From assembly GCF_003664595.1 (NCBI RefSeq), contig NZ_QXPZ01000023.1, positions 1 to 64,000 on the forward strand: a stretch of DNA of 64,000 nt. Reading direction: 5' to 3'. The translations under genes and the position numbers were made by a program. Under the pieces are notes generated by a model. It saw nothing but the letters and a program-made list of their open reading frames with translations. It was not told where the DNA came from and made no database searches. Source of the DNA: Atopobacter sp. AH10. Lineage in GTDB: Bacteria; Bacillota; Bacilli; Lactobacillales; Aerococcaceae. Below, piece by piece: positions 1 through 64,000 of this stretch (position 1 is its first letter; the number at the start of each line of letters is the position of its first letter).

Positions 1-131
1 ACCATAAAATTAGGATTTGTACGACTTAAGCTCGTTATTGGTTGGGGAATTCAGGATATAAAGAATGGCTAAGGACTAGTGTAAGAATTTTCAGACAAAA
101 AAAGCCGAGATCTCTCTCAGCTTTACTGCAA

Positions 132-203
132 CTGGGCTAGCTGGATTCGAACCAACGAATGACGGAGTCAAAGTCCGTTGCCTTACCGCTTGGCTATAGC
201 CCA
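132..203 (-). tRNA. tRNA-Gln (anticodon TTG)
   Basis: Read on the minus strand the 72 bases fold as a full cloverleaf: acceptor TGGGCTA/TAGCCCA with discriminator G, anticodon loop CUUUGAC with anticodon UUG, and a T-loop GGTTCGAATCC. The 3' CCA is not encoded. It sits 11 bases from the Tyr tRNA on the same strand, so the two are probably cut from one transcript. Confidence 0.95.
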
Positions 204-214
204 ATAATATAAAA

Positions 215-295
215 TGGAGGGAAGTGGATTCGAACCACTGAACCCGAAGGAGCGGATTTACAGTCCGCCGCGTTTAGCCACTTCGCTATCCCTCC
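215..295 (-). tRNA. tRNA-Tyr (anticodon GTA)
   Basis: The minus strand folds as an 81-base class II tRNA: acceptor GGAGGGA/TCCCTCC, discriminator A, anticodon GUA in a CUGUAAA loop, and the long variable arm (CTCCTTCGGG) expected of bacterial tRNA-Tyr. CCA is not encoded. It lies upstream of tRNA-Gln in transcription order. Confidence 0.95.
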
Positions 296-509
296 CTAAC
301 TGATACTTAAATATTCTATCCTAAGATCCATTGAAATGCAATACTATTTTGCATTTCTTTTTCTAAAATGACGCCCTCTCAAAAGAAAATACGTCGCACT
401 TATCCTAAAATATGAGCTTTTTCCCAGTCAATATTCTATATTTTTGCTAGTCTGTAGCTTCTTTTAGCCAATTTCTTGCCATTATTGCCCTATAGATCTT
501 CCCTTTTAT

Positions 510-758
510 TTAACGATACTTTTTATTTCTCCTTAAGGTAAACTCATCCGGAACAGGATCCATCCCCCCTCTAAGGAAAGGATGACAACGCAAGATGCGA
601 GCTATCCCCATCACAAAGCCTTTTAAACTCCCATGCCGTTGAATGGCTTCTATCATGTAACTTGAACAAGTCGGAGAATACCGACAGCTTGGGGGGAAAA
701 GAGGAGAAATAGCTTTTTGATAACACTTGACTAAGAAAATCAACACTTTCCCCATCAT
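510..758 (-). CDS. yidD: YidD, membrane protein insertion efficiency factor
   Basis: The 82-residue product has the YidD (DUF37) pattern. An N-terminal hydrophobic/amphipathic stretch is followed by [20 protein letters not shown] with its conserved cysteines, then the IxRHG...RILRCHPF block and the GGxDPVP motif. In the family this small membrane-associated protein helps YidC-dependent insertion at the inner face of the membrane. The ATG is preceded by GAGGAGGAG. It stands alone here, not beside rnpA or yidC. The length is normal for the family. Confidence 0.93.
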
Positions 759-1093
759 CTCTCCTCCTCTTCCCCCCTAGTTTACCATAAACAGCTAAGA
801 GACTATATCTCTTTACATTGTCCTGCTAAAACTCAACAGTCTCTAGTCACCTACGCCGTATTTTCCCCTCTTCCTGATTTTTCCTTTTATCTCTCCTTTC
901 TTTTAGCTCCAGCAGTCTAAAGGGTAAATGTCTATACCCAGCCCTCTAGTTCTTTTCTATCTCGATTTTTGCCGGCTACTACAAGAAAGTCAGCTCTTTC
1001 ACTTCCCTAAAGTACCAAAATAAGGTGCTATTTCTCATCAAAAATAGTATAGTAATATTGAAAACTATGAATTACGCTAGGAGTTGATAAAAA
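759..1093. other. Intergenic stretch between divergent yidD and ECF gene
   Basis: No open frame with a ribosome site is seen. The stretch is T- and C-rich in its left half. TAGGAG at about 1078-1083 is the ribosome site of the ECF gene to the right. I could not place a convincing sigma-A promoter for either divergent gene, although TATAGTAAT near 1048 could be a -10 for the rightward gene. Confidence 0.4.
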
Positions 1094-1684
1094 ATGTCCA
1101 AAAGTTCTACCAAAACTTTAACGATGAGGGGTATTTTCGTTGCCATCCTTTTACTACAAACCTTTGTTCCATTCTTTGGCTATATTCCAATCCCCCCACT
1201 CAATCTAACGATTATTCACTTAACCGTTATCTCCGCTGCACTTATTTTCGATGGTTACTCCGGTTGGTGGATCGGCTTAGCTTGGGGTCTTTTAAGTATG
1301 TTGCGAGCTTATATCGCTCCGACTTCCCCCTTTGATATTCTAATCTTCCAAAACGCTATTATCGCCGTTGTTCCACGCGTATGCATTAGCTTAACAACTG
1401 CCTACACCTTCAAACGCCTATCTAAACTTTTAGACAAGCATTCGTCTTTGATGTTAGCCTCTGCAGTCGGTTCTATAACTAACACGGTAGGCGTTTTGGG
1501 GCTGATCGCTCTTTTAAAAGGGAAACCTTACGCTGAACTAGCCCACACGACACCGCAACTACTTTATAAGCTTTTGGGGACGACCGTTGTCACCAATGGT
1601 ATCCCTGAACTCATTGCTGCCTCTGTAGTCGTTCCTATTATTGTCTACGCCTACCAAAAAGTAGCCAATCGGAAAAAACACTAA
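1094..1684 (+). CDS. ECF transporter substrate-binding S component
   Basis: The 196-residue, very hydrophobic product has about six membrane segments. Its sequence matches the ECF S-component family (PF12822-type): an N-terminal FVAILLLQTFVPFFGYIPI block with the small-residue helix that contacts EcfT, LNLTIIHLTVISAAL, GLAWGLLSMLRAYIAP, and a C-terminal TNGIPELIAA. Such proteins bind a vitamin and share the EcfA/EcfT energising module encoded elsewhere; none is next to this gene. The pattern recalls the pantothenate or hydroxymethylpyrimidine type, but the substrate cannot be fixed from sequence alone. TAGGAG lies about 10 bases before the ATG. An internal ATG (MRGIF) is an alternative start. 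Confidence 0.85.
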   Translation: MSKSSTKTLTMRGIFVAILLLQTFVPFFGYIPIPPLNLTIIHLTVISAALIFDGYSGWWIGLAWGLLSMLRAYIAPTSPFDILIFQNAIIAVVPRVCISLTTAYTFKRLSKLLDKHSSLMLASAVGSITNTVGVLGLIALLKGKPYAELAHTTPQLLYKLLGTTVVTNGIPELIAASVVVPIIVYAYQKVANRKKH

Positions 1685-1796
1685 TCACTTATCACCCATT
1701 AAACATCCCCTCAAGCGGAATTTACTAGACCCTAAAGAAGCGATAGTCCTGCAAAAGGGATGATTCCTTTCCCTAACAGTAAGTCTTTAGATTATA

Positions 1797-1840
1797 AAAA
1801 CGAGTAGAGCTGTTCAATAAGCAACAGTTATACTCGTTTT
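1797..1840. repeat. Hairpin repeat family A, diverged copy (also terminator)
   Basis: AACGAGTAGAGCTGTT pairs with AACAGTTATACTCGTT and is followed by T-rich sequence, so it can end ECF transcription. Sequence and spacing resemble the better conserved copies at 1869-1910 and 29111-29152 (GAGTA, TGTT and AACA blocks, TACTCG end), so I group it with them as a diverged member. Confidence 0.6.
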
Positions 1841-1868
1841 TCTTGACTTTGACACTTAAAAAATAAAA

Positions 1869-1910
1869 AAGCGGGTATAGATGTTGATTTACCAACGTTT
1901 ATACTCGCTT
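1869..1910. repeat. Hairpin repeat family A, copy 2 (bidirectional terminator-like)
   Basis: A 42-base imperfect inverted repeat begins AAGCGGGTATAG and ends TTTATACTCGCTT, with poly-A on the left and a T-run on the right. It lies between the convergent ECF gene and dltD, as a bidirectional terminator would. Its reverse complement matches 29111-29152 at 39 of 42 positions by eye. Confidence 0.75.
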
Positions 1911-2063
1911 TGCTTTTTTTGATCTGTATATACTAGACTATTCTGCCTATTTTAGAAATCTGCATAGGTGAAGCCTGGTGTTGACAGCCCCATGCCAAAC
2001 AAATAAAAGATGTACAAAACAGCCATACAAGTAAAGAATCCTAACATATATCTCAGAAATTCC

Positions 2064-3248
2064 TTATCTTTTAGCCAAGTCATTTTTTTGATAGAAGTTA
2101 AAAATGGCTTCATTGATCAACACCCAACCTCTCTTCCATGGATGAACTGCATCACTGAGGACATATGGTTCATAAGTATAACTAGAGAGGTCAGCAACCT
2201 CTGCTTTGTACTTGTCAGCTATCGCATGGATCTTTTCATAGCATTCTTTTCTTCTCTTCTTACTCATTCCAGTATGATCATACCAATACCCATTAATCGG
2301 TTGAAGAATTAATTGGACTTTTTTATTATTTGCCCGAGCGACTTGAAGGAAGAGTTCTAAATCTTTGAATTCTTCTGACTTGGTCAACTCATCATTTTTA
2401 TGTGCATTCTTCATCCGTTTCCATTTTTTAGAGAATTTTCTCTTCCACTGATCCTGTTTTATATAAAGAGGATTCTTTGATTCATCGAGGGACTGCTTAT
2501 AGGCTTTTTCCTTAAACTTTTGCCAATCGATATGATGAGGATCTTGAATCGTCGCTTTGCCCCTTTGATATTTTGCTTTTTCAAAGAGCATAGCCAGCTT
2601 CACTGCGCTATTTTCCTGATCCTTACGCATTCTTTCCACAATTGTCTCAAGGCTTCTAACAGTCCACTGTTGGTCTTTTTCGAAATAGACTTTATTATAC
2701 AGTTTAACTCTAGAAAGCGTCTTTTTATCATTTGCAAGCAAGCCAACTACTCTTTTTATAATCTTTTCCTTGAGTGGCCGTTTAATTCTATCATCCTTTA
2801 GCATTTCAATATATTCTGAATCAGAAAATCGAATACTGAACGCATTAGGATCAATCCCATCGCCTCTGAACCAAGTTGGGGACACCACCATCACGACCTT
2901 GTTGTTCGTCGTATTCTTCGATAAAGCAGCTAAGGCTATCGTGTGGTTGATACTCTGAGTATAAGGTTGACCAATCAATAAGGCATTCAAATCCCTATCT
3001 TTGAACATATTTTTTAAATGATACCAACTCTTTTGATGGTGGCCAAATTCAGATGAACCAAAAACCATCATCGTTTTTTTATCCATATTACTACTGATCG
3101 CTTGATAGGATTTGTCTTTATATTGATTGTACCAAGTCTTAAAACCTGATCCACTCTTCAAACTGATGCTATTGGTTACCCCATGAAGAGTCGCAACAAA
3201 TACAAGCAGTAGCAAAAACGCTGCAATAAATGCTTTGATTTTTTTCAT
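2064..3248 (-). CDS. dltD: DltD, D-alanyl transfer protein of teichoic acid alanylation
   Basis: This 394-residue protein has an N-terminal membrane anchor (residues about 5-25). The DltD catalytic features follow: GSSEF at 64-68 with the serine nucleophile, and a C-terminal SDAVHPWKRGW that supplies the Asp/His pair. DltD sits on the outer membrane face and passes D-alanine to lipoteichoic acid. It is the last gene of dltABCD, 5 bases after dltC. Length is normal for the family. Transcription probably ends in the hairpins at 1797-1910. Confidence 0.96.
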   Translation of the reverse strand: MKKIKAFIAAFLLLLVFVATLHGVTNSISLKSGSGFKTWYNQYKDKSYQAISSNMDKKTMMVFGSSEFGHHQKSWYHLKNMFKDRDLNALLIGQPYTQSINHTIALAALSKNTTNNKVVMVVSPTWFRGDGIDPNAFSIRFSDSEYIEMLKDDRIKRPLKEKIIKRVVGLLANDKKTLSRVKLYNKVYFEKDQQWTVRSLETIVERMRKDQENSAVKLAMLFEKAKYQRGKATIQDPHHIDWQKFKEKAYKQSLDESKNPLYIKQDQWKRKFSKKWKRMKNAHKNDELTKSEEFKDLELFLQVARANNKKVQLILQPINGYWYDHTGMSKKRRKECYEKIHAIADKYKAEVADLSSYTYEPYVLSDAVHPWKRGWVLINEAIFNFYQKNDLAKR

Positions 3249-3253
3249 TTATC

Positions 3254-3493
3254 CTAACATTTACCCTCCACTATGCTAGCGATTTTAGAAGGAGTATCCA
3301 TCTCCTCTCTTGTATACTCTGTAGGAGCAATCACTACACCTAGTTCTGATTCAAGAGATACCAACAATTCCATATAGCCAAATGAATCAATCAATCCTTC
3401 ATCGACGATATTGATATCTGGTTCTTCAATGACAACTTCGTCCCCACAGACTTCAGCTAAAATTGCTAACACTTTTTCTCTAATATTTTCCAT
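3254..3493 (-). CDS. dltC: DltC, D-alanyl carrier protein
   Basis: This 79-residue acyl-carrier-like protein holds the phosphopantetheine attachment motif LIDSFGYMELL, with the serine at residue 37. DltA loads D-alanine on the prosthetic thiol as a thioester. It lies between dltB and dltD, with GGGGG ahead of the ATG, in the standard operon order. Confidence 0.96.
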   Translation of the reverse strand: MENIREKVLAILAEVCGDEVVIEEPDINIVDEGLIDSFGYMELLVSLESELGVVIAPTEYTREEMDTPSKIASIVEGKC

Positions 3494-3519
3494 TTTAATT
3501 CCCCCATTGTAAACCCATT

Positions 3520-4677
3520 TTAGATAAACTTCGATAAATTCCCAGAGAAAATCAACAAACCAAACATCACTAGATTAAAGGTGACAAACCATGATAGGCC
3601 TTGATAGGCAGGATTTTTTCTATACTTTTTATGCCAAGGTAGCTTCTTTTGGTATAATTCTGTCCCAGCAAGCAAGACACCATGATACAAGCCATAGATA
3701 ATATAGTGACTTTCTACACCATGCCACAAACCCATAATGAGCATATTGATGATAAAAGCTGTAGAGGCAATCACATATTTATTCCTAACCTTACCGCTCT
3801 TCATAATATCCATGGTGATTCTAGAAAAGACAAAATCTCTAAACCAATGTGATAAAGATATATGCCACCTATCCCAAAATTCTTTCATATCTTTGCTGAT
3901 GAAAGGCTTATTGAAATTATCCGGTGATTGAATGCCGAAAAAGTAAGACATCGCCACAGCCATCAAACTGTAACCAGCAAAATCGAAAAATAAATAGAAT
4001 CCATACGCATACATGTTGACGAAAAAGGCTAAGCTTCCGTTTCCTTTGCCTAAAAGCAAGATTGCTTGATAAAAAATAGCAGATATCACTAACTTGTAAA
4101 CTAGACCTAGACTCATTTTCCAGAGCCCTTTCCCAACTAATTCCAGATACTCCGCCCGTGGAATTGTCCGATAGACATCTTTTTTAAATCTTTCACTCCG
4201 GTCAATCGGCCCTGAAGTCAGCACTGGGAAGAAAATCATCATGTAGATATAGCTAAAACTATCAATCTGCTTAATTTGTCCATCATAAATCTGAATAATC
4301 ACTTGCAAAGCTTTGAATTCCATATAGGAAATTCCCAGAAAGGCAAAGAAAACAAATTGGCTATGCTGAGCAATCCCGTATTTGTTTAATAACAAGGGAA
4401 GTAAGGCTAAGCCCATAAACAACCAGTAAGTTCCAGCCTTTCTTCCTTGTTTCTGCCTCAGCCAAAGATAAATTTTAGCTTCTAGTAGTTGCCAGATGAG
4501 AAAAATAACCAAGAAAACCAAAGCAGTTTTGCTATCTTTCATCGCTAGAAAGACAAATAAGAGTGAAACCGCAAACCCATAAAGTCGAATAGGCTTTTCA
4601 AAATAGCCTAATAGGATAGCCGGTAGAGAGAGCAAGGCAGCATAGACAAAAAATCCTGTATCGACAAATAGCTGCAT
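3520..4677 (-). CDS. dltB: DltB, MBOAT-family membrane O-acyltransferase
   Basis: The 385-residue polytopic protein has the MBOAT core: KPFISKDMKEFWDRWHISL followed by SHWFRDFVF, and the conserved NMLIMGLWHG histidine. DltB moves D-alanine from DltC across the membrane toward DltD and teichoic acid. Its start overlaps the dltA stop by one base, which suggests translational coupling. Length and order are typical. Confidence 0.96.
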   Translation of the reverse strand: MQLFVDTGFFVYAALLSLPAILLGYFEKPIRLYGFAVSLLFVFLAMKDSKTALVFLVIFLIWQLLEAKIYLWLRQKQGRKAGTYWLFMGLALLPLLLNKYGIAQHSQFVFFAFLGISYMEFKALQVIIQIYDGQIKQIDSFSYIYMMIFFPVLTSGPIDRSERFKKDVYRTIPRAEYLELVGKGLWKMSLGLVYKLVISAIFYQAILLLGKGNGSLAFFVNMYAYGFYLFFDFAGYSLMAVAMSYFFGIQSPDNFNKPFISKDMKEFWDRWHISLSHWFRDFVFSRITMDIMKSGKVRNKYVIASTAFIINMLIMGLWHGVESHYIIYGLYHGVLLAGTELYQKKLPWHKKYRKNPAYQGLSWFVTFNLVMFGLLIFSGNLSKFI

Positions 4678-6200
4678 TAAATAGCCTCCCTCATCTTCTT
4701 TTTATCCACCTTACCATTCGGCGTTATAGGGAACTTTTCAAAGAAGACTATCTTTTTAGGCACCATATATTTTGGCAGCTTTGCTCTTAGCGATTCACGG
4801 ATATATTTGCGACGGTGATAGGACTGATCTTCGCTATTTACCTGTGAGACACAGGCAGTTAGAGAGTTAGGTACCCCATCCTTAAGTTCAATTAAGATGA
4901 TAGCATCCTCCACGCCTTCAATATCGAGCAAGTTTCTTTCAATATCCCCGATTTCGATACGATAGCCATGTAACTTAATTTGCGTATCCTTCCGTCCTGA
5001 ACAATATACCATTCCGTCTGATGTGACATAACCAAGATCCCCGGTTCTATAAGCAGGCTCCCCATCTTCATTCGTAAAGAAACTTTCTGAAGTTCGCACA
5101 GGATCGTTAAAGTAGCCAGCTGCTACTGTATTCCCAGTAATAATCAACTCGCCTCTTTCTCCATAAGGGAGTTTCTTACCTTCCTCATCAACAGAATAAA
5201 GACTGGTTCCCTCTTTGGCCACTCCAACTGGAAGTGCCTTTTCCTTTTCTACTATTTCCTTACTAATCTTTACAGACGTCACGCAAACAGTTGATTCCGT
5301 TGGACCATAAGTATTAATCACATCTGCTTTACTAAAGCGCTCTAGCAAGTTTTTAGCGGTCTGATTTTTCAATGGTTCCCCACAGAAAAGGAACTTTCTC
5401 ATCGATTTTAAATATGCCCCATTCATCTCATCTGATGATAAACACATTTCCGCAAAGGACGGAGTGGACACCCAATAAGTTACTTTATTTTCCTTAATAA
5501 ATTTTAGCGCCTCTTTAATATTCTCCGTCTTTTCCTTATTAAGAGAGGCAATCGTAGACCCTGTCACTAGACCTGTATAGGTATCCATCACAGATAGGTC
5601 AAAAGAAAATGGCGCTTGATTTAAAAATACTCCAGCTTTTTTCTCCACCAATGTTTCGGACCATTTAAGGTAATTGGCCAAATTCCCTGTTGTAATCTTC
5701 ACGCCTTTAGGGCTACCCGTGCTTCCTGAAGTAAAGATAATATAGTGAATATCATTTACTTGATTGGCATCCTCATCTGTCAACTCTTTATAGTGCTTTT
5801 CTTCAACAAAAGATGGCGAAACAATTTTTTCAAGATCTTCTCTTGTCGTCTTCAAGACATCCTGACAGAAAGAACTATTTGCTTCCGTGTTGATAGCAAG
5901 TGGTGACTCAACAGCCTTCACAATAAATTTTACGCGATCTTCTGGCATAGAAATATCAATTGGAACATAAGCATGCCCTGATCTTGTTGCCGCAAGCATA
6001 CAAATAGGCATCCAGATATTTTTATGGCCATAAATTGGAATAGGTATATTTCTCTTAATATTTAAACTCAAGATCCATTTGGCAAGTTCTCCTGATAGCT
6101 TCCAAAGTTCTCCATACTTGATGGACTCATTTGCAAATATAAAAGCTTCCCTCTCTGGATTCGTTCGAGCAACTTCTTCAATTCTTTTTAAAATATCCAT
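4677..6200 (-). CDS. dltA: DltA, D-alanine--[D-alanyl carrier protein] ligase
   Basis: The 507 residues form an adenylation-domain enzyme. The P-loop is IIFTSGSTGSPKGVK, the A5-type motif is NTYGPTESTV, the ribose-binding motif is YRTGDLGY, and the C-terminal catalytic lysine lies in ITPNGKVDKKKM. It activates D-alanine with ATP in the cytoplasm and loads DltC. It is the first structural gene of the operon; I see no dltX-like small gene in front. A promoter at 6414 and a structured leader precede it. AGGAGAAAAGAAT lies before the ATG. Confidence 0.96.
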   Translation of the reverse strand: MDILKRIEEVARTNPEREAFIFANESIKYGELWKLSGELAKWILSLNIKRNIPIPIYGHKNIWMPICMLAATRSGHAYVPIDISMPEDRVKFIVKAVESPLAINTEANSSFCQDVLKTTREDLEKIVSPSFVEEKHYKELTDEDANQVNDIHYIIFTSGSTGSPKGVKITTGNLANYLKWSETLVEKKAGVFLNQAPFSFDLSVMDTYTGLVTGSTIASLNKEKTENIKEALKFIKENKVTYWVSTPSFAEMCLSSDEMNGAYLKSMRKFLFCGEPLKNQTAKNLLERFSKADVINTYGPTESTVCVTSVKISKEIVEKEKALPVGVAKEGTSLYSVDEEGKKLPYGERGELIITGNTVAAGYFNDPVRTSESFFTNEDGEPAYRTGDLGYVTSDGMVYCSGRKDTQIKLHGYRIEIGDIERNLLDIEGVEDAIILIELKDGVPNSLTACVSQVNSEDQSYHRRKYIRESLRAKLPKYMVPKKIVFFEKFPITPNGKVDKKKMREAI

Positions 6201-6202
6201 TA

Positions 6203-6407
6203 TTCTTTTCTCCTATCATAAATCGGCGCTTATAAAAGGCAACTTCCCTAAGGAATCAAAAAGGGGGGCTATCCGCCCAAAGTAATCTGCATGCCTTCCA
6301 CTCAAAAGTCGTCCCTAGAACAACTCAATCGCTACTGCCGTCCAATTTTTAATGCACTAAACAAAGTGAATAACTCCATCTTTTCTAGTTGATATGGATT
6401 TTTTTCA
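6203..6407 (-). promoter_or_regulatory. Candidate structured leader RNA of the dlt operon
   Basis: The untranslated leader predicted from the promoter at 6414-6419 is about 200 nt. A 9-base-pair stem with a 3-base loop spans 6306-6326 (GAGTTGTTC/GGACGACTT with two G-U pairs). A short GGGC/GCCC hairpin followed by CC and T6 at 6252-6278 looks like a terminator. The pair AAGGCA/TGCCTT can enclose that hairpin. This is the layout of an attenuator, but I know no family that matches. The structure is inferred from sequence only. Confidence 0.4.
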
Positions 6408-6413
6408 GTGTCT

Positions 6414-6419
6414 ATTATA
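6414..6419 (-). promoter_or_regulatory. Probable -10 box of the dlt promoter
   Basis: On the minus strand TATAAT stands in GGATATAATAGAC. The -35 region is a T-run without a good TTGACA; a perfect TTGACA occurs further upstream at a spacing that gives only TCTTTT as -10. It is the best -10 in the 480-base space ahead of dltA. Confidence 0.5.
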
Positions 6420-6489
6420 TCCATTAACTCGAATTAAAAAAAGATGAAAATTCAATCAAGTTGTCAAAAATGCATTTTTTATACGCACA

Positions 6490-6547
6490 AAAAATAAACA
6501 CTTTCCTTGATAAGATTAGCTAGCCTAAATCTCATGGAAAGTTGTTT
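6490..6547 (-). terminator. Terminator of the TVP38-family gene
   Basis: Read on the minus strand, AACAACTTTCC pairs with GGAAAGTGTTT and an inner AGATT/AATCT stem, followed by ATTTTTT. It lies about 130 bases after the stop of the TVP38/TMEM64 gene. Between them (6548-6679) I see nothing else. Confidence 0.6.
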
Positions 6548-6679
6548 ACATCTTAAAGATATCAGCTAAGCAACGGCTCCCTTGACTCAACTTTTTGCTT
6601 GCATCTTGGAAATTGCTCTTATCAAGGGAAAGGAGACCTTATCCTTTTCTTCCCATTCAATTCTCTAAAACTCATTTCC

Positions 6680-7312
6680 TTAATGCCCCCCTCTTACAAA
6701 GATATTGAGCATATCCGATAAAAAGCCTGCTCCCTTTAGCATAATCATGGTATAGATGTAGAGAGTTAGAGGCTTAGAGAGGAGGTAAATCCCCATAAAA
6801 CGTTTGAAAGACATTGATGTCAAGCCAGCTACCATACAAAGGAAATCATCTGGAAAACCTGGCAAAGCAAAGGCTGCAAAAAGCATCTTGCCAAAACGAT
6901 CTTGTTGGTCAATCCAATGGTGATACTTATCATACTGCTCATCCGAAACAAATGAACGCACCAGTAACTCCCCATAATTTCGTGCCAAATAAAAGTTAAT
7001 AATCGATCCAATGGTGATACCAATAAAATTGTAGGTAAATCCCAAAGCATTCCCAAACACAATATGGCCAACTAAACAAGGTACTCCTCCTGGGATAACT
7101 GGATATATAACTTGAATCACTTGGATAAGGATAAATAAAATCGGAGCTAAGCCCCCCATAGCTTCCAAGGATTGACGAAAGGCCTCTCCATCTCCTTTGA
7201 AATATCCTGAACGATACACAGCTAGGGCTATCATAATGGATAGAACAATTCCAATCACTGTTACAATTTGTACGATTTTCCTGTTATATGCAAAAGCTTT
7301 TTGTCGATCCAC
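6680..7312 (-). CDS. TVP38/TMEM64 (DedA-like) family membrane protein
   Basis: I choose the GTG at 7312 because GGGGAG stands 7 bases before it; the upstream TTG at 7360 has no ribosome site. The product is about 210 residues. It has a first membrane segment, then the family core with the YPVIPGGVPCLVGHIVFG re-entrant motif, IGSIINFYLARNYG, and ALPGFPDDFLCMVAGLTSMS. The family (SNARE-associated/VTT domain) is linked to lipid scrambling or transport, but the exact role of this member is unknown. It is transcribed alone from a promoter at 7420-7449. Confidence 0.85.
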   Translation of the reverse strand: MDRQKAFAYNRKIVQIVTVIGIVLSIMIALAVYRSGYFKGDGEAFRQSLEAMGGLAPILFILIQVIQVIYPVIPGGVPCLVGHIVFGNALGFTYNFIGITIGSIINFYLARNYGELLVRSFVSDEQYDKYHHWIDQQDRFGKMLFAAFALPGFPDDFLCMVAGLTSMSFKRFMGIYLLSKPLTLYIYTMIMLKGAGFLSDMLNIFVRGGH

Positions 7313-7419
7313 ATTCTCACTCCCCTTGCTTACTCCTATTTTACGAGAAGATTTCACCAAATGCCTAGGTCGTTAGTATGATTTTGCTCACTTTCCCTAG
7401 ACCAGGCTTTCGAAGACTG

Positions 7420-7449
7420 ATTTTAGTGGATTCAAGGGGCAAAAGTCAA
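7420..7449 (-). promoter_or_regulatory. Promoter of the TVP38-family gene
   Basis: On the minus strand TTGACT (7444-7449) is followed after 18 bases by TAAAAT (7420-7425). The start point would fall about 100 bases before the GTG start. The rest of the gap to groEL (7450-7622) shows no gene. Confidence 0.5.
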
Positions 7450-7622
7450 GACAGTTTTTACAAAGCATGGCTTGAAATCAATTTGTTTATTTCATATCTT
7501 GTTTTCTCTATACTACCTTTCTCATTTTACCTACTATTGCCCTCAAATCACTCCCTATGAAGTGTTTTTTAAGAAGATCTTTTCATAAACTTAAGCTTTT
7601 CTCCCCCTATAGATATAAATAC

Positions 7623-7660
7623 CCCCTAAAGTTAGATTGTTCAGTCCAACTTTAGGGGGC
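7623..7660 (-). terminator. Terminator-like hairpin after groEL
   Basis: The plus strand reads CCCCCTAAAGTTAGA, a short loop, then TCCAACTTTAGGGGG: a long GC-capped stem about 190 bases past the groEL stop. T-runs around it are short (TATTTATAT on the minus side), so it may act as a terminator or a 3' stabiliser. Confidence 0.6.
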
Positions 7661-7848
7661 ATTTCAATACAATTGACTGGCTATGGGATTTTAGACGGCG
7701 CTAAATCAGAAGCCTTTTTATACCCTTTATTCATCCATAAAAGTTAATGGTTACTCATCCCTATTACTTTATGGCAAGTAGCTCATCCTTAAGGAGCTAT
7801 TTTCACTCTAAGATGCTCCTAAAAGACAGGCAGGTTAACAACTTATTT

Positions 7849-9504
<1,656 letters not shown>

Positions 9505-9559
9505 CTAGACCTTGCTAGGCTTTGAAAAATTATATATTTACTTCCAACAACTAGATCGA

Positions 9560-9823
9560 CTAGCCTCGAATAACTGCCATGATATCTTTTTCTTTCACGA
9601 CAAGGTAATCTTCCCCATTGTGTTTTACTTCTGTAGCAGCATAAGTTTCATAGAGGACGTGGTCGCCAACTTTGAGCTCTGTATCTTCTATCTTGTCACT
9701 AATCGCAACGACTTCAGCCACGTTAGATTTTTCCTTGGCAGAACTTGGTAGGACAAAGCCACCCTTAGTTACTTCTTCTTCCACTGGTTTCAAGATCATT
9801 CTGTCCATCAAAGGTTTTAACAT
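9560..9823 (-). CDS. groS: GroES, 10 kDa co-chaperonin
   Basis: The 87 residues show the GroES signature: [16 protein letters not shown] at the N-terminus, the mobile loop [29 protein letters not shown], and [14 protein letters not shown] at the end. It caps the GroEL ring. It is the first gene of groES-groEL. The ATG has GGAGGAATTG before it. Length is slightly below the usual 94. Confidence 0.98.
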
Positions 9824-9870
9824 GTCAATTCCTCCAATTTCTAAATATACAATAGTCAGGGTCTAGGCAA

Positions 9871-9897
9871 TTAGCACTCTAAGCGTCCAATTGCTAA
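9871..9897. promoter_or_regulatory. CIRCE operator (HrcA binding site), one half degenerate
   Basis: TTAGCACTC, nine bases, then AATTGCTAA. The first half is the perfect CIRCE consensus; the second differs from GAGTGCTAA at two positions. It lies between the -10 box and groES, near the expected transcription start, as usual for HrcA-repressed groE operons. Confidence 0.88.
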
Positions 9898-9908
9898 GCT
9901 CTAGTGTT

Positions 9909-9937
9909 ATCTTAACTAATATTGACCAATCATGCAA
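9909..9937 (-). promoter_or_regulatory. Sigma-A promoter of groES-groEL
   Basis: On the minus strand TTGCAT (9932-9937) and TAAGAT (9909-9914) are exactly 17 bases apart, with the CIRCE element just downstream. The space to the rex terminator (9938-10190) is AT-rich and holds no gene that I can support. Confidence 0.7.
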
Positions 9938-10191
9938 GTAAATTTACTTAAAAAAATGCTAAATCCCCTTAACGACTTTACAAGAATCCGTTCAAAAAAA
10001 CTTGTCATTCAAACAAATTGGCAGAAACTTTCCCCAATTCTCTCTGAAAGTACAAGGACACCTTTCATCAATAGCCATAAATATAGCTAAAAAACTTGCC
10101 CACTCAACCCACTCAAACTAGAAATAACAAGAAAAGCTCGCTTACTAAAAAAGTAACAGAAGGCATTAGCTAGTCGAAATATGCATAAGAA

Positions 10192-10236
10192 AAAAGTCCC
10201 TAAACTAAGGAATTCCCCTAGCTTAAGGACTTTCAT
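10192..10236 (-). terminator. Intrinsic terminator of rex
   Basis: Minus-strand AAAGTCCTTAAGCTAGGGG pairs with CCTTAGTTTAGGGACTTT around AATT and runs into a T-rich tail. It starts 10 bases past the rex stop. Confidence 0.8.
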
Positions 10237-10246
10237 TGATCTCTTT

Positions 10247-10918
10247 TTATTTGTCCTCTTCGTGACTCTTTTCCATTCTTCCTCCCTTGATATTAGAAGA
10301 ATTAAGAAAATAAATTAACGTTTGTAATTCATTCGTTAAATCCACATTTTGCACGTGAACATAGTTAGGTAGATCCAAGCGAATTGGCGTAAAGTTTAAA
10401 ATCCCTTCAATTCCTCCTTCTACCAAACGTTCTGCCATCTCTTGCGCATTTTCTTGTGGAACCGTAAGAATAGCGACCTTCAATTGTTGTTGTTCAATTT
10501 GAGATTCCAATTCGTCCAAACTATAAACAGGGACGTTGGAAATAATACGGTTAATCTTTTCTTGTTTGACTTCAAAGGCTGCTGAAATCCGCACATTATT
10601 GCTCTTGTAAAAATTAAAATTCAGCAAGGCATGTCCCAAATGTCCTACCCCTATTAAGGCAACATTGGTGATGACATCTTGTGATAAAGTACGGCTAAAG
10701 AAGGACAGGAGGCTCTCCACATCATATCCATACCCCCGCTTACCTAATGGGCCAAAATAAGAAAAATCTCGGCGGATAGTTGCACTGTCAACTTTCACTG
10801 CTTCACTTAGTTCCTTGGATGATACCCGATCTTTTCCTGCATCATGCAAAAAACGTAAATAACGTTGGTAAATAGGTAGGCGCTTGGCCGTTGCTTTAGG
10901 AATAATCCTCTCGCTCAA
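10247..10918 (-). CDS. rex: Rex, redox-sensing transcriptional repressor
   Basis: I place the start at TTG 10918 because AAAGGAGG lies 7 bases upstream inside the longer frame; this gives 223 residues. The N-terminal winged helix contains [24 protein letters not shown] and the GKRGYGY wing. The Rossmann domain has [16 protein letters not shown], which binds NADH/NAD+. Rex senses the NADH/NAD+ ratio and represses fermentation genes. It is monocistronic between groES and the divergent ABC-F gene. I found no clear Rex operator (TTGTGA-N6-TCACAA) in this window. Confidence 0.95.
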
Positions 10919-11402
10919 GGTTACTCCTCCTTTCTTTATTATCACTTATTTTTTACGTCTATAGTCAGACATAATCTGTCTCGAAGCTATAAGCTTATCA
11001 CACTTGTGGCTTCTTCATCTACTGATAATATAGCAAAAAAAGTGTCAAATAACCATACATCAAGCTATAAAAAGCCAATTTTTTCACAAACTTTTTATTT
11101 ACCCAACTTTTTATCCCCTTACTAGTAGCTTACAAGCCTAAATAGTCCCAGCCTAAATTTCCCCTCATTTGAAACCAAAATAGACCCTTGGCATTTTCTA
11201 TCTGAAGCAAATAGCTGCCCCTTTTACTTAAGCCTCTCCCACTTTACACAATAGATTCCTTTTCATTTATCCTTATATATTGCTAAATATTCTCTTTTTT
11301 ACGTTTATCTGCCACTTCTCCTAGCGTTTTTTCAATTGAACCCCAAAGTATTTAGCAAAAAATTGTCCCTTTCAATTGACGTAAGAGTCATAATCTCAGA
11401 CA
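10919..11402. other. AT-rich intergenic region between rex and the ABC-F gene
   Basis: No gene is seen. GCCTAAATTTCCCCTCATTTG at 11151-11171 looks like the left half of hairpin repeat family B (see 13676 and 28971). The sequence must hold two divergent promoters, but I could not assign one with consensus boxes at correct spacing. Confidence 0.35.
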
Positions 11403-11480
11403 ATGGAACTAGGCAAAAGAGGGCGTAAGCTCTTTTGATCCTCTTCTTTCTCTTTTGAGAAAGCTACTATTTTAGGAAAG
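11403..11480 (+). promoter_or_regulatory. Attenuator-like leader of the ABC-F gene, with short leader ORF
   Basis: A 12-codon frame (ATG 11403, stop 11436-11438; MELGKRGRKLF) lies over a perfect 8-bp hairpin CAAAAGAG/CTCTTTTG (11414-11437). A second CTCTTTTG copy at 11450-11457 could pair with the same CAAAAGAG instead, and CTTTCTC/GAGAAAG (11446-11463) forms another hairpin just before the ribosome site TAGGAAAG. Mutually exclusive hairpins plus a leader peptide suggest translational or transcriptional attenuation. The leader ORF has only a weak ribosome site, so this is inference. Confidence 0.4.
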
Positions 11481-11487
11481 TGACTGA

Positions 11488-13449
11488 ATGAAAATGATTG
11501 AACTCCAAGCCCATCAAGTCGCCCGTTACTTCGGGTCTGATATTCTCTTCCATCAAATTTCCCTCAACTTGCAAACTGGCGAACGTGTCGGTTTAATCGG
11601 CCGCAATGGGACAGGGAAATCTACTCTTTTAAAAATTTTAACTGGTGCCGAAAAGCCTGATGAAGGGTCGGTACATATCGCTAAAGACCACACATTAGGT
11701 TACTTGGACCAATATGCCCTTTCCGCTTATCAAGGCCAAACCGTTTTTGAAGTTGTTCGTTCAACACAAAAGGAACGATTAGCGCTTTTAGATACACAAG
11801 AAAGCTTAAGCCAAGCTTTAGCTGATCCCCATTTAGACCATACGAGCGATCGCTACCATGAGCTTCTTCAACAATTTGATCGCAATCAACAAGAGATAGA
11901 TGACTGCAACGCCTATGCCGCGAACAGTGATATCAAAATGGTGCTATCCGCCTTCCATTTCCCAGCTGAATGCTACGATCAAGAAATTTCCACTCTTTCT
12001 GGTGGGCAGCAAACTCGCTTAGCCCTTGCCAAATTGTTACTAGAAGCTCCAGACATCCTTATTCTAGACGAACCGACCAACCACCTCGATATTGATACAC
12101 TAGCTTGGCTTGAAGATTACCTCATTGCGCGCCGAATGACTTTACTAGTTGTCAGCCATGACCAATACTTCTTAGACAAAATCTGTACTAGGCTTTACGA
12201 ATTATCTCACGACCATATAGAAGAATATCATGGCAACTATTCCTACTATTTAAAAGAGAGAGAGGCACGTTACCGGCAACTCATGAAGCGCTACGAAAAA
12301 CAACAAGAAGAAATTCAACGATTAGAAGATTTCGTGGCAAAAAACATTGTTAGAGCTAGCACCACCAAACAGGCTCAAAGTAGGCGAAAAATCCTCGAAC
12401 GTATGGAGAGGATCGAACGTCCTAAACAAGATAAAAGATCCATGAGTTTGACCTTCTCTACCCAACGTGACTCTGGCAAGGATGTCCTGAAACTAGAGAA
12501 CCTTTGTATAGGTTACACGAAAACTTCCCCTCTTGCGAAAGGTATCAATCTCAATATTAAACGCCAGCAAGCCATCGCTATTGTAGGTCCAAACGGAATT
12601 GGAAAAACAACTCTCCTTAAAACCTTAATGGGACAACTAGAACCCCTTGAAGGGAAATTTCAATTTGGTAGCCATATTGATTTAGGCTACTATGACCAAC
12701 ATCTCACCCATCTGACTGACCATCTCAGTGTCTTGGAAGAAGTTTGGCAAGACCATAGCAATTTACCAGAACTTGCGATTAGGACTTTGCTCGGTTCCTT
12801 TCTTTTCTCTGGAGATGATGTAAAAAAGAGTATTAAACAATTGAGCGGGGGCGAACGAGCTAGAGTTGCTTTGGCAAAACTTTCTCTCGAGCAAGACAAT
12901 ACTCTCCTAATGGACGAGCCGACCAACCACCTCGATCTCGATAGCAAAGAAGTTCTTGAAGAAGCTTTAAGCCATTATGATGGTACTCTCCTTTTCGTCT
13001 CTCACGACCGTTACTTTATCAACCGTATTGCCACAGCGGTTTTGGAGCTTTCCGAAAACGAGTCTCGCTTGTACCTAGGCGACTATGACTACTATCTGGC
13101 AAAAAAAGCTGAAGAAAGTGAACGACAAAACGCCCTAGAGGAAGAAATCGGCAAGGTTCAAAATGCTAAGCCTGCTCAAAAAACGGCTAGTCAAATCAGT
13201 TACGCTGACCAAAAAGCCAAACAACGACAAGAACGTGATCTTTACCGCCAATTTGAAAAAGTCGAAGAGACTATCGAACTTTTAGAAGAAAAAAAGGCCA
13301 GTCTACACGATGCCATGACTGACCCTCTTATCTTTAGTGATCCAGAAAAACTCCAGGAACTCTCCAGCCAATTAGAGGAAATAGAACAATCTCTTTCTAC
13401 TGCTAGTAAAGAATGGGTTCATTTGGCTGAAGCTATAGATGCTCTCTAG
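11488..13449 (+). CDS. ABC-F family ATPase, YdiF-type
   Basis: The 653 residues hold two ABC domains and no membrane segment. Domain 1 has GRNGTGKST, LSGGQQTRLALAK and LILDEPTNHLD. Domain 2 has GPNGIGKTT, LSGGERARVALAK and LLMDEPTNHLDLD. A basic interdomain linker (about 245-320) and a long charged C-terminal coiled coil (about 545-650) complete it. This is the soluble ABC-F layout of ribosome-associated factors; the gene position beside rex and tsaD matches B. subtilis ydiF. It probably acts on stalled ribosomes. Drug resistance cannot be inferred. Confidence 0.93.
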   Translation: MKMIELQAHQVARYFGSDILFHQISLNLQTGERVGLIGRNGTGKSTLLKILTGAEKPDEGSVHIAKDHTLGYLDQYALSAYQGQTVFEVVRSTQKERLALLDTQESLSQALADPHLDHTSDRYHELLQQFDRNQQEIDDCNAYAANSDIKMVLSAFHFPAECYDQEISTLSGGQQTRLALAKLLLEAPDILILDEPTNHLDIDTLAWLEDYLIARRMTLLVVSHDQYFLDKICTRLYELSHDHIEEYHGNYSYYLKEREARYRQLMKRYEKQQEEIQRLEDFVAKNIVRASTTKQAQSRRKILERMERIERPKQDKRSMSLTFSTQRDSGKDVLKLENLCIGYTKTSPLAKGINLNIKRQQAIAIVGPNGIGKTTLLKTLMGQLEPLEGKFQFGSHIDLGYYDQHLTHLTDHLSVLEEVWQDHSNLPELAIRTLLGSFLFSGDDVKKSIKQLSGGERARVALAKLSLEQDNTLLMDEPTNHLDLDSKEVLEEALSHYDGTLLFVSHDRYFINRIATAVLELSENESRLYLGDYDYYLAKKAEESERQNALEEEIGKVQNAKPAQKTASQISYADQKAKQRQERDLYRQFEKVEETIELLEEKKASLHDAMTDPLIFSDPEKLQELSSQLEEIEQSLSTASKEWVHLAEAIDAL

Positions 13450-13499
13450 TGGCTATCTAATTGTAGGGCACTCCCTAAATCTTTTGATAATACACAAAC

Positions 13500-13533
13500 A
13501 GCGCCCATCGTCTATCCAAAAGACTTGGGCGCT
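13500..13533. terminator. Intrinsic terminator after the ABC-F gene
   Basis: AGCGCCCA pairs with TGGGCGCT, with GTCT/AGAC continuing the stem, followed by ATTCTTATT. It lies 50 bases past the ABC-F stop. Confidence 0.75.
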
Positions 13534-13552
13534 ATTCTTATTGGGCTCTATA

Positions 13553-13621
13553 CTAGCCTAACTCCCATAAATTCGTCCACCATCACGGCATTAGCTAAAA
13601 TTGTAGGGGATTTAGCTTTTT
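13553..13621. repeat. Hairpin repeat family B, degenerate copy
   Basis: CTAGCCTAACTCCCATAAAT on the left and GTAGGGGATTTAGCTTTT on the right match, with changes, the ends of the copies at 13676-13741 and 28971-29039. It sits beside another copy between convergent ABC-F and tsaD genes. Confidence 0.55.
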
Positions 13622-13675
13622 ATGTATCGTTAGTCAAAATACCACACGAACTAGTATAAAGGGTCTTTTTATTTT

Positions 13676-13741
13676 TACCCTAACCCCCCAAAAAAATTTG
13701 TCCGCTACACCTTGGATAAATTTTGGGGGAATTTAGCTTTT
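13676..13741. repeat. Hairpin repeat family B, copy 2 (terminator-like after tsaD)
   Basis: CCTAACCCCCC, AAATTTGTCC, then GGATAAATTTTGGGGGAATTT forms a long imperfect inverted repeat of about 65 bases. It lies directly after tsaD and could end its transcription. The copy at 28971 has the same core, including TTGGATAAATTTT. Confidence 0.7.
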
Positions 13742-13748
13742 ATATCTC

Positions 13749-14768
13749 TTAATGTATCGATGGTAAAGCTTGGTCTATCGCCCAACCAGGAAAAGCATTT
13801 AAACGGCTATCAGCAAAGTCTCCCTTTAGATATTGGTAATAAGCACAGGCCGCAATCATAGCTGCGTTATCTCCACATAATTTCATTGGTGGTCTGAGAA
13901 ATTGAACTGAACCTTTTAATTCCTTTTCCAAACGTTCCCTTAATCCTCGATTAGCCGCTACTCCTCCCGCCAAAATCAATTGTTTCGAAGGATATTCCTT
14001 TAAAGCACGCAAGGTCTTCGTGGCCAAAATATCCACCACTGCCGCTTGGAAACTAGTTGCTACATCTTCTTTAATAATTTCCTCTCCTAATTGATCGGCA
14101 TGATGAAGAGTATTGATCACTGCACTCTTTAAACCGCTGAAAGAAAAGTCATAATTATCTTCTTCCATCATTGCCCGTGGAAAAGCGTACTTATCTTCCC
14201 CCTGATGAGCCAATTGATCCATTGCCTTCCCAGCAGGATAAGGCAAACCTAATACTCGGCCAATCTTATCATAGGCTTCCCCAACCGCATCGTCTCTAGT
14301 TTCTCCGATCACTTCAAAAGTCACATGGTCTGTCATTCTAACCAATTCAGTATGGCCACCACTGACCACTAGTGCCATCAAAGGGAATTCCAGTGGCGTT
14401 TCTAAATGATTAGCATAAATATGACCAGCCATATGATTCACTGCAATCAAAGGAATACCTTGACTATAGGCTATCGCTTTCGCTGCTGATACCCCTATTA
14501 AAAGAGCCCCAACTAAACCCGGTCCAGCTGTTACCGCAACTGCATCTATATCCTCCAAATGAAGATTAGCTTCTTCCAGAGCCATAGCAATGACAGGGTT
14601 AATACAAGCGATATGATGACGGCTCGCCACTTCTGGAACAACCCCGCCAAACCGCTGATGAGAAGGAACTTGACTGGCCACGATATTCGAGAGCAATTCT
14701 CTCCCATTGCGTACTATGGCTGCAGATGTTTCATCACATGAACTTTCAATAGCTAATATAGTTGTCAT
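13749..14768 (-). CDS. tsaD: TsaD, tRNA N6-threonylcarbamoyladenosine transferase
   Basis: The 339-residue ASKHA-fold protein begins [18 protein letters not shown]. It contains the metal-binding [38 protein letters not shown] and the C-terminal [12 protein letters not shown] and CGDNAAMIA. It transfers the threonylcarbamoyl group to A37 of ANN-decoding tRNAs together with TsaB and TsaE. It overlaps the upstream rimI frame by 4 bases, so the genes are coupled. Confidence 0.97.
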
Positions 14769-15838
14769 TTCACGTCCTCCTCTCTTGTTAAATCTTTTTT
14801 CATCACAAGGGCATCTTCTTTCGGAAAACTATAGTACTGCTTCCGTTGATAAATTTCTTTAAAACCATTTTTTTGATACAGCATCTGAGCAGAAAGATTA
14901 GAAGTTCTGACCTCCAAGAACACTTCCTCCGCCCCTTCTTTTTTTAGGCAAGCTAAACTCGTTTTTAGCAAGTATTCTGCCAGACCCTGTCTTCTAAAAT
15001 CCGGTAAAACCGCCAAAAAGAGCAAATCCGCTTGACCTTCTACTAATTGGTAACCGATAAAGGCAACCGTTTGTCGAAAATAGGTCAAACGATAATCGAA
15101 GGATATTTCTTTGGACAAATGCTCCTCTATATCTTCTTTATGATAAGGTACTTGATGGATATCAAAACTTTCTTCCAACACTAGCGCTAATTCTTTACAG
15201 ATATCCTCTTCATCACTAGATCTCAGCTTAACTTCTTCAAATCGGAAAGCTCTTTCAACCAATGGGCACAACATAAAATAACCATCCTCTTTAGGCTTTT
15301 GGTAATACTGAGGCAGTCTTTTCACCACACGAAAACCATAGGAGTGGTAAAGAGCTTGCGCTTTCGTATTGCTGGTTCTCACCTCTAAAACCATATGATT
15401 CGCCTGATAAAATTGTGCATGATCTATAGCTACTTCGGTGAGTTTCCCTCCAAAGCCCTGCCCCTGATACTTTGGATGTACAGCGATTTGTGTGATATGT
15501 GCTTGTGAAGCATCCAAACGAATGCCAATGTATCCCACCAGAGATTGATTAACAAAAAGGACATAATAACAAGTATTGGCTCGACTCAAATCAAAAGAAA
15601 AGCCTGAAAGTCCCCACTGCCCTTGCCCCTCATAAGCAGACTCCTCTACGGTTACCAAATAACCAATATCGCTTCTTTGGATGCGACGAATTTGGCAAGA
15701 GTTTTCCCCTTCCTGCCATTTCTTTGACCAGGCTGGATAGCTATCCGAGGTAAATCCTTCATCAATAGGGCTCATAAAAGCCTCTTTCCATTTCTTCCAC
15801 ATTTCTCTAACGCCTGCAAAGGGATCCTTACTAGACAT
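14765..15838 (-). CDS. rimI: RimI-type protein with two tandem GNAT acetyltransferase domains
   Basis: I use the ATG at 15838, which overlaps the tsaB stop by 8 bases; in-frame ATG 15847 or 15913 are alternatives. The product is about 357 residues, twice the usual RimI length of about 150. GNAT domain 1 (about 45-185) holds the acetyl-CoA loop [14 protein letters not shown] and [19 protein letters not shown]. Domain 2 (about 195-350) repeats this with [15 protein letters not shown] and [19 protein letters not shown]. Both halves look RimI-like, so this seems to be a duplication and fusion. The family acetylates N-termini such as ribosomal protein bS18. It sits between tsaB and tsaD. Confidence 0.88.
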
Positions 15839-16538
15839 AGCGCACATATTCCAAAGGATCTTTATCCTCTTGTTCCGGATGAGCTGCTTGCCAATTTTCT
15901 TCAGCTTCCACACGTTTTAAATACGAGGGTTCAAAGAGATCGGCTTCTACTGATGCCTCTTTTAATTCGACAAGATAGTGAGCTTTAGGATAAGCATCAT
16001 TTACGGGATGTTGCCTCCATTCACTTGGCCATTCCACTTGCTTAGCTCCTTCGCCAATTAAATAAACTTCTTCCTCTAAACTAGAAAGTTGCTCAACCCA
16101 CTTATCAACTGGTGTGTAATGATCTCCAATCACTTCTACTAAACGCCCATTACAATAGCGATAGGCTCCTGTAAAGACAGCCTGACGCCTTGCATCCATG
16201 TAAGGGACTAATAAGCCAGTCCAATCACTTGGGGCATTCTTAGCTAAAGCCGCTAAACTGGACACAGGATACAAAGGAACGGATAAGCTTTTCGCCAGTA
16301 CTTTTGCTGTTGTCCCACCAATTCGAATTCCCGTATAAGAACCTGGCCCTTTAGCAATAACAATAGCTGTTAAATCCTTTGGCGAAAGTTTAGCAAAGGT
16401 CATAACTTGTTCAATAGCCGGCATAAGGGAAACAGCATGTTGCATTTGTCCTGTCGTCGTCAACTCACTTAAAACGCAGCCTTCGTCAACAAGAGCTACA
16501 CTCATCGTCTTATTCGATGATTCAATGGCTAAATCCAT
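15831..16538 (-). CDS. tsaB: TsaB, tRNA t6A biosynthesis protein
   Basis: The 235-residue product has the short ASKHA N-terminus MDLAIESSNKTMSVAL and the strong family motif KGPGSYTGIRIGGTTAKVLA. It lacks the TsaD metal site, as TsaB does, and serves as scaffold for TsaD/TsaE. First gene of tsaB-rimI-tsaD. AAGGAGGTGG precedes the ATG. tsaE is not in the window. Confidence 0.95.
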   Translation of the reverse strand: MDLAIESSNKTMSVALVDEGCVLSELTTTGQMQHAVSLMPAIEQVMTFAKLSPKDLTAIVIAKGPGSYTGIRIGGTTAKVLAKSLSVPLYPVSSLAALAKNAPSDWTGLLVPYMDARRQAVFTGAYRYCNGRLVEVIGDHYTPVDKWVEQLSSLEEEVYLIGEGAKQVEWPSEWRQHPVNDAYPKAHYLVELKEASVEADLFEPSYLKRVEAEENWQAAHPEQEDKDPLEYVRYV

Positions 16539-16686
16539 GATCCACCTCCTTAATTAGTGCCTGATACACCTCCACCCCACCTGTTTAAACTAACAAGCGG
16601 GGTGAAAGAATTGCTTCATTCAATATAATTTACTTCAAACGTTACTTATCCAAAAATACCCCTCTTACAGGATTTTAACTCAAAGC

Positions 16687-18129
16687 TTAATAAGCTCTCG
16701 CAATCCAAACAGTTTCTTTAGCAGGCTTGCCACTAACGATGTCAACTTCCTTCTTCACTGGTGGGTTGAATGGGATATTCCGAATAGTGAAGCCTGTTTC
16801 TTCTTTAATTTTCGCTTCACTTTCATCTGTGCCGTCCCAACCCACTAAAGCCCATCCTGCTACTTCATTAGCTGCACGTTTTTCTTCGATATGGGCCTTT
16901 AATTGGTCTAGCGTATCAATATGCGTATAGGCATTGGCCTTGAAAACTTCCCTTGCTTTTTCCAAGAGGCGTTTATTCATAGCTGGCATACCCTCTAAAA
17001 TATATTCTTCAATATTCTCTAGAGCAACTGCTTCCTTATCCTCTTGATCACGCCATTTAGCCATCATATGACCTGCTTGTAAATCACGTGGGCCGAATTC
17101 TAAGCGCAATGGCACCCCACGCACTTCCCATTCATTAAATTTGAAACCTGGAGAGTTATCTGTATCATCGACTAAGACGCGAATACCCTGCGCTTTCAAC
17201 TTGCTTTCTACCCGACGTATTTCTTCCAATATTTCAGGTTTCTTCTTCCATGGACCAACTGGCACAATCACTACTTGTTTAGCCGCAACAGTTGGCGGTA
17301 AAACAAGGCCTTGGTCATCCCCATGAACCATGATCAAAGAGCCGATCAAGCGGGTAGATACCCCCCAAGAAGTCGTTTCACAATAGACGTGTTCATTATT
17401 TTCATTCAAGAAGCGAATATCAAAAGCTTTAGCAAATTTTTGCCCTAAATAATGGCTAGTCCCAGCTTGTACAGCCTTCCCATCCTTCATCATCGCTTCG
17501 ATACAATAAGTACGCACAGCGCCTGCAAAGCGTTCACTCGGTGTTTTTTCCCCATCAATTACTGGAATAGCTAAGATACCTTCTACGACTTCTTTGTATA
17601 CTTCTAGCATACGTTTGGTTCTTGCTTGAGCTTCTTCAGCTGTCGCATGAGCCGTATGCCCTTCTTGCCACAAAAATTCAGACGTCCGCAAGAAAGGTAA
17701 AGTTTTCTTTTCCCAACGGAAGACATTGGCCCATTGATTAATTTCATAAGGCAGATCACGATAGGATTGAATCCACTCACTAAAAGCTGTCCCAATCATA
17801 GTTTCTGATGTTGGACGCAAGGCCAAACGCTCTTCTAATTGTTCACCAGCCGCTTCAGTAACCCATGGCAATTCTGGACTAAAACCTTCAACGTGTTCTT
17901 TTTCCTTGGTAAAGAAAGATTCTGGGATCAGCATTGGGAAATAAGCATTCCGAATTCCTTCTTCTTTGAAACGTTTATTGAATTCTTCTTGGATATGCTC
18001 CCACATTTCATAGCCATCTGGTTTGAAGATCATACATCCACGAACCGGCGAATAATCCATCAAGTCCGCCTGTTTAATCGTTTGAATATACCATCTGGAA
18101 AAATCTTCCCTCTGTGTCACATCAACCAT
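16687..18129 (-). CDS. proS: Prolyl-tRNA synthetase, archaeal/eukaryal-type short form
   Basis: The 480-residue class II synthetase lacks the bacterial editing insertion. It shows LRPTSETMIGTAFSEWI, motif 2 (FLRTSEFLWQEGHTAHAT), the motif 3 region SLIMVHGDDQGLVLPP, an anticodon-binding domain starting VVIVPVGPW, and the short C-terminal domain ending ETVWIARAY typical of the archaeal type. It charges tRNA-Pro. No T-box leader is visible in the 190 bases upstream. Because this form has no INS editing domain, the YbaK-family protein at 18700 may serve as trans-editor. Confidence 0.95.
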   Translation of the reverse strand: MVDVTQREDFSRWYIQTIKQADLMDYSPVRGCMIFKPDGYEMWEHIQEEFNKRFKEEGIRNAYFPMLIPESFFTKEKEHVEGFSPELPWVTEAAGEQLEERLALRPTSETMIGTAFSEWIQSYRDLPYEINQWANVFRWEKKTLPFLRTSEFLWQEGHTAHATAEEAQARTKRMLEVYKEVVEGILAIPVIDGEKTPSERFAGAVRTYCIEAMMKDGKAVQAGTSHYLGQKFAKAFDIRFLNENNEHVYCETTSWGVSTRLIGSLIMVHGDDQGLVLPPTVAAKQVVIVPVGPWKKKPEILEEIRRVESKLKAQGIRVLVDDTDNSPGFKFNEWEVRGVPLRLEFGPRDLQAGHMMAKWRDQEDKEAVALENIEEYILEGMPAMNKRLLEKAREVFKANAYTHIDTLDQLKAHIEEKRAANEVAGWALVGWDGTDESEAKIKEETGFTIRNIPFNPPVKKEVDIVSGKPAKETVWIARAY

Positions 18130-18261
18130 ACTTTAATTCTCCTCTGTTAATTAATTAAGTCAATCATAGTAATTCATATTTACATTGGCTATTTTAATGC
18201 ATTTTCCAAACTGAAACAAGCTCAAAAAGGCTATCTCAAGGGCAAATACCCTATAAAAGAA

Positions 18262-18293
18262 AAAAGGGATTCCCCCTAAAGAGTCCCTTTTCA
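18262..18293 (-). terminator. Terminator of the small helical protein gene
   Basis: Minus-strand AAAGGGACTC...GAATCCCTTT with a T-run follows the stop at 18318 by about 25 bases. Confidence 0.7.
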
Positions 18294-18317
18294 ATACATA
18301 TAAGAGTTTAAACTGGC

Positions 18318-18515
18318 TTATTTTTTAATTTTATCCAATAGATCACTGGCTTTTTCTTTTAACTTGCCACCGACTTCTTCCAGTTTCCCTTCAACTTGTT
18401 CTACTTTACCTTCAAGTTTTTTCTTATCTTCTTTTGATAACTTGTCATATTCTTCTTTGACTTTTAGAACGAGCTTATCTTTCAAACCTTCTGCTTTTTC
18501 TTTCAATTCTGTCAT
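18318..18515 (-). CDS. Small highly charged helical protein, CsbD-like
   Basis: The 65-residue product is almost entirely Lys, Glu, Leu, Asp and Val in heptad-like order (GKVEQVEGKLEEVGGKLKEK), with no membrane segment. It resembles small CsbD/LEA-like stress proteins in composition, but the match is by composition more than by motif. It is a monocistronic gene with a good promoter (18547-18575), a GAAAGGAG ribosome site and a terminator, so it is surely expressed. Confidence 0.7.
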   Translation of the reverse strand: MTELKEKAEGLKDKLVLKVKEEYDKLSKEDKKKLEGKVEQVEGKLEEVGGKLKEKASDLLDKIKK

Positions 18516-18546
18516 AGAATCGCTCCTTTCAAGTCTTTCTATCTTT

Positions 18547-18575
18547 AGTATACAAAGAGTGAACTTCTATAACAA
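18547..18575 (-). promoter_or_regulatory. Promoter of the CsbD-like gene
   Basis: Minus strand: TTGTTA (18570-18575), 17 bases, then TATACT (18547-18552) with a TG just before the -10. Confidence 0.65.
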
Positions 18576-18699
18576 ACAATATGCTCATATTGGCCTATTT
18601 GTTCTACAATATTCTCTTATCGATAAAACATTTTACTTAGTCATTTATTTTATAACCAGCTCTAGGGCAGCCACAGCAGTGTAATGGAAAATCCCCTTC

Positions 18700-19188
18700 C
18701 TACAAATCAACAATATGGTAGTCAAAACCTATGCTCTTCACAAAAGAAAGAACATCTTCCGTCTTAAGAAAAATTGTCTTCGTATTGTCATTTGGGTGGA
18801 AAGTCTGAATCTTCTCCAGTAAAATTTCCCGATCGAAATAAACGTGGATATTTTTCCCTTCATTATTCATCAAGCCAAAAGGGGAAACCACTCCCGGCTT
18901 CGTTTGCATCTGTTCCTCTAAACTAGCTGAACTGGCCATTTTAAGGCGCTTCTCCCCCACAATCTCGCATACTTTCTCCATATCCATGCGTTTGCTATCA
19001 TCCATCACCAACAAATAAAAAGCCGTTTTTTTCTTATTGGTCAGGAACATCGACTTGGTCCGCACACCTTCCATGCCCTCGATAAAGCTATCAGCTTGTT
19101 CTGTCGTTAGAGCCGCTTCATGTTCAACAATGTGATAGGTCATCCCCAATTCCTCTAACCTATCTTTTACTTGTTGGAAATCGCCCAT
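18700..19188 (-). CDS. YbaK/ProX-type prolyl-tRNA editing (deacylase) family protein
   Basis: The 162-residue product has the YbaK/EbsC fold pattern: TYHIVEHEAALTTEQA near the N-terminus, the catalytic lysine context VRTKSMFLTNKKKTAFYLLV, and KPGVVSPFGLMN. It matches the PrdX/ProX subgroup that hydrolyses Ala-tRNA(Pro). Its position close to an INS-less ProRS gene supports a trans-editing role. It is transcribed alone from a space of about 200 bases. Confidence 0.88.
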   Translation of the reverse strand: MGDFQQVKDRLEELGMTYHIVEHEAALTTEQADSFIEGMEGVRTKSMFLTNKKKTAFYLLVMDDSKRMDMEKVCEIVGEKRLKMASSASLEEQMQTKPGVVSPFGLMNNEGKNIHVYFDREILLEKIQTFHPNDNTKTIFLKTEDVLSFVKSIGFDYHIVDL

Positions 19189-19345
19189 TCCATTACCTCC
19201 TATAGCTTTCCACTTTTACTGCGAATCCATTTTTTAAACTAGCACCCTTATATTACACTAAAAGCACTAAAAGGACTAATAGGACTAAAAAGTTCCGCCT
19301 TATGCCTAACAATCACTCCCGACTTTTTCACTTTCTCAAGAAAAA

Positions 19346-19378
19346 TCGCCCCCTAGACAGTTTCTAGGAAGCGATCCT
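19346..19378 (-). terminator. Terminator of the ABC efflux operon
   Basis: Minus strand ATCGCTTCCTAGA / TCTAGGGGGCGAT forms about 13 pairs (two G-U) around AACTG, followed by TTTTTC. It lies just after the permease gene. Confidence 0.75.
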
Positions 19379-19412
19379 CTTTCTAATGATTATAAAATAT
19401 ACAACTAACTTT

Positions 19413-20639
19413 CTACCGAAGAATATCAATAACGTTCTTAGCTGCAGCACTTTTGGCGGGGAAAACGCTAAATGCTATCCCAATAAGCACTGATACACCT
19501 ATTGCTAGACTGATACTGAAAAAGTCGAGATAGATATTGAAAGGAAGAGCTAGACTGATGAGATAAGCACATAAGACGCCTAAGATATAGCCAATTACTC
19601 CTCCGATAAAAGTCAGTACAATCCCTTCAATCAAGAATTGCTTTTGAATATCGCTAGCTGTCGCTCCTAAAGCCCGACGAATCCCTATTTCTTTAGTCCG
19701 CTCAGAAACAGAAATATACATCATATTCATTACCCCAACACCAGCAATAAGAAGAGAAATCCCGGCAACTGCCGATACGAAGTAGGTTGCCATATCCAAG
19801 GTTTTGCCAATCTCATTCATCACTTCAGACATATCAAAATACTCATACTTCCCTAATTGCCGGCAGGATCCTTGTGCATTTAAATAGGTTTGCACATCGT
19901 CAGCTACTGTTTTGGAATCATAGCTTTTCTTGACATAAACGGTCAAGTTCAAGCGATTATTATCTTGAGGGTAATAACGGAAGTAGGATCGGTCTGGGAT
20001 AATGGCATCCCCAGTATTAGCATCAGGCTTTTTATCACTAAAACTAATACTGATACTTTGATCCTTATGACGGAAGGTTCCCACAATAGTAAATTGCACG
20101 TCTCCAATGGCCACCGCATGATTCAAACTATTTGAAGAGGAACCATACATTTTTTCCGCTAACTCCGTTGATATCAGAGCCACTCTTCTATAAGCTTCAT
20201 TATCTGTATTGGTCAATGAGCGCCCTTCTACCACTTGGCTTTGATCAAATTCCTCGACTCTTGAAATAACCCCTTCTTTGTTAGCATTACGCCCTTCTAT
20301 ATTTTGGTAGAATTGACCATCATCATTAGGCTTTTTAAATTCAGCTTTTTCTACCCCCTTGATTTTTTCGATAGCAGAAAAATCCCCTTCTGAAAATGGC
20401 GAAAGCTTGCTCATATCCAACGTTGGTGAAGTTGGTGTGAAATAAAATTGTATAGGCACAGCTCCTGTTTTATTATTCGTCAATGATTGAACCGCTTGAC
20501 GTTGGAATCCCTTCCCCAGACTAATAATTGTAATAACGGCAGCAATCCCAATAATAATCCCTAGCATGGTCAAAATTGATCTTCTAGCATTTTTCCTTAG
20601 AGAGCTTAAAGCTTCTGTTAATAAGACGCCTGTATTCAT
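19413..20639 (-). CDS. MacB-like ABC transporter permease
   Basis: The 408-residue protein has an N-terminal segment (ILTMLGIIIGIAAVITIISL), a large extracytoplasmic MacB_PCD-type domain (about 45-270), and three C-terminal membrane helices of the FtsX core, including VMNMMYISVSERTKEIGIRRALGAT. It completes an adaptor-ATPase-permease transporter with the two genes upstream. Such systems export peptides or antibiotics in Firmicutes; the substrate is unknown. It starts one base inside the ATPase stop. Confidence 0.92.
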   Translation of the reverse strand: MNTGVLLTEALSSLRKNARRSILTMLGIIIGIAAVITIISLGKGFQRQAVQSLTNNKTGAVPIQFYFTPTSPTLDMSKLSPFSEGDFSAIEKIKGVEKAEFKKPNDDGQFYQNIEGRNANKEGVISRVEEFDQSQVVEGRSLTNTDNEAYRRVALISTELAEKMYGSSSNSLNHAVAIGDVQFTIVGTFRHKDQSISISFSDKKPDANTGDAIIPDRSYFRYYPQDNNRLNLTVYVKKSYDSKTVADDVQTYLNAQGSCRQLGKYEYFDMSEVMNEIGKTLDMATYFVSAVAGISLLIAGVGVMNMMYISVSERTKEIGIRRALGATASDIQKQFLIEGIVLTFIGGVIGYILGVLCAYLISLALPFNIYLDFFSISLAIGVSVLIGIAFSVFPAKSAAAKNVIDILR

Positions 20640-21319
20640 TAACCTAGCACCTCATCTTTCAGAACCTGTCCGTCCTTTATTTTAATACTATGGGTGGCAA
20701 AGCGCTCCAAGGATGGGTCGTGCGTTACCATAATGATGGTCACTTGATCTTCTTCATTAAGCTCTCGCAAAAGATCCATAATCTTAGCTGATGTTTTGGA
20801 GTCCAAGGCCCCAGTTGGTTCATCAGCTATAATAAAACGTGGTCGATTCACAATAGCCCGAGCTATAGCAACACGTTGTTTTTGCCCACCAGAAAGTTGA
20901 TTCGGGTAATGATCCATCCGATCAGCTAGACCGACTCGAGTCAGGACTTCTTTTACCCGATCATGTGTTTGAGAAGGAAGCATACCCGCATACAAGAGTG
21001 GCACACGCACATTGTCAGCAACATTTAAAGTATTGATCAAATTAAAATCTTGAAAGACAAAACCTACTGTCTTATTGCGAATTTTGGCTAATGCATCATC
21101 CGTTTTCGCTTTAACTAATTCATTATCAAAAACATATGCCCCTTCAAATTTACGGTCTAAAAAGCCCAAGACATTAATCAAAGTCGATTTCCCTGACCCA
21201 GAAGGCCCCATGACGGTGACAAATTCCCCAGATTCAATTCTTAGGTTAATATCCTGCAGGACTTGTAAACTTGTTTCACCCGTTTGATAAAATTTATTGA
21301 TATTTGTTAGATGAATCAT
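20639..21319 (-). CDS. ABC transporter ATP-binding protein (MacB/LolD type)
   Basis: I take the ATG at 21319 ([10 protein letters not shown]), with GAGGGAAGG before it; a longer frame to 21385 would overlap the adaptor gene. The 226 residues contain [30 protein letters not shown] and [14 protein letters not shown]. It drives the permease encoded next. The operon order is membrane protein, adaptor, ATPase, permease. Confidence 0.93.
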
Positions 21320-21329
21320 TGGCCTTCCC

Positions 21330-22631
21330 TCACTTTGCTTGGGAAGCGTCATCGATTTGATCACCGTCTTTTGCAGAATGAGCATCCGTTAAGATACGAT
21401 CACCCTTTTTCAAACCAGACATAACCACTAGATTGATCCCTCTTTTTTCTACGCTTACCTTTTCTTGCTTAACCTTGCCATTAACAATTTTCATCACATA
21501 GTATTGACCAGATTTTTTCTTAAAAGCTGTAGCTGGAACATCATATCCATCAACAGGGATTTCCAGACTGACTGAATAGCCAATATGCACTTTCTTATCC
21601 GGAACAACTTGGAAACCGTAAGTAGTCGCATCAATAGCACTAGAATTTTGCCCAGCTGATTTTCCTGCATCTCCTGAGCTTTGACTTGCCCCAGAATTAG
21701 CAGTGGCCATATTATTCGGCAGTTCATCAACAGCTGATACATGCCCTTTAACAGTCCTATCTTCTGCCTTGACGTAAATTTTCACCTTTTTATCGCGTTT
21801 CAAGCGAGCATAGTCATATTCACTAATAGAAGAATTGATGACTAATTCTTTAGCTACTAAACGAACTAGGGGGACTTGGCTATTATAAACGCCTTCTTCA
21901 TTCACATAAACAAAACCATCGTAGTCAGCATAAACAATCGGCTTTTGATCTCTCTTCGCACGCAAGAGTTTCTTCTCTACTTCCTTAATGGCAGAGTTCA
22001 CTTGGTCGATTGCTGGATCCCCAGTTGAAGGGATCGAATAGTCTATCTTACCAGTAGCTACTTGACTGCCAGAAGAACTATTATCATTTTCCCCTGCGCT
22101 TATTGTATCAGTCGGCTCATCAACCGTTTCATTCTCTATATCCGCTACTCCATTAGCCCCTGTATCGCCTTTACCATAGACATAGTTTGCGTCCAAAGGG
22201 TAACCAGCATAGTTATAATCTTTCCCTGTTAACTTTTTCCGTTGGCGAATCAAACGAATTCTCTGATTGTAGAGATTGGTTTGTTCCTCCAACAAATCCG
22301 CCACTGCATCTTTTGTTTGATTACTGCTATCCACATATTCAAACAGCGGATCACCTTTTTTTACATATTGGCCATTTTGCACATAAATTCTAGCCACTTG
22401 CCCCTTTTCATTATTGGCAAAATACCCCTTATCAACATTAGAGCTTATTTTCCCATTTGCGGTTAATGGCGCTTGTTCAACTATGGTATAGATTCTATCC
22501 GTCTTACTAGATTCAGCTTCTTGACCTAACTTTCCACCAAAGCCAAAAGCTACATTCCCAGCTAAAGTAAGTGTCGCCAGGCTTCCTATGCCTATTAAAG
22601 CCATTTTTGCAATTTTAACTGTATCCGCCAT
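21330..22631 (-). CDS. Membrane-fusion (HlyD/MacA-type) adaptor of the ABC system
   Basis: The 433 residues open with a membrane anchor (IAKMALIGIGSLATLTLAG). A lipoyl-like segment follows (VARIYVQNGQYVKKGDPLFE), then a helical hairpin, a low-complexity Ser/Asn insert, a second half-lipoyl region (ADYDGFVYVNEEGVYN) and C-terminal beta-barrel parts (SGLKKGDRILTDAHSAKDGD). This is the Gram-positive form of RND/MacA adaptors. It lies directly upstream of its ATPase. Confidence 0.88.
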   Translation of the reverse strand: MADTVKIAKMALIGIGSLATLTLAGNVAFGFGGKLGQEAESSKTDRIYTIVEQAPLTANGKISSNVDKGYFANNEKGQVARIYVQNGQYVKKGDPLFEYVDSSNQTKDAVADLLEEQTNLYNQRIRLIRQRKKLTGKDYNYAGYPLDANYVYGKGDTGANGVADIENETVDEPTDTISAGENDNSSSGSQVATGKIDYSIPSTGDPAIDQVNSAIKEVEKKLLRAKRDQKPIVYADYDGFVYVNEEGVYNSQVPLVRLVAKELVINSSISEYDYARLKRDKKVKIYVKAEDRTVKGHVSAVDELPNNMATANSGASQSSGDAGKSAGQNSSAIDATTYGFQVVPDKKVHIGYSVSLEIPVDGYDVPATAFKKKSGQYYVMKIVNGKVKQEKVSVEKRGINLVVMSGLKKGDRILTDAHSAKDGDQIDDASQAK

Positions 22632-23149
22632 TAACCTTTTCTCCCCACTTTCAACCTGATCTTCTTAAACATCCCTTGATTAAAAATTCTTTCTTCTTCA
22701 TCCATTTCTCGATGGCTTCGTTTTAATTGCCGTAACAGCCAATAAGGATAGGCAATCATGGCCAAATACAAGCCAAAACTCACTCCACTAGTCCCTATAG
22801 TAACCATCAGCGGTAGACTAGGCATCATTCTACGAGCAATTACCACATCAAACAAAGTCACTAATAGCAAATATACTGCATTAGCTTCAAATACAAATTT
22901 CTCTGGCAATTCTTCTTCCTTAGCTAAGCGGTAATTATGCCAATATAAAACGCCTAAAGCTAATAGGGCTAACAAAATAAAGAAAGTCATTCCTATCGCA
23001 AAAGGTGTTTTTTGAGCAGATAAATTAATAGTCAATGCGCCAGCTTTTGTACTGACTAGCTTTCCAGTTAAACGCTTGATCAAACTAAAACTTCGATTCA
23101 AAAAAGCCAATACTTGAATAATCAGTAAGAGCAAAGAAAAGTTCTTCAC
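22631..23149 (-). CDS. Integral membrane protein of the ABC efflux operon, unknown family
   Basis: The 172-residue product has about four membrane segments (around 3-18, 50-70, 88-106 and 113-135) and ends in a charged cytoplasmic tail. It starts at GTG with a weak AAAGAAA site. Its stop overlaps the adaptor start (TAATG), so the genes are co-translated. I do not recognise the family; operon position suggests an accessory part of the exporter. Confidence 0.75.
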   Translation of the reverse strand: MKNFSLLLLIIQVLAFLNRSFSLIKRLTGKLVSTKAGALTINLSAQKTPFAIGMTFFILLALLALGVLYWHNYRLAKEEELPEKFVFEANAVYLLLVTLFDVVIARRMMPSLPLMVTIGTSGVSFGLYLAMIAYPYWLLRQLKRSHREMDEEERIFNQGMFKKIRLKVGRKG

Positions 23150-23263
23150 TTTCTTTAATTTATTTTTTCTAGATCATCTAACATAAGCCTTCCTCTTTTC
23201 TTCAGATTTTTTCAGGAACCCTTCTGAACCAGTAATAGTCACAGCAACAAATTCCAACTCAAA

Positions 23264-23680
23264 CTACTCCAATGGCTTCTGGGATTCTTTTTCTAACAGG
23301 CGAAGACTCGCTCTATAATAAAGGGCATAACTAAAGATTGCTAAGAAAATCGCCCCTCCCCCTATAATGAAAGCCAACTGCGACAGACGTAACAAACGTG
23401 CAAAGCCCAAGCCCATAAAGGCGAAGCAGAAACTTTTCCACCACACCGTCTTCGTTTCAGCCAATTCATTTAAGGTCAAAAAGAAAAACCAATAACCGAG
23501 CCCTGCTCCCATCACAGCAATCAAAGGATTAAAAACAAAGGCAGGTACTAAGGGGAATCCTAGCCATAAGTCTATACTAAAGACAGTTCCAGCTAAAAAA
23601 ATTCCAGTTAATCCTGCTATTCTTAATCGTTTTAATGAAGATAAGTTCTGTGTTCCTTTAATAAAGGTATATTGTAACAT
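23264..23680 (-). CDS. Small integral membrane protein, unknown function
   Basis: The 138-residue product has four hydrophobic segments and a polar N-terminus. AAAGGAGAAAAA precedes the ATG at 23680. It lies 115 bases upstream of the exporter operon on the same strand and may be its first gene. I do not recognise a family motif. Confidence 0.7.
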   Translation of the reverse strand: MLQYTFIKGTQNLSSLKRLRIAGLTGIFLAGTVFSIDLWLGFPLVPAFVFNPLIAVMGAGLGYWFFFLTLNELAETKTVWWKSFCFAFMGLGFARLLRLSQLAFIIGGGAIFLAIFSYALYYRASLRLLEKESQKPLE

Positions 23681-23856
23681 GTTTTTTCTCCTTTAATCGT
23701 CTTCACTCTCATCTCCATTCTAACAAAACTCTGATATAATGTAAACACAAAGATCTGTAAAAAACATCCGTCCAAAGACGGATAAGTCTATACTTTGCAT
23801 AAAACGTTTTTGAAGTCTCATATAGACTATTTTCTCATGTTAACAAGGAGATCCAC

Positions 23857-24663
23857 ATGCTAAAGCATTTTTACCTCTTTTCCTACCCAAATGACTGGCA
23901 AAGGGAGGGACTTGCCCCATTCGTTCTCGATGATACACTACTCCACTATATCAGTCAGCGACAAGATTCCGGCGCATGTCACTTTTGGCCTAGTCACAAG
24001 CGGGTTATTTTAGGCGCCATGGATAAGCGTTTGCCTTATTTTGAAGACGCTATCTTATCCTTAGAAAAAGCTGGGTATCCTCCAGTTGTGCGTACTGCAG
24101 GAGGTTTAGGTGTAGTAGACGACCCAGGCGTATTGAATTTTTCTTTACTCCTAGCTAATCCTCATCAAAAGATTTCCATCGATGGCGCCTACGAGATCAT
24201 GCTAGACCTTATCCGTTCTTGGCTAGCCCCTTACCGATTAGAAGTCACCCACCAAGAAGTCCCTGATTCTTATTGCCCAGGAAGTTACGATCTCACTGTT
24301 AATGGGAAAAAAATTGCTGGTTTAGCTCAACGCCGTTTGTCACACGCTGTTGGTATAATGATTTATCTCAGCCTTTCTGGCAAGCAAGAGGAGAGAGGCC
24401 AATTGATGAGAAATTTCTATACAATCGGCCAAGGCAATGAGCCCATAAAAGGGACTTACCCAGCAATTGACCCTTCTAGTATGACCAGCATAGAAAACTT
24501 ACTCGGTCTAACCATCACGAGAGAACAAGCCATTGATCAACTCATCAGCCTAATTAGCCATCGTTGGCCACTTCAAGAAGGTCAGATGGACTGGTTAGAT
24601 CCAGACCGTTTATATAAAAATTGGCAAAAAATTTCAAGGCGCCAAAAAGGAAGCAAAATTTGA
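23857..24663 (+). CDS. LipL-type octanoyl/lipoyl amidotransferase
   Basis: The 268-residue BPL/LplA/LipB-fold protein has the LipL hallmarks: RTAGGLGVVDDPGVLN in place of the RRxSGGGAV loop, and a catalytic cysteine (C140) in PDSYCPGSYDL followed by NGKKIAGLAQRR. LipL moves octanoyl or lipoyl from GcvH to E2 subunits. CAAGGAG lies before the ATG. It is followed by the HD gene, the same neighbourhood as B. subtilis lipL(ywfL)-ywfO. Confidence 0.88.
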   Translation: MLKHFYLFSYPNDWQREGLAPFVLDDTLLHYISQRQDSGACHFWPSHKRVILGAMDKRLPYFEDAILSLEKAGYPPVVRTAGGLGVVDDPGVLNFSLLLANPHQKISIDGAYEIMLDLIRSWLAPYRLEVTHQEVPDSYCPGSYDLTVNGKKIAGLAQRRLSHAVGIMIYLSLSGKQEERGQLMRNFYTIGQGNEPIKGTYPAIDPSSMTSIENLLGLTITREQAIDQLISLISHRWPLQEGQMDWLDPDRLYKNWQKISRRQKGSKI

Positions 24664-24682
24664 TGTTTAAAGGAGGTTACTT

Positions 24683-26029
24683 ATGTATTTCTATAGTCCA
24701 ACCCTCAAACAGGAAAAAGTCTTTCGTGATCCTATCCACGACCATATTCATATCCAACATCAATTGATATTGGACATTATTAATTGCCGAGAATTTCAAC
24801 GTCTCCGCCGCATTAAACAAACAGGTACTTCCCTTTATACCTTCCACGGGGCAGAACATTCTCGTTTTGGTCATTGTGTAGGGGTATACGAAATAGCTAG
24901 ACGGATCTGCGACCATTTCAAACGCAACTATCCTAGCCAAAAAGAAGGCGATGGCCTATGGGACGACCGCAATCGGATACTAGTCCTCTGCGCTGCCCTT
25001 TTACACGACTTAGGTCATGGGCCTTTCTCCCACGCCTTTGAAAAGATCTTTCAAACCAACCACGAAGACATCACAGTCGCCCTAATCCTTTCAGAAGAAA
25101 CAGAAGTTCATCAGGTCTTGGCTCGAGTCCATCCAGATTTCCCCAAAGCCGTCGCTTCTATTATCCAAAAAACGCATCCTAATAAACAGTTAGTTCAACT
25201 GATCTCTAGTCAAATCGATGCCGATCGAATGGATTATCTCTTGCGAGATGCTTACTACACTGGCGTCAATTATGGCAGATTCGATTTATCCCGAATTTTA
25301 CGCGTCATGTTACCTAAGAAAAACGGAATTGCTTTTCACCTATCTGGCATGCATGCTGTAGAAGATTACGTTTTGAGCCGTTATCAAATGTATATGCAAG
25401 TCTATTTTCACCCCGTTTCAAGAGGAGTAGAGGTTCTATTAAACCACTTACTCAAACGAGCTAAATACGACTATGGTCATCCTTCTCATCCCCTTCATCA
25501 CTCTGCAAGCCTACTCGCCCCTTTCTTTACAGGAGATTGGAGCTTGGAAGACTATCTTAAGTTAGATGATGGTGTCCTCAGCACTTACTTCACCCATTGG
25601 CTAGAGGAAGAAGATCCTATCCTCAGCGATCTAGCAGGTCGCTTCCTTAGTCGAAAACCTTTTAAATCTGTAGCCTTTGATCAGGAAAAAGACCAAGACA
25701 AAATAGACAGACTAACCCAAATAATTAAAGAACTCGGCTACGATACTAACTATTACACCGCCCTCAATTCAAGCTATGACTTGCCTTATGACTTTTACCG
25801 GCCAGGCCAGAAAAAGAATAGAACGGAAATTGAATTACTTCGTTCAGACGGTCAATTCATCGAGCTCTCTCTAGTATCAGAAGTTGTTCACGCCATCACA
25901 GGAAAGGCTCGTGGAGATAACCGTTTCTATTTTCCAAGAGAAATCCTTTACCCTGAGACAAATTCTGTCAGCCTCTTTAATGACCTTATCGCAGAGTTTC
26001 AACAGCTCATTCAGCAATTGTCCCATTAA
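24683..26029 (+). CDS. HD-domain phosphohydrolase, YwfO type
   Basis: The 448 residues carry a full HD domain: HSRFGHCVGVYEIARR, the HD pair in AALLHDLGHGPFSHAFE, and DADRMDYLLRDAYYTG. The pattern matches the dNTPase-like COG1078 family. Biochemical substrate in this organism is not known. AAAGGAGGTTACTT stands ahead of the ATG, 20 bases after lipL, so the two are likely co-transcribed. Confidence 0.9.
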   Translation: MYFYSPTLKQEKVFRDPIHDHIHIQHQLILDIINCREFQRLRRIKQTGTSLYTFHGAEHSRFGHCVGVYEIARRICDHFKRNYPSQKEGDGLWDDRNRILVLCAALLHDLGHGPFSHAFEKIFQTNHEDITVALILSEETEVHQVLARVHPDFPKAVASIIQKTHPNKQLVQLISSQIDADRMDYLLRDAYYTGVNYGRFDLSRILRVMLPKKNGIAFHLSGMHAVEDYVLSRYQMYMQVYFHPVSRGVEVLLNHLLKRAKYDYGHPSHPLHHSASLLAPFFTGDWSLEDYLKLDDGVLSTYFTHWLEEEDPILSDLAGRFLSRKPFKSVAFDQEKDQDKIDRLTQIIKELGYDTNYYTALNSSYDLPYDFYRPGQKKNRTEIELLRSDGQFIELSLVSEVVHAITGKARGDNRFYFPREILYPETNSVSLFNDLIAEFQQLIQQLSH

Positions 26030-26110
26030 CTATGCCAAAAAAGCGACAGTAAACTGCATTATGCAACAAGTTATTCGTTAAGGACTATCTATTCTAAAGG
26101 AGATTTTATT

Positions 26111-27028
26111 ATGACACAAGCAACAGCTTATCAAGAACCTCTCTTTTTACACGCCCACTTTTCCCCAAAAATTTGGGGGCATGAAGACTGGGTCATTTCC
26201 GCCCATAAAAACGGTCCTTCTATTGTAGCAGAAGGAACTTTCAAAGGTCTAACATTGACCCAAGTGTGGGAAGAACATCCAGAAATATTTGGTGTAGATA
26301 CTAGCAAAGCTTTCCCACTGTTAGTAAAAGTCCTCTATGTTGACCAAGATCTTTCTGTCCAAGTCCACCCAGATAACGCCTATGCTTTAGCCCATGAAGG
26401 TGAATACGGTAAAAACGAATGCTGGTATATTTTAGATGCGATTCCTAATGCCTCTATCGTTTATGGGCATCATGCGCAAACGAAGAAAGAATTCGCCCAA
26501 TTATTAAATGAAGGGCGCTTCTGTGAACTACTGGCTAGCCTTCCAGTAAAAAAAGGAGATTTTGTTAATGTCCCAACAGGTACTATTCATGCCCTTAAGG
26601 CCGGCTTGGTTGCCCTTGAAATCCAACAAAGTAGCGACACCACTTATCGTCTCTACGATTACGATCGTGTGAACAAAGATACCGGTATGAAGCGTGAACT
26701 CCACCTCAAACAAGCTATAGATGTTACACGTGTTCCTCATGAAGTCATCCCTTACACGCCTAAAATAGAAAAGCTTGCTCATGGCCAATTAACAACCTTA
26801 CTGGAGAATGACTACTTTATCGTTCGCCACTTAGAGCTAAAAGGCAAAGCAAACTTAGAAGCTAGTGCTCCCTACAGCCTGCTAGATATTTTTGAAGGGG
26901 AAGGACGCTTGCTCATCAATGACAAGATTTACCCGCTCACAAATACTAGCCACCTCATTCTCCCTAACGGTGTTACATCCTACCAGATTGAGGGAGATCT
27001 ACAATTGATGCTCAGCACAGCTAAATAG
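26111..27028 (+). CDS. manA: Mannose-6-phosphate isomerase, class I
   Basis: The 305-residue cupin-type isomerase has the zinc-site motifs SVQVHPDNAYA and YGKNECWYILD, plus VPTGTIHALKAGLVALEIQQ. It converts mannose-6-P and fructose-6-P. Length fits the short Firmicutes form. TAAAGGAG precedes the ATG. Confidence 0.94.
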   Translation: MTQATAYQEPLFLHAHFSPKIWGHEDWVISAHKNGPSIVAEGTFKGLTLTQVWEEHPEIFGVDTSKAFPLLVKVLYVDQDLSVQVHPDNAYALAHEGEYGKNECWYILDAIPNASIVYGHHAQTKKEFAQLLNEGRFCELLASLPVKKGDFVNVPTGTIHALKAGLVALEIQQSSDTTYRLYDYDRVNKDTGMKRELHLKQAIDVTRVPHEVIPYTPKIEKLAHGQLTTLLENDYFIVRHLELKGKANLEASAPYSLLDIFEGEGRLLINDKIYPLTNTSHLILPNGVTSYQIEGDLQLMLSTAK

Positions 27029-27212
27029 ACTCCCTTTGCCTTAATCATTTAATCTCTCGACTCTTCGGACTTCCTGCCTGTGGTTTTTTTCACCTTCCCC
27101 CACTATTTATTGGTATAGGATATCGTTATAATACAGATGATGTCTTAATTATTCCATTATCGGGTATAGTAGCCTCTACTCATCCCTCATTAACGAATAA
27201 GGAGAACACAAT

Positions 27213-28157
27213 ATGATTTTATCTATTACATTAAATCCATCTATTGATATTTCTTACCCTTTAGAACATCTCAAGATCAATACGACAAACCGTCCTCTTG
27301 CTACTAGTAAAACTCCTGGGGGCAAAGGTTTAAATGTGACTCGAGTAGCAGCCCAACTCAAGCACCCAGTTATTGCTACAGGTTTCCTTGGTGGGAAATT
27401 AGGGGAATGGATCAATGAGCAATTGCTCCATTTGGATTATGTGACTCCAGATTTCTTCCCTATCGCTGGCGAAACACGCAATTGTATCGCTATCTTGCAT
27501 GATGATGGTCAGCAAACGGAAATCCTTGAAGCCGGTCCTGAAATCAGCGAACAAGAAGCACAGGGTTTCCTCACCCATATTGAAAAAATTTTCAATGAAC
27601 AATCTATTAATATTGTTACTATTTCAGGGAGTCTACCAAAAGGTTTAGCCAACGATTACTATAAACAAATCATCCAATTGGCCAATAAATTCGCTATTCC
27701 AACCATTCTAGATGTTTCAGGTAAGCCCTTGGATGCCATTTTAAATGGTGAGGTGAAACCTTTCGCCATCAAACCAAACGACGAGGAACTTTGCGCCATC
27801 GAAGGCATCCCTAGCACACGAGATCTCAAAATCTTAAAAGACATTCTTTCCAAAGACCTCTATAAAGGAATTCCTCTCATACTTGTTTCTTTAGGAAAGG
27901 ACGGAGCCTTTGTCCGCTATGACGGTCAATTCTACAAAGTAAGCATTCCACATTTAGATGTTGTTAACCCAGTAGGTTCTGGTGACTCAACCGTTGCTGG
28001 TCTGGCTGTTGCAACAGCTCAAGACGCTTTAATCGAAGCAATTGTAAAAACTGCCATGACAACAGGTATGCTCAATGCTATGGAAAAAGCAACAGGTTGC
28101 ATTAACCCAGCGCTTTTCGATAGTTATTACGAAAAAGTGATAGTCGAAAAACTTTAA
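27213..28157 (+). CDS. PfkB-family sugar-phosphate kinase (1-phosphofructokinase or tagatose-6-phosphate kinase)
   Basis: The 314 residues show the LacC/FruK branch of PfkB: SITLNPSIDISYPL at the N-terminus, TPGGKGLNVTRVAAQL, and the C-terminal anion hole and catalytic base in NPVGSGDSTVAGLAVA. It phosphorylates a C1 or C6 sugar phosphate; LacC and FruK cannot be told apart here since no PTS or lac genes adjoin. It is preceded by AAGGAG and followed by a strong terminator. Confidence 0.9.
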   Translation: MILSITLNPSIDISYPLEHLKINTTNRPLATSKTPGGKGLNVTRVAAQLKHPVIATGFLGGKLGEWINEQLLHLDYVTPDFFPIAGETRNCIAILHDDGQQTEILEAGPEISEQEAQGFLTHIEKIFNEQSINIVTISGSLPKGLANDYYKQIIQLANKFAIPTILDVSGKPLDAILNGEVKPFAIKPNDEELCAIEGIPSTRDLKILKDILSKDLYKGIPLILVSLGKDGAFVRYDGQFYKVSIPHLDVVNPVGSGDSTVAGLAVATAQDALIEAIVKTAMTTGMLNAMEKATGCINPALFDSYYEKVIVEKL

Positions 28158-28183
28158 TCAGGCAAATCATCTCTATTAAGTTT

Positions 28184-28222
28184 AAAAGGTCGCTACTTTC
28201 ACAAGTGACGACCTTTGTTTTT
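28184..28222 (+). terminator. Terminator of the PfkB-family kinase gene
   Basis: AAAGGTCG...CGACCTTT with an inner stem, then G and six Ts. It ends about 20 bases before the next gene. Confidence 0.85.
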
Positions 28223-28240
28223 TCAAGGAAAGGAGTTTTT

Positions 28241-28765
28241 ATGTCACATTACAGCATCCGACTCGCTCAAAAAGAAGACCTTCCTTCTATTATAGATTTA
28301 ATCCAACAAGGTCGTAGTCTATTAAAAGAACAAGGATCTCCACAATGGCAAGATGGTCACCCTACAGAAGAACGATTAGCTCAAGACATCTGCCAAAAAG
28401 CCTCTTATTTATTACTCGTAGATGGCAAAATTGCAGGAACAGCCGCCTTGCTTGAAGGCCCTGAACCCTCCTATGAAAAGATTTATGACGGGTCTTGGTT
28501 TGACAACGAAGCTCCCTATGCTAGCATTCATCGCTTGACCATTTCTCCTAATTACCGAGGAAAAAAATTATCTTCAGTTTTTCTAAAAGAACTCATCCAA
28601 TTAGCCAAGAAAGACAAAATCCCCTATATGCGAATTGATACACATATCCTAAACAAAGGTATGCAAAAAAATATTCATTCGGTTGGCTTCTGCTTTAGAG
28701 GAATTATATATGTATCAGCTAACCCAGACGGCCATCGCCTAGCATATGAACTGCCCTTACTCTAA
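28241..28765 (+). CDS. GNAT family N-acetyltransferase
   Basis: I start at ATG 28241, which has AAAGGAGTTTTT before it. The 174-residue protein has the GNAT core: IRLAQKEDLPSIIDLI at the N-terminus, SIHRLTISPNYRGKKLSSVF (motif A; the loop is RGKKLS, a variant of RxxGxG/A), and a C-terminal GFCFRGIIYV. Its substrate is not predictable. It is the last clear host gene before the prophage. Confidence 0.85.
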   Translation: MSHYSIRLAQKEDLPSIIDLIQQGRSLLKEQGSPQWQDGHPTEERLAQDICQKASYLLLVDGKIAGTAALLEGPEPSYEKIYDGSWFDNEAPYASIHRLTISPNYRGKKLSSVFLKELIQLAKKDKIPYMRIDTHILNKGMQKNIHSVGFCFRGIIYVSANPDGHRLAYELPLL

Positions 28766-28970
28766 ACATCTGCTTGTACTTTGTAAGAAGCTATGGCACA
28801 GGTATAAACAAATTAATGAGATGTTAGCCTTAATATCCCATAAGTTATCTCTCCTTTCCCCTGCTTATGAGCCGGAGAATTCAGGGATGATAAAGGATAC
28901 CTGCACCCCTCAATTGAAAAGATTGCCCTTCATTCAATCCCTAGACCGTCCTTATTTCTAGATTGCCTCT
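28766..28970. other. Gene-poor space between host GNAT gene and repeats
   Basis: An open frame runs through the end of the GNAT gene to 28961, but it has no ribosome site and its product looks like no protein. I see no gene here. With the repeats to its right this is the host-prophage border zone. Confidence 0.4.
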
Positions 28971-29039
28971 CTAGCCTAAATTCCCCCAAAATTTGTTCAC
29001 TTGAATATTGGATAAATTTTTGGGGAATTTAGGCTCTAT
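28971..29039. repeat. Hairpin repeat family B, best preserved copy
   Basis: CTAGCCTAAATTCCCCCAAA at the left pairs with TTTTTGGGGAATTTAGGCT at the right across a 25-base middle with TTGGATAAATTTT. It matches the copy at 13676-13741 closely and 13553-13621 loosely. Confidence 0.75.
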
Positions 29040-29110
29040 ACTCCATTGACAAGATCTCACATACTTAAAAAACGAAAATTCCGATTAATATATACAGCAG
29101 GGAAAATATA

Positions 29111-29152
29111 AAGCGAGTACAAACGTTGTTAAATCAACATCTATACTCGCTT
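29111..29152. repeat. Hairpin repeat family A, copy 3 at the prophage edge
   Basis: AAGCGAGTACAAACGTTG pairs with CAACATCTATACTCGCTT, followed by T-rich sequence. As its reverse complement it matches 1869-1910 at 39 of 42 positions. It abuts the terminase remnant on the right. Confidence 0.75.
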
Positions 29153-29154
29153 TT

Positions 29155-29262
29155 TTATTTTTTAGTGTAAAAGTCAGGGAAATCAATGGCTTCCTGAAAT
29201 TTACTCGTTTCATATGGCAAAATGACAGACCTTGTAGGCCTTGGATTACCTAATCGTGTCAT
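29155..29262 (-). pseudogene. Remnant of a phage terminase large subunit (N-terminal 35 codons)
   Basis: An ATG with GGAGAGATGGC before it starts a 35-residue frame MTRLGNPRPTRSVILPYETS.... This RLGNPxPTxSVxLPY opening is typical of one terminase large subunit family (Terminase_1). The frame then ends at TAA beside repeat A. The resident terminase (54182) is of another family, so this is debris of a different phage. Confidence 0.6.
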
Positions 29263-29355
29263 GCCATCTCTCCTTTTTTAATCGTCTTCTTTCTCTCAAA
29301 TGGTCTGAATTTATTGCGGACTTTTTCGGACTAAATCTGACCACACAAAAATCTG

Positions 29356-29393
29356 CATAAAAATAGCACCCCTCGATTGAGTGAGTGCTTAGT
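29356..29393 (-). terminator. Terminator after the orphan MuF module
   Basis: Minus-strand AGCACTCACTC/GAGGGGTGCT then ATTTTTATGCAG. The same stem and the identical GGTGCTATTTTTATGCAG tail occur after the small gene behind the resident MuF gene (50758-50793). Confidence 0.75.
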
Positions 29394-29514
29394 CTTCGTT
29401 TTGTTTAGATTTTACATTGGGCAACTCTTCAGTATCTTCTCCCCAACGCTTAATACATTCATAAAATTCTTCTGGAGTCATTTCTGGTCCATCTAGCATT
29501 AAATTATTTTCCAT
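29389..29514 (-). CDS. Small acidic protein in the immunity position behind MuF-JAB
   Basis: The 41-residue frame begins at ATG 29514 and reads MENNLMLDGPEMTPEEFYEC..., with acidic character. It starts 4 bases after the MuF-JAB stop and ends inside a terminator, exactly like the 72-residue gene behind the resident MuF gene. Position suggests an immunity protein or its N-terminal remnant; no family is recognised. Confidence 0.5.
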   Translation of the reverse strand: MENNLMLDGPEMTPEEFYECIKRWGEDTEELPNVKSKQNED

Positions 29515-29518
29515 TGTT

Positions 29519-30319
29519 TCACCTCAGTATATATCTGACCCCCGCATTATACATCGCTTTAATTACACTTACAAGATACTTATCCATATCTTTATCTAGC
29601 GAAACATCTCTTGATAAATCCCGAGCAGAGTTTTTATCAAATCTATCTGTTTTAGTTAAATACATGACCTTTCCTTGATTAGTAACAATAGTTAAAGTTT
29701 TGACAGAATCATGAGACATAAAAGTTTGAACGTCGTTTGCCGAAAAACTAGACCCACCTGGATGATTATGCAATATCGTCAAGCTTCTATCTGGTGAACT
29801 ATTGATCAGATACCTTGCTTGAACTGATTTGTTGATATCCACCGACACCTGGTCTCCATACACCACAACAGGCTTTCCTTCCGTCGTTATATGCATGACT
29901 TCGTTAGATTGGTTGTTTTGTTGAGCATCTCTTAATAAAACTTTATGAGCTTCCTGTATCCGTTTGTTCTCCTCTTGGGAATAGCCTGGAATTTCAACAA
30001 AAGGCACCTTTTCTATAGCTTGGTCTGTAATATAAATCTTTTTGCCACGCTTTTTAGCCATCGCTAAATTAAGCGCCTCATTCTTCCTCTCCTCTATCTT
30101 ACCATCTTTATCCACATCACTCCATACTTTCGACCATGCATCCTGCTTTTTCCCATTTCCTGGATAGTAGGTCAATGTACAGTGACAATTGGCGTGACGT
30201 CTGAAGATGTCTTTATCGATGGTGTCCTTGTCATAATCGTAAGTTCCGACCCGCTCTCTACAGAATTCACACTGACTATGGGATCTCTTCTTTCCCGTCC
30301 GTGCGCCTAGTTTACGCAC
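29519..30319 (-). CDS. 5'-truncated phage MuF protein with JAB/RadC-like C-terminal domain
   Basis: The 266-residue frame starts with GTG at 30319 but stays open to a TAG at 30392-30394. The open part reads as the middle of a MuF (SPP1 gp7-like) protein: APKIVRKLGARTG, then a C-x2-C...H-x2-C-x-C set (residues 17-47) and YYPGNGKKQDAWSKVW. Residues about 140-235 resemble a JAB/RadC-like metallo-domain, with HNHPGGSSFSAND at 184-196. MuF proteins with swapped C-terminal domains are known polymorphic toxins of temperate phages. The usual 200-odd N-terminal residues are missing, so this is an orphan toxin end. Confidence 0.7.
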   Translation of the reverse strand: MRKLGARTGKKRSHSQCEFCRERVGTYDYDKDTIDKDIFRRHANCHCTLTYYPGNGKKQDAWSKVWSDVDKDGKIEERKNEALNLAMAKKRGKKIYITDQAIEKVPFVEIPGYSQEENKRIQEAHKVLLRDAQQNNQSNEVMHITTEGKPVVVYGDQVSVDINKSVQARYLINSSPDRSLTILHNHPGGSSFSANDVQTFMSHDSVKTLTIVTNQGKVMYLTKTDRFDKNSARDLSRDVSLDKDMDKYLVSVIKAMYNAGVRYILR

Positions 30320-30394
30320 AATTTTAGGTGCTAAGCCTAACTTGTGGTGAAAAGAAACATTTTTCTTTAAGGTATCCGATTTAAAGATTTTCTA

Positions 30395-30543
30395 TAACGA
30401 TCTTTAAACAACACCTAGAGCCACTTGCCGGATTCAATAAGCGCACTGTATCAACTCTTAATCGCCATGCGTGCAAAATGTGTGCAAAATGAGTGCGCCA
30501 AGTTACGGAACTAAAAACATCTAAAACAATTTAACTAAAAGGG
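30395..30543. other. Recombination-border stretch right of the truncated MuF gene
   Basis: The MuF frame breaks off at 30394. The sequence to the right is unrelated, with a direct repeat of GTGCAAAATG (30471-30492) and a short plus-strand frame ending CKMCAK. It may hold an attachment or old recombination site. No gene is supported. Confidence 0.35.
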
Positions 30544-30572
30544 TTGGCTTTATGCAACACTCGCTGTATAAT
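30544..30572 (+). promoter_or_regulatory. Promoter of cassette 1 with imperfect dyad in the spacer
   Basis: TTGGCT (30544-30549), 17 bases, TATAAT (30567-30572). The 14 bases beginning 10 bases after the -35 start (30554-30567) form an imperfect dyad, CAxC....GxTG. A GCAAC/GTTGC pair (30554/30583) also flanks the -10. Cassettes 2 and 3 have perfect dyads at the same place. Confidence 0.7.
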
Positions 30573-30621
30573 ATAATCAGAGGTTGCGAGATACCTCAAT
30601 AAAAATAGGAGGTGAACATAT

Positions 30622-30741
30622 GTGAGTAGGAAACAAAGAAAGAAGCTTGAAGACGAAATCAAGCTAACTAAATTATTAAAAGCAGTCGCAATGCTTGAAA
30701 TAATCAAAACGTTAGTTGAAATAATCGACAAGCTCCTATAA
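30622..30741 (+). CDS. Cassette 1 amphipathic peptide (39 residues)
   Basis: GTG start with AGGAGGTGAACATAT in front (the ATG four bases upstream is followed at once by TGA). The peptide has a basic N-terminus (MSRKQRKKLEDE) and a Leu/Ile-rich amphipathic C-terminal helix (LKAVAMLEIIKTLVEIIDKLL region). It is the first gene after a consensus promoter and ends just before a terminator. No known family is recognised; toxin-like or signalling peptide are possible roles. Confidence 0.65.
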   Translation: MSRKQRKKLEDEIKLTKLLKAVAMLEIIKTLVEIIDKLL

Positions 30742-30746
30742 AACTT

Positions 30747-30780
30747 AGGGCTGGGCAACCAGCTCAGCCCTTTTCTTACT
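30747..30780 (+). terminator. Internal terminator of cassette 1
   Basis: GGGCTGGGC/AGCTCAGCCC forms about nine pairs around AACC, then TTTTCTT. It separates the amphipathic peptide gene from the next two genes. Confidence 0.85.
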
Positions 30781-30791
30781 TGCATTATATC

Positions 30792-30881
30792 ATGAAAAAA
30801 GAAAAAGTAACACTCAAAGAACTATTAGTAGTATTAATTGTTTTACAAGCAATCGATATCTTATTAACCATTTTCAGATAG
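30792..30881 (+). CDS. Cassette 1 hydrophobic peptide (29 residues)
   Basis: ATG 30792 opens a 29-residue frame: a charged start (MKKEKVTLKE) and one membrane-length hydrophobic helix (LLVVLIVLQAIDILLTIF). It resembles small holin-like or type I toxin peptides in build only. The ribosome site is poor, so expression is less certain; equivalents exist at the same place in cassettes 2 and 3. Confidence 0.5.
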   Translation: MKKEKVTLKELLVVLIVLQAIDILLTIFR

Positions 30882-30891
30882 GGGGTTCATT

Positions 30892-31083
30892 ATGACCTAC
30901 ACAGAAATAATTGCGTCTGTTTTGAATTCAGACCAAACTAGCTACTCAATTGCTAAAGCAATCGGAGTTCCCGTCCAAACCATTGATCGTTACCGTAACG
31001 GTAGCAATATTGATAACATGAAACTTTATATAGCAGAAAAAATAGTAAGTTACTATCATACTGAAAAAAAACCCTCTGATTAG
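30892..31083 (+). CDS. Cassette 1 short HTH protein
   Basis: The 63-residue protein has an HTH pattern TSYSIAKAIGVPVQTIDRYR followed by NGSNIDNMKL and a C-terminal helix EKIVSYY. It is a paralogue of 31525 and 32143 (shared S-x-Y-x-I-x-K, GV, R-x-G, and EK-x-x-x-Y positions). GGGGGTTCATT precedes the ATG. It probably binds the dyad in the cassette promoter. Confidence 0.75.
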   Translation: MTYTEIIASVLNSDQTSYSIAKAIGVPVQTIDRYRNGSNIDNMKLYIAEKIVSYYHTEKKPSD

Positions 31084-31123
31084 GAGAGGTGTCAGAAAAA
31101 CTTTACAACTACGCTATATCTAT

Positions 31124-31160
31124 AAAAAAGGGGCGTCTATAATGGCTACCCCTTTTTATA
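31124..31160 (+). terminator. End terminator of cassette 1
   Basis: AAAAAGGGGCG...GGCTACCCCTTTTT. The corresponding hairpins of cassettes 2 and 3 share the GGCTACCCC or GGTAACC blocks. A smaller CCTCT/AGGAG stem overlaps the HTH stop, as in the other two cassettes. Confidence 0.75.
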
Positions 31161-31175
31161 TAACTAGATTTCCTC

Positions 31176-31206
31176 TTGACTTTATAACGGTTAGCCGTTG
31201 TAATAT
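31176..31206 (+). promoter_or_regulatory. Promoter of cassette 2 with perfect dyad
   Basis: TTGACT (31176-31181), then TGTAAT at 17-base spacing or TG-TAATAT at 19. The 14-base dyad AACGG-TTAG-CCGTT lies at 31186-31199, beginning 10 bases after the -35 start. This is a likely operator blocking RNA polymerase. Confidence 0.75.
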
Positions 31207-31235
31207 AGATAGAAGGTCAAGAAAGGAAGCGTGAT

Positions 31236-31361
31236 ATGATAACTAGAACAATGCAAAGACAACGAAAGAAACAAAAAACAAAAGAAACTATCGAACTCAC
31301 CGCCAAGTTAGTTTCAATAGTTTCTGGAATTGCCAGCTTAGTTAAGTTACTACTTAAATAA
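31236..31361 (+). CDS. Cassette 2 amphipathic peptide (41 residues)
   Basis: ATG 31236 has AAAGGAAG before it. The peptide has a very basic N-terminal half (RTMQRQRKKQKTKE) and an amphipathic helix (TAKLVSIVSGIASLVKLLLK). It equals the cassette 1 and 3 first peptides in position and build but shares little sequence with them. Function is unknown. Confidence 0.65.
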   Translation: MITRTMQRQRKKQKTKETIELTAKLVSIVSGIASLVKLLLK

Positions 31362-31368
31362 ATTAGCC

Positions 31369-31397
31369 AAAAGGGAAGTTGACCTTCCTTCCCTTTC
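31369..31397 (+). terminator. Internal terminator of cassette 2
   Basis: AAAGGGAAG/CTTCCCTTT hairpin, then CATTATA. It follows the first peptide as in the other cassettes. Confidence 0.7.
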
Positions 31398-31426
31398 ATT
31401 ATAAAAGAAAGAGGTAAATATTACAA

Positions 31427-31519
31427 ATGAAACTAACCAATGAGCGAAAACGAAATGTCAGAATCGTCTTTTGGGTGAGTTTAGCCATAGTGAACATTAT
31501 TTATTTAATTTGGGGGTAA
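31427..31519 (+). CDS. Cassette 2 hydrophobic peptide (30 residues)
   Basis: ATG 31427 with AAAGAGGT upstream opens a basic start (MKLTNERKRNVR) followed by one membrane helix (IVFWVSLAIVNIIYLIWG). The frame ends 5 bases before the HTH gene, suggesting co-translation. Confidence 0.6.
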   Translation: MKLTNERKRNVRIVFWVSLAIVNIIYLIWG

Positions 31520-31524
31520 ACATA

Positions 31525-31719
31525 ATGAGAAAATCTGTAGAAGCTTTATTAAAGAGTGACCTATCTGCTTATAAAATATCTAAAGAAGCCAACGTCCCTT
31601 ATATGACCGTCAACGACTTGCGCAATGGAAAGTCTTCTATTGATAATGCAAAGTTTGGGACAATTGAAAAGCTATACAACTATGCAAAATCAATAAATAA
31701 AAAAAGCCCCTCCAGTTAA
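31525..31719 (+). CDS. Cassette 2 short HTH protein
   Basis: The start is ATG 31525, with GGGGG in front; the longer frame to 31471 lacks a ribosome site. The 64 residues contain SAYKISKEANVPYMTVNDLR, NGKSSIDN and a C-terminal EKLYNYAKS helix. It is a paralogue of the cassette 1 and 3 HTH proteins and the probable regulator of the AACGG dyad. Confidence 0.8.
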   Translation: MRKSVEALLKSDLSAYKISKEANVPYMTVNDLRNGKSSIDNAKFGTIEKLYNYAKSINKKSPSS

Positions 31720-31737
31720 GGAGAGGTTTCCTTACAC

Positions 31738-31770
31738 AAAAAGGGGGTAACCGTTATGGCTACCCCTTGC
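31738..31770 (+). terminator. End terminator of cassette 2
   Basis: GGGGTAACC/GGCTACCCC hairpin. ATAACGGTTA in its reverse complement also occurs in the cassette 2 operator and the cassette 3 end hairpin. Confidence 0.7.
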
Positions 31771-31812
31771 ATGATGTGATTTTAAATTCAGAAAAAAAGT
31801 TCCCAATCTCCC

Positions 31813-31841
31813 TTGACATTACACACTATAAAGTGTATACT
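31813..31841 (+). promoter_or_regulatory. Promoter of cassette 3 with perfect dyad
   Basis: TTGACA (31813-31818), 17 bases, TATACT (31836-31841), nearly ideal sigma-A boxes. The spacer holds ACACT-ATAA-AGTGT (31823-31836), a 14-base dyad at exactly the offset seen in cassette 2. Confidence 0.85.
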
Positions 31842-31865
31842 ATAGATAGTGAAGGAGGTGATAAA

Positions 31866-32006
31866 GTGGAAAAAGCTGACTGGCTTAGGATAGCTGAAAA
31901 AGTTATCGAAACAGTCCCAGAGCTGATTACAGCGATTGTAGCGTATCTTACCTACAAGGAGCTAAAGAAAAAGAGCGATTCTAAAGACTCCGACCAAGAG
32001 AAATAG
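31866..32006 (+). CDS. Cassette 3 amphipathic peptide (46 residues)
   Basis: GTG 31866 is preceded by AAGGAGGTGATAAA. The peptide has an acidic-amphipathic first part (MEKADWLRIAEKVIETVPEL), a hydrophobic middle (ITAIVAYLTY) and a charged Lys/Asp/Ser tail. Strong promoter and ribosome site argue for real translation. No family is recognised. Confidence 0.7.
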   Translation: MEKADWLRIAEKVIETVPELITAIVAYLTYKELKKKSDSKDSDQEK

Positions 32007-32015
32007 AACCGCACT

Positions 32016-32050
32016 AGGGTTGAGGGGCGTTATCCCCTCTTACCCTTATT
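32016..32050 (+). terminator. Internal terminator of cassette 3
   Basis: AGGGTTGAGGGG pairs with CCCCTCTTACCCT around CGTTAT, then TATTGTAT. It is a strong stem directly after the first peptide gene. Confidence 0.85.
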
Positions 32051-32075
32051 GTATCTTTAATAAGGAGGAATAGCA

Positions 32076-32141
32076 ATGGTTTATCTAATAGCTTTCACTT
32101 TGTTAGCACTATTGTGGGTTAAAGTAAAGAAGGATGATTAA
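32076..32141 (+). CDS. Cassette 3 hydrophobic peptide (21 residues)
   Basis: ATG 32076 with AAGGAGGAATAGCA in front gives a 21-residue peptide: a hydrophobic helix (VYLIAFTLLALLWV) and a basic/acidic end (KVKKDD). It ends one base before the HTH start. The excellent ribosome site supports translation. Confidence 0.65.
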   Translation: MVYLIAFTLLALLWVKVKKDD

Positions 32142-32142
32142 A

Positions 32143-32574
32143 ATGTTCCAAGATGTATATGCTGTTATAGAAAACCTATTGAAAAGCGAAATCACAAGTT
32201 ATCGTATCCAAAAAGACACTGGCGTTAGACAACAGATGATCGATCGATATAGAAAAGGCCAAAGTGATTTAAAAAATATGACCTTAGATGTTGCTGAAAA
32301 ATTATACAATTACGCATCAAGCATAAAAAAAGCCCCTCCAATTGAAGGGGGATTCCCTTACACAAAAAAGGGGGTAGCCATAACGGTTACCCCCCCTTTT
32401 AATTTTAGTCTAAATTGTCCGTATTGTTGGCTTCGTTGTGTTCGGCTGGATATTCTCTTTCAAGCTCTTTCAATTGCAAGCGTTGATTTTCCGCTTCCAA
32501 TTTTTCGATCATTTGATAAGATTCGAAAAGCCTTTGATCTGCCTTCTCTTGCGCTTTCTTTGCGTCTATCATGA
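32143..32574 (+). CDS. Cassette 3 HTH protein with run-on C-terminus
   Basis: The first 62 residues match the other two HTH proteins: TSYRIQKDTGVRQQMIDRYR, KGQSDLKNM, AEKLYNYASS. In this cassette the frame crosses the end hairpins in another phase and has no stop there, so it continues to 143 residues over antisense of the next gene. The tail from residue 63 on looks like non-coding sequence read through. A one-base shift would end it at a TGA in the first hairpin. Confidence 0.65.
   Translation: MFQDVYAVIENLLKSEITSYRIQKDTGVRQQMIDRYRKGQSDLKNMTLDVAEKLYNYASSIKKAPPIEGGFPYTKKGVAITVTPPFNFSLNCPYCWLRCVRLDILFQALSIASVDFPLPIFRSFDKIRKAFDLPSLALSLRLS
32364..32402. terminator. End terminator of cassette 3, between convergent genes
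   Basis: GGGGGTAGCCATAACGGTTACCCCCC followed by TTTTAATTTT, with an A-run on the left. It can stop both the cassette and the leftward lysis operon. Confidence 0.8.
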
Positions 32575-32653
32575 GCAAAAAGCAAACCATCGCTACAATA
32601 GCGAAACCTGTTATAACAGATAATGTTAATTCAAATTCGTTGTTATTTTTCAT
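32405..32653 (-). CDS. Phage small membrane coiled-coil protein after endolysin
   Basis: The 82 residues have a short polar start, one membrane helix (LSVITGFAIVAMVCFLLMI) and an Ala/Glu/Lys/Leu coiled coil with an acidic end. Its ATG overlaps the endolysin stop (TAATG). The role is unknown; position and build suggest an accessory lysis protein. Confidence 0.7.
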   Translation of the reverse strand: MKNNNEFELTLSVITGFAIVAMVCFLLMIDAKKAQEKADQRLFESYQMIEKLEAENQRLQLKELEREYPAEHNEANNTDNLD

Positions 32654-33417
32654 TAGGCGTCCTTTACAACATACTTCTTGCCATCAATAGTAATTTCCCG
32701 ATCATCAGTAGACTTGGCTGGTGGTAGAGGCTTCTCAATGTCTTGTTCTAATAGCCAGCCTAGGTAACCGCCACCCTCTTTCAAGCGGTAAGCCTTTTTA
32801 GACACACTAATATTGCAATCACAGATAGCATCATAAGTGTAAGTCTTACCTAGAACGTTTGGTGAGATCTTTTCACGGGTTAGCCAGTGAGTCGCATTCT
32901 TAGCAATTTTGATTGTACCGCTTACCTTTTGCACGTTTTTAGGCTCTGGCTTGGCTTGTGCTTGTGGTTGAGGAGCAGGCTTAGACCCTTGGTAGCGGTA
33001 CACATACCAACCCATAGAGTACGGGCAAGTGCTGGCTTCGTTATCGATCGTTACCCCGTTTCTTGCATAATTGCAATGGATAATCTGATCATGGTTGATG
33101 AACATCACCACATGTCCAGCTGCTCCACCACTCGCCCCACGTTTACCAAAGATAACCACGTCGCCCCGCTTGGCTTCCCAAGTCGAATTGGTTGCAATGC
33201 ATTTGAATCCGTTTTGCTCCAGCCATGCATGCATAGAATCAGTGTTAAGAATCCAGCCCGCATTACTTGCCCCACCTTGACGCAAGGCGGAATAGATAGC
33301 GCCAGAACAGTCTGCTGTCCCGTCAGTCCCAATTCGTGAGCCATTCATAGAGTAGCGTACTCCACGGCTCTTTAGCCAATTCATGTGATTAATTGCTTTT
33401 TCAATATCTACTGCCAT
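32653..33417 (-). CDS. Endolysin (phage peptidoglycan amidohydrolase)
   Basis: The start ATG 33417 (MAVDIEKAINHM) has AAAGGAG before it. The 254-residue lysin has an N-terminal NlpC/P60-like Amidase_5 domain: DGTADCSGAIYSALRQGG with the catalytic Cys, GDVVIFG, GHVVMFI with the His, and HCNYARNG. A Pro/Ala/Gln linker (about 145-160) joins a C-terminal wall-binding domain with ATHWLTREKISPNVLGKTY. There is no signal peptide, so holin release is expected. Confidence 0.9.
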   Translation of the reverse strand: MAVDIEKAINHMNWLKSRGVRYSMNGSRIGTDGTADCSGAIYSALRQGGASNAGWILNTDSMHAWLEQNGFKCIATNSTWEAKRGDVVIFGKRGASGGAAGHVVMFINHDQIIHCNYARNGVTIDNEASTCPYSMGWYVYRYQGSKPAPQPQAQAKPEPKNVQKVSGTIKIAKNATHWLTREKISPNVLGKTYTYDAICDCNISVSKKAYRLKEGGGYLGWLLEQDIEKPLPPAKSTDDREITIDGKKYVVKDA

Positions 33418-33494
33418 TTTTATTTCTCCTTTTTCTGTAAAAATAAAGAGCCGTTCGATTTGAACGACTCTCATGCTATTGAAATGGTATAAAA

Positions 33495-33884
33495 CTATTT
33501 GATCCCTAATTCCTCTTTTAAAGCGGTTTGTAAAATACTTGAGAAATTGACTGATTGTTTCTCAGCAATATCATTAAGCCACTTTGGAATGGTTAATGTC
33601 TTTTTGATGGATTGATTGTTTGCTCTGTCCATTATCGGTTTTAACCAAATATCTACATAAATAACTTTTTTGCTTTCATCAGACGTTATTTCTAGAGAAG
33701 CTTTTGGAAATTTTCGCCCATTTTTAGCTAAACTAAATAAAGTTGCTTCAAGAACATCTTTAGCGTTAATTACTGCTTCTTCAAATGTATCTCCATCAGT
33801 GAAGCAAGATTCAAAATCTGGGAAATCAACATAATATACCCCATCATCTTCTGAAATTAGGCATGGATATATAATTTTTTCCAT
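33495..33884 (-). CDS. hicB: HicB-family antitoxin
   Basis: The 129-residue protein has the HicB partial RNase H-like fold (YPCLISEDDGVYYVDFPDF, FEEAVINAKDVLEATLF) and a C-terminal DNA-binding region (IPKWLNDIAEKQSVNFSSIL). It follows hicA by 28 bases. The pair lies inside the lysis region between endolysin and holin, an unusual place. Confidence 0.9.
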   Translation of the reverse strand: MEKIIYPCLISEDDGVYYVDFPDFESCFTDGDTFEEAVINAKDVLEATLFSLAKNGRKFPKASLEITSDESKKVIYVDIWLKPIMDRANNQSIKKTLTIPKWLNDIAEKQSVNFSSILQTALKEELGIK

Positions 33885-33911
33885 TGTATCCTCCTTATTC
33901 AGATAATAGGG

Positions 33912-34103
33912 CTAAAACTTCAGCCCTGTTATTCTCTCGATTTTTGTCAAGGTACCTGAAGGAATATCTTTCTTAGTACACTTTACAGGACACATCAATC
34001 CATTTTTTAAATAAATTTCGTGTGAACCGTTAGTGTGATCTAAAATCCACCCTTCTTTCTTCATACGCTTAACAACATCTCTGTAAGGCTTGGTTTTTGA
34101 CAT
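33912..34103 (-). CDS. hicA: HicA-family mRNA interferase toxin
   Basis: The 63 residues show the HicA pattern: YRDVVKRMKKEGWILDHTNG, SHEIYLKNG with the catalytic His, and IPSGTLTKIERITGLKF. AGGAGG precedes the ATG. The pair has its own promoter (34125-34153). Confidence 0.9.
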   Translation of the reverse strand: MSKTKPYRDVVKRMKKEGWILDHTNGSHEIYLKNGLMCPVKCTKKDIPSGTLTKIERITGLKF

Positions 34104-34124
34104 GTCATTCCTCCTTACATTTTT

Positions 34125-34153
34125 ATTATACGTATTTTTTATACGTGCGTCAA
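34125..34153 (-). promoter_or_regulatory. Promoter of hicAB with dyad in the spacer
   Basis: Minus strand TTGACG (34148-34153), 17 bases, TATAAT (34125-34130). The spacer holds CGTAT-AAAAA-ATACG, a likely HicB operator. Confidence 0.8.
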
Positions 34154-34159
34154 GAAGGG

Positions 34160-34225
34160 TTATTCTTTAACTAGAATGTTTAAAATGTCATCGGGTAAAG
34201 TTGCCCCATTATACTGTAAAGACAT
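34160..34225 (-). CDS. 21-residue frame coupled to the holin stop
   Basis: The holin stop and this ATG overlap as TAATG, with GGGGG 8 bases upstream. The product (MSLQYNGATLPDDILN...) is 21 residues. It may be translated, but no homologue is recognised. Confidence 0.35.
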   Translation of the reverse strand: MSLQYNGATLPDDILNILVKE

Positions 34226-34659
34226 TAATCGCCCCCTTCGTCATCTTCAACTTTCAACATATCTACTTTTAATTCTTTGGCTAAGACGGCATCTGAATTT
34301 TTGCGCATCTGATTAAAGAAAGGTTTGAGTTGTGGCGGGAACGGTAGTCCCAACGCTTCCCAGTTTTCAGCCACGGAAATAAGATAGTTGGTCAAGAAAA
34401 AAGTACACGTCCCAACACTAACCCCGACATGGCCTAGCGCTCTTGAGTATGTCCCGACAATGAACACCATCATAAGAACTAGGATATGGCGGATAATACC
34501 GTTCGTACCAACCTTGCTATCGAACCGTTTTAACTTAAAGGCTTTTGCGTACCCCGTTAGAATATCGAACACCATAGCAATAATCAGCCCATGCATCAAA
34601 GGGCTTCTAACTAAATGCTGTAAGTGTTCAAATAGAATTTCCGTTGTCATTTCAATCAT
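34225..34659 (-). CDS. Phage holin (toxin-secretion/phage lysis holin family)
   Basis: The 144-residue protein has three hydrophobic segments (MHGLIIAMVFDILTGYAKAF, IIRHILVLMMVFIVGTYSRA, and TCTFFLTNYLISVAENW). The DxxTGYxKA...K and NYLISVAENWEALG motifs are those of the Holin_4_1/toxin-secretion family. It forms the membrane lesion that releases the endolysin. Confidence 0.9.
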   Translation of the reverse strand: MIEMTTEILFEHLQHLVRSPLMHGLIIAMVFDILTGYAKAFKLKRFDSKVGTNGIIRHILVLMMVFIVGTYSRALGHVGVSVGTCTFFLTNYLISVAENWEALGLPFPPQLKPFFNQMRKNSDAVLAKELKVDMLKVEDDEGGD

Positions 34660-34662
34660 TGA

Positions 34663-34740
34663 TTACCTCATTTCTCGTATTAAATAAGCAACCGCCCCTA
34701 CAAGCGTAAGGACGATTGCCAGTGTAACTACAAATTGCAT
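34663..34740 (-). CDS. 25-residue single-helix membrane peptide, lysis region
   Basis: ATG 34740 opens a frame with one hydrophobic helix ([20 protein letters not shown]) and a charged end. It overlaps the stop of the upstream gene and precedes the holin by 4 bases. It is likely a minor lysis or holin-partner peptide. Confidence 0.5.
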   Translation of the reverse strand: MQFVVTLAIVLTLVGAVAYLIREMR

Positions 34741-34868
34741 TACTCCTTGATTAAGTTTTCGGCATCCATCAAGCGCAGTTGCTCAGCGACATCTTTCTTC
34801 ATGAATGGTAGGACGTTCTTATACTCATAACGTCCCGCCACGATATTAATTGCCAGTAGCATTACCAT
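34740..34868 (-). CDS. XkdX/CD1375-like small phage protein
   Basis: With the ATG at 34868 (GGGGGTG before it) the 42-residue product is [20 protein letters not shown]..., including [21 protein letters not shown]. Small proteins of this kind lie between tail-fibre and holin genes in many siphophages. The longer frame to 34922 lacks a ribosome site. Confidence 0.6.
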
Positions 34869-35262
34869 CAACTGTCTCACCCCCTTTCTCATCATTGTTA
34901 GCAGTAGGATTAGATGGCGCATGTTCGGTCACCTCTTCTTTTGCCTTGTGCAAGAATGGCAGCACTTGATTCATCAATTCAATGATTGCGCCTTGTGTTA
35001 TCTTAGACTCCTCTTTCATTCTCTCGATTGCTTTGTCCGCTTTAAGTAAAGTTTGATCTAATCGATTGATTTTGTCAGTAGGGTCGTACTCTGCCGCTAC
35101 TTGATCGATCACTAACTTAATTAGCTCTTCGCTTGGCTTATCGCACACGTTACCCACGATGTCCCGTGTAATGACGGTATAAGGGGCATTACAATAAATT
35201 TGCACTTCCGTAGCATTGATCGCTTGTTTATAGAACGGCGTATTTAAAATTTCGTAATTCAT
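34846..35262 (-). CDS. Phage protein with central coiled coil, unknown function
   Basis: The start is ATG 35262 ([10 protein letters not shown]), with AAAGGAGAGAG upstream. The 138 residues begin with a globular part, continue as an amphipathic coiled coil (about 55-110), and end in a polar Asn/Thr/Glu tail. It lies in the fibre-holin interval; no family is recognised with certainty. Confidence 0.65.
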
Positions 35263-35312
35263 AATCTCTCTCCTTTTTCTATTTCTAGACATAATAAAAA
35301 GGCTAGCGAGTG

Positions 35313-35588
35313 CTAACCTTTAAATAATTCATCGTGTGAACCTAGTCGAATTAATGTACATATACTATCTTCAGTTACATAAATCAAAAGCCAATCGTTA
35401 TCAACGTGTAATTCGTAGTGACCGATCCAATTCCCTTTTAATTGATGTAATCTGTATCTGTTTATCAAAACTTCAAACTCATCATTTTGAATATGTTTAA
35501 ATACCATCGATAATTTATTCATATCAAAATGCTTCTTTTTATATTTTTGATAATCGCGCTTAAAACGATTTGAAAAATTAATCTTCAT
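35313..35588 (-). CDS. YafQ/RelE-type mRNA interferase toxin
   Basis: From ATG 35588 the 91-residue product reads MKINFSNRFKRDYQKYKKKH with HQLKGNWIGHYELHVDNDWL and YVTEDSICTLIRLGSHDELF. This matches the YafQ branch of RelE, including the C-terminal GSHxELF block with its His and Phe. The start overlaps the antitoxin stop. Confidence 0.9.
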   Translation of the reverse strand: MKINFSNRFKRDYQKYKKKHFDMNKLSMVFKHIQNDEFEVLINRYRLHQLKGNWIGHYELHVDNDWLLIYVTEDSICTLIRLGSHDELFKG

Positions 35589-35856
35589 TCTCAAGCGCCT
35601 CAAACAATGCCTCTACCGAATCATATGGTCCATATACCTCACCACGCTCAGCTTCTTTCATTGCTGCTAAAGTTTCATCATTAGGCTCTCTATAAACACT
35701 AGGTATAAATGGTAAGCGATAGTCTGTAACAGTCTGTTTTAAAAAGATCGTAATAGCTGTGGTCATGTCCATTCCCATTTTACTGAATATTTCTGCCGCT
35801 TCATCTTTCAGTTCTTGATCAACACGAATATTAATATTTGCTTGTTTTGTCGCCAT
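35578..35856 (-). CDS. RelB/DinJ-family antitoxin
   Basis: The 92 residues begin with a ribbon-helix-helix (ANINIRVDQELKDEAAEIFS, MGMDMTTAITIFLKQTV) and end in an acidic toxin-binding tail. With the YafQ gene this forms a complete DinJ-YafQ pair inserted between fibre and lysis genes. Confidence 0.92.
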   Translation of the reverse strand: MATKQANINIRVDQELKDEAAEIFSKMGMDMTTAITIFLKQTVTDYRLPFIPSVYREPNDETLAAMKEAERGEVYGPYDSVEALFEALENED

Positions 35857-35878
35857 AGTAATCCCTCCTGATAAAGTT

Positions 35879-35907
35879 ATTATATCAGTTTGTGATTACA
35901 ACGTAAA
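35879..35907 (-). promoter_or_regulatory. Promoter of the DinJ-YafQ pair with dyad in spacer
   Basis: Minus strand TTTACG (35902-35907), 17 bases, TATAAT (35879-35884). The spacer contains the dyad TTGT-GATT-ACAA (35890-35901). Confidence 0.7.
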
Positions 35908-35963
35908 CACATTTTCAACGATGATATTAGTTAAATTATTTGCACATGGAATCACGCTCCTTT

Positions 35964-36350
35964 CTAGATATAGTGAATAGTTACTGTTTCGCCTGTTCTC
36001 ATGAAGTTGCCGTTCAAGTGATAAATTTCGTTCAAGTCTTTCGGGAAAGTAATCCCGTACAAATGCCATTGGTTATCCCAGTACTGCCATTGAGGAGTTT
36101 TAGCGGAAAAATATTGATACGGCTTTACTTCTCCCTCATAACTAGGGTACCCCTCTATTTCTACTTTAAATATTTTTTTGATTTCCGACGGGATTACAAC
36201 GGAATTTGTTTTGATTTCATTCGCATACGGGCTTAAAGTTGTTCTTTCTAATTTTAAAGTCAGCTTCTTGATCTTTGCATAAACCAACTTATCTCCAATA
36301 TATCTCTCCACGATCTCTTTTCCGCCAACATAAATACCAGCTCGTTTCAT
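35964..36350 (-). CDS. Short phage fibre/baseplate protein, paralogue of 36463
   Basis: The 128-residue product starts MKRAGIYVGGKEIVERYIGD, a motif shared with the next upstream gene. The rest is beta-rich and aromatic. Such proteins follow tail-fibre genes in siphophages and may decorate the tail tip or bind the host surface. Function is inferred from position. Confidence 0.65.
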   Translation of the reverse strand: MKRAGIYVGGKEIVERYIGDKLVYAKIKKLTLKLERTTLSPYANEIKTNSVVIPSEIKKIFKVEIEGYPSYEGEVKPYQYFSAKTPQWQYWDNQWHLYGITFPKDLNEIYHLNGNFMRTGETVTIHYI

Positions 36351-36462
36351 GCTTGCACCACATCCGAACTGGTATAAATTTGACTAGAAATTAAATTGTA
36401 AATACCCCCCGAATTTATGAGGTGGTTTGCGTTTTGTTGCAAGCATAATTTAATTACACCCT

Positions 36463-36816
36463 CTATCTGTAGAATATTTTGACATTGTTGTAGGCTACTG
36501 CGATTTTTTCGTATTCCCCATTATAACCAAAACCATTTAGATCAATAATTTTGTTTTTGAGTTTTATCGAATTACCATAATAATCAACTCCCTCAATATG
36601 CTGGGAATAAAATGTTGGTCCATTGTCGATTTCTATTTTAGTTATCTTCTTACCTCTTAATCTTTCTAAATCATTCGTTAGATATATCGTATCATCAATT
36701 GTATCAAGATCGTAATTAAGTATTTCTATAATAAAGCGACTTGGTTCCCACACCTTAAGCGAACCGATATACCTTGCAATGATCTCTTCGCTTCCAATTG
36801 TTATTTGCTCTCTCAT
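36463..36816 (-). CDS. Short phage fibre/baseplate protein with G-EI-RYIG motif
   Basis: The 117 residues start MREQITIGSEEIIARYIGSL, equal in pattern to 35964-36350, then diverge. This suggests a shared docking N-terminus with different C-terminal parts. The gene starts 3 bases after the collagen-like fibre gene. A 110-base gap to the paralogue holds nothing obvious. Confidence 0.65.
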   Translation of the reverse strand: MREQITIGSEEIIARYIGSLKVWEPSRFIIEILNYDLDTIDDTIYLTNDLERLRGKKITKIEIDNGPTFYSQHIEGVDYYGNSIKLKNKIIDLNGFGYNGEYEKIAVAYNNVKIFYR

Positions 36817-36819
36817 ATC

Positions 36820-38007
36820 CTACTCCCACACATCATAAATCGTATTCGGGTCTTTGCTACTAATACGATCATAATCTGTTTCACTTCCACACCAATATTT
36901 CATCTCCGACCCCGTGCGTTGGTTGACAATACCTGTACCAGCGACCCCACGTGGACCTTGGATACCTTGATAGCCACGAGGACCTTGATCTCCCTTAGCT
37001 CCTTTAGCACCCGTATCTCCTTTTGGGCCTTGTGCTCCTGTGGCTCCTCTCGGACCTTGCGGACCAGTAGCGCCGCGTTCTCCCTTGCTGACGGTAATTG
37101 ATTTTCCATCCGAAAAATTAACTACCGTATTGCCTTGGCTATCTTTACTTGTACTCGAAATAGTAATTGATCGGCCATCTGCACCACGAGGGCCTTGCAG
37201 ACCTGTTGGCCCTTGTAATCCAGTTGCTCCTCTATCACCTTTTGCCCCTTGTTCTCCCTTTGGACCCTGTGGCCCAATTGGGCCAGCAAGCCCACGCTCC
37301 CCCTGTGGACCAACAGCGCCACGGTCACCTTTAAGTCCTTGCACACCTTGAAGCCCTTGAGGGCCTTGATCCCCTTTTGGCCCTTGGGGGCCTTGGAGTC
37401 CTCGTTCCCCCTGCAAACCACGATCCCCCTTAGGTCCCCGTTCCCCAGTAACTCCCTGTACACCTTGCTCACCTCGTAAGCTTTCTTTCTGACCTTCAGT
37501 CAGCTTATCAAAGCTCACTCTACCATCAAAACCTCTTGGCCCTTGATCACCTTTAGGACCTTGGGGGCCTGTTAAACGCTCGGTGTAGCGCTCTACAACC
37601 GTATGAGCTACTTCACCGATATCAACTTTATCAGCAGCCATTTTTGCAACAGCATCCACACCCACAACCTGAATAACGTTTGTCTCTAGGCCAAGCGGAC
37701 TTTCAGTAATTCTAAAACGGTTATGATTAAATGATGGATAGACTTGATCATCTACTTTGATATGCAATAAATATGCTCCAATCGGTAGAACTTTATCGAT
37801 TGAGAAGGCAACTGTATTGTTGCTCCCGACAGTTGAGGTTGATTCATAGTAAATATCATTACCTTGTGTCAGAAACACCTTAGCGGACTGACCATTCTTA
37901 TTAGTAGTATTCCCTTCTTCATCTACTAGTTGATATTTCAAAACTGTTTTATCGCCTTGTTTTAAGGTATTCCCCCTGTTTAAGTCGATGAGATCCAGTA
38001 TTTGCAT
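36820..38007 (-). CDS. Collagen-like phage tail fibre with BppU-type N-terminal domain
   Basis: Starting at ATG 38007 (AAAGGTGGTG upstream) the product has about 395 residues. Residues 1-120 resemble the BppU N-terminal domain (LKQGDKTVLKYQLVDEEGN, PIGAYLLHIKVDDQVYPS) that docks to the baseplate. Two long Gly-X-Y collagen-like blocks follow, split by an insert with GRSITISSTSKDSQGNTVV, then a short C-terminal domain with Trp/Cys. It probably forms trimeric receptor-binding fibres. Confidence 0.88.
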   Translation of the reverse strand: MQILDLIDLNRGNTLKQGDKTVLKYQLVDEEGNTTNKNGQSAKVFLTQGNDIYYESTSTVGSNNTVAFSIDKVLPIGAYLLHIKVDDQVYPSFNHNRFRITESPLGLETNVIQVVGVDAVAKMAADKVDIGEVAHTVVERYTERLTGPQGPKGDQGPRGFDGRVSFDKLTEGQKESLRGEQGVQGVTGERGPKGDRGLQGERGLQGPQGPKGDQGPQGLQGVQGLKGDRGAVGPQGERGLAGPIGPQGPKGEQGAKGDRGATGLQGPTGLQGPRGADGRSITISSTSKDSQGNTVVNFSDGKSITVSKGERGATGPQGPRGATGAQGPKGDTGAKGAKGDQGPRGYQGIQGPRGVAGTGIVNQRTGSEMKYWCGSETDYDRISSKDPNTIYDVWE

Positions 38008-38037
38008 TGCTACACCACCTTTATACAAGCTAGATAA

Positions 38038-38217
38038 TTATTTTTTCGATCGGTCCATCTTCCGTTTGTCGTTTTTATCATTTTCATCATCGCCCCCTCT
38101 TATCATTTCGAGCGCAATTTTCAACTGCTCATTTTCATAGGTAAGAGCAGCGATTTCTAAAGATTGCTTTCTTAAGGTTCTAGTCATCGCTAACTCTTGT
38201 GCTGTTAAATTTTCCAT
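38038..38217 (-). CDS. Small coiled-coil phage protein between tail genes
   Basis: ATG 38217 with GGAGATGAACG upstream opens a 59-residue frame: MENLTAQELAMTRTLRKQSL, then a leucine/isoleucine coiled coil and a very charged Asp/Lys tail. It lies 10 bases after the large tail protein. It is a plausible assembly or tail accessory protein. Confidence 0.6.
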   Translation of the reverse strand: MENLTAQELAMTRTLRKQSLEIAALTYENEQLKIALEMIRGGDDENDKNDKRKMDRSKK

Positions 38218-38227
38218 CGTTCATCTC

Positions 38228-41065
38228 CTAAACTTTATATACATCATCTTTAGCCGCCCAAGCGATTTGCCATCTACCAATATAAAGCTCATAGTAGCCG
38301 TAACGTTGATGTGACCATGGTCTGATTCGTGCAACAGTAAACGTGCCGTTCTTAATCGGTTGACCGCTACTACTATATGTTGGTATTCTGACTGCTTGGT
38401 CATCGTTATTGTAGTAATAAGTTGCAGATGATTTAAATTTGACTCGGTCTCCCACGCTAATCGTTTCAGAATAATTCGGTGTAGGGTTCGGCGTTGGCCT
38501 ATATGGCTCTGGTTCAGGGCTAGGTGTATAGCCTCCTCCGCTCCAACTATTAGATTTATTAGATATCGTTCTGATTTCCGATTTGAGGTAACTAATTTGT
38601 CTACTCAAATCAAGGTACTTGTTCCACAACATAGTTGAACTAACTATCTCACCACTGTTGATTGGCATCCAAAAATCACCATCTTCACTGATACCAAAAG
38701 CTCTTCCCGTATAAGTATCTTTGATCATGGTGGCATATTGACGACCATCTGAACTCGCTCTTGGGAAAGTACCCGTCTCAAAGCTCCATCCACGGTTTGA
38801 ATCACCAATATTAAAAGGTGAATGCAGCCTTAGACGACCATCTCCACCTAGTGACAAAGCACGATAGAAAGTTTTGTTTGCTAATGAATAATAAGATAGT
38901 GATAGGTATGAATCGGGTTGCGTAGTTAGTGACATAGATTTCATGCCAGCATAGGGTCCACTCTTATCAGTTGCATCTAACGAATGCACCGAGCCTACGT
39001 GTGTACCACTCCGCCAAATTTCGATCCCATTCTCAGTAAATTTAGACGAATAGCTCCCACTATTAGTCATCACTTGCATACCGCTCGGATCGATCTTGAC
39101 CTTAGAATTTTTGCCATTAAACAGTGTTTGAATAAATTGCGCCATATTTCCTGTCAAATTATTAACATCTAGATTAATAATTCTTACGTCCGCCGCATTT
39201 AGCGTCCCTGCGGTAATCTTGCTTGCTGAGAGATCACCGATATGAGCATTTTTAATCACACCGTTATTAATATGCGTATCAGCAGTAATTGACAAGTGCT
39301 GACCATCAATCAAAATACCTGATTTATCAATTGCAATGGCATTTTTAATCTCACGCCCCGACATCTTCCCGTCGGGCAATTTGTTTTTGAGTGCTAGGTA
39401 TATGCTGTCACCTGAACTATTAATAATGCTTCGAACATCTCCACGAGTTACACGTAAATCAATTTGATTCTGCAATTGAGTAATCGAGCTTGACATTGAT
39501 CGACCTAAGTTGCTTATCGAGCTATCAAATCCATCCGCCCGTTGCCTCAATCGATTAATATCACCTTTTGCGTTAGTAACTAATGTTTTTAATTCTTGAT
39601 CAGTTTCAGTAAGACTTTGCTTAAAACTATTGAGTTGAGCTTCATTGCGAGATTGACGTTGCTCCAAAGCTTGTTTCATTTTATTCGTACGTTTCTCGGA
39701 TTCTTCGATTTTCTGCTGAGCTATATTATCAAGACTTTCGGTATCTAGAACCTTAATCCAATTCTTGCCATTCCAGATATATAACCGATCATAATTACCG
39801 TTTTTTTCAAATTGAACATCCCCGATTTTATGTTCAATATCGTCTGGTGGCTTGCCATACCATATACGATTGCCACGGCTATTTATTAAAGAAGGGATAA
39901 CTACCTGGTTAATTTTATCCTGTTTATTTTCAAGGTCATTCAATTGATCACTTAAAATGCCGCCCATGGCCGATTTAATGCCACTGCCAATTGTGCCTAC
40001 TTCGATCGATTCATTTCTATCTAAGAGCACGTTATATTCTACCTGGGTGACTTTTGCTTCTGCATCAATAATGCCTAGGGAAGGATAGTAGATTGGAACT
40101 ATATCGCAAAGTTCAATTTCTTCTACAACTTTTAAATCCTGATAATCCAAAGTTGTTGAAAGATCAATGTACTTCACCTTGACGTTGATCTTCGGTAACC
40201 CGACTCGGTTATTTTTTAAATAACTTTCCGTATACTTTCTTAATTTCTCCTCTGTCGGCTTTTCGTTTTCGCCAAATTTAGAAGAAAGGTCTACAATCTG
40301 AACTCTCCTATGAGCATAAGCTTTAATATATTTTCCATCTATATATCTTTCTGGCAACGTCACTATAATCGGGTCTGGCATACCGGACTTACCGTCTTCA
40401 ACTTGCGGTGTGTAGGAAGCGAAAGGATAGATTGATGTATAAGTGTTTTCTATATCTTCATCTTCTTCTGCCGATAAGATATTCCGACCATACTCTAAAA
40501 CAGTCGGTACTTTTCGGCCCAGTTGCGAGTGCAGTTTGATTGTTGTATTGTCAAACTCGTATTCGCCACCCCAAGTGTCTAATATAGATCCGCTAACACC
40601 ACCTAATGCTTCACGAGCGTTGGCAATTTTATCTACTGTCCATTTGGTCGAATTCTCTGTTGTGATATCTGACCAAGTGTTGAACTTAACGCCACCAACC
40701 AAGTTATCTGCCCACATAGCCAAAGCAACATCTGCCCCTGATTTAGTGATTGCGACTGAAGGAGCTAAAGCCATTTGTTCAGTTTTATGGCTAATATGTT
40801 TAGCATAGATTTTGATTAGTTTATCACTCGATTTATTAATGCGGCTGATCTCGAAAGTTTGATTCTTCGTTCTTACTCCAGCATCCGCTTTGATCTTCAT
40901 TTCACGTTGAAACAGGTTTGCCATCTCACCTTGAGCTGGATACTCAAGATATAAAGTATAATTGCCGTTTCGTTCCCTTGTCGCAATTGCTTTAGTAGCA
41001 TTAATCTCTCCAAGTCCATAAGTATCAAACTTGGCTTCATCTGCTTTAAAAAGAATCGGTTTCAT
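38228..41065 (-). CDS. Tail-associated protein (prophage endopeptidase/tail spike type)
   Basis: The start is ATG 41065, overlapping the Dit stop as ATGA. The 945 residues begin with a Prophage_tail/gp18-like hub domain (about 1-370: TYGLGEINATKAIATRERNG, EDEDIENTYTSIYPFASY). A carbohydrate- or fibre-like middle with WYGKPPDDIEHKIGDVQF, coiled coils (about 440-540), and a beta-rich C-terminal part follow. After a Pro-rich linker (PTPNPTPN) comes an SH3-like end (SVGDRVKFKSSATYYYNN). This end suggests wall binding. Confidence 0.85.
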   Translation of the reverse strand: MKPILFKADEAKFDTYGLGEINATKAIATRERNGNYTLYLEYPAQGEMANLFQREMKIKADAGVRTKNQTFEISRINKSSDKLIKIYAKHISHKTEQMALAPSVAITKSGADVALAMWADNLVGGVKFNTWSDITTENSTKWTVDKIANAREALGGVSGSILDTWGGEYEFDNTTIKLHSQLGRKVPTVLEYGRNILSAEEDEDIENTYTSIYPFASYTPQVEDGKSGMPDPIIVTLPERYIDGKYIKAYAHRRVQIVDLSSKFGENEKPTEEKLRKYTESYLKNNRVGLPKINVKVKYIDLSTTLDYQDLKVVEEIELCDIVPIYYPSLGIIDAEAKVTQVEYNVLLDRNESIEVGTIGSGIKSAMGGILSDQLNDLENKQDKINQVVIPSLINSRGNRIWYGKPPDDIEHKIGDVQFEKNGNYDRLYIWNGKNWIKVLDTESLDNIAQQKIEESEKRTNKMKQALEQRQSRNEAQLNSFKQSLTETDQELKTLVTNAKGDINRLRQRADGFDSSISNLGRSMSSSITQLQNQIDLRVTRGDVRSIINSSGDSIYLALKNKLPDGKMSGREIKNAIAIDKSGILIDGQHLSITADTHINNGVIKNAHIGDLSASKITAGTLNAADVRIINLDVNNLTGNMAQFIQTLFNGKNSKVKIDPSGMQVMTNSGSYSSKFTENGIEIWRSGTHVGSVHSLDATDKSGPYAGMKSMSLTTQPDSYLSLSYYSLANKTFYRALSLGGDGRLRLHSPFNIGDSNRGWSFETGTFPRASSDGRQYATMIKDTYTGRAFGISEDGDFWMPINSGEIVSSTMLWNKYLDLSRQISYLKSEIRTISNKSNSWSGGGYTPSPEPEPYRPTPNPTPNYSETISVGDRVKFKSSATYYYNNDDQAVRIPTYSSSGQPIKNGTFTVARIRPWSHQRYGYYELYIGRWQIAWAAKDDVYKV

Positions 41066-41778
41066 ACTTTTGACCCCCAAAAAGGCATGATGGTAGCAGA
41101 AAAGTCGCCAGTCCAAGTGATTTTATTAGCATCAATATCTAGGTAAGGTTTTACCGATTGCGGTGATCTGATGAACTTATCCCATGCCCCTTGTTTGCCT
41201 TGATAGACAGTATTCGATTGCATATCCAAAATAATGCCTCCTTCAATATTCTTTAAATGCGTTTCACGGTCATTTATTTTCAATACGCAGTCACCGTTAC
41301 CTTTTAGTTTGATGATGGGGTGGGCTAATTCGTTTCCACGCCCTCTAAGGTTCTCGCCATTTTTAAGTGGGCGCTCAATTAAACCATCAACATAGTATTT
41401 GATGGGGTGAACTAGGAACGTTACTTGCAGCTTGCCGAAGTTTCTTAGAACTTCTTCAACTTCAAAAGTTTTGATAAAAGCCGCTTTATATTCAAATGCG
41501 CTATCCCAAGATAAAAGGAGAGGCTTATACCCCTCCACATTGAGCCAATTGCTGATTTTTTCCTGAACTTCTGTGACTCTAACATCTGATAAAAGTCTAA
41601 AAGGGAATGTCTTCTCCACCGCTTTTAGGCGCCTGTTGCTTAGCAAAAGCTCGCCATCTCGGCCAGGCACCACAACCGTCTCAACATCAAATCCTGTCGA
41701 TTCATGACTGACGTTGTTATATATTCTAAGTCCAAAATCATCACTGCGCTGACCATTGAATTGTATGTAAGCTGTCAT
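41062..41778 (-). CDS. Distal tail protein (Dit)
   Basis: The 238-residue product has the siphovirus Dit pattern: YIQFNGQRSDDFGLRIYNNV, VVVPGRDGELLLSNRRLKAV, and VTFLVHPIKYYVDG. It forms the hub ring between tail tube and tip. It sits between tape measure and tail-associated genes. Confidence 0.88.
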   Translation of the reverse strand: MTAYIQFNGQRSDDFGLRIYNNVSHESTGFDVETVVVPGRDGELLLSNRRLKAVEKTFPFRLLSDVRVTEVQEKISNWLNVEGYKPLLLSWDSAFEYKAAFIKTFEVEEVLRNFGKLQVTFLVHPIKYYVDGLIERPLKNGENLRGRGNELAHPIIKLKGNGDCVLKINDRETHLKNIEGGIILDMQSNTVYQGKQGAWDKFIRSPQSVKPYLDIDANKITWTGDFSATIMPFWGSKV

Positions 41779-44700
41779 TACATTCCTCCTTCCAAATTAA
41801 CATAATAGGCAAACTCTTTAATCAAACGTTTCATGTTTTCAGGTGTAAAGAAATCATCTGATGTGCTGCTGTTGGCGTTTAATGTGTAATTTTGATAGTA
41901 AGTAGAATTATTCGAAGAACCACCTAATACTGCCCTATTACCATTAATTAAGCCAAATTTACTTTTCACTCTGTTTGATCCACCACCGATTAAGTCTTCA
42001 GCTTTCATTTTATACTTGCTCATTGAACTGATCATGCTTTCCATCGCTTCGTTTGAATACTTTGTGTTCTTGTCGATCCCCATAGCCACCCCACGAGGAA
42101 TAAACTTACCAACTGTATTAGCAAATAATCGTGACGGCGAGCGAATCATCGCTCTTGCTCTTGCTGCTCGGTTTGCTTGAGCCACCATCGCATTAGCTGC
42201 AGCTGTGATCGCTCCTAAGGCACTATACATTCCTTGAGCTAGGCCGTTACCTATCTGAGCACCGATACTTCTAAATGTTCCAATTGATCCACGGGCAGCA
42301 TTCGCCGCCGAGTTTGTACAAGACCGCATAGCATTGGCACAAGCGCCACTCTTGCTTTTAATAGAAGATACGAATTGGCTCATACCACTTCTAGCTGAAG
42401 ACAATATTTGAGTGAAACCGCTGCTAACTGCTTGCTTAATGGAGCTCATCGAATTAGTAAATGTTGATTTCACGCTATTTAGATTGCTATTAACTACAGA
42501 TTTGATTGAAGACATAATTGTTGTAAAGCTTGTAGATAAAGCTGATAAGATTGAACTTGCCCCAGTAGAAATAGCGCTCATTGCTGATGTAAATGATGTA
42601 TTAAAAGATTGAACGGCAGTAGTGCTCATTGCTAATGCAGAATCTAAACCGCTAAGTGAAGTCTTAACCTGCTCCATCCCCATCGCAAAAGCTGACACAC
42701 CACTTATGTTACCTAAAGCAGTACCGACTGCAGTCAAACCGCTTGCTATCGTATCTAGTGATGGGAATCCAGTTAACGCTGATTTAAGTGCGGTAAAGTC
42801 TGTAGCAATCGCCGATACAAGACAGATCGATCCCAACGCATTTCCAATTTGCTGTAAACCAGTACCAATCTTAGCCGTATCGATTAGGGCTAACCCGCCA
42901 AGTGGTACGACCATCGAAGCGAAGCCCGCACCGATCCCAAGTAAGTTTGCACCTGATAAACCTTTACATGAATCAGCAATCATTTTGAAAGCTTCCGCAA
43001 CCTCTTTAGCAGTATCCCCTATTTCATCGATTACGCCACGAACTGAGTCAATCATATTCGCAATTGAATTGTTGACCTTCTCGATTGACTCGCCAACTTT
43101 AAGCGCCATATCGCCAAATGATTCTATGACTCGACTTGCACCTTCTGCGATACTCGTTACTAAACGACTTATCGCATCAATGATTTGACTTACACCTGAA
43201 GAAACCGCAGACACCACTTGGCTAATTGCCCCTGCAACTTGCCCTGCTAGGCGACCGAATGCATTAAGGATTTGATCCACATTTCGCCCAATCGCATCAA
43301 CTAACGGCACGAGAGCGCTGATGATTTGAGAAACACCATTAGCTATGGCTGAGATGATTTGAGACATCGCTGTGCCGATGGACGAAACTAGGTTATTGAA
43401 AGCTTGAATGATTAAAGGCAATTGCGTGATGAAAGCCGTCACCATCCGCTCGATATAAGGCATTAATGGCTCCAGCGAAGGGATAATCATGGCAATTGCT
43501 TCTCCGATTGCTCTTGACACTGCCGTAAAGCCTTCAGCAAGAGCAGTTATAACAGTGCTCAAAGCATCCCCAAGAGCTGATACTACCGTTGCTATGGCAT
43601 CGCCAAAAGCAGTTAAAATCGTCTTTACCCCTTCAGCTTGAGTAGCTAATAACGCCAAGGACGCTACCACTAAGGCAATTGCTCCTGCAAGCGCCAATAC
43701 TCCAGCAGGGTTTATTAGTTGAGTCATTTCCCCGAAACCTTGTAAAACAGTAGATAAGCCTTTACCTAGCCCTTGGAAGGCCGTCGACAAGCCTTGTCCA
43801 AGGCCAGTGAACGCTGTTTTAAGGCCTTCCCCTGCTGATTTAATCACGTCAGTGATCCCTTTAAACACATTGATTAATATAGATTGGGGTTGCTTTGCAG
43901 ATCCCGTCAATTTAGAAAGCCCATCCTTCACTGGATTAAATCCATCAAATAAAGATTTGATCTTCATAGCTGTTTTTAAGCCTTTAAAAGCGATGACTAA
44001 CCCAGCTATGGCTTTGGCTACTCCTTGAATAGTGCCTGGCTTAAGCCCCTTAACAAAGTCAGCAACTCCCTTAACGGCATTCGCCATTGACTTGGCTACA
44101 TTACCAACCGTCTTACCAACATCTCTAAAACTAGCATTAGCAGGTTTAAAAGCGCTAAGCACATGCTTGACTGCCTCTCCGACCGATTTCATTGAAGAGC
44201 TAAAAGCTTGGAACGCCCCTGAAGCCTTGAAGCCCTTTAGAAAGTCACCGAACGCTTTTGAAGCCTGTCTAGCGAATGACTGAATTTTCTTAGCTGCGCT
44301 ATCAATTCCCTTGACGAGCGGTTTAAAGTCAACCTTTTCGAGCCGATCTGCAATACCACTAATTGCTTTAATACCGATACTATCTAGTTGTTCGAAAGCG
44401 GGTTGCAACTTATTAGCTAGCGTTTCTTTTAGCCCATCCATTGCTTCGCCAGTTGTTTTGAACGTTGTAGCCATTTTTGAAAAGTGCTCATTAGTTCCTA
44501 CTTCGGCCAACGCTTTCGCAAAGTCTTTTGATTTGATCTCTCCATCTTGAATCTTTCGAACCAAGTCATCTGCCGACATGCCCATTTGTTTAGCGACCGC
44601 CGCCATACCTGCGGGGGACTGCTCTAGCATCAACTTAAAGTCCTGCCAGCTCATTTTTGGCTTCGTCAAAGCTTGTGTCATTTGCTGGCTCAGTGTTTTC

Positions 44701-45158
44701 ATCGCTTGCTTAGGATTATCGGATGAAGCCGCAATACCGCCCATCCCTTTAACAAGCTGTTCAGCATTTTTAGTTCCGATTGCAGCCATTTGGGAGTAGG
44801 TCTTAGCCATATCTGAAGCTGAATAGATCGATTGTTGAGCAAATTGTTGTAATGAACCTTTTACTTTGTTAATCTCTCCGCTTGATTTCCCGATCATCCG
44901 CATGTTGCCATCAAATGTTTTCCAAGCAACCGAAGACTCAACTAATTCACCAGTCATTGACCGCACGCCGTTTGAAATCATACCGATCCCTTTCTGAATC
45001 CCTGCCGACAATAAGTTAGCGCCAAGCAGTTTTCCAAAAAGCCCGCCTTTCCCACCGCTATTGCCTAGTTGTTCAAAGGCGCTTTTGATTTTCCCAATCC
45101 CAGACTTAGCTTCGCTTGTGTTCAGCTTCGTTTCAATTGTGACTGTTCCGTCTGCCAT
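41778..45158 (-). CDS. Tape measure protein
   Basis: The 1126 residues include the tape-measure N-terminal domain (MKTLSQQMTQALTKPKMSWQ, MLEQSPAGMAAVAKQMGMS), long helical Ala/Ser/Ile repeats, hydrophobic segments (about 470-500) and a C-terminal ARAMIRSPSRLFANTVG with FIPRGVAMGI. It sets tail length, about 170 nm by the usual 1.5 angstrom per residue rule. Confidence 0.93.
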   Translation of the reverse strand: MADGTVTIETKLNTSEAKSGIGKIKSAFEQLGNSGGKGGLFGKLLGANLLSAGIQKGIGMISNGVRSMTGELVESSVAWKTFDGNMRMIGKSSGEINKVKGSLQQFAQQSIYSASDMAKTYSQMAAIGTKNAEQLVKGMGGIAASSDNPKQAMKTLSQQMTQALTKPKMSWQDFKLMLEQSPAGMAAVAKQMGMSADDLVRKIQDGEIKSKDFAKALAEVGTNEHFSKMATTFKTTGEAMDGLKETLANKLQPAFEQLDSIGIKAISGIADRLEKVDFKPLVKGIDSAAKKIQSFARQASKAFGDFLKGFKASGAFQAFSSSMKSVGEAVKHVLSAFKPANASFRDVGKTVGNVAKSMANAVKGVADFVKGLKPGTIQGVAKAIAGLVIAFKGLKTAMKIKSLFDGFNPVKDGLSKLTGSAKQPQSILINVFKGITDVIKSAGEGLKTAFTGLGQGLSTAFQGLGKGLSTVLQGFGEMTQLINPAGVLALAGAIALVVASLALLATQAEGVKTILTAFGDAIATVVSALGDALSTVITALAEGFTAVSRAIGEAIAMIIPSLEPLMPYIERMVTAFITQLPLIIQAFNNLVSSIGTAMSQIISAIANGVSQIISALVPLVDAIGRNVDQILNAFGRLAGQVAGAISQVVSAVSSGVSQIIDAISRLVTSIAEGASRVIESFGDMALKVGESIEKVNNSIANMIDSVRGVIDEIGDTAKEVAEAFKMIADSCKGLSGANLLGIGAGFASMVVPLGGLALIDTAKIGTGLQQIGNALGSICLVSAIATDFTALKSALTGFPSLDTIASGLTAVGTALGNISGVSAFAMGMEQVKTSLSGLDSALAMSTTAVQSFNTSFTSAMSAISTGASSILSALSTSFTTIMSSIKSVVNSNLNSVKSTFTNSMSSIKQAVSSGFTQILSSARSGMSQFVSSIKSKSGACANAMRSCTNSAANAARGSIGTFRSIGAQIGNGLAQGMYSALGAITAAANAMVAQANRAARARAMIRSPSRLFANTVGKFIPRGVAMGIDKNTKYSNEAMESMISSMSKYKMKAEDLIGGGSNRVKSKFGLINGNRAVLGGSSNNSTYYQNYTLNANSSTSDDFFTPENMKRLIKEFAYYVNLEGGM

Positions 45159-45171
45159 TATTCCTCACCTC

Positions 45172-45762
45172 CTATAATCGATAAATTTCTTGTTGCTTGC
45201 GCATTTGTTTCTTATATTCTGAACTATCGCCCTTGGATGGTTTCCACGCTCTAATCCGCAACACTTCCATGAATTTCGTGTCCGATGGCAAACTTACAAG
45301 TAGCGCATTGAATTTATACCAATGTAGCTTGCCTTGCTCCTCGAACAAATCAATCCCGTACGCTTGCAGAAAGCTAGCGTAGATGTATTCGCCATCTTTC
45401 ATTATGTCGTACAACGGTTGATCATCGTCTTCTTCATCGGATTGAGCCTTACTCTTTTCGATGATCTCTTTAGGTATGATGTTTCCCTTAATATCCCTAA
45501 CAACTTGCTCGTCTTCGTTGTCAAACGCAATAAATTGTTCGAACAAATCCTCACAAACGGCATCCATCTCTTCAATGGACAATGACTTGCTAACGTCATC
45601 TCCAAGCAACAAAAAAAGAGCTGTGCGAAGCTTTGACAAGTCATCTAGATCTTTATCTCTCATTAGTTCCAAGACCTTGAGAACAACGTTATAAGCTAAA
45701 TTTAAGGTATATACTTGATCAACGACTATGTAAGTGTCTGGTAACTTTCGTGAAATATCCAT
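45172..45762 (-). CDS. Phage Gp15-like tail protein (second tail chaperone)
   Basis: The 196 residues match the Gp15 family layout: YTLNLAYNVVLKVLELMRDK at the N-terminus, DDDQPLYDIMKDGEYIYASF in the middle, and GKLHWYKFNALLVSLPSDTK. It is the usual gene between tail assembly chaperone and tape measure. No frameshift signal linking it to the upstream gene is needed since it has its own ATG. Confidence 0.82.
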   Translation of the reverse strand: MDISRKLPDTYIVVDQVYTLNLAYNVVLKVLELMRDKDLDDLSKLRTALFLLLGDDVSKSLSIEEMDAVCEDLFEQFIAFDNEDEQVVRDIKGNIIPKEIIEKSKAQSDEEDDDQPLYDIMKDGEYIYASFLQAYGIDLFEEQGKLHWYKFNALLVSLPSDTKFMEVLRIRAWKPSKGDSSEYKKQMRKQQEIYRL

Positions 45763-45767
45763 GGGCT

Positions 45768-46148
45768 TTAATCTTCAATGTATTTCTTCAACTTATCCGC
45801 ATTGATTTGTTCGTGGTATTCTTCTGAAATTCCCTCGAATGTTTGGACAAAATAATTGATAACCATCGTAACGGATTGACCTGCAAATTGGTAAATCTTA
45901 TCGAATGTGCCTTCCCCAAAGGATTCGTCCCACGCTTTGGTAGCCATGAACTTAAGGGCTTCTAGCGTCTCGCTAACGTTTTCTTCCGTAGTTATGCTTT
46001 CAAGGCGTTTAGATTCTTTGGATAACTCTTTTTGAAGCTTATCCAATCGTGACAAATTATCGTCATTTGCCACGAATTCAAGTTGAAAATCCCCAAAATC
46101 AATCGGGATGACATTGCTTCGCTTCTCAAATTTAATTACTCTTGCCAT
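45768..46148 (-). CDS. Tail assembly chaperone-like protein
   Basis: The 126-residue, mostly helical acidic protein (MARVIKFEKRSNVIPIDFGD, ...SLETLKFMATKAWDESFGEG pattern) lies between tail tube and Gp15-like genes, the position of the first tail chaperone. GGAGG precedes it. Confidence 0.75.
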   Translation of the reverse strand: MARVIKFEKRSNVIPIDFGDFQLEFVANDDNLSRLDKLQKELSKESKRLESITTEENVSETLEALKFMATKAWDESFGEGTFDKIYQFAGQSVTMVINYFVQTFEGISEEYHEQINADKLKKYIED

Positions 46149-46205
46149 TTATTCGGCCTCCTTTTAAATCAATAAAAAAGGGAGGGTTACCCCTCCCGCT
46201 ACATA

Positions 46206-46664
46206 TTAAACGCCAGCAACAACTGCAGACTCTTTCGGTGTTTCAACGTATTTGATCGTGCATCCAAAGCTTTCGTCTTCGGTTGCTTCACCCGATCCGT
46301 CATTGATACTCGAAACGTTGGCACGGCCTACCCATTGCTTCTTACCATTTGAAGATACGACTTTATGCCATACACGGCGCCCTTCGCCTGTTTTAAACTT
46401 CATACCACAAATAAGGTTTTGTGCAGGGTCTTCATGGTCACGATAACCTTCGAAGGTATAACCTGCTGCAAAAGTCTTAACAAATTCTTCAGGCGTTCCA
46501 TCACCATCGTAGAATCCTTCTGATTCAGATTCTTCTTCGTCTTCTGTTTCAACGTTTGAAATGTATTTAGCTAATTCTAGCCATTCTGTTGGTTCTTTCG
46601 TTGGATTTTCTTTGCTGATCTCAGCAATAAAATGCCCACGTAATGCGTTTTTTAGTCTTGCCAT
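46206..46664 (-). CDS. Major tail (tube) protein
   Basis: The 152 residues start MARLKNALRGHFIAEISKEN and contain EEFVKTFAAGYTFEGYRDHE, WHKVVSSNGKKQWVGRANVS and DGSGEATEDESFGCTIKYVE, a tube-protein pattern. It follows the minor capsid/tail terminator genes. A small terminator-like GGGAGGG...CCCTCCC hairpin lies just past its stop at 46180-46199. Confidence 0.82.
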   Translation of the reverse strand: MARLKNALRGHFIAEISKENPTKEPTEWLELAKYISNVETEDEEESESEGFYDGDGTPEEFVKTFAAGYTFEGYRDHEDPAQNLICGMKFKTGEGRRVWHKVVSSNGKKQWVGRANVSSINDGSGEATEDESFGCTIKYVETPKESAVVAGV

Positions 46665-47065
46665 TAACTATTACCTCCAATTTCTAAATGTGCCTCAATT
46701 TGTAATAAATAAACATAAAAACCCTGCTCATCCACTCCTTCAAGAAACGGCTTAGAAAGCGTCATACTCAAGAATTGGTATGACCCGTTACCGCTTGGTA
46801 TATCGAGGTTGAATTGAGACAAGGCTTCGTTAATCATCCACAGAACCCTGTTCCCTTTCTCATTATCTTTCGTCTTAATAGCAAATTGATAAGGTAACCG
46901 CACTTCTTGAGTGCCATCCATGAACGTTTTATCAACTTTCCCGCCAGGTAGAGTAAAGATAACGAGATCTTCATCGTGAGTGAGAAAGTCAATACGTGCT
47001 GTGATTGGTAGCTTAAGATCATTGATAAATCTCAATAACTGAATTTGAAAATCATTTGTCATCAT
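46664..47065 (-). CDS. Minor capsid protein 3-type / tail terminator
   Basis: From ATG 47065, overlapping the previous stop, the product has 133 residues (MTNDFQIQLLRFINDLKLPI). It resembles the phage minor capsid protein 3/tail terminator family (DEDLVIFTLPGGKVDKTFMD, SYQFLSMTLSKPFLEGVDEQ). It closes the head-tail joining block. Confidence 0.75.
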   Translation of the reverse strand: MMTNDFQIQLLRFINDLKLPITARIDFLTHDEDLVIFTLPGGKVDKTFMDGTQEVRLPYQFAIKTKDNEKGNRVLWMINEALSQFNLDIPSGNGSYQFLSMTLSKPFLEGVDEQGFYVYLLQIEAHLEIGGNS

Positions 47066-47421
47066 TGAATCCCCATCGCTTTTATTGCGACTACTCCCCA
47101 TTCTCTAACGGTTCCTTTGGGCACTCTCTTGTCCCATCGTTTTCCCGTTCCAGGTGTGGTGTACTTTCTGAATACTACAATGCCATTCGTTCCGTAGAAG
47201 TGAGCTCGCCCATAAGGCCCTGGATAAATAACTTCCCCAGGCTTTGCATGAGCGCCTGACCTTAGTCTACCGCTTCTCATTGGTACGAATTGTTCCATGT
47301 CCATCATGGCTTGATTGGCCATTGCTAATTCGCCCTTCTTCAAGGACGCTTCACTGAATTTACGATCTAAAACAGAAAAATTAACATTGACATTCACTGA
47401 GAACGTTGCACCGACAGACAT
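47062..47421 (-). CDS. Minor capsid protein 2-type / HK97 gp10-like
   Basis: The 119 residues include MANQAMMDMEQFVPMRSGRL and GAHAKPGEVIYPGPYGRAHF with TPGTGKRWDKRVPKG near the end. This is the gp10-like minor capsid pattern of head-tail joining proteins. It overlaps both neighbours. Confidence 0.8.
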   Translation of the reverse strand: MSVGATFSVNVNVNFSVLDRKFSEASLKKGELAMANQAMMDMEQFVPMRSGRLRSGAHAKPGEVIYPGPYGRAHFYGTNGIVVFRKYTTPGTGKRWDKRVPKGTVREWGVVAIKAMGIQ

Positions 47422-47756
47422 TAAACCACCTCGATTTCATAGCCTATCTGCTTCTTAAACAAGCTGATAGGAATTAAACCGACAACTCGATAGGATCGAT
47501 TCCCATCAGTTAAACGACCGTCGATGTAGCTTTCATCCGGCAACACTGGACAGAACTTTGTGTATACAAAGACAATGCCAGGCTTTCGTTCGATTTCATC
47601 CTTAGCATTCTGTGTGTTATGTTTGAGTGTGGTTGATCGATCGAAGCGAACAGGAGAAAGGCTCAGCTTATCTCCATAAGCTTCCTTCCCCCATTCATCC
47701 CGCCCGATTACTTTTTCGATGGTGACTGAATCAATCAATAAGCGTTTATCGATCAT
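47421..47756 (-). CDS. Minor capsid protein 1-type head-tail joining protein
   Basis: I use ATG 47756 (MIDKRLLIDSVTIEKV), with GGGGTGG ahead; the longer frame lacks a site. The 111-residue product fits the small head closure protein family (VRFDRSTTLKHNTQNAKDEI, VFVYTKFCPVLPDESYIDGR). Confidence 0.78.
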   Translation of the reverse strand: MIDKRLLIDSVTIEKVIGRDEWGKEAYGDKLSLSPVRFDRSTTLKHNTQNAKDEIERKPGIVFVYTKFCPVLPDESYIDGRLTDGNRSYRVVGLIPISLFKKQIGYEIEVV

Positions 47757-48132
47757 AGTCCACCCCGCAATAGCCAAAGCCGACACTATCTAACAACGCT
47801 AGTGCATCCAGGCATAAGCCGAATGATGGCCTACTTGTCGCGCTTTTTTGACCTGCTCCATAAGAAACGGATGTCCGACCAATTGAAATACTAGTTAAAT
47901 TCTGCTTGTCTTCTGCGGTAGTTATACCTGTTTCGCTCATATACGAAATTTGTAATGCCACCGCTTGCTTGACTGCTTTCTTTCTCATTTCATGGTCATC
48001 ATCGAAATCGATAAAGCTATATAAGCTTTTAGTGTATAAATCAATCATGACACTTGCCCGATTGTTTAATTTTTCAAAATCTTCGACTGGTTCAAATCCC
48101 ATTTTGGAATACTCTGCTTCTGTTAAATACAA
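47746..48132 (-). CDS. Head-tail connector (adaptor) protein
   Basis: The 128-residue, largely helical protein starts MYLTEAEYSKMGFEPVEDFE and holds RKKAVKQAVALQISYMSETG and SISIGRTSVSYG. That is the pattern of the connector encoded right after the capsid gene. Confidence 0.8.
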   Translation of the reverse strand: MYLTEAEYSKMGFEPVEDFEKLNNRASVMIDLYTKSLYSFIDFDDDHEMRKKAVKQAVALQISYMSETGITTAEDKQNLTSISIGRTSVSYGAGQKSATSRPSFGLCLDALALLDSVGFGYCGVDYDR

Positions 48133-48202
48133 ACGCTATCCTCTCCCCTCTTGATATACAAAGGCTAGTCACTCACTAGCTGAGAGATAGTGGATCACCG
48201 CC

Positions 48203-48415
48203 TTATTCTTTTGATGTCTCCTTGACTTCTGCTTCGGAACTTTCAGCTTCTTTTGAATCATCCAAGCGTTCTAGAAAGAGTTGCCCATGCAACTCTTTCG
48301 CTTGCTCGTTGATGACATCCGCAACGGATACCTTCATCTCGATTTTTTGATCTGCTTTATAAGTTTTGCCGTTATTTTCAGTGCTAAACGTTGTTAACAC
48401 TTTATACTTCGCCAT
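48203..48415 (-). CDS. Small phage head protein
   Basis: The 70 residues have a short beta-rich start (MAKYKVLTTFSTENNGKTYK) and an acidic tail. It lies between capsid and connector genes, as similar proteins do in related phages. A 70-base gap to the connector holds no gene. Confidence 0.7.
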   Translation of the reverse strand: MAKYKVLTTFSTENNGKTYKADQKIEMKVSVADVINEQAKELHGQLFLERLDDSKEAESSEAEVKETSKE

Positions 48416-48428
48416 TTATATCAGCTCC

Positions 48429-49322
48429 TTATGCACCTGGAACGGTTGGCGTGCCCGTTACCTTGACGATCGCTTTCTTGTTATCCTCTAAGACAAATTG
48501 GCCACCCTTAGCAGCCGCTTGAAGGATCACACCATCGAAATCCACGGCTGGAATTGTTCGTGCGGTACTGATACCAACGAATGGAATAATCAATCCGTTA
48601 GGCATAATTAACGCTTGTGTGTCTTGTGCGAAATATTGAGATGGTACACGTTGTAAAGCGATATCTTTGTAGTAAGCTAAGCCGTTCTTGTCAATGTTGA
48701 CTGAAGACCCTTTACCTTTGCTAACTTGTGCCATATCTACAATAGCGTTATACACGTCAGAACGGACATAAGCCGTTAAAGGTGCGGTCACTTCTAGGTC
48801 AATAAAGTAAGTATTAATCTTGTTGAACAAGGCGTTAATCGCTTTATCAGTCAATTCTGATAAGGTTTCTGAATGCCCTGCAACCTTAGATGCATACGCA
48901 CCGATTCGTTTATTCATTGCCCGTGTTTGTGCTTCAGATTGTAAACGTAAACGGTCTGCGATCGTTGCGTTTAGATCATTATTAACCGTGTAGCGGTCAA
49001 TCCCTTCATTGATTGCCAAAGTGTAATCGTACTCTACATCCGTGTCTTGATAAATGACCTCAGTCATTTGGCCAAAACGTGATGAATTAGACGTTCCAGT
49101 GCCAAATGCAATATTAGCATCTGTTTTGTATTCCCCAACCACTACTGGCGTGTTATTGGTCTTTACACTAAATGCGGTTGCATTGTTTTGCACACCATCT
49201 AAGATTTGGATCGGTGAGATTGCCCCTTGGAATGCATTCGTAGCGGTAAAGACTGTTTGTAGTAGCCCTTTATATTGTTTTTCATAGCGACGTACTGGTA
49301 AGTTATTGTTTTCTCCTGCCAT
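48429..49322 (-). CDS. Major capsid protein
   Basis: The 297-residue product lies directly after the scaffold gene and has the phage coat pattern: TNAFQGAISPIQILDGVQNN, EVIYQDTDVEYDYTLAINEG, RAMNKRIGAYASKVAG and a C-terminal DFDGVILQAAAKGGQFVLED. It builds the head shell. AGGAGG precedes the start. Confidence 0.88.
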   Translation of the reverse strand: MAGENNNLPVRRYEKQYKGLLQTVFTATNAFQGAISPIQILDGVQNNATAFSVKTNNTPVVVGEYKTDANIAFGTGTSNSSRFGQMTEVIYQDTDVEYDYTLAINEGIDRYTVNNDLNATIADRLRLQSEAQTRAMNKRIGAYASKVAGHSETLSELTDKAINALFNKINTYFIDLEVTAPLTAYVRSDVYNAIVDMAQVSKGKGSSVNIDKNGLAYYKDIALQRVPSQYFAQDTQALIMPNGLIIPFVGISTARTIPAVDFDGVILQAAAKGGQFVLEDNKKAIVKVTGTPTVPGA

Positions 49323-49342
49323 TAGATAGGCCTCCTTTAAAT

Positions 49343-49921
49343 TTATTTATACATGTTCATTGCTGCTTCGAAAGGATCTTCCTTACTTTCTCCATTAGCT
49401 GACGGATTACCACCCACAACGATAGACGGCGCCTTGTCATCGGGTTCTTCTTCAGTCTGCTTTTGAAATAGGTAAGGCTTGTTCTCTTTCAACGACTTGA
49501 TCGTGTCATCAAGCTGTGGCTTGCCGTCTTCATCAAATTGAACCTTATCCATATCGATAAGACTAAACAGAATATCACTGTCGACCGTGTCAGTGTCTTT
49601 TAAAGCCAATTGAACCGCAAAGGTTTGCTTATCGGCTAAGCGTTGTGCTTCGTGTTCCTTGTCTTTATCAGCCAACTGAGCTTGTAATTGAGCGATGGTA
49701 TCTTTTGCCTCTTGTGCAGTCGTTTCATTGTTCTTCAGCTCCTCAATGGTTTGATTCACTTCTTGCAACTGATTACGTAGCGAATCATTTTCGGATTTCA
49801 AATCTGATTCGCCTTGCGCTTTAGCACTCCCAATGGCACGACTATAAGCGTCCATGATCTCATCGATCTTAGCGTCTTCAGTGACTCCTGCTTCTTTCAG
49901 CATTGCTCTTGTAACACTCAT
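49343..49921 (-). CDS. Phage scaffold protein (GP20/DUF4355-like)
   Basis: The 192 residues form a long Gln/Glu/Lys coiled coil (about 35-110) with a C-terminal TQSEDPFEAAM-like segment (ESKEDPFEAAMNMYK). It starts MSVTRAMLKEAGVTEDAKID. Scaffolds of this kind shape the procapsid and are lost. It sits right upstream of the capsid gene. Confidence 0.85.
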   Translation of the reverse strand: MSVTRAMLKEAGVTEDAKIDEIMDAYSRAIGSAKAQGESDLKSENDSLRNQLQEVNQTIEELKNNETTAQEAKDTIAQLQAQLADKDKEHEAQRLADKQTFAVQLALKDTDTVDSDILFSLIDMDKVQFDEDGKPQLDDTIKSLKENKPYLFQKQTEEEPDDKAPSIVVGGNPSANGESKEDPFEAAMNMYK

Positions 49922-49934
49922 CTTATCTACTCCT

Positions 49935-50033
49935 TTAACGTCCAGTGGACAATGTAGCAGTTAAAGCTTGCTCAGGCTTTGTTGGTGGGCATTTTAACGA
50001 CTGAACCCAAGTCCGTGAATAGTTTAATGCCAT
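49935..50033 (-). CDS. Doubtful 32-residue frame upstream of scaffold
   Basis: ATG 50033 opens MALNYSRTWVQSLKCPPTKP... to a stop inside the scaffold ribosome-site region. It lacks a ribosome site of its own; the interval of 150 bases has nothing else but the terminator at 50047-50074. Confidence 0.25.
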   Translation of the reverse strand: MALNYSRTWVQSLKCPPTKPEQALTATLSTGR

Positions 50034-50046
50034 ACTCAGGGCAAAA

Positions 50047-50074
50047 TAAAAAGCCGTATCGCTACGACTTAAAA
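50047..50074 (-). terminator. Terminator after the WDGH-domain gene
   Basis: Minus strand AAGTCGTA-GCGA-TACGGCTT followed by TTTATTTT. It lies directly after the stop at 50076 and would cut the late operon unless antiterminated. Confidence 0.75.
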
Positions 50075-50075
50075 A

Positions 50076-50432
50076 CTAACTTAAACTATACAATCTACCG
50101 ATATCACTCGGCTTGTGACCGTCATAAACTGGTGCTTTTTCGATCTCTGGTACCCTAAAATGTAACCAGTATTTCATCTTATAATGATAAGTGTACTGCC
50201 CCTCAGGTGTATTGATACCACAGATAAAACACCCATCGAACATCGTACCATCATGATGTTGCTTAGACTTCCATGATATTTCGGGATAAGCATTTAGAAT
50301 GGTTGAAAATAGCACCATTCTATGAAGATAAAGCTCATCGAAAGTGTGATACCCATCCGATATACCTTTTCTCGAGATGCCTTTATCTCGCATCTCTGCT
50401 AATTCCTTGTTAATTTCTTCCACGGTTCTCAT
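50076..50432 (-). CDS. WDGH-domain phage protein
   Basis: The 118 residues show FDELYLHRMVLFSTILNAYP, WKSKQHHDGTMFDGCFICGI and APVYDGHKPSDIGRLYSL. This HRxxLF...KxHHDGxMFDGxFI pattern is that of the widespread phage WDGH family of unknown function. It is flanked by a terminator and a hairpin (50500-50527), so it may be an independent unit. Confidence 0.8.
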   Translation of the reverse strand: MRTVEEINKELAEMRDKGISRKGISDGYHTFDELYLHRMVLFSTILNAYPEISWKSKQHHDGTMFDGCFICGINTPEGQYTYHYKMKYWLHFRVPEIEKAPVYDGHKPSDIGRLYSLS

Positions 50433-50499
50433 TTTTTAACTCCTAACGACTTAATTACTCTTAACTTACTCTGAACTACTCCGAAATCGTGTGAATTTA

Positions 50500-50527
50500 C
50501 GTGAGAAAATTGCACGATTTGCTCACG
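50500..50527. promoter_or_regulatory. Hairpin or operator upstream of the WDGH gene
   Basis: CGTGAG-A-AAAT-TGCACG-ATTT-G-CTCACG is a near-perfect dyad. It lies in a 110-base gene gap with no T-run after it, so an operator or RNA element is more likely than a terminator. Confidence 0.4.
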
Positions 50528-50544
50528 ATTATTTACAATCCGTT

Positions 50545-50733
50545 TCACTTATAGATTAAATGCGCTACTCCTAAAATAACTAAAACGATAGCCATGAAGG
50601 CTAGCCAAATCCAAACTGGCAATAGCACTAACCACCATGACCAATTAATCACTCCGAACAGCTTGGCTGCAATCAACAATAATGCTAGCCATGACATAAA
50701 GCCCATACCATTGCTATTGTTATTCGATTCCAT
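50545..50733 (-). CDS. Small double-helix phage membrane protein
   Basis: From ATG 50733 (AGGAGGTGATAGG upstream) the product has 62 residues: an Asn-rich start and two hydrophobic segments (LALLLIAAKLFGVI and LLPVWIWLAFMAIVLVILGV) with Trp at the interface. It follows the terminator of the MuF module. Function is unknown. Confidence 0.7.
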   Translation of the reverse strand: MESNNNSNGMGFMSWLALLLIAAKLFGVINWSWWLVLLPVWIWLAFMAIVLVILGVAHLIYK

Positions 50734-50757
50734 CCTATCACCTCCTGAAAAACTGCA

Positions 50758-50793
50758 TAAAAATAGCACCTAACTCGATTGTTAAGTGCTAAT
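50758..50793 (-). terminator. Terminator after the resident MuF module
   Basis: TAGCACTTAAC-AATCGA-GTTAGGTGCTA followed by TTTTTATGCAG. The tail is the same as that of the orphan module at 29356. Confidence 0.8.
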
Positions 50794-51007
50794 CTTCAAA
50801 TTCTACTCGTTCGACATCTTTTTCAAGGACTAAACGTCCGACTGACTCATCGCCGTTTACATCAAGTACAAAACCGTCTCCAATGTCGTTATCTTCAATA
50901 TCATCAAAATCTAAAAACTTTCCCGTTTCTGTAGTTCCATCTTTCATTCTCAGAATAATCTTTTTGCCTAGATATCTTTTAGAATAATAATCATACGCTC
51001 TAACCAT
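50789..51007 (-). CDS. Small acidic protein behind MuF, candidate immunity protein
   Basis: The start ATG 51007 has AAGAGGTG before it and lies 2 bases after the MuF stop. The 72-residue product has a beta-rich core (GKKIILRMKDGTTETGKFLD) and ends DVERVEFED. Its place directly behind MuF and before a terminator matches the known toxin-immunity order. No family is certain. Confidence 0.65.
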   Translation of the reverse strand: MVRAYDYYSKRYLGKKIILRMKDGTTETGKFLDFDDIEDNDIGDGFVLDVNGDESVGRLVLEKDVERVEFED

Positions 51008-51011
51008 TTGT

Positions 51012-52661
51012 TCACCTCTTTTTATTAGGAACTCCATGTAATCCTTGCTTGCCTTGATGGACTTTGATTCTATCGGCTTTTTCAGGTCTTTCATTCGGAA
51101 TTAAAACATCTCCATCGAAATCACCTACATCTATATATTGATAATCATTAAAAATACTTTTCATATTAATCTTATTCAACATATATCTGTGAAGTTCAGT
51201 TTCAGAAACATTCCTAAAATAGCTAGGCGGAGTTTTCCCCTTGTTTAAATCTCTTTCAACACGTTCCTTATAGTCTTCAGTTTCGTAAATATGCTGCATT
51301 TGCTTACTTATCTTCAGCTGTAGCCTCTTGCCTAACTCTTCATTTTCCGCCATGACTTTTCTAATCCGCTTCAAATCGTGGCTTGTTAGATCTCTGTACT
51401 GATCCTTAGAAAGCTTTTGAGTTAATCTCTCGTTAAATTGATTATACTCTTCTTCAATGGCTTTTCCCATACGTTGCTTAACGCCACTATAGCTTTCTTG
51501 ATTCTTATAATAAAGCTCACGCTCTTTCTTACGAATTAGGAAGTCATTCCCCCTCACCAACTTCGTAAGCCCCGACTCTAGAGTCTTGAGCTTGAGCTGT
51601 GACTTTTGAATCTGTTCAGTATCTTTCAACTCTTTAGCCACGGCCAAGCGCTCTTTCTCTTTGCGAATGTTCCGCTCATAGGCACGTTGCACTTGTTGCG
51701 TTCTAGCGTTCTCTTCCGCCTGTTCGGGGGTTAGATTCTTCAGATAATCGGGCAACTCTGGTTTATAATTTGCCCCGACTACAAAAGGTGTCATCATATG
51801 GCCACAATTAATCCCCATACAGCCCCCAGGAGAGCCGTAACCATAATCGTTGAGTGAATAGACCTGTGTGCCATCTTCAGCTCTGAATGCCTCGCCCTTG
51901 GTCACAATTTGGTGTTGCAAAGGCGCACACATCTCACGAGCAGTTGCCTTCATCGAATAATAAAAGGTGTCAATCCCAAGATCTTCCGCAGGTCGTTCTC
52001 GCATCTCACGGTATACACTGTAAGTCGTTGACTTAATAATCGTCCGTGCATAAACATCCGCTTGCCACCTTCTGCCGCCTCTATCTGTAAAGCCATAAAA
52101 GCCACGATCAAACCACTTAAAAATGGTATCATTTAGGGCTTGTTGAGCCGACTTCGTACCAGTGGCCACCTCAGCAACCGTCTGAGTAACAACGTCTTCA
52201 TACATTGCCCTTGTTTCTTTGGGCAGGCTTGTGTTAATCATATTATCAACTTCTCTGAACGTTTGATCCGAATAAGCCTTTAAAGCTCTTTGCACCTCGT
52301 AATGATCCGCCGTAGTACCGCCGCGCTTCAAATCCTCGGCTAACTGGTCATAGGTATTTTGATAGACTTTGAAGCCTTCGTTTTCAATAACGTTTCTTAA
52401 CTCTTTTTCCGCCACTTGGCTATATTTCAAAATCAGCTGAATATTACGCTCATTCAGTAGGTGCATATCATTCAACTTCTCCAACTGCCAAATATAAGGA
52501 TTTCGTACTAAATCAGCGGTGCCACGTCTTGTCAATCTTCGCACCGTTCGCAAGAATAAATCCGTCTGCAATTGATGGTAAATATCAGCGACTTTATCGC
52601 CCGCTAAAAAATACTGTTCTGCATTGTACTCTAATTGATCATGGTCAAGTCTTCGTTTCAT
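51012..52661 (-). CDS. MuF / phage minor capsid protein 2, with long C-terminal extension
   Basis: The 549-residue protein has the minor head protein pattern: LQTDLFLRTVRRLTRRGTAD, ARTIIKSTTYSVYREMRERP, the MuF Cys/His site (TAREMCAPLQHQIVTKGEAF) and GCMGINCGHMMTPFVVGANY. About 200 residues follow: basic coiled coil and a terminal region ending HQGKQGLHGVPNKKR. Such C-terminal parts in MuF proteins are often toxins; here the GKQGLHG end vaguely recalls polymorphic toxin type 50 domains, but I am not sure. It is delivered with the head or sits at the portal. Confidence 0.85.
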   Translation of the reverse strand: MKRRLDHDQLEYNAEQYFLAGDKVADIYHQLQTDLFLRTVRRLTRRGTADLVRNPYIWQLEKLNDMHLLNERNIQLILKYSQVAEKELRNVIENEGFKVYQNTYDQLAEDLKRGGTTADHYEVQRALKAYSDQTFREVDNMINTSLPKETRAMYEDVVTQTVAEVATGTKSAQQALNDTIFKWFDRGFYGFTDRGGRRWQADVYARTIIKSTTYSVYREMRERPAEDLGIDTFYYSMKATAREMCAPLQHQIVTKGEAFRAEDGTQVYSLNDYGYGSPGGCMGINCGHMMTPFVVGANYKPELPDYLKNLTPEQAEENARTQQVQRAYERNIRKEKERLAVAKELKDTEQIQKSQLKLKTLESGLTKLVRGNDFLIRKKERELYYKNQESYSGVKQRMGKAIEEEYNQFNERLTQKLSKDQYRDLTSHDLKRIRKVMAENEELGKRLQLKISKQMQHIYETEDYKERVERDLNKGKTPPSYFRNVSETELHRYMLNKINMKSIFNDYQYIDVGDFDGDVLIPNERPEKADRIKVHQGKQGLHGVPNKKR

Positions 52662-52664
52662 GGC

Positions 52665-54164
52665 CTACTCACCATATACCTCGGTATCAAACTGACTGCG
52701 GTTACGATTCATCGTTTCTTCCGACTCACGATCGATTTCGTTAGCTAAAGCTTTTGCTTGCTCCTCAGTCATACCTAACGCTTTCTCGATCGCATACCGC
52801 TTAGGAACCAGTCCAGCTGCTAAAGCCTTGCTCCAATAATCAAGTTGAGCGTTCTTATCGGTGAAAATACCGTCATCCAAACTAATCGTTATTTCATCAA
52901 GTGATGGAATTTCACCGTTGTATAAGCCGGTTGCTTTAGCAAGCTCGCAAATCGATACAATCAATTCGCTAATCGAATGCTCGACCAATGACACAACAGA
53001 ATTTCGCAGTTGGTAGGTGTCTGAATTTTCAGATACAACCTCAGTTGCCGTCTTCATGGACTTACCGTCAAAGGTGAACATGCCTGCCGACACACCAATT
53101 TGCATTTCGAACAGCCGTAAGCCTTCATTAATTGCAGCAATGTAAGAATCCGACCGAATATCTGTCGTAAGATCATGGATTCCAACCGACTTATCATCGG
53201 CACCACTATCTAACTGAACGAACACGTTCTGATCGGGATCAAAGTGTTGTTTTATGATCACTTTATCGCCATTCTTGTCGAAGAACGTTCGCACCGTTTG
53301 AGCGGGAACTGCTACACGCCGTTGACCCATCTTCACTTCCCAAGCGAACTCGTCATAGGTCGTATTGATAAAATCAATTGTGGTCTTGGCATTATCAAAG
53401 ATAGATAGCCCCAGAGAGCTGTTAATATCCTTGTTATTCATGCCAGGAGTCCGTAAATAAGTGAATAGCGGTCTAGATAAGTTGTTGAATGTTACGACTT
53501 CTTCCAATCCTTCGTAAACATCTGATAATGGCACTCTGCCACCTAACTGATCCTTACGCTCCGACATATAAAGCTCATTGCTTATCTTATATTGACCATC
53601 AGCTAGCCACTCATGCACCTCTAGCAAGGTGTAATACTTGATAGTGCTTCGGCCTGACTTGACCGACTTAATAGCGATCACTGCACTTGAAACATCTTGA
53701 GTGTTAGCCTGAGAAGGAAAGAATACAGGCGCTTGGATAAACGCCACTCGAATTCGTTCGCCATCAACATAAGGACGCATCGCCATACCACCAAGGGCTA
53801 GCGCAGATTCTAAATAACGCTCAAAATTCTTGTTAAACCGATCCTGCTTCAAAATCTCATTAACAAACTTACTCGCCACTTCATTATCAATCTTGAACTC
53901 TGCTTGCTCGTTGTAAATCAGTCCTGCGATCTTCTTACAAGCCGTCCGAGCAATCGGCAAATGTTTCACCTCTCGCTCTCTTAATTGATAATCGGTATTT
54001 GTATAGTTTGCTTTGCCATTGCGTGATTCATAATAGCTCAAGTTTTCTTGAATTCTTGCATACTCTTCTTTGGATACCGCAACTTTCTCATGGTCTAAAA
54101 TGCTTTTGACTGGGTTCATCAATCCCTTCCCCCTTGTAAACCAATTTTTGATGGTGCTAATCAC
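52665..54164 (-). CDS. Phage portal protein (SPP1 Gp6-like)
   Basis: The 499 residues have portal features: REREVKHLPIARTACKKIAG, the stem and crown region with LGLSIFDNAKTTIDFINTTY, FDGKSMKTATEVVSENSDTY, and a C-terminal ALGMTEEQAKALANEIDRES. It forms the dodecameric DNA gate. It lies between terL and MuF. Confidence 0.92.
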   Translation of the reverse strand: MISTIKNWFTRGKGLMNPVKSILDHEKVAVSKEEYARIQENLSYYESRNGKANYTNTDYQLREREVKHLPIARTACKKIAGLIYNEQAEFKIDNEVASKFVNEILKQDRFNKNFERYLESALALGGMAMRPYVDGERIRVAFIQAPVFFPSQANTQDVSSAVIAIKSVKSGRSTIKYYTLLEVHEWLADGQYKISNELYMSERKDQLGGRVPLSDVYEGLEEVVTFNNLSRPLFTYLRTPGMNNKDINSSLGLSIFDNAKTTIDFINTTYDEFAWEVKMGQRRVAVPAQTVRTFFDKNGDKVIIKQHFDPDQNVFVQLDSGADDKSVGIHDLTTDIRSDSYIAAINEGLRLFEMQIGVSAGMFTFDGKSMKTATEVVSENSDTYQLRNSVVSLVEHSISELIVSICELAKATGLYNGEIPSLDEITISLDDGIFTDKNAQLDYWSKALAAGLVPKRYAIEKALGMTEEQAKALANEIDRESEETMNRNRSQFDTEVYGE

Positions 54165-54181
54165 CCCATTAGTGATCCCCC

Positions 54182-55486
54182 CTAAACTTTCAGATCGAGC
54201 AAACGTGCATTATCTAATATCAAATACTGGAAAGCGTCCACCGAGTGATCGTCCTCCTTAATGACTTTCGGCTCTTCTGAATTTAGTGTCTTTTCGTCAT
54301 AACGATACATTTTGTGTTCTTCGTAAAATATCTTGTTATTCTCAGTGTTGAGATAATAAAAACGCCCTTCAGCCAATAAACTTAGGACGTGATCAATCAT
54401 TGTTTGTTTCTTCTTCTTTGCCACTGGATGCCATACTTCGCCATAATCTAGCTTGTACTGATTGCGTAAAGCACCTTCCGCCGAGTCAATGGTCATCTGC
54501 AACTTAGGGACGCCCTTGTAGCGGTACATAATGCCGTCGACAAAGTCATGAACTAATACAGATAGCTGACTAGGTGCGAGCTTATCCGCCTTGCCAGACG
54601 GGCTATAATAAAGCGTATCAAGCAAGATAAGTTTCCCCTTTGCAGTGACGCCACAAGCCACACAAGCCGTTGCTGATTGTTGGTGCCCAGTATCAAGCCC
54701 AAAGGCAATTCCAATTAGCTTATCATCTGTCGGCAATTCCTCAATCATTTGAAAGTGATTCATATTGTAAATGTGCGTACCGAGACCGATAACCTCTCCA
54801 AGATACATCCAGCGATAATAATCGGGATCCGTTTCTTTATAACCTTCCACTTTTTTAATCATTTGATGACCTAAAAAGCCATATTTATCATCAAGGTAAG
54901 TTGAATGGTGCACGAGATAATCGGGATCTGCTTCCTTCTCAGCCACCCATTGATTAATCCAATCGTATGGATTCTTTGGTGGGTTATAAGAGTAATAGAC
55001 TTTGACGGGTTTTCCTGTGGGCAAGTCTACCCGTAGGAAAGTATCTTCCACCACGTCAATGTCTTCTCTACCTGAAAATTCAGCTAATTCCTCATACCAT
55101 AAAGCATGAATATAGCCTTGCGCTATCTTGAAACCTTTTAGTTTCATCGGGTCATCAACACCTGAAAAGTAAAAAGCGGTTTGTGTTCGCTTATGAACGA
55201 TCTTTAACGGACTTGTATAAAATCTAAATTGCTTATCTACTCCTAATGTGTAGATCGCCCACTTGATTTGTTCATAAACGGATGTTGATAAATACTTACC
55301 CACTTTTCTCAAGCAAAGTACATTCGCTTGAGGATCATCTAAAAACTCCAATACCAACTGAAGGCTAATCACAGATGACTTGGTAGAAGCCCGCCCACCT
55401 TTCAAAACAACATAAGGCCGATCAGTAAAAAGTACCTCATCAAATGATGGATTAATCAGCTTCGCTATGTTCAGCATCTGCTTCAC
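54182..55486 (-). CDS. Terminase large subunit (PBSX/Terminase_3 family)
   Basis: The 434-residue packaging motor has the Walker A variant VLKGGRASTKSSVISLQLVL, Walker B-like IHALWYEELAEFSGREDIDV, and nuclease acidic motifs at GIAFGLDTGHQQSATACVA and TIDSAEGALRN. It overlaps terS by 35 bases. Confidence 0.94.
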   Translation of the reverse strand: MKQMLNIAKLINPSFDEVLFTDRPYVVLKGGRASTKSSVISLQLVLEFLDDPQANVLCLRKVGKYLSTSVYEQIKWAIYTLGVDKQFRFYTSPLKIVHKRTQTAFYFSGVDDPMKLKGFKIAQGYIHALWYEELAEFSGREDIDVVEDTFLRVDLPTGKPVKVYYSYNPPKNPYDWINQWVAEKEADPDYLVHHSTYLDDKYGFLGHQMIKKVEGYKETDPDYYRWMYLGEVIGLGTHIYNMNHFQMIEELPTDDKLIGIAFGLDTGHQQSATACVACGVTAKGKLILLDTLYYSPSGKADKLAPSQLSVLVHDFVDGIMYRYKGVPKLQMTIDSAEGALRNQYKLDYGEVWHPVAKKKKQTMIDHVLSLLAEGRFYYLNTENNKIFYEEHKMYRYDEKTLNSEEPKVIKEDDHSVDAFQYLILDNARLLDLKV

Positions 55487-56036
55487 CTCGATTGAATGTG
55501 AATCCGATTGGTTGAGTTGTGTCTTCCTCTTCGGCTAGTTGGGCTTTTAGTTTTTCGATTTCGAGTTTCATTTTTTCGCTTTCTGCAGACGTTGGATAAC
55601 GCTTCATCAATTCGCTTCCCGCTCGAATGACCTCTTTAATTGCTGGGGGTTGCTTAAGCTCTACGACTCCACCTGTTAGTGGACTAATTTCTTGTTTAAT
55701 CTCAAAACGCTCTCCCCTCAAAATTGCTGTGAAGACTTGTAAGACTTCATCGGCTTTAGCGATTTTGTTATTATTTATTTCTTCAAGGCGAGAATCAATA
55801 TATTTTTTCAGGTTATGATTTGTAAGTAGTTTTGAAGCATTAGCTTTGGCGGTATTTTCGCTTTTCCATGAATAGCCTGCTTTTTTATATGCATCTGTCG
55901 CATTTCCACTGATGATGTACTCATCAGCAAACTTCTTCTGTTTAATTGTTAACTTACCAATGAATACCACCACCTTTATGTCTGTTTTCCGATTGTTGGC
56001 TATAAGATCTAGCTTTTCTTGTTCTTTTTCTATCAA
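55452..56036 (-). CDS. Terminase small subunit
   Basis: The 194 residues carry LTIKQKKFADEYIISGNATD and AYKKAGYSWKSENTAKANAS, the Terminase_2 HTH region, then a coiled coil (SAESEKMKLEIEKLKAQLAE). The far 5' start is TTG 56036 with poor support; a GTG or ATT start about 65-75 bases further in (AAAGGTGGTGG nearby) is equally possible. It recognises the packaging site. Confidence 0.9.
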   Translation of the reverse strand: MIEKEQEKLDLIANNRKTDIKVVVFIGKLTIKQKKFADEYIISGNATDAYKKAGYSWKSENTAKANASKLLTNHNLKKYIDSRLEEINNNKIAKADEVLQVFTAILRGERFEIKQEISPLTGGVVELKQPPAIKEVIRAGSELMKRYPTSAESEKMKLEIEKLKAQLAEEEDTTQPIGFTFNRGEADAEHSEAD

Positions 56037-56289
56037 ATTTGGTCTAATTTAACCATCAAGGCCCCTCCTGCACTTGGGTTGGATCATTTATACCAGGGGG
56101 CTATTAATGACCTCCTGGGGTATAAATAAATAGACCGCCTAAAAAGGTGGCCTAGGGTATAAAAAAACCACACCAACAAATTGTGGCGTGGCTATAAATT
56201 GAAAATGTGGTTGTGGCAAATGACAAAAAGAATTTACACTCTTTATACATCTTTCGACACTACCATAATAACATGACTTTTAGTGGCTT
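56037..56289. other. Hairpin-rich gap upstream of terS (candidate packaging site region)
   Basis: The gap holds a CCAGGGGG/CCTCCTGG inverted repeat (56092-56119), a CCGCCT/AGGTGG hairpin, and a minus-strand terminator CCACGCCA/TTGGTGTGG with T7 (about 56164-56190) ending the hicB unit. CAAG...CTTG flanks GGCCCCTCCTGCA near 56058-56078. A cos or pac site is expected beside terS, so this is the best candidate area. Confidence 0.4.
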
Positions 56290-56712
56290 TTAATGGCTTT
56301 CTACCTGAAGCTGTTTTCGAAGTGCTTCCTGCAAGGTTTGACTGAAATTAATTTTCTTCTCCTTTGCCATCACTTCCATCCATTTCGGAAGGGTCACCAT
56401 CTTATTAACCGAAGTGTTTTCTTCATACAAGCGAGCATAGTAGGTATCAACCGGTATATACTGCAAGAAGTCCTCGTCACTTTCCAAGAGTCCCTTTAAC
56501 TCAGATAGGCTTCGAGGGGTATTAATTTTTTTATCCATATCTTCTAAAGTTAACAACATCTCTTCTAAAGCGCCTTTTACTTGCTCAATAGCTCCATCGA
56601 TGCCGTTCCCTTCTGTTACTACCCCAGGGACATCAGGAACCGTCACTGTATAAATATTTGATTCAGGCTCCTCACTTTTTTTAAACAAGGCAACAAAATT
56701 ATACTTAGCCAT
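56290..56712 (-). CDS. HicB-family antitoxin, second copy
   Basis: The 140-residue protein has ESNIYTVTVPDVPGVVTEG and GAIEQVKGALEEMLLTLEDM with a C-terminal DNA-binding region (LPKWMEVMAKEKKINFSQTL). It is clearly a paralogue of 33495 in its C-terminal part (both have LPKW/IPKW and INFSQ/VNFSS). Its toxin partner is broken (see 56768). Confidence 0.88.
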   Translation of the reverse strand: MAKYNFVALFKKSEEPESNIYTVTVPDVPGVVTEGNGIDGAIEQVKGALEEMLLTLEDMDKKINTPRSLSELKGLLESDEDFLQYIPVDTYYARLYEENTSVNKMVTLPKWMEVMAKEKKINFSQTLQEALRKQLQVESH

Positions 56713-56767
56713 TTTTATTCCTCCTAATTTTGAAGCAAGATTTTAATTTTAAGCCGTAGACGCAGGG

Positions 56768-56953
56768 CTACTTTAGCCCAACATCTTTCATCATTTGATT
56801 CAAAGTGCCTCGATCATAATCACTTTTGTCAGGAATCGAAACGGTCACAAACCTTTCTCCATCCGTCCAGACCTCGTGACTTCCCTTCCCTCGTTTTGGA
56901 AGTTAATAGAAGCCTTTCTTTTTAATCAGCTTGATAAAATCTCGCTTATTCAT
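56768..56953 (-). pseudogene. hicA-like toxin gene with in-frame stop
   Basis: ATG 56953 (GGAGGAAGCAAG upstream) opens MNKRDFIKLIKKKGFY, then TAA at 56903-56905 (codon 17). The same frame continues as LPKRGKGSHEVWTDGERFV and ends PDKSDYDRGTLNQMMKDVGL before a stop at 56768. The GKGSHEVW block holds the HicA catalytic histidine. So hicA is inactivated by one nonsense codon while hicB stays open. Confidence 0.85.
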
Positions 56954-56977
56954 CTTGCTTCCTCCTTTGCTACATTT

Positions 56978-57006
56978 ATTATAACATAGGTAATAACATA
57001 GGTCAA
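56978..57006 (-). promoter_or_regulatory. Promoter of the second hic unit
   Basis: Minus strand TTGACC (57001-57006), 17 bases, TATAAT (56978-56983). ACCTATGTTAT is repeated directly across the spacer. The -35 overlaps the stop of the DUF1492 gene. Confidence 0.75.
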
Positions 57007-57413
57007 AGGTTTCTAGTAATTTTATCAAATTCCTTCAAAGCTTGTCCATGGAGTCGATATACCCATCTCACCTCATATCCCATAATCTCCGCGATTTCCT
57101 CCCATCTCTTGCCAGCAACGTATCGGTAACTTAAAACAGCACGGTTGCGCCTGTCTTCAAGTTGATCGATTAGCCTAGTAACTTTTACTTTCATATCCAC
57201 TAGTCGATCCACCATCGAGTCGATTTCATTGCTAAGATCAATAATTTTAGCATAAGTATCGTCTAATCTTGATGAGCGTGACTTGCTTACTAGATCAGGC
57301 TGATATTTACTCGACTTAAATAATGACGCATATATTTTGTTTTTTTCGCAGATTTTTCGGTCAATCTCACGATCTAGTTGCTGTATTTGCTTTAAATATT
57401 TCTTTGCGTTCAA
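57003..57413 (-). CDS. DUF1492/ArpU-like phage regulator with sigma-70 region 4 fold
   Basis: The 136 residues begin with a coiled coil (AKKYLKQIQQLDREIDRKIC) and end in an HTH like sigma region 4: LEDRRNRAVLSYRYVAGKRW, then EEIAEIMGYEVRWVYRLHGQ. Such proteins switch on late genes in Gram-positive siphophages. It is the last gene upstream of the packaging genes. Confidence 0.82.
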   Translation of the reverse strand: MNAKKYLKQIQQLDREIDRKICEKNKIYASLFKSSKYQPDLVSKSRSSRLDDTYAKIIDLSNEIDSMVDRLVDMKVKVTRLIDQLEDRRNRAVLSYRYVAGKRWEEIAEIMGYEVRWVYRLHGQALKEFDKITRNL

Positions 57414-57431
57414 GCTGGCACTCTCCTTTTC

Positions 57432-57811
57432 AAAAGTATGGGTAGCTTAAACCCTTGATATTAAAGGGTTTAGCCAACTACCCAAACTTTTACACAAGCT
57501 TTTATTTTAAAAGTATGGGTAGGCTGAGCCCTTGAGCCACAAGGGTTTATGAGCATTTTGCCCAAACTACCCATACTTTATTCGCCATTCTTTTTTTATT
57601 TTCTAATAATAATCGTTTTTCAATTATTATTATTAATTTTTTTATTTAATTAAGAAAATTCTATGGGTAATAGAATAAGAAGTAGTCTAAAACCATGTGT
57701 ACCAAGGGTTCAAGCTGCCCATACTTTATTTCAAAACTATGTGTAAAAGTATGGGTAAAAGTATGGGCAGTTGTAAAAGTATGGGTAATTTTTATAGTGT
57801 TTTTATATCGA
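57432..57811. other. Candidate phage replication origin: iterons and tandem palindromes
   Basis: AAAAGTATGGGTA or a one-base variant occurs directly at 57432, 57509, 57745, 57757 and 57775, and inverted at about 57568 and 57717, with a variant at 57479. Two units (57434-57491 and 57511-57580) are large inverted repeats with inner AACCCTT/AAGGGTT stems. An almost pure A/T tract lies at 57590-57660. No gene fits this 400-base gap. It adjoins the primase-helicase gene, as phage origins often do. Confidence 0.6.
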
Positions 57812-59887
57812 TTATTCTTTAATGTACAACATTACCCTTTGACCCAATCGATGAGTATCCTTAATCTTGTACCCCAAAGTGTTTAATCTCCTCGTCATCG
57901 AAGCCATTTTCTGTGGCTTTGTCCCTACTTGCTCGCAAAATTCTTTATAATCCTGATATACCATCCGCTTATCCACTTGCTGATTCACGCCGACTTGATT
58001 CACAAAGGCTAGCACTGAATCACTCTCTTCTAAGTATTGGGTCAATTGCTCATCTACAATCTCATTCTTAGATAATTGGCCACCGTTCTTTCGAATGCTG
58101 CCTACCCCTTTAAGAGCAAGGTTCAGCAGATAACTTTTCGCTTCGTCCGTGGATAATTTTTTATCCATCTCAAAATCAGCATGCTGAACGACATTGTCGC
58201 AAGGAATAATCACAAGCCGTCTTTCGATACCTCCCGACTTGTCCCTAAAGGTTGGCATGTCGTTAGCGGTGAAAATGAGCGTTGCGGTGTTCTTGAGTTT
58301 TCTGGCAGTGCTGTAAATTGGACGATACATAATCGTATTACCAGAAGCCAACGTTTTAAAGTTCATTGATTTGTCTAAATAAGAAGCGTCAATATCGTCA
58401 CCGACGTTAACTAATTTATCCTCAAGTGCCATCAGAGATGTGTCATCGTTAAAAGACTCTAGGTTCACGTTAGATCCTAAATCTCCAACGAAACTATTCA
58501 GCATTTCGATAAAGGTAGATTTTCCGTTAGCTCCACGCTCGCCGACCAAGAAGAAAACTTTATGGGGGAATCCCCTCAACAGGAGGATATGTCCTAGCAA
58601 CTCCTCAACAATTATTCTCAGTTGTGGTCTGTCCATGACTAAAAAATTTAAGAAATTGTCCACATCAGCGTTGTAAGCCTTAGGGTCATAGTTAACATCT
58701 AACAAAAAAGGTGTAAATTCTTCAGAAATCCCCTGCTTAACATTACCGCCGATGATATGATAGTTATTTTTTAGTTGAATAACTGAGACGTCTAATTCAA
58801 TTTCTGGGGCTTTTTTACTCAATTGATGGATCACTTCAGCGTCTTGGGCTTTTGTTAACTCTCTAAGTCCGTTGAACGCACGTAAAAGCTTATTCTCGTC
58901 ACACGTCCAAATAAGGCCGTCCTTAAAGTAAGTTTTGTCTTTATAGCGATAGATCTCTAAGTCCTTGACAATCTCATTAGCGAACTCGATAGCGTCAAAT
59001 TTGCCCTCTAATTGCTGAGTGGCTGAGAACTTTTCAGCAAAAGAGTACTCTGTGTAAATGTCCTCAATTCGCTTGCCTAAAAACTCATTGAGTTTAACCT
59101 CATTTTCTTCAGCCCATTCTTCATTGCCCATGGCTAGGAGTCTGACGTATTCTCTTGCATGGGATTCTTGAATCTCACCTGTCAAAACCGCCTTGCCAAT
59201 GACAGAAATTGCTGATAAGGCGTTGCCATACTCAGACAGGTGCTCTTGTTCTCTTTGAATGTAAGATCTTATCATCTGAGCCGATTGCCTTTTAGAAAGC
59301 TTTTTAACTTTCTTGGCCACAGTTGCCTTTTTATGTTTCTTCTCTAGCTGTTCGGGTGTCCAAGTGTTCGAAAAATTAATCTCTATCACTTCAAAGCCAC
59401 CGTAAAATATACGGCTACAATCTTTAGGCGCTTTATCTGCTTGTGGGTAGCGCTGCATAAGCCACTCATAGGTGCGTGTGACCTCGTCTGAATCCTTGAT
59501 GATCTTATCAAGAAAGATCACTACTCTAAACTTCTGCCAATGAGGCTTGTAAGAGAAAGTTTTATACACAAAAGCAGCATTCTGCCTCATCCACTCATTG
59601 GATAGCACATCATCAATCGTGACATAGTTTTCACCTGAAGCGACTTGACCGTTAATCGTGTTGTCAAAGTCCAACATCATAACCTGCTGACTGATAAAAT
59701 TGGATTTAGACCTCGTCCCATCCATCAGACCTAGGCAAACGGTGTGACCGTTGCCTAATTTGTCCGCTAATTGTTCAGGAGTATAAGCTTCTAGATGGTC
59801 AACAATCGACTTACTGATGGATGCGGCCGTCCGTGCGTCTGGCTTGTGGTTGTAGGGGATGGGGTGCACATGTAAGGTGTAGTACAT
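57812..59887 (-). CDS. Primase-helicase fusion (AEP primase plus D5-type SF3 helicase)
   Basis: The 691 residues start with a primase-polymerase domain (about 1-180) with the DxD site in VMMLDFDNTING (72-79) and KFRVVIFLDK. A D5_N-like middle follows, then the helicase with Walker A GERGANGKST (449-458), Walker B-like VNVGDDIDASYLD, and TLIFTANDMPTFRDKSGGIE. The C-terminus holds a winged-helix segment. It initiates and unwinds phage replication. Confidence 0.92.
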   Translation of the reverse strand: MYYTLHVHPIPYNHKPDARTAASISKSIVDHLEAYTPEQLADKLGNGHTVCLGLMDGTRSKSNFISQQVMMLDFDNTINGQVASGENYVTIDDVLSNEWMRQNAAFVYKTFSYKPHWQKFRVVIFLDKIIKDSDEVTRTYEWLMQRYPQADKAPKDCSRIFYGGFEVIEINFSNTWTPEQLEKKHKKATVAKKVKKLSKRQSAQMIRSYIQREQEHLSEYGNALSAISVIGKAVLTGEIQESHAREYVRLLAMGNEEWAEENEVKLNEFLGKRIEDIYTEYSFAEKFSATQQLEGKFDAIEFANEIVKDLEIYRYKDKTYFKDGLIWTCDENKLLRAFNGLRELTKAQDAEVIHQLSKKAPEIELDVSVIQLKNNYHIIGGNVKQGISEEFTPFLLDVNYDPKAYNADVDNFLNFLVMDRPQLRIIVEELLGHILLLRGFPHKVFFLVGERGANGKSTFIEMLNSFVGDLGSNVNLESFNDDTSLMALEDKLVNVGDDIDASYLDKSMNFKTLASGNTIMYRPIYSTARKLKNTATLIFTANDMPTFRDKSGGIERRLVIIPCDNVVQHADFEMDKKLSTDEAKSYLLNLALKGVGSIRKNGGQLSKNEIVDEQLTQYLEESDSVLAFVNQVGVNQQVDKRMVYQDYKEFCEQVGTKPQKMASMTRRLNTLGYKIKDTHRLGQRVMLYIKE

Positions 59888-59910
59888 GAGGTACTCCCCT
59901 TTCTATTTGG

Positions 59911-60435
59911 TTAAAACGGTAAATCGTCCTCAGTTAGATCGGCTGGTTCAACACTTGGCGCCATATCTTCCGGATAAGCTTTAAATTCATAGTTAGATAC
60001 GACTTTACCTTTCTTAGTAGTGGATTGCTTAACTTCTAAAATCAGTTGCTTGCCTTGAGCGTGTGGTTGAATAGCTTCTCCTAATGTATATTGATCCTCC
60101 CAGTTTTCGTCGGACGGTTCAAAACCAATTACATCACAGAATTGAGCAATCAGTTTGATATTTTTTTCGAGAATGAAACGATACTTTTGGTTCACTTCAG
60201 TCGTTGGATCAAGATTTACATTGATAAATTCTTTACGGCCTGTATAATCACCTGTTAACACTTCGGCTGAAATACAGATACACTCGTAGCCACTTTCGTA
60301 GGCGTTATAATAGGCGTTGTTGATCACTACATCATATGTACCAGTTGGCAACCCTTCGTTGCTCATTTGGTTGGGACTGTCTTTTTTAGGGTCAAAGTTT
60401 TGCAAAGTTTGTTTAGCGATTTCTAATAATGACAT
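59911..60435 (-). CDS. DUF669 family phage protein, ssDNA-binding-like
   Basis: The 174 residues include EGLPTGTYDVVINNAYYNAY and a beta-rich OB-like core, and end with an acidic tail DLTEDDLPF that looks like an SSB C-terminus. DUF669 genes replace ssb in phage recombination modules. It stands between Sak4-like and primase genes. Confidence 0.85.
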   Translation of the reverse strand: MSLLEIAKQTLQNFDPKKDSPNQMSNEGLPTGTYDVVINNAYYNAYESGYECICISAEVLTGDYTGRKEFINVNLDPTTEVNQKYRFILEKNIKLIAQFCDVIGFEPSDENWEDQYTLGEAIQPHAQGKQLILEVKQSTTKKGKVVSNYEFKAYPEDMAPSVEPADLTEDDLPF

Positions 60436-60449
60436 ATTTTGTACACTCC

Positions 60450-61286
60450 TTATTTAATGACTGGTTTAGTACGGCTAGCGACTGGTTTGGCTGGTTTAAT
60501 AGGTTCGTTTTTCTTGTCATTTCCTTCTTCGATTACGATCTCTTCTTTCTTCTCAAGCTCCTTCACGATAGCGTCTTGAGTTTTCTTATCTATTTGTCTT
60601 GATCTTTCAAAAGCTCCTGTGATTGAGTCAAGAATTTTAACCGTTCGCTTATCTTCAATAGCTTCACGGTCGTAATTCTTACGTTTGCTCTTAACTACAC
60701 GAATGTAATTCTTACCAATTTTCTTGCATTGGATCATGTAGTCACAGTTACCGTTAACTACGTTGACCAGCTTTTCTTTTAGAGACGGAATTTCATAAGT
60801 AACATTATCTTCTGAGATGGTCTGAATCCGTGACACGTAGACAACGTTTATAGGTAGCGCCTTGAGCTCAATTACTAATTGCTGAAAAATGGAATTGAAA
60901 GCAGCATAGCCTTTTCCATATCCGATATCAACTAACGTCTCTACTCCTTCACGGTCACATACATAGAACTCGATCATTGAAGCAATGTCATCAATAACGT
61001 CTAATACGATCGTTTCAAAGCCGTGATGAGTTGTCTGCAACTCTGTGATAATTTGGTCTAACTGTTCAACAACAGATTGACGGATTTTTCCGTCCTTGCC
61101 ACGGATGTTCCGAAGCGGAATGCTAGGATATGGATTGGCCGAAGCATTGCCGTCTGTGTCAAGAAACAGGGGATTAGGGAACTCTCCAGCAAGGTAGGAC
61201 TTGCCGTTCATGGTTGCCCCATAGATGAAAAAATTCTTAGGTGTGTCGGTTGTCTTTTGCTTTTTGTTTGGTGGTAAAATGCCCAT
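60450..61286 (-). CDS. Sak4-like phage nucleotide-binding ATPase (AAA_24)
   Basis: The 278 residues show Walker A IYGATMNGKSYLAGEF (21-36), LFLDTDGNA, Walker B FETIVLDVIDDIASM and VVYVSRIQT. This is the Sak4/AAA_24 single-strand annealing-recombinase type of siphophages. The C-terminus is a Lys/Glu-rich tail. It lies beside the YqaJ exonuclease, forming a recombination pair. Confidence 0.87.
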   Translation of the reverse strand: MGILPPNKKQKTTDTPKNFFIYGATMNGKSYLAGEFPNPLFLDTDGNASANPYPSIPLRNIRGKDGKIRQSVVEQLDQIITELQTTHHGFETIVLDVIDDIASMIEFYVCDREGVETLVDIGYGKGYAAFNSIFQQLVIELKALPINVVYVSRIQTISEDNVTYEIPSLKEKLVNVVNGNCDYMIQCKKIGKNYIRVVKSKRKNYDREAIEDKRTVKILDSITGAFERSRQIDKKTQDAIVKELEKKEEIVIEEGNDKKNEPIKPAKPVASRTKPVIK

Positions 61287-61287
61287 T

Positions 61288-62211
61288 TTACTTCTTCCTT
61301 TCTGTTAACTTCACATAGCCTTTACGTTCGCTCGTGGTTAAATACTCATCGTAAATATCGGGATGTTCTTCTTTAAAACGCTTGGAATCAAAGCGATTAG
61401 ATTTTGACGGCAAGACCCTAGTGACAACAAAGAACGGAGTCTCCCATTTTTTTATGCTATATTCAGTCATTTTTTGATAAAGCAGCTCTTTAGCTTCTTT
61501 CTCAATGGCTTCTAGTCGTGCGACTTCTTCTTTAAATTTTAGGATGGTAGGGGCCACTTTATTTAATCTAGCCACTGCTACATCCATGTCTGTCCCAACG
61601 GTCATAAATTCAGACTCGGTCATTTCTGGATTGTCTTTTAAATACTCACAACGGATCCAAAATGTTTCGATCGCATCTAGGATTTGTTTGATTTTGCTTT
61701 CATCTCTTTTAATGACTTCGATCTTTAAGCGTTCTGCGTCAAACTCAATATCAAAGTCTGATGGTCTTTCGTACATTGCAAGCCATCCTTCTTCCAGCCC
61801 CAACTGGTGCATGTACAGTTGCATCTGCACCTCGTAGACATTCAGTTTAGGATTCTTGCCGTGTGTCTTAACTTCGAGTAATAACTTGTGGTCATAGTCA
61901 ACGCCGTCCACGTTAGAACGGATTTTCTTGTCTTTATCGATCGCTGTGTCAACGATAAAGTGAGCTTCAGTCGTAGCGTTAATGTACTCTCTGATTTGTG
62001 GTTCTAATTGATTACCGTATTGAGTGTACTCGTTGCTGATAAACTCTTTAGGTTTGATCTCCGTCTTCTCAAGTGCCAGCTCATACTGTGTTTTGTATGG
62101 ATTGATCCCTAGAATGGTTGGAACATCAGAACCACCGACATAATAATTCCGTTTTTGTGTTACGTTAGGGTCTTGCTTTTGCAAGCCAAAGCCTTTAAAT
62201 CCGCCCACCAT
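61288..62211 (-). CDS. YqaJ-type viral exonuclease
   Basis: From ATG 62211 (MVGGFKGFG, GGGTGATT upstream) the product has 307 residues: YYVGGSDVPTILGINPYKTQ, EYTQYGNQLEPQIREYINA, LLEVKTHGKNP with catalytic Glu/Lys, and YEVQMQLYMHQLGLEEGW. It resects DNA ends for recombination. The first 14 codons of the longer frame lack support. Confidence 0.9.
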   Translation of the reverse strand: MVGGFKGFGLQKQDPNVTQKRNYYVGGSDVPTILGINPYKTQYELALEKTEIKPKEFISNEYTQYGNQLEPQIREYINATTEAHFIVDTAIDKDKKIRSNVDGVDYDHKLLLEVKTHGKNPKLNVYEVQMQLYMHQLGLEEGWLAMYERPSDFDIEFDAERLKIEVIKRDESKIKQILDAIETFWIRCEYLKDNPEMTESEFMTVGTDMDVAVARLNKVAPTILKFKEEVARLEAIEKEAKELLYQKMTEYSIKKWETPFFVVTRVLPSKSNRFDSKRFKEEHPDIYDEYLTTSERKGYVKLTERKK

Positions 62212-62212
62212 A

Positions 62213-62422
62213 TTAATCACCCGTTTCAAATAAGTCGTTAAAACAATCGCCACATAACCCTGAAATAATTAGCTCTCGCTCACTTGACGCTAAATAGGGG
62301 AAAGCGTTTTGTGCATATTCGCCTTGCTCATATCTTTCTAAATCTTCAGAATTAACCGCTAAATCATAGCTCTTGTTGCATGCAATGCATGTTTTGTGAA
62401 TAATCTTGTTTCTCATTTTCAT
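62213..62422 (-). CDS. Small zinc-ribbon phage protein
   Basis: The 69 residues carry two CxxC knuckles: CIACNKSYDL near the start and GLCGDCFNDLF at the end. It may bind zinc and DNA or RNA. It overlaps the helicase stop by 4 bases and abuts the YqaJ gene, so it is part of the early operon. Confidence 0.75.
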   Translation of the reverse strand: MKMRNKIIHKTCIACNKSYDLAVNSEDLERYEQGEYAQNAFPYLASSERELIISGLCGDCFNDLFETGD

Positions 62423-63636
62423 CCTCCTAATTTTGTTTGTTGGTATAACTTTTCATCAAAGTCTTTCTTATTGTTTAGGGCTTGCCATACCGCTTCCTCT
62501 ATGGTTCCCTTGGTGGTGAACTTATAAACCGTGACTTTATTCGTCTGTCCGTTGCGATAGGCTCGTCCTAGCGCTTGCGTGTAATCTTGATAGCTATAAG
62601 TTGGTGTGTAGAAAACAACCTCCGTACAATACTGCAACTCAATCCCACTTGATCCCGCTTGATACTGAATCAAAGTGACGGAGTTATTTAACTCGCCCCA
62701 TTCTGATTTATCGGGCAAGCTTGACTTGTTGCCGTTTACTGCATAGATTCTTTTGTTGTGCTTTTCGCAAAGCTTTTTCAGCTCTTCAAATTCTGCTTTG
62801 TACTGATAAAAGATCACAATGTTTCGGTTCGATCCCTCAAAGAACATATCCGCCCAATCTAGCTTATCTTTTTGGTTGGTGTAATATCTCAGACCGTGCA
62901 TAAGTTTCGGCATTGTATCGTAAGCCTCATCATTAAGCACACGATCTTTTTTAAGCTTCTTATATTCTTTTGATGGTTCAAAAGATACCGTCTCGAAAAC
63001 TAAAGGTGGTAAATCTAAAGCTTCATCTTTACTGATTGAGACAGTAAAACTCTTGTACCATTCCTGGAGTTGCTCTTCATCTCGCCATCCGACAATCTTC
63101 GGAAAAGTAATGTTACCCATCGTTATATTTTGGAAAATAGCATGTTCTTTATTGAATTGTGTTTTGTTTTTAGCAAAACCAAACATGATAAAGTAATTCA
63201 CGCTATCCTCCCAACCGTTAGCCATCGGCGTAGCAGTTAATAAGCTAAAATGTGTTGCTGATTGAGCGATTATATTTCCTTGTTTCCCTCTTTTTGATGT
63301 CGGGTTTTTGATATAGTGCGCCTCATCAAAAATCACAAAATACTTTTCAGACGGAATTGAAGTCCTGGCTAATATTCCGTATGAGATAACCTCATAGTTT
63401 ATACTGATACCGTATGTATCGCATATAAACTTGATGTCCCGATCCCATCCACCTTCCTTCTTTTTGGCAGGCGGGGCAAAGATAAGTAGTTTCTCACCGT
63501 TCGAATATTTTAGATAGTGATGAATGGCTGTTATGGTCTTGCCCGTACCCGTGTCCAACGCAAAGAAATAATTAGGGTTAGATTTTTTTATAGCTTCTCT
63601 TTGAAATTGGTAAAGGATGTCATCTCTATAAATCAG
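62419..63636 (-). CDS. DEAD/SNF2-type phage helicase with non-ATG start
   Basis: The frame with TTG at 63558 starts right at Walker A (DTGTGKTITAIHHYL), which is too short. Coding sequence continues upstream as YRDDILYQFQREAIKKSNPN, the Q-motif region, to a stop at 63637-63639. So translation probably starts at CTG 63636 or ATT 63633, with GGGTGG just ahead, giving about 405 residues. Further motifs are IFDEAHYIKN, LLTATPMANGW and ALGRAYRNGQTNKVTVYKF. It belongs to the SF2/SNF2-like phage helicases of replication modules. Confidence 0.87.
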   Translation of the reverse strand: MIYRDDILYQFQREAIKKSNPNYFFALDTGTGKTITAIHHYLKYSNGEKLLIFAPPAKKKEGGWDRDIKFICDTYGISINYEVISYGILARTSIPSEKYFVIFDEAHYIKNPTSKRGKQGNIIAQSATHFSLLTATPMANGWEDSVNYFIMFGFAKNKTQFNKEHAIFQNITMGNITFPKIVGWRDEEQLQEWYKSFTVSISKDEALDLPPLVFETVSFEPSKEYKKLKKDRVLNDEAYDTMPKLMHGLRYYTNQKDKLDWADMFFEGSNRNIVIFYQYKAEFEELKKLCEKHNKRIYAVNGNKSSLPDKSEWGELNNSVTLIQYQAGSSGIELQYCTEVVFYTPTYSYQDYTQALGRAYRNGQTNKVTVYKFTTKGTIEEAVWQALNNKKDFDEKLYQQTKLGG

Positions 63637-63928
63637 TTAGTCCACCCTCTCCCAATGCTGATTGGATCTCTTCAACGCTCCTAGCCACAATCGCAATCCC
63701 ACCCGCTTCTTCTATTTGCTTAAGCTTTAGCTTTTGCAAAGCAGAAGTGACACCACCATTAGGCCTTTTAACCTCAATCGCTATAAAACGCCCCTTATAA
63801 CACGCTAGAATATCTGGTATTCCTGAAGCTTGATAGACTGATCCGCCATGAATCTTTTCAAAGTAAGCACCAATTGAAGCTAAGTAGTTTTTGATTTTGT
63901 TCTCTACTTGTTTCTCTGGATTGCTCAT
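63626..63928 (-). CDS. VRR-NUC domain nuclease
   Basis: The 100 residues have the VRR-NUC core: VENKIKNYLASIGAYFEKIH, GIPDILACYKGRFIAIEVKR with the catalytic PD-(D/E)xK residues, and the EAGGIAIVARSVEEIQSAL end. A nuclease next to an SNF2-like helicase is a common pair in phage early regions. Confidence 0.92.
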   Translation of the reverse strand: MSNPEKQVENKIKNYLASIGAYFEKIHGGSVYQASGIPDILACYKGRFIAIEVKRPNGGVTSALQKLKLKQIEEAGGIAIVARSVEEIQSALGEGGLTDL

Positions 63929-64000
63929 TTATAAATTCTCCAAAATTCTAAAGATGATCTTAGCAGCCACATTTAAGTCTTGAACATTCGTAGCTTCTTC
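63929..64000 (-). CDS. 3' end of a phage early gene, cut by the window
   Basis: The last 72 bases are open in frame to a TAA at 63929-63931 and encode a helical end (NVQDLNVAAKIIFRILENL). The stop touches the ATG of the VRR-NUC gene, so it belongs to the same operon. Its identity lies outside the window. Confidence 0.6.
   Translation of the reverse strand, partial: EEATNVQDLNVAAKIIFRILENL

Follow-up and report, generated by a model that had tools for sequence, protein, structure and literature searches.

Three small cassettes follow one another on the plus strand of the window (the whole 64,000-nucleotide stretch of Atopobacter sp. AH10 which we have analysed). Each of them has an inverted repeat in its promoter, which is very probably the operator of a helix-turn-helix (HTH) autorepressor encoded by the last gene of the same cassette. 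The cassettes themselves are probably prophage units which resemble type I toxin-antitoxin systems and carry in addition this Aca-like autorepressor, as judged from their sequence and layout. The new observation concerns the gap after the first peptide gene, which in 44 cassettes contains a hairpin together with an antisense promoter that is specific to one strand. The three cassettes have a common order: promoter with dyad, peptide 1 (39–46 aa), GC hairpin, small transmembrane (TM) peptide (21–30 aa), HTH gene and terminator. Their features are the following:

30544–30572, plus: cassette 1 promoter, -35 TTGGCT (30544–30549), -10 TATAAT (30567–30572)
30554–30567, plus: cassette 1 imperfect dyad GCAAC-ACTC-GCTGT, at +10, 3 of 5 pairs
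30622–30741, plus: cassette 1 peptide 1, 39 aa, GTG start, Shine-Dalgarno aggaggtg
30747–30771, plus: cassette 1 hairpin or terminator-like element 3' of peptide 1; the antisense RNA is predicted to begin with this hairpin as well
30784–30813, minus: cassette 1 predicted antisense promoter, extended -10 TGATATAAT, weak -35, start about 30777
30792–30881, plus: cassette 1 small TM peptide, 29 aa
30892–31083, plus: cassette 1 predicted HTH repressor, 63 aa, helix VPVQTIDRYR (phrog_1529, 4e-12)
31176–31204, plus: cassette 2 promoter, -35 TTGACT (31176–31181), -10 TGTAAT (31199–31204)
31186–31199, plus: cassette 2 perfect dyad AACGG-TTAG-CCGTT
31236–31361, plus: cassette 2 peptide 1, 41 aa
31372–31390, plus: cassette 2 hairpin 3' of peptide 1
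31398–31426, minus: cassette 2 predicted antisense promoter TTGTAA-N17-TATAAT, start about 31391
31427–31519, plus: cassette 2 small TM peptide, 30 aa
31525–31719, plus: cassette 2 predicted HTH repressor, 64 aa, helix VPYMTVNDLR (phrog_1529, 2e-21)
31813–31841, plus: cassette 3 promoter, -35 TTGACA (31813–31818), -10 TATACT (31836–31841)
31823–31836, plus: cassette 3 perfect dyad ACACT-ATAA-AGTGT
31866–32006, plus: cassette 3 peptide 1, 46 aa (PHROG 3399, unknown function)
32021–32042, plus: cassette 3 hairpin 3' of peptide 1
32048–32076, minus: cassette 3 predicted antisense promoter TTGCTA-N17-TACAAT, start about 32041
32076–32141, plus: cassette 3 small TM peptide, 21 aa
32143–32574, plus: cassette 3 predicted HTH repressor, helix VRQQMIDRYR (phrog_1529, 1e-21)

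The frame of the third HTH gene has 143 aa, of which the first 63 or so form the HTH domain. It lacks a stop at the position where its paralogues end and reads through its own terminator.

A sequence-only reading of this region had noted that the dyads of cassettes 2 and 3 start exactly 10 bases after the first base of the -35 box, and that cassette 1 has an imperfect dyad at the same offset. All three are indeed found at these positions. In cassettes 2 and 3 the promoter spacer is 17 bp and the 5-4-5 dyad reaches one base into the -10 box. Perfect dyads of this kind are not rare singly, there are 90 of them in the window; their presence at the same offset in both promoters has a probability of about 3e-5 by spacer shuffling, or 1.8e-4 when any gap of 0–8 is allowed. 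The dyad of cassette 2 is conserved in Facklamia hominis (L336) and in L005/L006. The recognition helix of cassette 1 recurs identically in the F. hominis cassette, whose promoter reads TTGACT-ttat-ACAAC-ttcc-GTTG-a; the imperfect site of cassette 1 fits this CAAC type.

We gathered HTH proteins of homologous cassettes from phages and viral contigs as well as from genomes of the order and class, and grouped them into 46 clusters with less than 80% identity. Their promoters were picked blind to dyads. The viral search was done with single proteins, since whole cassettes have no conserved stretches to align, and no DNA similarity over a whole cassette was found in phages. The best spacer dyad has on average 4.85 of 6 pairs in the 46 clusters as compared with 3.73 in shuffled spacers, where the highest of 500 means was 4.07. 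Perfect dyads are present in 13 of the 46 clusters, while 0.8% are expected. It is this comparison which decides in favour of the dyads being real. The dyad centre lies mostly 14.5 from the start of the -35 box in the relatives, in some cases 13.5 or 15.5; the three cassettes of the window and several others form a subgroup with the centre at 16.5. The common geometry that had been proposed is thus valid for this subgroup but not as a rule for the family, and we have rejected a universal offset of +10, as the centres differ among relatives.

A further result is the relationship between helix and operator, a comparison across homologues which the same reading had suggested. Similarity of half-sites follows the identity of the recognition helix after correction for the remainder of the protein (partial Mantel r=0.45, p=2e-4, the lowest value that 5000 permutations allow). 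This remainder, given the helix, shows no such relation (r=0.04, p=0.15), nor does the flanking DNA used as a control in the helix comparison (r=0.06); the test takes clusters as exchangeable and does not treat phylogeny explicitly, its safeguard being these two partial controls. In pairs of proteins less than 50% identical outside the helix, the operators become more alike with increasing helix identity (similarity from 0.24 up to 0.73), while similarity of the flanking DNA stays at 0.42–0.44. Leaving out one cluster at a time, the half-site resembles that of the nearest helix (0.60) much more than that of all others (0.29). Covariation has its peak between helix positions 6–9 and bases 4–6 from the dyad centre, which points to recognition of the operator through helix alpha3. 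Several correspondences are apparent: PYQTVQDL goes with CACG-N6-CGTG, PWTTVSDL and PYMTVNDL (cassette 2) with CGG-N4-CCG, ID[RK]Y with CAAC or ACACT. Since half-sites follow the helix, but neither the remaining protein sequence nor the DNA beside the site, the proposal that each HTH protein would bind its own promoter is strongly supported, together with the homology described below. The abundance of perfect dyads in the window could suggest that those in the promoters are due to chance, or that they are operators of another regulator such as a prophage CI. We consider this very improbable: their position is maintained throughout the family and they covary with the HTH of their own cassette, not with the flanking DNA.

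Mutual insulation of the three units had also been proposed. Half-site similarity is 0.20 between cassette 2 and either of the other two, below the family mean of 0.29, which favours insulation for this cassette; it is doubtful for cassettes 1 and 3, which have a similarity of 0.50 and share IDRYR in their helices. As helix alpha3 appears to hold the specificity and has diversified, cassette 2 should be private, whereas cassettes 1 and 3, with related sites, may cross-talk. A selection for insulation was considered and rejected, as cassettes present in one genome do not avoid similar helices: cases of similar helices number 7 in Staphylococcus (5.3 expected) and 6 in other genomes (0.9 expected).

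The HTH proteins belong to a family with known members. All three match PHROG 1529, of unknown function, and a profile of 16 members detects AcrIIA15 (1e-19) and Aca11 (8e-14) among PDB sequences. An AlphaFold2 model of the cassette 2 protein (pLDDT 91), in which alpha3 corresponds to residues 26–34, superimposes on the N-terminal domain (NTD) of AcrIIA15 with a TM-score of 0.89 and an rmsd of 0.7 Å. AcrIIA15 forms a dimer which binds two inverted repeats at its own promoter; one of the two lies in the spacer from -35 to -10. The protein contacts bases through S25, Q26 and K31, and it represses a reporter through the repeat in the spacer (PMC10901769). By alignment the equivalent residues are P25/Y26/D31 in cassette 2, R29/Q30/R35 in cassette 3 and P27/V28/R33 in cassette 1. 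The cassettes share with the AcrIIA15 NTD and Aca11 (PDB 8jfr, 8jfo, 9lx2; PMC10901769, PMC8934645) a homologous HTH domain and fold, the same alpha3 numbering and an inverted repeat between the -35 and -10 boxes of their own promoter, imperfect in cassette 1. In a close homologue of AcrIIA15 (L337) the sequence ATGAC-gaat-GTCAT lies between the hexamers and is repeated further upstream. AcrIIA15 differs by a fused Cas9-inhibiting domain, which is absent from the HTH proteins of the window, and the cargo is also unlike that of AcrIIA15 and Aca11: small peptides with a hairpin and an antisense promoter. The operons of Aca1-10 (PMC9410906) are similar in having a core-promoter inverted repeat, repression by the cognate HTH and frequent solo aca-like genes, but their cargo is often a known acr and their HTHs come from other Pfam groups. 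From homology and covariation we infer that the product of the last gene would bind as a small dimer to the dyad between -35 and -10 and block RNA polymerase.

The gap between peptide 1 and the TM gene contains a promoter-like sequence of sigma-A type on the minus strand. In 44 cassettes its mean score is 8.83 as compared with 5.42 in shuffled sequences (mean z 1.98, SE 0.19), while five control regions remain at background (z from -0.08 to 0.11): the gap itself on the plus strand and, on the minus strand, peptide 1, the region before the HTH gene and the 5' and 3' parts of this gene. The gap also has a GC hairpin with z above 2 in about 91% of the 44 cassettes. The predicted antisense start is found mostly 20–40 nt beyond the stop of peptide 1, at the edge of the hairpin, so that the predicted RNA begins with the hairpin and enters the peptide 1 gene. 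In cassette 1 the antisense -35 box is weak, which, like the imperfect dyad of this cassette, counts against the overall interpretation. No consistent terminator site for the 3' end of this RNA was found among the cassettes, and an Rfam search gave nothing above the gathering threshold. On the strength of this promoter signal we consider it likely that an antisense RNA is indeed transcribed from the gap. Two minus-strand open reading frames in this area, 30531–30785 and 31217–31399, were rejected as genes. They appear to be due to chance, since their ATG sits inside the -10 box (TATAATG) or directly behind it, and thus ahead of the predicted transcription start, and since no counterpart exists in cassette 3.

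The predicted antisense arrangement matches that of yonT/SR6/yoyJ in SPbeta, and suggests a type I toxin-antitoxin-like interpretation. There a single antisense RNA extends over the toxin gene's 3' end and also over the beginning of another small open reading frame (PMC5848175). Both are found in a prophage, with a small toxin or putative toxin gene, an antisense promoter in the gap and one polycistronic mRNA. No HTH repressor of its own has been reported for the SPbeta unit and no rho-independent terminator was found downstream of yonT (PMC5848175); the likeness is one of layout, not of peptide homology with yonT or yoyJ. The sprG1/SprF1 unit of S. aureus prophages (PMC10579593) is also similar, with single-helix membrane peptides and an RNA antitoxin over the 3' end, but a linked HTH autorepressor was not found in the reports. 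In the literature searched, mostly papers accessible without subscription, we have found no type I toxin that is linked to an HTH repressor of its own.

In the window each cassette has a small hydrophobic or amphipathic reading frame; in cassette 1 peptide 1 is basic at the beginning and then amphipathic/hydrophobic. At the promoter level there is also a putative antisense RNA gene which overlaps the predicted toxin mRNA. The transcript repressed at the dyad would carry the amphipathic peptide 1, the 3' hairpin, the TM peptide and the repressor. The antisense RNA would have the same hairpin as its 5' end and would pair with the peptide 1 mRNA over its 3' part, acting as antitoxin, while the Aca-like protein would be a second, transcriptional brake. 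It is slightly more likely than not that peptide 1 is toxic when unopposed. In Pfam and NCBIfam, representative peptides match no named family of type I toxins, and only weak or unknown-function matches were obtained in Pfam, NCBIfam, PADLOC and PHROGs; peptide 1 of cassette 1 has none in Pfam, PHROG or NCBIfam. Peptide 1 splits into several unlike families. Type I toxins often lack homology to one another, and for this reason we say that the cassettes would work like type I systems and do not assign them to a named family.

Other functions of the peptides have to be considered. The membership of the HTH in the family of AcrIIA15 and Aca11 raises the question whether the cassettes are acr-aca operons, in which the HTH would be a true Aca and peptide 1, the TM peptide or both would be anti-CRISPRs, expressed in a burst and then repressed. 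The host genome has cas1, and in some relatives the HTH is fused to an acidic C-terminal domain within an otherwise normal cassette (L345). However the peptides have only 21–51 aa, are amphipathic or transmembrane and have no Acr, PADLOC or Pfam match; the near homologue of AcrIIA15 in L337 has the dyads but no peptide 1 or TM gene was seen at this locus; and the conserved antisense promoter and hairpin would have no explanation. As regards type II-A, no Cas9 was found in the host, although the phage may meet it in other hosts. We find this interpretation quite improbable. The fused cassette, L345, comes from a Staphylococcus genome; it is complete in peptide, hairpin and TM gene, its acidic domain has about 110 aa, and it is a candidate bridge to anti-CRISPRs of the AcrIIA13-15 type.

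Superinfection exclusion or lysogenic conversion has a low probability too, a little higher than that of acr-aca operons. The membrane peptides would alter the envelope against a second phage, with the HTH limiting their level and the antisense RNA as a fine adjustment. There are two membrane peptides in each cassette, peptide 1 is highly diversified, and cassettes sit beside the lysis genes, close to attP or to one end of the phage (PH10, phi11, phiMR11, SpSL1). No homology to known exclusion proteins was found, and an antisense promoter with a shared hairpin is typical of the control of type I toxins.

The window is part of a Lactobacillales chromosome with a prophage, and F. hominis belongs to the same GTDB family. 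The late genes of the prophage are on the minus strand, the cassettes on the plus strand beside an amidase (PF05382) and a holin (PF05105). The same layout is found in Streptococcus phage PH10, gp54-gp53-gp52. In the model Staphylococcus phage phi11 a whole cassette is present at the right end of NC_004615.1 (L012), unannotated in the record. PHROG 1529 has matches in 162 of 396 genomes of the order, a figure in which weak matches are counted too and which does not give the number of cassettes. There is nearly an even chance that the type I toxin-antitoxin-like units form a widespread and largely unannotated class in phages, with a double lock of antisense RNA and Aca-like repressor, the operator specificity of the latter having diversified along a readable helix-to-base code which would let several units coexist in one prophage.

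These results join three literatures: Aca-type autorepressors, AcrIIA13-15 and type I toxins of prophages. Anti-CRISPR searches by guilt-by-association which use this HTH as bait would catch peptide cassettes, possibly toxins. Tens of natural helix/operator pairs on roughly one common scaffold make a recognition code of small HTHs directly testable. The antisense RNA is predicted in well-studied lysogens, where existing RNA-seq could decide.

Other genes of the window deserve mention. A HicB-like antitoxin (PF15919) and a HicA toxin (PF07927) are found at 33495–34103 (minus), flanked by lysin and holin genes, another HicB-like gene at 56290–56712, and a YafQ toxin (PF15738) with a RelB antitoxin (PF04221) at 35313–35856 (minus), near the holin gene. 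The end of the prophage is rich in toxin-antitoxin genes (hicAB, yafQ/relB), a circumstantial argument for the toxin-antitoxin-like interpretation. At its edge, in 29519–30319 (minus), there is a gene for a protein of 265 aa without a Pfam match; it has a motif of the HNHPGGS type, and its N-terminal part is rich in Cys and His. Finally, the terminators of cassettes 2 and 3 (31738–31766 and 32371–32399) are 93% complementary over 29 nt and carry a CCGTT/AACGG half-site which resembles operator 2, probably by chance.

Follow-up and report, generated by a model that had tools for sequence, protein, structure and literature searches.

Among the closest described systems are those of SaPI Rep and SCCmec Cch2. 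According to the accessible part of PMC7581432, which also cites Ubeda 2007, both proteins bind, through their C-terminal domains, iterons that lie just 3' of their own genes. Cch2 requires the motif AAGTG, and its binding stayed intact after deletion of the inverted repeats, but was abolished after deletion of the direct repeats. In the Streptococcus thermophilus phage Sfi21 (NC_000872), positions 34487-34784 are annotated as 'origin of replication, 302 bp non-coding region'. The pRN1 protein ORF904 combines an AEP primase, a helicase and a winged helix, and its origin, which depends on a stem-loop, lies 3' of the gene (PMC4234260, accessible part). Primase recognition sites have also been described. 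The NrS-1 prim-pol recognises TTTGGTTA and GTGG (PMC8718748), and the pRN1 primase requires GTG (PMC8076596), as given in the available portions of these papers. The available portions of PMC7145576 and PMC4155818 were also drawn on.

The array considered here lies in the window, by which we mean the whole stretch of 64,000 nucleotides of Atopobacter sp. AH10 DNA that was analysed; it is part of a 69.7-kb contig in a 2.2-Mb assembly. Our best reading of the host element is an Aerococcaceae prophage that has its replication origin in the array. On the minus strand, genes for an SNF2-type helicase, a YqaJ-type exonuclease, a Sak4-like AAA protein, a DUF669 single-strand binding protein and the primase-helicase are followed by the array, a DUF1492 regulator, a HicB-like protein and the terminase genes. 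The iterons begin immediately 3' of the initiator gene, in keeping with the initial annotation, which had placed the array next to the primase-helicase gene. As in SaPI Rep and SCCmec Cch2 (accessible part of PMC7581432), a D5-type helicase is encoded with iterons just downstream of its gene, and the AAGTG iteron of Cch2 is similar to AAAGTATGGG of the window; unlike those systems, the window holds a complete phage replication module. Sfi21 and the window have in common that the DNA directly 3' of the primase gene is non-coding and that it contains short iterons on both strands and cores (in Sfi21, AAACCCATTGAAAATAAAGGGTTT and AAACCTTGATATATAAGGGGTTT) with an A/T tract between them. Sfi21 differs in having GTTAC-type iterons and in its next gene, which is not DUF1492; the DUF1492 gene sits about 5 kb away. 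We file the array best with origins of this kind (SaPI, SCCmec and Sfi21), in which a D5-type initiator is followed by 3' iterons.

Searches of phage records with the window DNA gave no match, and searches by protein gave 700 matches, none of which covered 80% of the query. An IMG/VR contig (L004) carries an array and a primase identical to those of the window and is probably the same prophage. At 56290-56989 a HicB-like antitoxin gene sits beside the DUF1492 gene, close to a region of short ORFs. GC skew showed no sign change at the array and was uninformative. Among 10 loci, Rfam gave no match at gathering score, and the matches in the window were all far below that score.

When one mismatch was allowed, AAAGTATGGGTA was found eight times in the window, five times on the plus strand and three times on the minus strand, and all eight copies fell within 57433-57787. 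Exact copies numbered four on the plus strand and one on the minus strand. The count with up to one mismatch averaged 0.40 in 100 shuffles, in which the largest value was five and none reached eight. These numbers bear out the multiple direct and inverted copies reported by the initial annotation, and the 12- and 18-base steps that it gave for three of them are correct (57746, 57758 and 57776). Degenerate repeats are also present in the array besides the eight iterons. The exact word AAAGTATGGGYA occurs seven times in the whole assembly, each time inside the array, and the pattern read backwards has one match in the assembly. Within 450 bases past the primase stop, the best 8-mer was present in seven copies (mean 1.78 and maximum 3 in 200 shuffles).

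An easily melted, A/T-rich tract lies amid the iterons. Within it, at 57586, begins the 80-bp segment with the lowest stability in the window (rank 1 of 12,784 segments). The tract had been described as made of A and T only and as lying between two palindromes; an A/T-rich tract is indeed present, but it is not A/T-only, and the palindromes are neighbours, which the tract separates from the right-hand cluster of iterons.

Table 1. Features of the repeat array and of the adjoining primase-helicase gene (positions in the window).
Feature	Position	Strand	Remark
Iteron AAAGTATGGGTA	57433..57444	+	exact
Inverted iteron (AAAGTTTGGGTA)	57479..57490	-	1 mismatch
Iteron AAAGTATGGGTA	57510..57521	+	exact
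Inverted iteron	57568..57579	-	exact
Inverted iteron (AAAGTATGGGCA)	57716..57727	-	1 mismatch
Degenerate iteron AAAACTATGTGTA	57733..57745	+	repeat families D1/D5
Iteron AAAGTATGGGTA	57746..57757	+	exact
Iteron AAAGTATGGGCA	57758..57769	+	1 mismatch
Iteron AAAGTATGGGTA	57776..57787	+	exact
Unit 1, inverted iteron pair and core, strong single-strand hairpin	57432..57491	.	z -5.8
Unit 2, inverted iteron pair and core, strong single-strand hairpin	57509..57580	.	z -5.5
Unit 3, imperfect, weak folding	57655..57729	.	z -0.7
Core of unit 1, CCCTTGATATTAAAGGG (TTGATAY class)	57452..57468	+	
Core of unit 2, CCCTTGTGGCTCAAGGG (TTGTGGCTC class), primase strand	57529..57545	-	
Core of unit 3, CCCTTGGTACACATGG (TTGGTAY class), primase strand	57693..57708	-	
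A/T-rich tract, candidate DNA unwinding element	57583..57660	.	87% A+T
Primase-helicase (candidate initiator), 691 aa, DUF5906/Pox_D5	57812..59887	-	
N-terminal AEP-type primase fold (predicted), residues 1-187	59327..59887	-	no Pfam match
C-terminal winged-helix region, residues 609-691	57815..58063	-	structure model
Wing beta-hairpin, residues 673-690	57818..57871	-	AlphaFold

The layout recurs in relatives. Of the 65 non-redundant regions that lie 3' of related primase genes, 47 have a strong iteron (an 8-mer whose count no more than 2 of 200 shuffles attained), with sequences that differ between phages; the other 18 regions had no iteron by this test. In each of the relatives with 48-67% primase identity (L005 and L007-L010), the gene is followed by about 300-450 non-coding bases, whose repeats differ in sequence but are similarly arranged. 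The same holds for phages of enterococci and for more distant ones, and a region of this kind is also present in a Staphylococcus island-like phage, in a Paenibacillus phage and in a Streptococcus satellite. Repeats were recognised by visual inspection in Sfi21 and in the satellite L405, where 8-mer counting under a G+C filter gave at most 2 copies and 1 copy, respectively. The order of the parts is the same in the relatives and the register is often the same, with units recurring at equal offsets from the stop, for example 53 and 188 bases, despite differing iterons. As far as this comparison goes, the layout is kept while the iteron sequences differ between phages. A circular 34.6-kb Enterococcus faecalis record (plasmid pAT48-c, NZ_CP097013.1) is a phage genome with a related replication module and the same origin layout; it is possibly a phage-plasmid, and is no more than suggestive of autonomous replication.

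The D5/DUF5906 helicase of the window is homologous to SaPI5 Rep, and the best fold match of the primase-helicase is the SaPI5 primase-helicase (Z 30.9, rmsd 4.5, 381 residues aligned). A Pfam scan of the N-terminal part gave no match. The best fold match of this part is the AEP domain of the S-2L PrimPol (Foldseek E 2e-5, Z 10.0, rmsd 3.9, 143 residues aligned), and its comparison with RepB' gave Z 7.5. The N-terminal part, as modelled, has an AEP-like fold.

The iterons appear to track the C-terminal wing of the initiator. The analysis of the wing started from 33 typed candidate loci, of which 24 were kept, 19 of them enterococcal. Loci with too little downstream sequence, fewer than six iteron words (L048, L081, L084 and L401) or repeated tails were left out, as were L051 (short tail) and L125 and L126 (different iterons). 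Within the clade that has AAGTNNGNNN iterons, distances of 14-residue stretches of the protein were compared with iteron distances, and the correlation peaked at the wing (r 0.57 in the enterococcal set of 19, and 0.48 when all 24 loci were used; 300 permutations, which set a floor of 0.003 on p). For the 19 enterococcal loci, r was 0.05-0.25 further upstream in the protein and 0.35 in the last 10 residues, which are closer to the iterons. The correlation is partly raised by linkage, because the iterons adjoin the codons of the wing. Residue -11 against iteron base 6 gave the top score among 97 variable columns (eta squared 0.97), followed by residues -20 and -18 against bases 8-10. In all 19 enterococcal loci, a Y at residue -11 goes with G at base 6, and an F, L or K goes with T (Fisher p 4e-5, with ancestry ignored). 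Parsimony on a tree of the remaining protein gave five residue switches and five base switches, of which five were joint, although several branches are near zero. When all 24 loci are taken together, the 7 with Y all have G, and 16 of the 17 without Y have T, the exception being L047. The excluded locus L048 apparently has Y at -11, yet mostly T at base 6. Because K at -11 pairs with G in L047 and with T in L052 and L076, the residue-base code is lineage-specific. In the window protein, D677, H679 and M686 align with the iteron-tracking positions, which AlphaFold places in the hairpin listed in Table 1, after helix 661-670. This co-variation between the initiator C-terminal domain and the iterons, seen by sequence comparison, supports binding by the primase-helicase. 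Neither the wing code nor the shared core described below is stated in the titles or abstract openings that we found, subscription papers being mostly outside our reach.

Based on these results, we consider it very probable that the array is the replication origin of the prophage and that it is bound, at its iterons, by the C-terminal winged helix of the prophage's own primase-helicase. The initial annotation had proposed a replication origin read by this protein, and the proposal is well supported by the conserved place and layout and by the annotated origin of Sfi21, with further support from the window's least stable DNA and from the co-variation of wing and iterons. The repeats, the conservation of the layout, this co-variation and the instability of the tract were directly computed. 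From them and from the family we infer binding, melting, priming and origin activity. We propose that the primase-helicase, which is encoded immediately upstream, would bind the AAAGTATGGG iterons on double-stranded DNA via its C-terminal winged helix. To judge from the co-variation, the wing may read the variable half of the repeat. As in the family, the iterons that flank the A/T-rich tract on both sides would load helicase rings, and these would melt the tract, as the stability of the DNA also suggests. The N-terminal AEP primase, going by its fold, may then prime the opened strands.

The array also contains three units, each made of inverted iterons paired about a core, two of which fold strongly as single strands. 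The two large palindromes reported by the initial annotation thus exist as units 1 and 2, and none of 200 shuffles folded equally well. Strong folding of this sort would fit a pRN1-like origin, in which the initiator recognises extruded palindromes and not iterons, and pRN1 offers a precedent for a protein of this architecture that depends on a stem-loop located 3' of its gene (PMC4234260, accessible part). However, across the relatives the homologous units frequently show no folding advantage over shuffles (median z -1.7 for 36 units, the window's included), which also means that the cruciform units are not the unusual feature they had been taken for. Whereas pRN1 depends on its stem-loop, it is the iterons that are conserved in the window's group, and not the hairpins. 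Pairing in the core stem is just above that of shuffles (309/704 against 278 expected for class A, 191/427 against 174 for class B), and the deletion results for Cch2 favour direct repeats. We regard a stem-loop origin as improbable. A core that acts as a single-strand hairpin with a co-varying stem was also considered and rejected; we do not rely on it because the pairing only slightly exceeds that of shuffles. On the sequences compared, the large palindromes are not conserved as hairpins, and the short core between inverted iterons is conserved instead.

The repeats might instead form an operator array that binds the DUF1492/ArpU-like regulator in the control of late transcription, or that autoregulates the primase operon. 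The DUF1492 gene starts at 57413, directly at the array, and encodes a sigma-70 region 4-like helix-turn-helix; a promoter-like site at 57748-57777 overlaps iterons, but five such sites were found against 4.6 expected. We find this reading very unlikely. In all eight relatives checked the array is kept beside a next gene other than DUF1492, and so it does not travel with that gene; the iteron sequence follows the primase wing; and in Sfi21 the corresponding region carries an origin annotation. The same eight relatives speak against the DUF1492 protein as the binder of the array, which had been suggested. A pair of transcription terminators, which the initial annotation had named as the finding that would count against an origin, is hardly credible despite the strong hairpins between genes, as a pattern search for a G+C-rich stem followed by a T run found no terminator-like site within the array (the two found are both outside it) and terminators would leave the direct iterons and the wing co-variation unexplained.

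An origin bound at its iterons by the primase-helicase remains our preferred reading, and within it the conserved core deserves separate discussion. Scans of IMG/VR with the patterns CCNTTGNGAGAGTAAG and CCNTGTGGCTCTAAG gave at least 120 stretches for each. Among the matches listed there were 247 core sites, 201 of them outside long ORFs. For 73 of these 201, the 3' end of a D5/DUF927, VapE, DUF3987 or PriCT_2-DUF5906-cluster gene lay within 600 bases (clusters being named by their scanned members), and 128 had no such gene nearby; inside long ORFs such a gene was near 2 of 46 listed sites (p 4e-6). All 75 of these neighbour genes, among the matches listed, turn their 3' end to the core site. 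Directly upstream of VapE, seven gene neighbourhoods were scanned from at least 17 VapE sites, with PriCT_1 in 7/7 and Prim-Pol in 6/7; a DUF3987 case that bears Toprim gave no AEP match. A core of any class was present in 40 of 47 iteron regions (13 in shuffles), which were hand-listed from the 65-region 8-mer test, against 6 of the 18 other regions (4.9 in shuffles) and 12 of 46 stretches further downstream, the TTGRTAY class being loose. L181, L202, L189, L306 and L156 each contain a pair of core motifs, separated by tens to about 160 bases. Separately, among the matches listed, RdRP-like phage proteins (PF05183 in one member scanned) end 16-80 bases from six core sites at five loci (L239, L216, L223, L306 and L331), which have no other long neighbour.

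The core between inverted iterons, which also occurs 3' of VapE, DUF927 and DUF3987 helicase genes, is possibly a priming site, because the sites of the NrS-1 prim-pol and the pRN1 primase resemble it. For NrS-1, it is the TTGTGG or TTGGTAY contained in the cores that is similar, and this is a resemblance only (PMC8718748, accessible part). The idea is weakened because primases whose N-termini are 99% identical can have either class A or class B cores, which also led us to reject that the core class is set by the primase N-terminus. The Toprim-bearing DUF3987 case and the 128 of 201 sites that lack such a gene nearby likewise count against it as a priming site. A broader and more tentative hypothesis, to which we give a minority chance, is a two-part language in which one signal serves several initiator families: fast iterons would be read by a few wing residues, and a slow core (CCNTTG-N6-YAAG, with the classes TTGNGAGAGTAA, TTGTGGCTCTAA and TTGRTAY), common to D5, VapE, DUF927 and DUF3987 helicase systems, would be the priming site of the AEP primase found alongside most of these systems.

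In sum, the probable origin, taken alone, is a well-placed and unremarkable case of a kind already described. What the comparison contributes is a conserved core beside several different initiator helicases, where it could be a priming site. It also adds which wing residues of a D5-type initiator track which iteron base, a relation that we did not meet in the accessible parts of the SaPI/SCCmec literature looked at. This tracking bears on origin compatibility among phages, satellites and SCC-like elements.
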